A DNA stretch of 10,663 nt from Chloroflexota bacterium (GTDB lineage Bacteria; Chloroflexota; Anaerolineae; Anaerolineales; Villigracilaceae). Shown piece after piece: positions 1 to 10,663 of the stretch; positions within the stretch are counted from its first letter, which is position 1, and every line of letters begins with the position of its first letter. The DNA lies in assembly GCA_016191895.1 (NCBI GenBank), contig JACPVD010000003.1, positions 1-10,663 on the forward strand, given 5' to 3'. A program made the position numbers and the translations under genes. The notes under the pieces are model-generated. The model was not told where the DNA came from, ran no database searches, and worked only from the letters and a program-made list of their open reading frames with translations.

Positions 1-563
1 GCCATGCGGAAGGAATCCTGCAGGGACGATTTTTTATCCGCGAGTTGAAGCAGGCGGTCGTTGGGAATCGAGATCAGGGTGTGGGCGTGTTCCTTCATCT
101 TTGTCACACCGGCTTCGGCGGATTGCGTGCGCTTGCCGCCTTCGAATGTGAAGGGACGTGTCACCACGCCAATCGTCAACGCGCCACATTCCTTTGCCAC
201 TTGCGCAACGATCGGCGCCGCGCCGGTGCCTGTGCCGCCGCCCATGCCGGCCGTGACGAAGACCATGTCCGCGCCTTTGAGCACGTTGTAGAGTTCGTCG
301 GATGATTCCTCGGCGGCTTTGCGGCCAACTTCGGGGTCGCCGCCTGCGCCGAGTCCGCGCGTGAGTTTATCGCCGAGACGCACACGAATGGGCGCGCGCG
401 ATAACGTCAGCGCCTGCGCGTCGGTGTTGCAGGAAATAAACTCAACGCCTTGAATGCCTTCTTCCATCATACGATTGACGGCGTTCTGGCCGGCTCCACC
501 GACGCCGATCACTTTGATGCGGGCGAAGGATTCGGAATTGGGGTTTCTTTTGTTCGAGTCCAT
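1..563 (-). CDS. ftsZ: Cell division protein FtsZ, N-terminal half (3' end beyond window)
   Basis: FtsZ is the tubulin-like GTPase that polymerises into the cytokinetic ring at mid-cell. The first 187 codons are visible, about half of the usual protein, and the frame stays open to the window edge. A short polar N-terminal tail is followed by the Rossmann-type start [17 protein letters not shown] (residues 16-32). Next come NTDAQAL (46-52) and the tubulin/FtsZ signature [10 protein letters not shown] (108-117), which binds the GTP phosphates. IPNDRLL (166-172) is also typical of the family. The ATG at 563 is chosen because a strong AGGAGG lies five bases upstream and the tail length fits FtsZ. 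A 206-base gap separates it from ftsA, the largest gap in the window, so it may have some independent expression. No defect is visible in the part seen. Confidence 0.97.
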
Positions 564-568
564 GTGTT

Positions 569-574
569 CCTCCT
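569..574 (-). promoter_or_regulatory. Strong ribosome binding site of ftsZ
   Basis: The minus strand reads AGGAGG followed by AACAC and then the ATG at 563. This is close to a perfect Shine-Dalgarno match with a five-base spacer. It fixes the ftsZ start and is one of the strongest sites in the cluster, in keeping with the high FtsZ levels cells usually need (inference). Confidence 0.85.
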
Positions 575-592
575 GGCAAAGGATGCCATATC

Positions 593-631
593 TTAAACGA
601 GATTGTGGATTTTTAAAAGGTTTTAAACGAG
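593..631. repeat. Paired 9-bp direct repeat in the ftsZ leader
   Basis: TTAAACGAG occurs at 593-601 and again at 623-631 on the plus strand, exactly 30 bases apart, with an AT-rich stretch (TTTTTAAAAGGTTTTAAA) reaching into the second copy. The pair lies 30 to 70 bases upstream of the ftsZ start codon. Spacing of about three helical turns would suit a protein binding twice on one DNA face, but this is inference and chance is possible in AT-rich DNA. No convincing -35/-10 pair could be fixed nearby. Confidence 0.35.
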
Positions 632-697
632 TCTTGTGAATCTTTTCTCATTGCGAGTTTGTCCATCGTTTCCAATTTCAGCACATCGCAAAGCACC

Positions 698-757
698 CGG
701 AGTGCAGACTTTAGTCTGCATTTTTCTCGGCAAAAGCGGACTGAAGTCCGCACTCCG
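698..757. repeat. Cruciform-like palindromic repeat between ftsA and ftsZ
   Basis: Two perfect small palindromes lie side by side: TGCAGACT-TT-AGTCTGCA (703-720) and GCGGACT-GA-AGTCCGC (736-751). The outer arms CGGAGTGCAGACT (698-710) and AGTCCGCACTCCG (745-757) also pair with each other, with one mismatch in 13. The element can therefore fold as two hairpins or as one long stem. It begins 13 bases after the ftsA stop codon. This layout is typical of short dispersed non-coding repeats of the MITE/REP kind; that assignment is inference. Confidence 0.75.
732..751 (-). terminator. Possible weak intrinsic terminator or processing hairpin after ftsA
   Basis: Read on the minus strand, GCGGAC-TTCA-GTCCGC forms a six-base GC-rich stem with a four-base loop, followed by TTTT and then GC. 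This resembles an intrinsic terminator, but the stem and U tract are short. It lies between two genes of the same direction, so partial read-through or RNA processing that changes the ftsA to ftsZ ratio is as likely as full termination. Confidence 0.3.
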
Positions 758-769
758 ATGCAAACTTTC

Positions 770-2017
770 CTACGGCAACAATCGTTTGAACCAATTTTTA
801 ACCGAGTCTAAATTCATTGCGCCTTCTCCTCTCGATCTGCGGCGTCTGTTGTGGCCGCTTGTGACGATGACATCGTGTTCGCGCATGGTTGTGGCCCAAT
901 GCAACAACCCAACGCTTGTGGAATATGCGGGCGAACCGAGTTTATCGACCAGCCCGGTTAAATTCTCCGGTTGCGCCGTGCGCACAGGCATGCCCAACAC
1001 TTCGCTTGCGACGCGCTTGATGCCGGGCAAGGCCGACGTGCCGCCGGTCAACACCATGCCGGCCGGGAGCAAACCGTCGTAGCCGGAACGTTTCACCTCT
1101 TGCAGAATCAGGCGAAAGGTCTCTTCGATGCGGGCTTCGATGATGTGCGCCAGATCCTGGCGGTTAATCCGCACGTCATGGTCTTCGCCAAATGGGCGGA
1201 TGGAAAAATACTCCTCGCTTCCGATCTCGGAGCGGATGGCGTAGCCCTGTTGCTTCTTCACTTCCTCAGCCTGCGCCACCGGCAGGCGAAGGCCATGCGC
1301 AATATCCTGCGTCACATGATTTCCGCCGACGGCAAGCACCATCGTATGCCACACATCGCCATTGACGTAAATCGCGAGGTCCGTTGTGCCGCCGCCGATG
1401 TCGCAAACCGCCACGCCCATCTGGCGTTCCTGCTCGGTGAGCACCACTTCCGCAGAAGCAAGCGGATTCAAAACAAATTGTTGAACTTCCACGCCCGCCG
1501 CGCCGACGCATTGACGAAGGTTATCCATCGTAGCCCCGGCGGCGGTGATGATATGTGTTTCCACTTCCACTTTATAACCATGCATTCCAATCGGTGTGCG
1601 CACGCCTTCCTGCCCGTCCACCGTCATGCCGCGTTGAATGACATGCACGATCTCGCGGTCATGTGGAATGGCGACCGCCTGCGCCTGTTCGAGAGCGCGT
1701 GCAATATCCATCGCGTCGATGATTCCGCCGGGCACGCCGCTTGCGCCGCGGCTGTTCACCGACGAAACATGCGCGCCCGCAAGGCTGACCAGCGCAGTGG
1801 TAATTTCCAGCCCCGATGTATGCTCGGCTTTTTCCACCGAACGTTTAATGGCCTGCGACGCGGCGGCGAGGTCAACGATCATTCCCTTGCGGATTCCGTC
1901 CGAAGGCTCGATGCCCACGCCCAGAATCCGAATCGACTTCGCATCCTCAACCCGCCCAACGAGGGTGCAAATTTTTGTCGTGCCTACATCGATGCCGACT
2001 ACAATCTCATCCATCAT
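770..2017 (-). CDS. ftsA: Cell division protein FtsA
   Basis: FtsA is the actin-like ATPase that anchors FtsZ filaments to the membrane and recruits later divisome proteins. The 415-residue length is normal. The actin-fold phosphate 1 motif is GIDVGTTK (8-15). The SHS2 (1C) subdomain follows at about 85-170. Phosphate 2 is CDIGGGTTDLA (205-215), and the adenosine motif is VLTGGTSALPGI (322-333). A basic linker with RRRRSR (391-396) leads to NLDSVKNWFKRLLP at the very C-terminus. This looks like the amphipathic membrane-targeting helix of FtsA, with Trp, Phe and Leu on one side and Lys and Arg on the other. The ATG at 2017 shares its A with the ftsQ stop in TAATG, so translation is probably coupled. 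A second ATG follows at once (2014), and neither has a strong Shine-Dalgarno. Confidence 0.96.
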   Translation of the reverse strand: MMDEIVVGIDVGTTKICTLVGRVEDAKSIRILGVGIEPSDGIRKGMIVDLAAASQAIKRSVEKAEHTSGLEITTALVSLAGAHVSSVNSRGASGVPGGIIDAMDIARALEQAQAVAIPHDREIVHVIQRGMTVDGQEGVRTPIGMHGYKVEVETHIITAAGATMDNLRQCVGAAGVEVQQFVLNPLASAEVVLTEQERQMGVAVCDIGGGTTDLAIYVNGDVWHTMVLAVGGNHVTQDIAHGLRLPVAQAEEVKKQQGYAIRSEIGSEEYFSIRPFGEDHDVRINRQDLAHIIEARIEETFRLILQEVKRSGYDGLLPAGMVLTGGTSALPGIKRVASEVLGMPVRTAQPENLTGLVDKLGSPAYSTSVGLLHWATTMREHDVIVTSGHNRRRRSRGEGAMNLDSVKNWFKRLLP

Positions 2018-3021
2018 TACTGTCCATCATCCACAACGGTTTCGTCCGGAGTTTCCACTTCGGCCATTTTGTAAAATGGCGCATCCGGATAGATCACGCT
2101 GATAAACTGCGGGAATTTTCCGCGGCTGATCAACGATTGCACCAGCGACTCGTACACGCGAATCTTCAACGGCATATCCTGCGCGCTTGTGCCGAAGGCA
2201 ACCTTCCAGCCGCGGCCATCCGTCCAGCCGAGGCCGTCAGCGGAATCGAAGGTTATCGTCGAGCCGGCAGGCACATGCGGAGCGAGAACGAGGATCGCAT
2301 CCACCAATTCCTTTTGCATGTACGCGGGCGGACTTAAAGGATCGTCCGCATCCGGACTCCCCGGAGGCGGGGTCGCTGAACCGATGACCGGAATTAACCC
2401 GGAAGCTTCTCCGCGCGGGCGGAAGGCCACGCCGTTCGCATCGACCCATGTAAAGCCCGCGCCCTCCTGCCACAGAATCAGCGGCTGGCGTTCGCTCACC
2501 GTCACGAAGACATGATTCGGCAAATACGCATCGACGTTCACTGAAGCCAGGTCGGGATAATTCATGCGAAGCCGCGCTTCCATCACATCCGGTTGAACCG
2601 CAAAAATGGACTGGCCGCTGACGCCCATTGCCGTTTCGATCTCTTCGCGGCTCATACGATTTGCGCCCATCAATGAAATATGCGGCACATGAAAATACGG
2701 AAGGGTCAGCGCGAGATACATGGCGGTACTAAGCAAAAGAATGATCGCAAAGGATGTCATTCGCCAGCCCGGGCGCAAACGCGGCAGGTGAATGACAGGC
2801 ATACGCCACTGAATGCGCGGCAGGCCGATCGAAATATTGAACTTGCGCCGCTTCACCAGTTTTTGGGGAACCGTCATCGCCGTCAACTTGAAATTGCGCG
2901 AAGCGACCGGCGTAATGGGTTTCACGGCACGTTTCGTCGTTTGCGTCAATTCTTTCGCGGCGCGTTGAGCGCGACGCTGACGGGCGATCTCGGCGCGGGT
3001 AAGTTCGCGTTTCGGGCTCAT
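2017..3021 (-). CDS. ftsQ: Cell division protein FtsQ/DivIB (POTRA domain)
   Basis: FtsQ (DivIB in Gram-positives) is a bitopic membrane protein that scaffolds FtsL/FtsB and the septal synthase. This one has 334 residues. The first 87 or so are cytoplasmic and very basic (for example RAEIARQRRAQRAAKE, 9-24), longer than in E. coli. One membrane segment spans about 88-107 (MTSFAIILLLSTAMYLALTL). The POTRA domain follows at about 112-178, starting VPHISLMGANRMSREEI and ending VFVTVSERQPLILW. The FtsQ-type beta domain follows, with WVDANGVAF (192-200). A Pro/Gly/Asp-rich stretch at 217-233 may be a flexible loop. The start at 3021 has GGAGGG just upstream and overlaps the ddl stop by four bases (ATGA). 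Identity rests on the POTRA/FtsQ pattern and position before ftsA, since the family is poorly conserved. Confidence 0.92.
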   Translation of the reverse strand: MSPKRELTRAEIARQRRAQRAAKELTQTTKRAVKPITPVASRNFKLTAMTVPQKLVKRRKFNISIGLPRIQWRMPVIHLPRLRPGWRMTSFAIILLLSTAMYLALTLPYFHVPHISLMGANRMSREEIETAMGVSGQSIFAVQPDVMEARLRMNYPDLASVNVDAYLPNHVFVTVSERQPLILWQEGAGFTWVDANGVAFRPRGEASGLIPVIGSATPPPGSPDADDPLSPPAYMQKELVDAILVLAPHVPAGSTITFDSADGLGWTDGRGWKVAFGTSAQDMPLKIRVYESLVQSLISRGKFPQFISVIYPDAPFYKMAEVETPDETVVDDGQ

Positions 3022-4148
3022 GCCGCCCTCCGATGCTCGGTGTGATCGCGCTGCGCCTTGCGCTCGAAGGCCAACTCGATCAGGCGGTCGACGAGTTTGG
3101 GATAGGAGAGTCCGCTCGCCTGCCAGAGTTTCGGGTACATGCTGATCGAGGTAAAGCCTGGCAACGTGTTCAACTCATTCAAAAAGATTTTGTTCGTATC
3201 ACGTTCGACAAAGAAATCGGCCCGCGCCATACCCGCGCAATCGATGGCCTTGTAGGCGCGCGCGGCATATTCGCGGATTTTGTCGCTCACGTCCGCAGGC
3301 AGGTCGGAGGGGATGATCAGCCCGGATGTGCCGTCTTCGTATTTCGATTCGTACGAATAAAACTCGCGGCTGGGAATTACTTCTCCGCACACAGAGGTCT
3401 GCGGGGTTTCGTTGCCCAACACGCTTACTTCGATCTCACGCACCTGGCCCACGCCGCGTTCGACAACGATGCGGCGGTCGTAACGTGCGGCTTCCATCAG
3501 GCCTTCGCCGAGATCGGAGCGCGAGTTGCATTTGCTGATTCCCACCGACGAGCCGAGATTGGCGGGTTTCGCAAAGAATGGGTATGCGCCGATCTTTTCG
3601 ATCTTTGTAATGACCGCGTTCATATCTTTCTCAATGTCGCTTCGCAAAACAAGCATCGACTCTACGATCGGAATCCCGTTTGCGCGCATCACATCCTTGA
3701 AGATGGCCTTATCCATGCCGACTGCGGACCCCGCCACGCCTGCGCCCACATACGCGACATCGGCCAGTTCCAGCAGTCCCTGCATCGTGCCGTCTTCGCC
3801 GAAGGGACCGTGCAAGACGGGGAAGAATACGTCCACGCCGGCGAGGGTTTCCAGCTTGTCGCCGATCTTTGTCGAGCGGACGATATACAACGATTGACGC
3901 GAAGGCTCTGTGGGAGGAATCACACGGTCAAGGCCTTCCATGTTTCCATTTTCAAACGCGTCGAGCGTGTTCACGCCGGTCAGCCAGTTGCCATCCAGTG
4001 TGATTCCGATTTGGATCACCTCGTAGCGTTCCGGGTCGAGCGCGTTGAGCACGGAGCGCGCGGACATGAGTGAAACGTCATGTTCACCGGAACGACCGCC
4101 AAAAAGAACGGCGACGCGGAGTTTGCGGGGATGGGATGAAGTCGTCAT
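3018..4148 (-). CDS. ddl: D-alanine--D-alanine ligase (Ddl)
   Basis: Ddl joins two D-alanines with ATP in the cytoplasm, giving the dipeptide that MurF adds to the precursor. The 376-residue length suits the longer DdlA-type enzymes. The N-terminal motif GGRSGEHDVS (17-26) holds the Glu that binds the first D-Ala. HGPFGEDGT (113-121) and the ATP-grasp motif KPANLGSSVGIS (194-205) follow. The omega loop EFYSYESKY (262-270) keeps the Tyr of D-Ala-D-Ala enzymes, so D-lactate (Van-type) activity is not expected. The metal-binding region runs from RADFF (309-313) to ELNTLPGFT (325-333). A charged tail ends the protein. The start at 4148 gives the usual distance to the first motif, but the leader is pyrimidine-rich and shows no Shine-Dalgarno on the coding strand. 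Confidence 0.96.
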   Translation of the reverse strand: MTTSSHPRKLRVAVLFGGRSGEHDVSLMSARSVLNALDPERYEVIQIGITLDGNWLTGVNTLDAFENGNMEGLDRVIPPTEPSRQSLYIVRSTKIGDKLETLAGVDVFFPVLHGPFGEDGTMQGLLELADVAYVGAGVAGSAVGMDKAIFKDVMRANGIPIVESMLVLRSDIEKDMNAVITKIEKIGAYPFFAKPANLGSSVGISKCNSRSDLGEGLMEAARYDRRIVVERGVGQVREIEVSVLGNETPQTSVCGEVIPSREFYSYESKYEDGTSGLIIPSDLPADVSDKIREYAARAYKAIDCAGMARADFFVERDTNKIFLNELNTLPGFTSISMYPKLWQASGLSYPKLVDRLIELAFERKAQRDHTEHRRAA

Positions 4149-4185
4149 GATAAGTGGTAGGAGAGTAGATAGTAGAGAGTAGTGA
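4149..4185. repeat. Short tandem repeat in the murB-ddl spacer
   Basis: The plus strand carries GAGAGTAG at 4161-4168 and 4175-4182 with ATAGTA between, a 14-base period. The 37-base spacer has no other visible function. On the coding strand it is pyrimidine-rich (CTACTCTC words), so it offers no ribosome binding site to ddl. Low-complexity words of this kind may be another dispersed repeat (inference). Confidence 0.45.
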
Positions 4186-5109
4186 TTACCAGTCTCCTAC
4201 GAGTTCAACTTCCAATTCAAGTTCAACGCCGAATTTTTGTTTCACTGTATTGCGGGTTAAATCAATTAATTCACGGACATCGCTTGCGCGAGTCTCGCCG
4301 TGATTGATGAAAAAATTTCCATGCAGCGTGCTGATCTCAGCGTTGCCGATGCGCGTTCCCTTCAATCCCGCGGCTTCGATCAAACGGCCCGCATGATCGC
4401 CCACAGGATTCTTGAACATGGAACCCATGCTCGCACCGGGCGGCTGCGCGGCCTTTCGGCGTTCGCTGAATTGTTCGATTTTAACAGACACATCTTCCTT
4501 TGTTGAATTTTTTAATCTCAACACTGCCGAAAGCACAATCGCTTTCATTTCACCGCGTTTCAAGAGGCTTGTGCGATAGCCGTATCCCATTTGATCCACT
4601 GAAAATCTTTCGAGTCCGTTCACCGTCCACACATCGGCCCAGATCAGATTCTGCGCCATGTCGCCGCCGAATGCGCCGGCGTTGCCATACACCGCGCCGC
4701 CGATTGTTCCGGGGACGGTCGCCGCCCATTCCAATCCGCTCAAGCCTTTGGACGCGCAGCGATTCGCAAGGTTGCTGAAGATGACCCCCGCTTCGCACCA
4801 CACCGACGGCGGGTTGCCGGCTTCGAAACGAACGTCCTTCGCCCGGTTCAAGACCGCCACTCCGCGTATGCCTTTGTCGCTGATGAGCACATTCGATCCG
4901 CCTCCGAGCAAATAATAAGGCGACTCATGCTCCCAGAGTACCGTCATAACATCCATTAATTCATTCGCAGATTTGACCATCACTAAAATATCCGCCGGGC
5001 CGCCGATTCGCGCGGACGTATACGGCGCAAGGAGAACGTTCTCCTGCGCCGCTTCGCCGAAACGAAGGCGCAACTCATTAACAGGAATGGCGGACATGGT
5101 CATGTTCAT
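4186..5109 (-). CDS. murB: UDP-N-acetylenolpyruvoylglucosamine reductase (MurB, short type II)
   Basis: MurB reduces UDP-GlcNAc-enolpyruvate to UDP-MurNAc with FAD and NADPH in the cytoplasm. The 307-residue length fits the type II enzymes. The FAD domain shows TSARIGGPAD (31-40), LLGGGSNVLISD (67-78) and the AATVPGTIGGAVYGNAGAFGG region (129-149). YGYRTS (176-181) holds the conserved Arg179. GASMGSMFKNP (225-235) holds Ser230, the expected proton donor. The end, FGVELELEV (293-301), holds the expected catalytic Glu at about 300. The ATG at 5109 lies four bases after the stop of the small unknown gene, which suggests coupled translation. ATGs at 5103 and 5097 are also possible, and the Shine-Dalgarno is weak for all three. 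Confidence 0.96.
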   Translation of the reverse strand: MNMTMSAIPVNELRLRFGEAAQENVLLAPYTSARIGGPADILVMVKSANELMDVMTVLWEHESPYYLLGGGSNVLISDKGIRGVAVLNRAKDVRFEAGNPPSVWCEAGVIFSNLANRCASKGLSGLEWAATVPGTIGGAVYGNAGAFGGDMAQNLIWADVWTVNGLERFSVDQMGYGYRTSLLKRGEMKAIVLSAVLRLKNSTKEDVSVKIEQFSERRKAAQPPGASMGSMFKNPVGDHAGRLIEAAGLKGTRIGNAEISTLHGNFFINHGETRASDVRELIDLTRNTVKQKFGVELELEVELVGDW

Positions 5110-5113
5110 CTCG

Positions 5114-5320
5114 TTACGATCTCTTTTCCAAATGGCGGATGATCCGGCGAATGGCTTGCGGGGTCACGTTTTCCTTTATCGTCATCTCTTCCAATGCGAT
5201 CTTTTTGATCGCCATCACATGCGCGGCCCGCCGCAAATGCATCTTCTTCGAATGGACAAGCGTCATCCGCAGGGGAGGCAGGGCAATGATTTCAACCGGG
5301 CGGATGGGCTTTCCCTTCAT
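5114..5320 (-). CDS. Small basic protein of unknown function
   Basis: This is a 68-residue protein that I do not recognise. It is rich in Lys, Arg, His and Met, with no membrane segment, signal peptide or Cys. It begins MKGKPIRPVEIIALPPLR and ends TPQAIRRIIRHLEKRS. The C-terminal third (about 45-67) looks helical and could be a small nucleic-acid-binding or protein-binding helix; this is inference only. The case for a real gene is context. It has GGAG six bases before the ATG, it fits exactly into the murC-murB gap, and its stop is four bases before the murB start. A hairpin lies just upstream. It could also be a chance frame that serves translational coupling to murB, or a leader peptide-like gene. 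Confidence 0.55.
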   Translation of the reverse strand: MKGKPIRPVEIIALPPLRMTLVHSKKMHLRRAAHVMAIKKIALEEMTIKENVTPQAIRRIIRHLEKRS

Positions 5321-5326
5321 ATCATT

Positions 5327-5330
5327 CTCC
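5327..5330 (-). promoter_or_regulatory. Ribosome binding site of the small unknown gene
   Basis: The coding strand reads GGAG, then AATGAT, then the ATG at 5320, a six-base spacer. The GGAG follows directly on the 3' arm of the hairpin at 5331-5361, so folding could influence its access. The site supports translation of the small gene. Confidence 0.5.
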
Positions 5331-5361
5331 AGACCCTGGGTTTTAAAAACCTTTAGGGTCT
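5331..5361 (-). promoter_or_regulatory. Hairpin between murC and the small unknown gene
   Basis: The minus strand can form AGACCCT (5361-5355) paired with AGGGTCT (5337-5331). An inner stem of GGTTT with AAACC encloses a three-base loop, with AAA opposite C as a bulge. No U tract follows, so it is not a standard terminator. Its base touches the GGAG of the next gene. It may protect the murC mRNA 3' end or tune translation of the small gene and murB (inference). Confidence 0.5.
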
Positions 5362-5367
5362 CTCCAT

Positions 5368-6753
5368 TTAAAATCTCTGTAAAACCTCGGCGCTGATTCG
5401 ATCCGCGTCGCCGGCAGACAAGACCAACAACACATCGCCGGTGCGCAGGTTTTTGAGTAGGTACTCCGTTGTCTTTTCCAGCGAGCCGCTGTATCGCGCC
5501 GACGGATGCGGCATGGCGCTGACAACTTCCGCGGAGGAAAATTCCTGCCTGGCTTCGCGCGAAGCATAGATTTCGGTCACAAGCGCTTCATCGGCATCGG
5601 CAAACGCGCGGGAAAATTCCAGGAACAACGCCTGCGTGCGTGAATATGTGTGAGGCTGCCAAACCGCCCAAATGCGACGATTCGGGTAACGCGCCTTTGC
5701 GCCTGCAAGCGTGGCGCGAATCTCTGTCGGATGATGGGCGTAATCGTCGATCACGGTCACGCCGTTTTTCTCGCCGCGAATTTCAAAACGACGGCCTGTT
5801 CCGCTGAATTCGCCAAGCGCGTTTGCGGCCTCCTGCAAGGACAGCCCGAGCGAGGCGATCACCGACAGCGTTGCCAGCGCGTTCAATACATTGTGACGCC
5901 CCGGCACTTGCAGGGACACATCCACCATCGCCGCCGATTCGCCGCCCATGTTCGTCATGGCGGTGAAGTCGAATCCGCCGCGATCATTGGCCTTGAGCGA
6001 ACGCGCCTGCATCCATTGCGGACTGGTGATCGTCAATTCGCTCTGCACATGATATGAGATCGCGTTCAATCCTTTTTTTCGCGCATACGAAAGCAAACCC
6101 AACGCGCCTTCATCCTCCGCGCAGACGATCAACGTTCCGTCGACGGGAAGCAAATCGACAAAGGCCTGAAACGCGGAACGCATATCGTCAAAGGTCGGGT
6201 AACAATCGGGATGATCGTGCTCGAGATTGGTCACCACTTCGATCTGCGGTTTGAGTCCCAGAAACATGCGGTCGTATTCGTCGGCTTCGATCACAAACGG
6301 ATTTCCCCTGCCGGCGCGGGCATTACTTTTCAAGTTGTTGAGCGTGCCGCCGACGATAAAGGACGGGTCGCGATTCATGGCATACAACGTCCATGCGATC
6401 ATGGCAGTGGTGGTGGTCTTGCCATGCGTGCCGGCCACCGCAATACCGGTTTTCCCAGACATCAATTGGCTGAGAAAGTCAGCCCGTTTATATACAGGGA
6501 TGCCGGCCTGTTTTGCCGCTTCTACCTCGGGGTTGTCGTCGCTGATCGCAGACGATCGAATGACCATATCGGCGCCGGCAATATTGCGCGAGTCGTGCCC
6601 GACAAGCACCGTCACGCCATCGCTTTGCAGGGATTCCGCAAACGGCGAAAGCGCGCGGTCGGAGCCGGTCACCTTGTAGCCGCTCTCTTGAAGCAGGCGC
6701 GCGATGGCCGAAAGCCCCGAACCCCCGATGCCGATAAAGTGGACGTGTGTCAT
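5368..6753 (-). CDS. murC: UDP-N-acetylmuramate--L-alanine ligase (MurC)
   Basis: MurC adds L-alanine to UDP-MurNAc with ATP, the first peptide step in the cytoplasm. The 461-residue length is normal. The N-terminal UDP-binding domain opens with HFIGIGGSGLSAIARLL (5-21). The P-loop is GTHGKTTTT (108-116). IEADEYDRMFLGL (155-167) and NLEHDHPD (176-183) belong to the metal- and ATP-binding central domain. GTGRRFE (318-324), DDYAHHPTEI (336-345) and WQPHTYSR (365-372) mark the C-terminal domain. All expected Mur ligase motifs are present. The ATG at 6753 has a modest GGACGG about ten bases upstream. A 75-base gap with an inverted repeat separates it from the CvpA-like gene. Confidence 0.97.
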   Translation of the reverse strand: MTHVHFIGIGGSGLSAIARLLQESGYKVTGSDRALSPFAESLQSDGVTVLVGHDSRNIAGADMVIRSSAISDDNPEVEAAKQAGIPVYKRADFLSQLMSGKTGIAVAGTHGKTTTTAMIAWTLYAMNRDPSFIVGGTLNNLKSNARAGRGNPFVIEADEYDRMFLGLKPQIEVVTNLEHDHPDCYPTFDDMRSAFQAFVDLLPVDGTLIVCAEDEGALGLLSYARKKGLNAISYHVQSELTITSPQWMQARSLKANDRGGFDFTAMTNMGGESAAMVDVSLQVPGRHNVLNALATLSVIASLGLSLQEAANALGEFSGTGRRFEIRGEKNGVTVIDDYAHHPTEIRATLAGAKARYPNRRIWAVWQPHTYSRTQALFLEFSRAFADADEALVTEIYASREARQEFSSAEVVSAMPHPSARYSGSLEKTTEYLLKNLRTGDVLLVLSAGDADRISAEVLQRF

Positions 6754-6768
6754 GTGTTCATTCCGTCC

Positions 6769-6830
6769 TGAACGAAGTCGAAGGACTTTCCGCGCATAAT
6801 GCGCTTCGACTGTGCTCAGCGCGAAGTCCT
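6769..6830. repeat. Imperfect inverted repeat in the cvpA-like/murC gap
   Basis: TGAACGAAGTCGAAG (6769-6783) pairs with CTTCGACTGTGCTCA (6804-6818) at 12 of 15 positions. AGGACTT (6782-6788) also pairs with AAGTCCT (6824-6830), and the tip holds GCGCAT-A-ATGCGC (6792-6804). Alternative folds are therefore possible. The element fills the gap and touches the stop codon of the CvpA-like gene at 6829-6831. The GAACGAAGTCGAAGGA word resembles repeats I remember from gaps in Anaerolineae genomes, which needs a search to confirm. No clear U tract follows. Confidence 0.65.
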
Positions 6831-7356
6831 ATATGTACACCACAATAATAAAGATCAACACGATGATCACCGCGAAGTAGATGCCGGGCTCGCCGAGGAA
6901 GCGCGGGGGCATGTACTTCATCATCAACTCGATGGCCTGGATAATGGCCGGGTCGGTGGCGGGGCTGACAATGTGCTGATAGGGATAGTTTGCCATATGG
7001 TTATAGAAAAGAACAGAACCTGCAACCAAATAGCCATTTATTCCACCAAGCATCGCCCCAAAGAGGGCGTCTTGCAAACGTTCGCGCGCGGCCTTCGATG
7101 CGAAGCGTGAGATGTTCACGGTTTGGTACCCAAAATACACCAGCGCGATCATGATAATGGTCCGAATCCAAAAGACGGAACTGCCATCCTTTGGCAGGTC
7201 GCGGACAAGGGGAATGTACTTCTCCAGCAACAGGTTGACCGCCAACGCGGTGATGACGCTGAAGATAACCATCAATTCTTTGGCCCATCCACGAGACGCA
7301 CCGACAACGCCAAAGAGCAAAACAAACATCCAGAAAAGATAAACGATACTCATCAT
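6829..7356 (-). CDS. CvpA-like small integral membrane protein
   Basis: This is a 175-residue, strongly hydrophobic protein with four or five predicted membrane segments, at about 3-20, 28-45, 62-82, 98-118 and 157-174. GASRGWAKELMVIFSVITALAV near the N-terminus and ERLQDALFGAMLGGINGYLVAG at 92-113 resemble the CvpA (colicin V production) family. Its exact role is not settled; members are linked to envelope homeostasis. The ATG at 7356 overlaps the murG stop by four bases (ATGA), with AGGAG ten bases upstream. A second ATG follows at 7353. Its place inside the lipid II genes suggests an envelope role here too (inference). The family call is moderate because small membrane proteins share composition. 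Confidence 0.7.
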   Translation of the reverse strand: MMSIVYLFWMFVLLFGVVGASRGWAKELMVIFSVITALAVNLLLEKYIPLVRDLPKDGSSVFWIRTIIMIALVYFGYQTVNISRFASKAARERLQDALFGAMLGGINGYLVAGSVLFYNHMANYPYQHIVSPATDPAIIQAIELMMKYMPPRFLGEPGIYFAVIIVLIFIIVVYI

Positions 7357-8456
7357 AACGGCTGTGCTCCTGCCAGTTCAACCAACTGGCTGGCGATCGC
7401 ATCCGCGGCATTCGGATGAGACAACTTCTTCATGGCAATACGCATGGCCTCGCGTTTTTCAGAATCGAGCAAGAGGCCTTTCAGTACCGGGAGAAGATTT
7501 TTCTCTAATAATTCATCCTGTAAAATAATTGCGGCGTTCTTTTCAACGAGATAATCCGCGTTCACTTTTTGGTAACGCCACGCGTACGGATATGGCGCAA
7601 GCACGGCGGGCAGGCCAAAAAACGGATACTCGCCCAGCGACGACGCGCCCGCGCGGGAGAGAACCAGGTCCGCGGCGGTGAGGGCGGCGCCCATTTCATG
7701 TGAATAAGGCATGGCATGATAGCGTGATTTCATTTGCGCGGGCAATTCATCCGCAGCCTTTTCAATCACAGGCCAATCCAGCGTGCCGGTGATGTGAATC
7801 ACCTGCGTAATTTCCAACAAACTGTTCAAGTTCTTTATCACGGCCATGTTGATCGAGCGCGCGCCCTTGCTTCCACCAGTGACCAGCAGGGTGGGCAGTT
7901 TTTGCGAAGCGTCCAGCCGAAAGTGAGAAATGGCCTTTTCGCGGGACCAGTTTGAAAGGTCGGAGCGAAGCGGGTAGCCGGTGAGGACGATTCGCCCGCG
8001 GCGTGAAAAATATTTTTTCGAGTCGGGCGCGGTCACAGTGACGACATCCGCAAAACGCGAAAGGAATTTGAGCGCAAGACCCGGTTCGATATCGGGCACG
8101 TACAATACGGTTGGAATGTTTCGGCCGGCAACCGCCATGGGCGCGGCGACGAAACCGCCGGTGAAGAAAAGCGCGTCGGGTTTGAACTCGCGCAAAATAC
8201 GGCGCGATGCCGCAACGCCTCGCGCAAGTTTGGCGATGTTGCCGTGCAACGCGCGCAGACCCACGCCATGCACGCCCGCGGCCGGGACGGAACGAAAAGG
8301 GATGCCCACGCGATTCACGAGTTCCTCTTCCATGCCGCCTTCACCGCCGACCCAGAGTACATCCAACGCGGGCTGTTTAGCGCTTAGCGCTTCGCAAACG
8401 GCTAGCGCGGGATACACCCCGCCGCCCGTTCCACCAGCGCAAATTAACAACCGCAC
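7353..8456 (-). CDS. murG: MurG-type N-acetylglucosaminyltransferase (lipid II synthase), divergent active site
   Basis: MurG transfers GlcNAc to lipid I at the inner membrane face, giving lipid II. The GTG start at 8456 yields 367 residues, the usual length. It is preferred because GGAGGT lies seven bases upstream and the protein then begins directly at the first strand (MRLLICAGGTGGGVYPAL). An ATG at 8477 would add seven residues but has a poorer site. The GT-B fold motifs are TGGFVAAP (99-106), GGSKGARSIN (194-203) and SRAGASSLGEYPFFGLP (267-283). Departures from the E. coli family pattern are GGTGGG for GGTGGH, YVPDIEPG where HEQN is expected, and GYPLR for GNPVR. The position between ftsW and murC supports MurG strongly. 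The first 80 bases overlap ftsW. Confidence 0.9.
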   Translation of the reverse strand: MRLLICAGGTGGGVYPALAVCEALSAKQPALDVLWVGGEGGMEEELVNRVGIPFRSVPAAGVHGVGLRALHGNIAKLARGVAASRRILREFKPDALFFTGGFVAAPMAVAGRNIPTVLYVPDIEPGLALKFLSRFADVVTVTAPDSKKYFSRRGRIVLTGYPLRSDLSNWSREKAISHFRLDASQKLPTLLVTGGSKGARSINMAVIKNLNSLLEITQVIHITGTLDWPVIEKAADELPAQMKSRYHAMPYSHEMGAALTAADLVLSRAGASSLGEYPFFGLPAVLAPYPYAWRYQKVNADYLVEKNAAIILQDELLEKNLLPVLKGLLLDSEKREAMRIAMKKLSHPNAADAIASQLVELAGAQPL

Positions 8457-9612
8457 TATACGACCTCCATTCTTCATCTGAAATCGTGCCTTCGCCAGTC
8501 TGTCGCGAAATATTGAACAGAATGCCGATTGCCGCAAGCGTGGCGACAAGGTTCGATCCGCCCGCGCTGACAAAGGGCAATGCGTTCCCGGCAAACGGGA
8601 GCAGGCCAACCAGTACAGCCATGTTGATCAACGCTTCCGCGCCCACCCAAATGACGAGGCCGGAAGCGAGAAGCGTGCCAAGCATATCCGGCGCGCGCCG
8701 CGCAATGACCATGCCGCGCCACACAAAAAAGCCATACAAGCCGATCAACGCAACCGCGCCGACCCATCCCAATTCTTCTACGACAACGGCAAAGACGCTG
8801 TCGGTGGGCGGCACGGGCAGGCCGGTGAGTTTGCCTTCCGATTGACCCAGCCCCATGCCGAACCATCCGCCGTTGATGATGGCTTCATATGAACGCTGCA
8901 TATGATACGAAGATTGAAGAGGGTCTTTAAGCCCGGCCAAAAAATCGCCGACGCGTTGTTGCCCGGTTGCGCTGACGGAGATCACAAGCCACGCCACAAC
9001 AGCCGCGATCATAAGCAGGAAAACGATCTGTTTCATGTCGCCGCCGGCGAGGAAGAACAGCAAACCGCCGAGCAATAATACGGTCGCCGCGGCGCTCAAA
9101 TCGGGTTGCTGATAGATCAGGCCGCCCACCGCTCCGAGAATCACGCCGAGGGGAATCAACCCGAACGAAATGTCATGCAGAAATTGTCGCTTCGAATACA
9201 GCCACACGCCAAGATACAGGATCGATACCAATTTCGCCAGTTCGGAGGGTTGCACCGAGCCGCCAAGAATGGCGCGTTTCGCGCCGAAGCGAATCTCGTT
9301 CATCAGCAAAACGACGATGAGCAAACCGATGGTAAACGCCATGGCCGGCAAAACGAACTTGCGCCAGTGATGGTAATCGAAAAATGCGAGTATGACCGCA
9401 ACCAGCAACCCAACCCCAAGCCACATCATCTGGCGGTCGAACATATAGGTCGCGTCTTGATACGCGGCAAGCGAAAAATCCCATGAAGCCGAATACAACA
9501 TGACCAGGCCGAACACGATCAACGCCACCACGCCCACAAGCAGGGGCATGTCGAATCCGCGAATGATGCGCGGCGCGTACGGCCGCTCGGTTACGAAAGT
9601 TCCAGTACCCAT
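8377..9612 (-). CDS. ftsW: Septal peptidoglycan polymerase FtsW (SEDS family)
   Basis: FtsW polymerises lipid II into glycan strands at the septum together with the transpeptidase FtsI. It is a polytopic membrane protein of 411 residues with about ten hydrophobic segments. SEDS motifs in order are QPSELAKL (121-128), QQPDLSAA (168-175), PPTDSVFAVVVEELG (268-282) with the likely catalytic Asp271, and the family signature NMAVLVGLLPFAGNALPFVSAGGSN (330-354, quoted here as NMAVLVGLLP then ALPFVSAGGSN). The C-terminus is a basic cytoplasmic tail, RWWNGRRGVSRASRLRSAKR. The start at 9612 overlaps the end of murD by 22 bases, with GGAG about 13 bases upstream. RodA is the alternative, but the dcw position and signature favour FtsW. 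Confidence 0.94.
   Translation of the reverse strand: MGTGTFVTERPYAPRIIRGFDMPLLVGVVALIVFGLVMLYSASWDFSLAAYQDATYMFDRQMMWLGVGLLVAVILAFFDYHHWRKFVLPAMAFTIGLLIVVLLMNEIRFGAKRAILGGSVQPSELAKLVSILYLGVWLYSKRQFLHDISFGLIPLGVILGAVGGLIYQQPDLSAAATVLLLGGLLFFLAGGDMKQIVFLLMIAAVVAWLVISVSATGQQRVGDFLAGLKDPLQSSYHMQRSYEAIINGGWFGMGLGQSEGKLTGLPVPPTDSVFAVVVEELGWVGAVALIGLYGFFVWRGMVIARRAPDMLGTLLASGLVIWVGAEALINMAVLVGLLPFAGNALPFVSAGGSNLVATLAAIGILFNISRQTGEGTISDEEWRSYSAVVNLRWWNGRRGVSRASRLRSAKR
8463..8468 (-). promoter_or_regulatory. Ribosome binding site that selects the murG GTG start
   Basis: The minus strand reads GGAGGT, then CGTATA, then GTG at 8456. The match and seven-base spacing (from GGAGG) are near ideal and favour the GTG over the in-frame ATG at 8477. 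The site lies inside the ftsW coding sequence. Confidence 0.75.
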
Positions 9613-10663
9613 TTTCGAAACGCTTCTCCTCTCTCCTCAAAATCCTTGAACTCATCGAAACTTGTGCCGCCCGGCGAAAACAGGACGACGTCTCCATCGC
9701 GGGCGGTTTCCGCGGCGACGGCCACCGCATCTTTAAGAGTCTTTGCGCGGCGAATGTCCACGCTTCGCTCCCCACCGACGGCGGATACGGCTTTCTGAAT
9801 CAGTTCCGCTGCCTCGCCAAAGAGCACCAGATGATCGACGCGCTTGTGAATCAGCCGGGCGATCTCATCCCAGGGCAGGTCCTTGTCGCGCCCGCCGAGC
9901 ATCAACACAATCGGCTCATCGAACGCATAAATGTCGGCCATGCTTCGTTCCGGGGCGGTTGCGATCGAGTCGTTGTACCAGCGGACGCCATGCAACTCGC
10001 GCACAAGTTCAAGTCTGTGCGGTACGCCGCGAAATTCTTCCACCGCTTCGAGCATGTCATCCAGTTTGAAACCGGCGGCGTGCCCGATGGCAAAGGCCGC
10101 AAGGACGTTCGACACGTTATGATTTCCGCGCAGTTGAATCTTCTCACGCAGAAGCAGCGGCAGGTAGGCGTATCCGTCGCGCAAACTTAACAACCCATCA
10201 TGCAGGTATGCGCCGTTGAGTCCTTCTTCGAGGTCGTTCAAACTAAAGGTCAGCAATTTGCCTTTGACTTTGCTTCGCAAATCCCATGCACCTTTGTCGT
10301 CACAGCCGAGGATGACGGTATCTTTTTCGGTTTGGAACTCCAATATGCGCGCCTTGGCATTTGTGTACGCTTCCATCGTGCCATGGCGATCAAGATGATT
10401 CGGCGTGACGTTGAGTACCGCTGCGATATTCGGGGAGATGGTCATCTGCTCCAGTTGAAAGGATGAGATTTCCAAAATGGCGAGGTCTTCGGGTTTCATA
10501 TCGTCCACATAATTGATGAGCGGATCGCCGATGTTGCCGCCGATGAAAACCTTGTTTGAAGGTTGAAGGTTATCAGGTTGCAAGTTACCTTCAACTTGCA
10601 ACTTGTAACTTGCAACTGCCATCCTACCCACCAGCGTCGTGGTGGTCGTCTTGCCGGCCGAGC
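9591..10663 (-). CDS. murD: UDP-N-acetylmuramoyl-L-alanine--D-glutamate ligase (MurD), 5' end beyond window
   Basis: MurD adds D-glutamate to UDP-MurNAc-L-Ala with ATP in the cytoplasm. The visible 356 residues start inside the P-loop (SAGKTTTTTLVGRM) and lack the N-terminal UDP-binding domain, which lies to the right of the window. GGNIGDPLI, ILEISSFQLEQM and NVTPNHLDRHGTM follow as in the central domain. LRGNHNVSNVLAA, GVPHRLELV, RWYNDSIAT, LMLGGRDKDLPW and LFSPGGTSFDEFKDFEERG mark the C-terminal domain. All expected motifs are present. The oddity is about 16 extra residues between GRM and the GGNIG motif, encoded by repeat-rich DNA at 10556-10616. From the P-loop to the stop the protein is about 30 residues longer than E. 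coli MurD. The stop overlaps ftsW. Confidence 0.96.
   Translation of the reverse strand, partial: SAGKTTTTTLVGRMAVASYKLQVEGNLQPDNLQPSNKVFIGGNIGDPLINYVDDMKPEDLAILEISSFQLEQMTISPNIAAVLNVTPNHLDRHGTMEAYTNAKARILEFQTEKDTVILGCDDKGAWDLRSKVKGKLLTFSLNDLEEGLNGAYLHDGLLSLRDGYAYLPLLLREKIQLRGNHNVSNVLAAFAIGHAAGFKLDDMLEAVEEFRGVPHRLELVRELHGVRWYNDSIATAPERSMADIYAFDEPIVLMLGGRDKDLPWDEIARLIHKRVDHLVLFGEAAELIQKAVSAVGGERSVDIRRAKTLKDAVAVAAETARDGDVVLFSPGGTSFDEFKDFEERGEAFRKWVLELS
10556..10616. repeat. Repeat-rich insert inside murD
   Basis: The word AACTTGCAAC occurs at 10593-10602 and 10607-10616 (14-base period), and inverted as GTTGCAAGTT at 10577-10586. The inverted and first direct copies form a perfect ten-base stem around a six-base loop. 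TTGAAGG is tandemly repeated at 10556-10562 and 10563-10569, with an inverted copy CCTTCAA at 10588-10594. All of this is read in frame within murD and encodes the extra peptide ASYKLQVEGN followed by LQPDNLQPSN. The composition and repeat structure are unlike the neighbouring murD sequence. Confidence 0.85.

Follow-up and report, generated by a model that had tools for sequence, protein, structure and literature searches.

How does an essential enzyme come to carry, in the loop next to its ATP site, a peptide that looks like translated repeat DNA? The window analyzed here, a stretch of 10,663 nucleotides, is the whole of one contig from a 2.1-Mb, 67%-complete genome bin (367 contigs), and its minus strand carries a division and cell-wall cluster of ftsZ, ftsA, an FtsQ-like gene, ddl, murB, murC, a gene for a small membrane protein, murG, ftsW and murD, with names taken from the open reading frames and a family check for murD only. 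A profile search matched the murD product to PF08245 (7.6e-26) and PF02875 (2.3e-13), and the best fold matches of the model of the fragment were MurD structures and chains. Between the GRM that follows the P-loop and the GGNIG motif, this MurD has a linker of 26 residues, AVASYKLQVEGNLQPDNLQPSNKVFI. Same-genus relatives without the insert have 11 (e.g. AKLMYGKRAFV), which leaves 15 extra. The earlier note had recognized the long linker but counted 25 residues with about 16 extra, and its limits for the insert, 10556..10619, agree within a few bases with the array as placed in Table 1.

Table 1. Positions in the window of murD, its motifs and the heptamer array of the insert
Feature	Position	Strand	Remarks
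murD	9591..10661	-	356 codons and stop, starting just ahead of the P-loop; N-terminal domain outside the contig
murD stop codon	9591-9593	-	
P-loop region SAGKTTTTT	10635..10661	-	read from translation and alignment
GGNIG motif	10527..10541	-	just past the insert; alignment
Palindromic 7-base array	10554..10617	-	in frame; encodes most of AVASYKLQVEGNLQPDNLQPSNKV
5' arm (coding sense), AAGTTNN units	10587..10617	-	GTTGC AAGTTAC AAGTTGC AAGTTGA AGGT; by eye, limits approximate
3' arm (coding sense), AACYTNN units	10554..10586	-	AACTTGC AACCTGAT AACCTTC AACCTTC AAAC; by eye, limits approximate
Low-confidence loop, residues 22-34 of the fragment	10560..10598	-	between helix 6-24 and strand 38-41; predicted structure

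On the plus strand, AACTTGCAAC occurs at 10593 and 10607 and its inverse, GTTGCAAGTT, at 10577, and TTGAAGG occurs at 10556 and 10563 with its inverse, CCTTCAA, at 10588, so that the three copies of each word previously counted, one of each inverted, are all present. One more CCTTCAA lies in the window at 4359, outside murD. The best period-7 score within murD, 14.0 for the segment 10592-10617, was reached by none of 2000 codon shuffles, whose maximum was 10.5, and inverted 8-mer matches within a 66-base stretch numbered 18 compared to a mean of 0.5 and a highest value of 11 in 2000 shuffles. The lag-7 identity of the linker was 0.58, a value equaled in 0 of 500 shuffles. A repeat-like insert in the MurD frame, as first proposed, is thus real and beyond chance in these shuffles, and a single degenerate array of 7-base units with inverted arms describes its DNA better than a set of separate 10-bp words does. 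The predicted structure of the fragment (mean pLDDT 81.5) bears out the suggestion that the insert sits in a loop, which it places between the post-P-loop helix and the strand ahead of GGNIG, with pLDDT below 50 at residues 22-34. A position in a low-confidence predicted loop fits tolerance, and the insert peptide is most likely tolerated, not used.

An assembly or binning artefact at the contig end might be suspected from an insert lying about 46 bases from that end in a genome of this completeness and contig number. However, the nearest proteins, P0001 (87% identical) and P0002 (85%), belong to other assemblies; their linkers are AVASYKFQVEGNLQPDNLQPSNNV and AVASYKLQVEGNLQPNNLQPSNNV. Among the 120 listed homologues of 1332, the linker pattern was readable in 117 and not in 3, and 12 more of the 117 readable linkers start AVAS or VVAS, eight of which end NLQHSNNV and are five residues (15 bases) shorter. 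Since proteins of other assemblies and sources have almost this peptide in an open, unbroken frame, and relatives have equivalent inserts deep within long contigs, an artefact is very unlikely, to the point where we give it next to no credence. The occurrence of almost this peptide in the MurDs of other assemblies also indicates that the insert has been inherited and is old enough to have diverged. One near homologue, P0055 (80% identical), belongs to Candidatus Villigracilis affinis, whose genus falls in the Anaerolineales, Chloroflexota, and to which we take the source to be related.

To place the insert among its relatives, we kept 80 MurD loci from named genome records, out of 189 confirmed, that are 59-81% identical to the query and carry Chloroflexi, Anaerolineae or kindred titles save a few other-named bins (one Nitrosomonas); from same-genus genomes, 29 loci were fetched besides the window's own. 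The 81 distinct, pattern-readable linker DNAs comprised 24 of short form and a longer remainder. A set of 106 loci was made up of the window, the 80 named loci, five further same-genus loci added for their new linkers and 20 loci from other families of the order. Here, 44 linkers were 7-periodic at p 0.01 or better (the window, 39 of the 80 named loci, none of the five further same-genus loci and four of the 20 from other families, L179, L181, L183 and L189, each with a heptamer array at the MurD loop), and 34 of the 106 had 11 residues or fewer. The words in the loop differ, including GTCCA, CATCC, GAATGC/CATTC, AATCG, AACYT and others, and the second arm is often the inverse of the first. 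Mean hairpin z was -2.00 in the 44 periodic linkers as opposed to -0.03 in the short linkers.

On a tree built without the insert, in which linkers of 14 residues or fewer were treated as short (45 loci) and the rest as longer (61 loci), the fewest changes needed were 28 between short and longer linkers and 48 between word labels, counts that are rough because 37 of the 102 inner branches of this quickly made tree are open and there is no shuffled-label baseline; the word labels were set partly by hand. One clade of four (support 98) mixes L084 (AACYT), L092 (short), L094 (GCAGAAN array) and L103 (GTCCA). The pair L059 (GTCCA array) and L061 (short), supported at 95, differs in array presence, and L075 and L082 (97) differ in linker length, the long linker of L075 being not significantly periodic (p 0.21). 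A single capture in one lineage is ruled out by the different words, the other families and the repeated changes on the tree. The earlier reading of a dispersed repeat captured in frame is therefore partly supported, being right in kind and too small in scope: the repeat is dispersed and does stand in the MurD frame, but it is not a single captured element in one gene, as the same site has been filled repeatedly across the order by different 7-base words, and places in other enzymes likewise. Relatives lacking the insert with a clean boundary were another expectation, which held insofar as some close relatives are short-linkered and failed at the boundary, where flanks diverge and arrays replace some short-linker residues. 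Nine linker pairs read by eye gave no clear MITE-type target duplication, but their flanks diverge.

The MurD loop also holds other sequence, given that 7-periodicity is lacking in 11 of the 61 longer linkers. In L074 (about 3045-3150) it contains a non-heptamer repeat, SFPHPNPLPQGEGTPFSCGRRAGDEG, and so accepts other repeat families too. Two genera of another family (L180 and L182) have in common a long non-repetitive linker with SYS and LPRRWR ahead of VWVGGNIG, perhaps a decayed or selected insert. L115 has an extra VLSLSKG piece inside its MurD-loop array; by likeness, this may be the translation of a relative of a repeat that lies in the window at 6762-6830, in the gap beside murC, with TCCTGAACGAAGTCGAAGGACTT and CTTCGACTGTGCTCAGCGCGAAGTCC.

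Recurrent filling raises the question of whether the MurD loop is selected for a role, for instance in binding a partner or, as an mRNA or DNA hairpin, in tuning murD expression, with the repeats as raw material. A length of 24 (without the two residues before GGNIG) in 35 of the 117 linkers of listed near homologues, many of which follow a single GTCCA-type pattern with STVHRPRS or similar at the end, is consistent with such a role, as is the mean hairpin z of the periodic linkers. We nevertheless consider it very improbable, given the plain short form of 24 of the 81 distinct linkers, the wide variation of the inserts in sequence and length, the low model confidence of the loop and the presence of similar arrays in many unrelated proteins.

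Such arrays are spread well beyond murD. The source genome itself gave 11 additional BLAST matches, some mutually overlapping, and 51 partly overlapping matches to the pattern AACYTNNAACYTNNAACYT compared to 6 for a reversed control pattern, which confirms the further copies that the earlier note had proposed to look for; thus neither a non-repetitive insert common to the relatives nor a genome empty of other copies was found. When tandem arrays of period 4-13 were collected from the 80 loci (about 7 kb each), 62 of 93 had period 7. Placed by their distance from the P-loop and not by annotation (both arrays of L058 by eye), these 62 divide into 15 immediately upstream of murD, 35 within the murD loop, five close to the ftsW end and seven further downstream close to the murG end. 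Because the five near the ftsW end are in open frames with limits set by distance, the murD loop is the only recurrent place in that stretch that is clearly intragenic. Genome samples, several stretches of which were picked for a repeat match or for murD, had period 7 in 28 of 30 arrays.

We then fetched 52 array places, all located by word, from three genomes. Among the 16 GTCCR places of G016, 14 had a frame of 80 codons or more running across them and 12 lay in family-matched genes, namely those for GlyS, a Chlor_Arch_YYY protein, aconitase, a NuoE-NuoF fusion, RecJ, AroA, PriA, CcmB, a FemX-like protein, an ADP-forming acyl-CoA ligase, LeuRS and PrmA. The array was inside the matched stretch in eight of these 12, at the junction of two matches in NuoE-NuoF and the ligase, and N-terminal of the match, outside it, in CcmB and the FemX-like protein. 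Further array-bearing genes were AroE (G016) and CarA (G019). In G018, four of 27 AACYT places were in family-matched genes (MutS2, an M20 dipeptidase and an ABC transporter twice). Nine spanned frames (L212, L213, L217, L218, L221, L230, L233, L234 and L237) stood outside the family test. The difference in family-matched share between the two words (12/16 and 4/27, p 0.0002) confounds word with genome, and the proposal that stop-free words are more often coding was dropped on this ground.

Counting weak and paralogous hits, 37 of the 41 genomes gave a match to AroA and 40 a match to RecJ. Arrays were observed in 23 of 30 fetched AroA loci, near alignment columns 274, 375, 470 and 550, and in 19 of 30 fetched RecJ loci, near columns 348 and 744, with words that vary from species to species in both enzymes. 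Stops within two AroA matches (L259 and L273) were considered as array stops and rejected, as the reading frames reach the normal C-terminal end. Two inverted arms are established for MurD, and some arrays in other genes are not two-armed.

A dispersed palindrome in many genes invites comparison with REP sequences, which are short dispersed palindromes with RAYT transposases and are not known to have a 7-base period. The arrays could accordingly be a mobile palindromic element of REP/RAYT or MITE-like type that is moved by a transposase in trans and prefers this site and other loops. They are short, dispersed and often form hairpins, and 40 of the 41 genomes of the genus, among them the source genome, have Y1 transposase genes (PF01797). 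Their 7-base period would set them apart from REPs. Against such an element, no period-7 array (score 12 or more) lay beside any of 12 fetched Y1 loci within up to 1.5 kb on each side, and no constant element sequence was seen, the words varying between sites. Moreover, one genome without a Y1 match (G013, 85% complete) still has 0, 1, 2 and 10 array matches for the four words. A RAYT link is unsupported by the 12 loci, and the mobile-element reading as a whole appears rather improbable.

The words form a limited vocabulary. The 144 arrays use 73 of 1172 heptamer classes, compared to 134 +- 3 expected. Common descent at the same site explains part of this shared-word excess, and only a shuffled-label test controls for descent. 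With genome labels shuffled within sites, the similarity between different sites of the same genome was 0.0995 compared to 0.048 (p 0.004; GC-matched, p 0.0036), and with different genes only it was 0.123 compared to 0.058 (p 0.0125). Three close pairs differ in length by 21 bases, or three units (L063/L071, L054/L113 and L046/L076), 21 bases being the smallest step that preserves both the register of the array and the reading frame; length differences are not always multiples of 21, as in the eight near kin of the window that are 15 bases shorter.

Purely local slippage, by which each loop would grow its own 7-base array out of the sequence it happens to contain, without exchange between sites, is suggested by the tandem and degenerate make-up of the arrays and by the 21-base steps. 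Earlier work cited in PMC4679880 likewise proposed polymerase slippage and found that, in most genomes, heptanucleotides outnumber the other classes of such repeats. Yet the limited vocabulary and the same-genome likeness between different genes speak against it, and inverted arms require more than slippage; we regard it as unlikely, though the strongest of the rivals. No donor-recipient pair or recent jump was seen among the arrays compared, so that it is similarity that argues for copying between sites.

Genome abundance gave a mixed picture across the 29 genomes with a read murD linker. CATTC in murD tracks a high genome-wide CATTC count (ranks 1, 2 and 3; p 0.002), neither GTCCR (p 0.29) nor TTCAT (p 0.58) has such a link, and AACYT is the murD word in one genome only (rank 4, p 0.10); a word-by-word match between murD and genome abundance thus holds for CATTC only. 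Total copies of the four words were not clearly higher in genomes with longer murD linkers (p 0.10; 29 genomes). As for the filter of coding, 11 of 81 coding arrays would contain a stop if all their units were consensus, and the actual stops number 0, as is also required of any intact gene. Stop-bearing words make up 2 of 20 in the murD loop as opposed to 7 of 18 elsewhere in the cluster, which is a trend only (p 0.058).

Taken together, we think it probable that the MurD insert is a copy of genome-wide palindromic heptamer arrays that slippage resizes, whose words are exchanged within the genome and which are retained where frame and fold allow. The family consists of tandem 7-base units, often in two inverted arms and with several words per genome, and its arrays are found both outside genes and in frame within core enzymes. 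Replication slippage may lengthen and shorten such arrays, fold-back copying could turn them into hairpins or inverted arms, and ectopic template switching or gene conversion may let the arrays of one genome seed or overwrite each other. Which arrays survive would then depend on reading frame, stop codons and protein fold. A bolder idea, which we hold to be improbable, is that gaps and tolerant loops are filled with 7-base arrays by an activity dedicated to this in the genus, possibly a polymerase that works from a template, which would draw on a small word set specific to each genome. Essential-enzyme loops would then be rewritten repeatedly across the proteome, and the heptamers of cyanobacteria and other phyla may be due to the same activity.

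In some arrays, five bases of each unit are constant and two are free, as in AATCTNN, AAATCNN and ACTGANN (L082:6786-6859, L075:6842-6931, L091:2600-2661 and L176 near 16037). Across 39 arrays, mismatches concentrate in some unit positions (best two adjacent, 0.65 compared to 0.55 for random sites, p 0.002). A rule of five fixed plus two free bases was discarded for these 39 arrays, since adjacency is not special (0.65 compared to 0.63 expected, p 0.46).

Heptanucleotide repeats are familiar from cyanobacteria, where they are named STRRs, and Vioque reportedly described them in 1997 in the RNase P RNA gene. By description, STRRs resemble the present arrays in their tandem 7-base units, several words and many copies per genome; unlike them, the arrays here also occupy essential-protein loops at recurrent sites and are absent from the RNase P RNA of the loci examined. 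No heptamer array was found inside RNase P RNA in 30 fetched loci, one of which (L311) has an array elsewhere in its stretch, and RNase P RNA as a parallel sink was given up accordingly. Full-length RNase P RNA matches in the genus span 365 to 500 bases (L339 being G000:C14:1899-2388). Calothrix heptamers are mentioned in PMC4692102.

The TAACTGA repeats of Beggiatoaceae are 7-base direct repeats found genome-wide and also in distant phyla; in PMC4679880 they are described as mostly intergenic, almost all direct and of one word, with near-variants rare. By that description the arrays reported here differ from them in being many-worded, in having inverted arms and in being often coding. In a survey of satellites in prokaryotes (PMC6749651), those in coding sequence are associated mainly with amino-acid repeats whose periods are multiples of three, a property that the 7-base arrays do not have.

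The closest parallel in behavior is that of the Rickettsia palindromic elements (RPEs; Ogata et al. 2000, 2002, as reviewed in PMC10969869). This review describes ten families of about 150 bp with a conserved encoded peptide, which are dispersed palindromes that lie in gaps as well as within the frames of unrelated metabolic genes and were judged compatible with protein function. Here too a palindromic repeat stands in frame in unrelated genes (MurD, AroA, RecJ, LeuRS, GlyS, aconitase, PrmA, PriA, AroE, CarA and MutS2). Nevertheless, there is no sequence family of about 150 bp, the window's array being about 64 bp with words that vary by site and species; no conserved peptide is encoded, as the linker peptides compared by eye have none in common across words; the same MurD loop is refilled in many species; and the host is a member of the Chloroflexota, not Rickettsia. 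The arrays are thus like RPEs in behavior but not members of that group, and the likeness that the earlier note had drawn stands for behavior and not for sequence. No description of such arrays in this lineage was found in the full-text open-licence literature.

Over a bacterial order, one essential enzyme offers many natural refillings of a single ATP-site-adjacent loop, and other core enzymes are alike elsewhere. This looks like a recurrent route from dispersed repeats to protein, and an unusual one. Repeats in proteins are usually regarded as rare accidents or as belonging to phase-variable surface genes. The refilled loops form a natural experiment series that can tell which loops accept repeat-derived sequence, how repeats turn from non-coding to coding and how a 7-base repeat spreads in a genome. 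For annotators, repeat-derived loops can mislead homology, motif and indel-based taxonomy.

The window holds two more repeats in its intergenic gaps. In the ddl-murB gap, positions 4161-4188 form a second period-7 stretch, GAGAGTAGATAGTAGAGAGTAGTGATTA, with a score of 11. In the ftsZ-ftsA gap, reading by eye revealed an imperfect hairpin at 695-760, GGAGTGCAGACTTTAGTCTGCA ... GCGGACTGAAGTCCGCACTCC, which is of a different repeat type.
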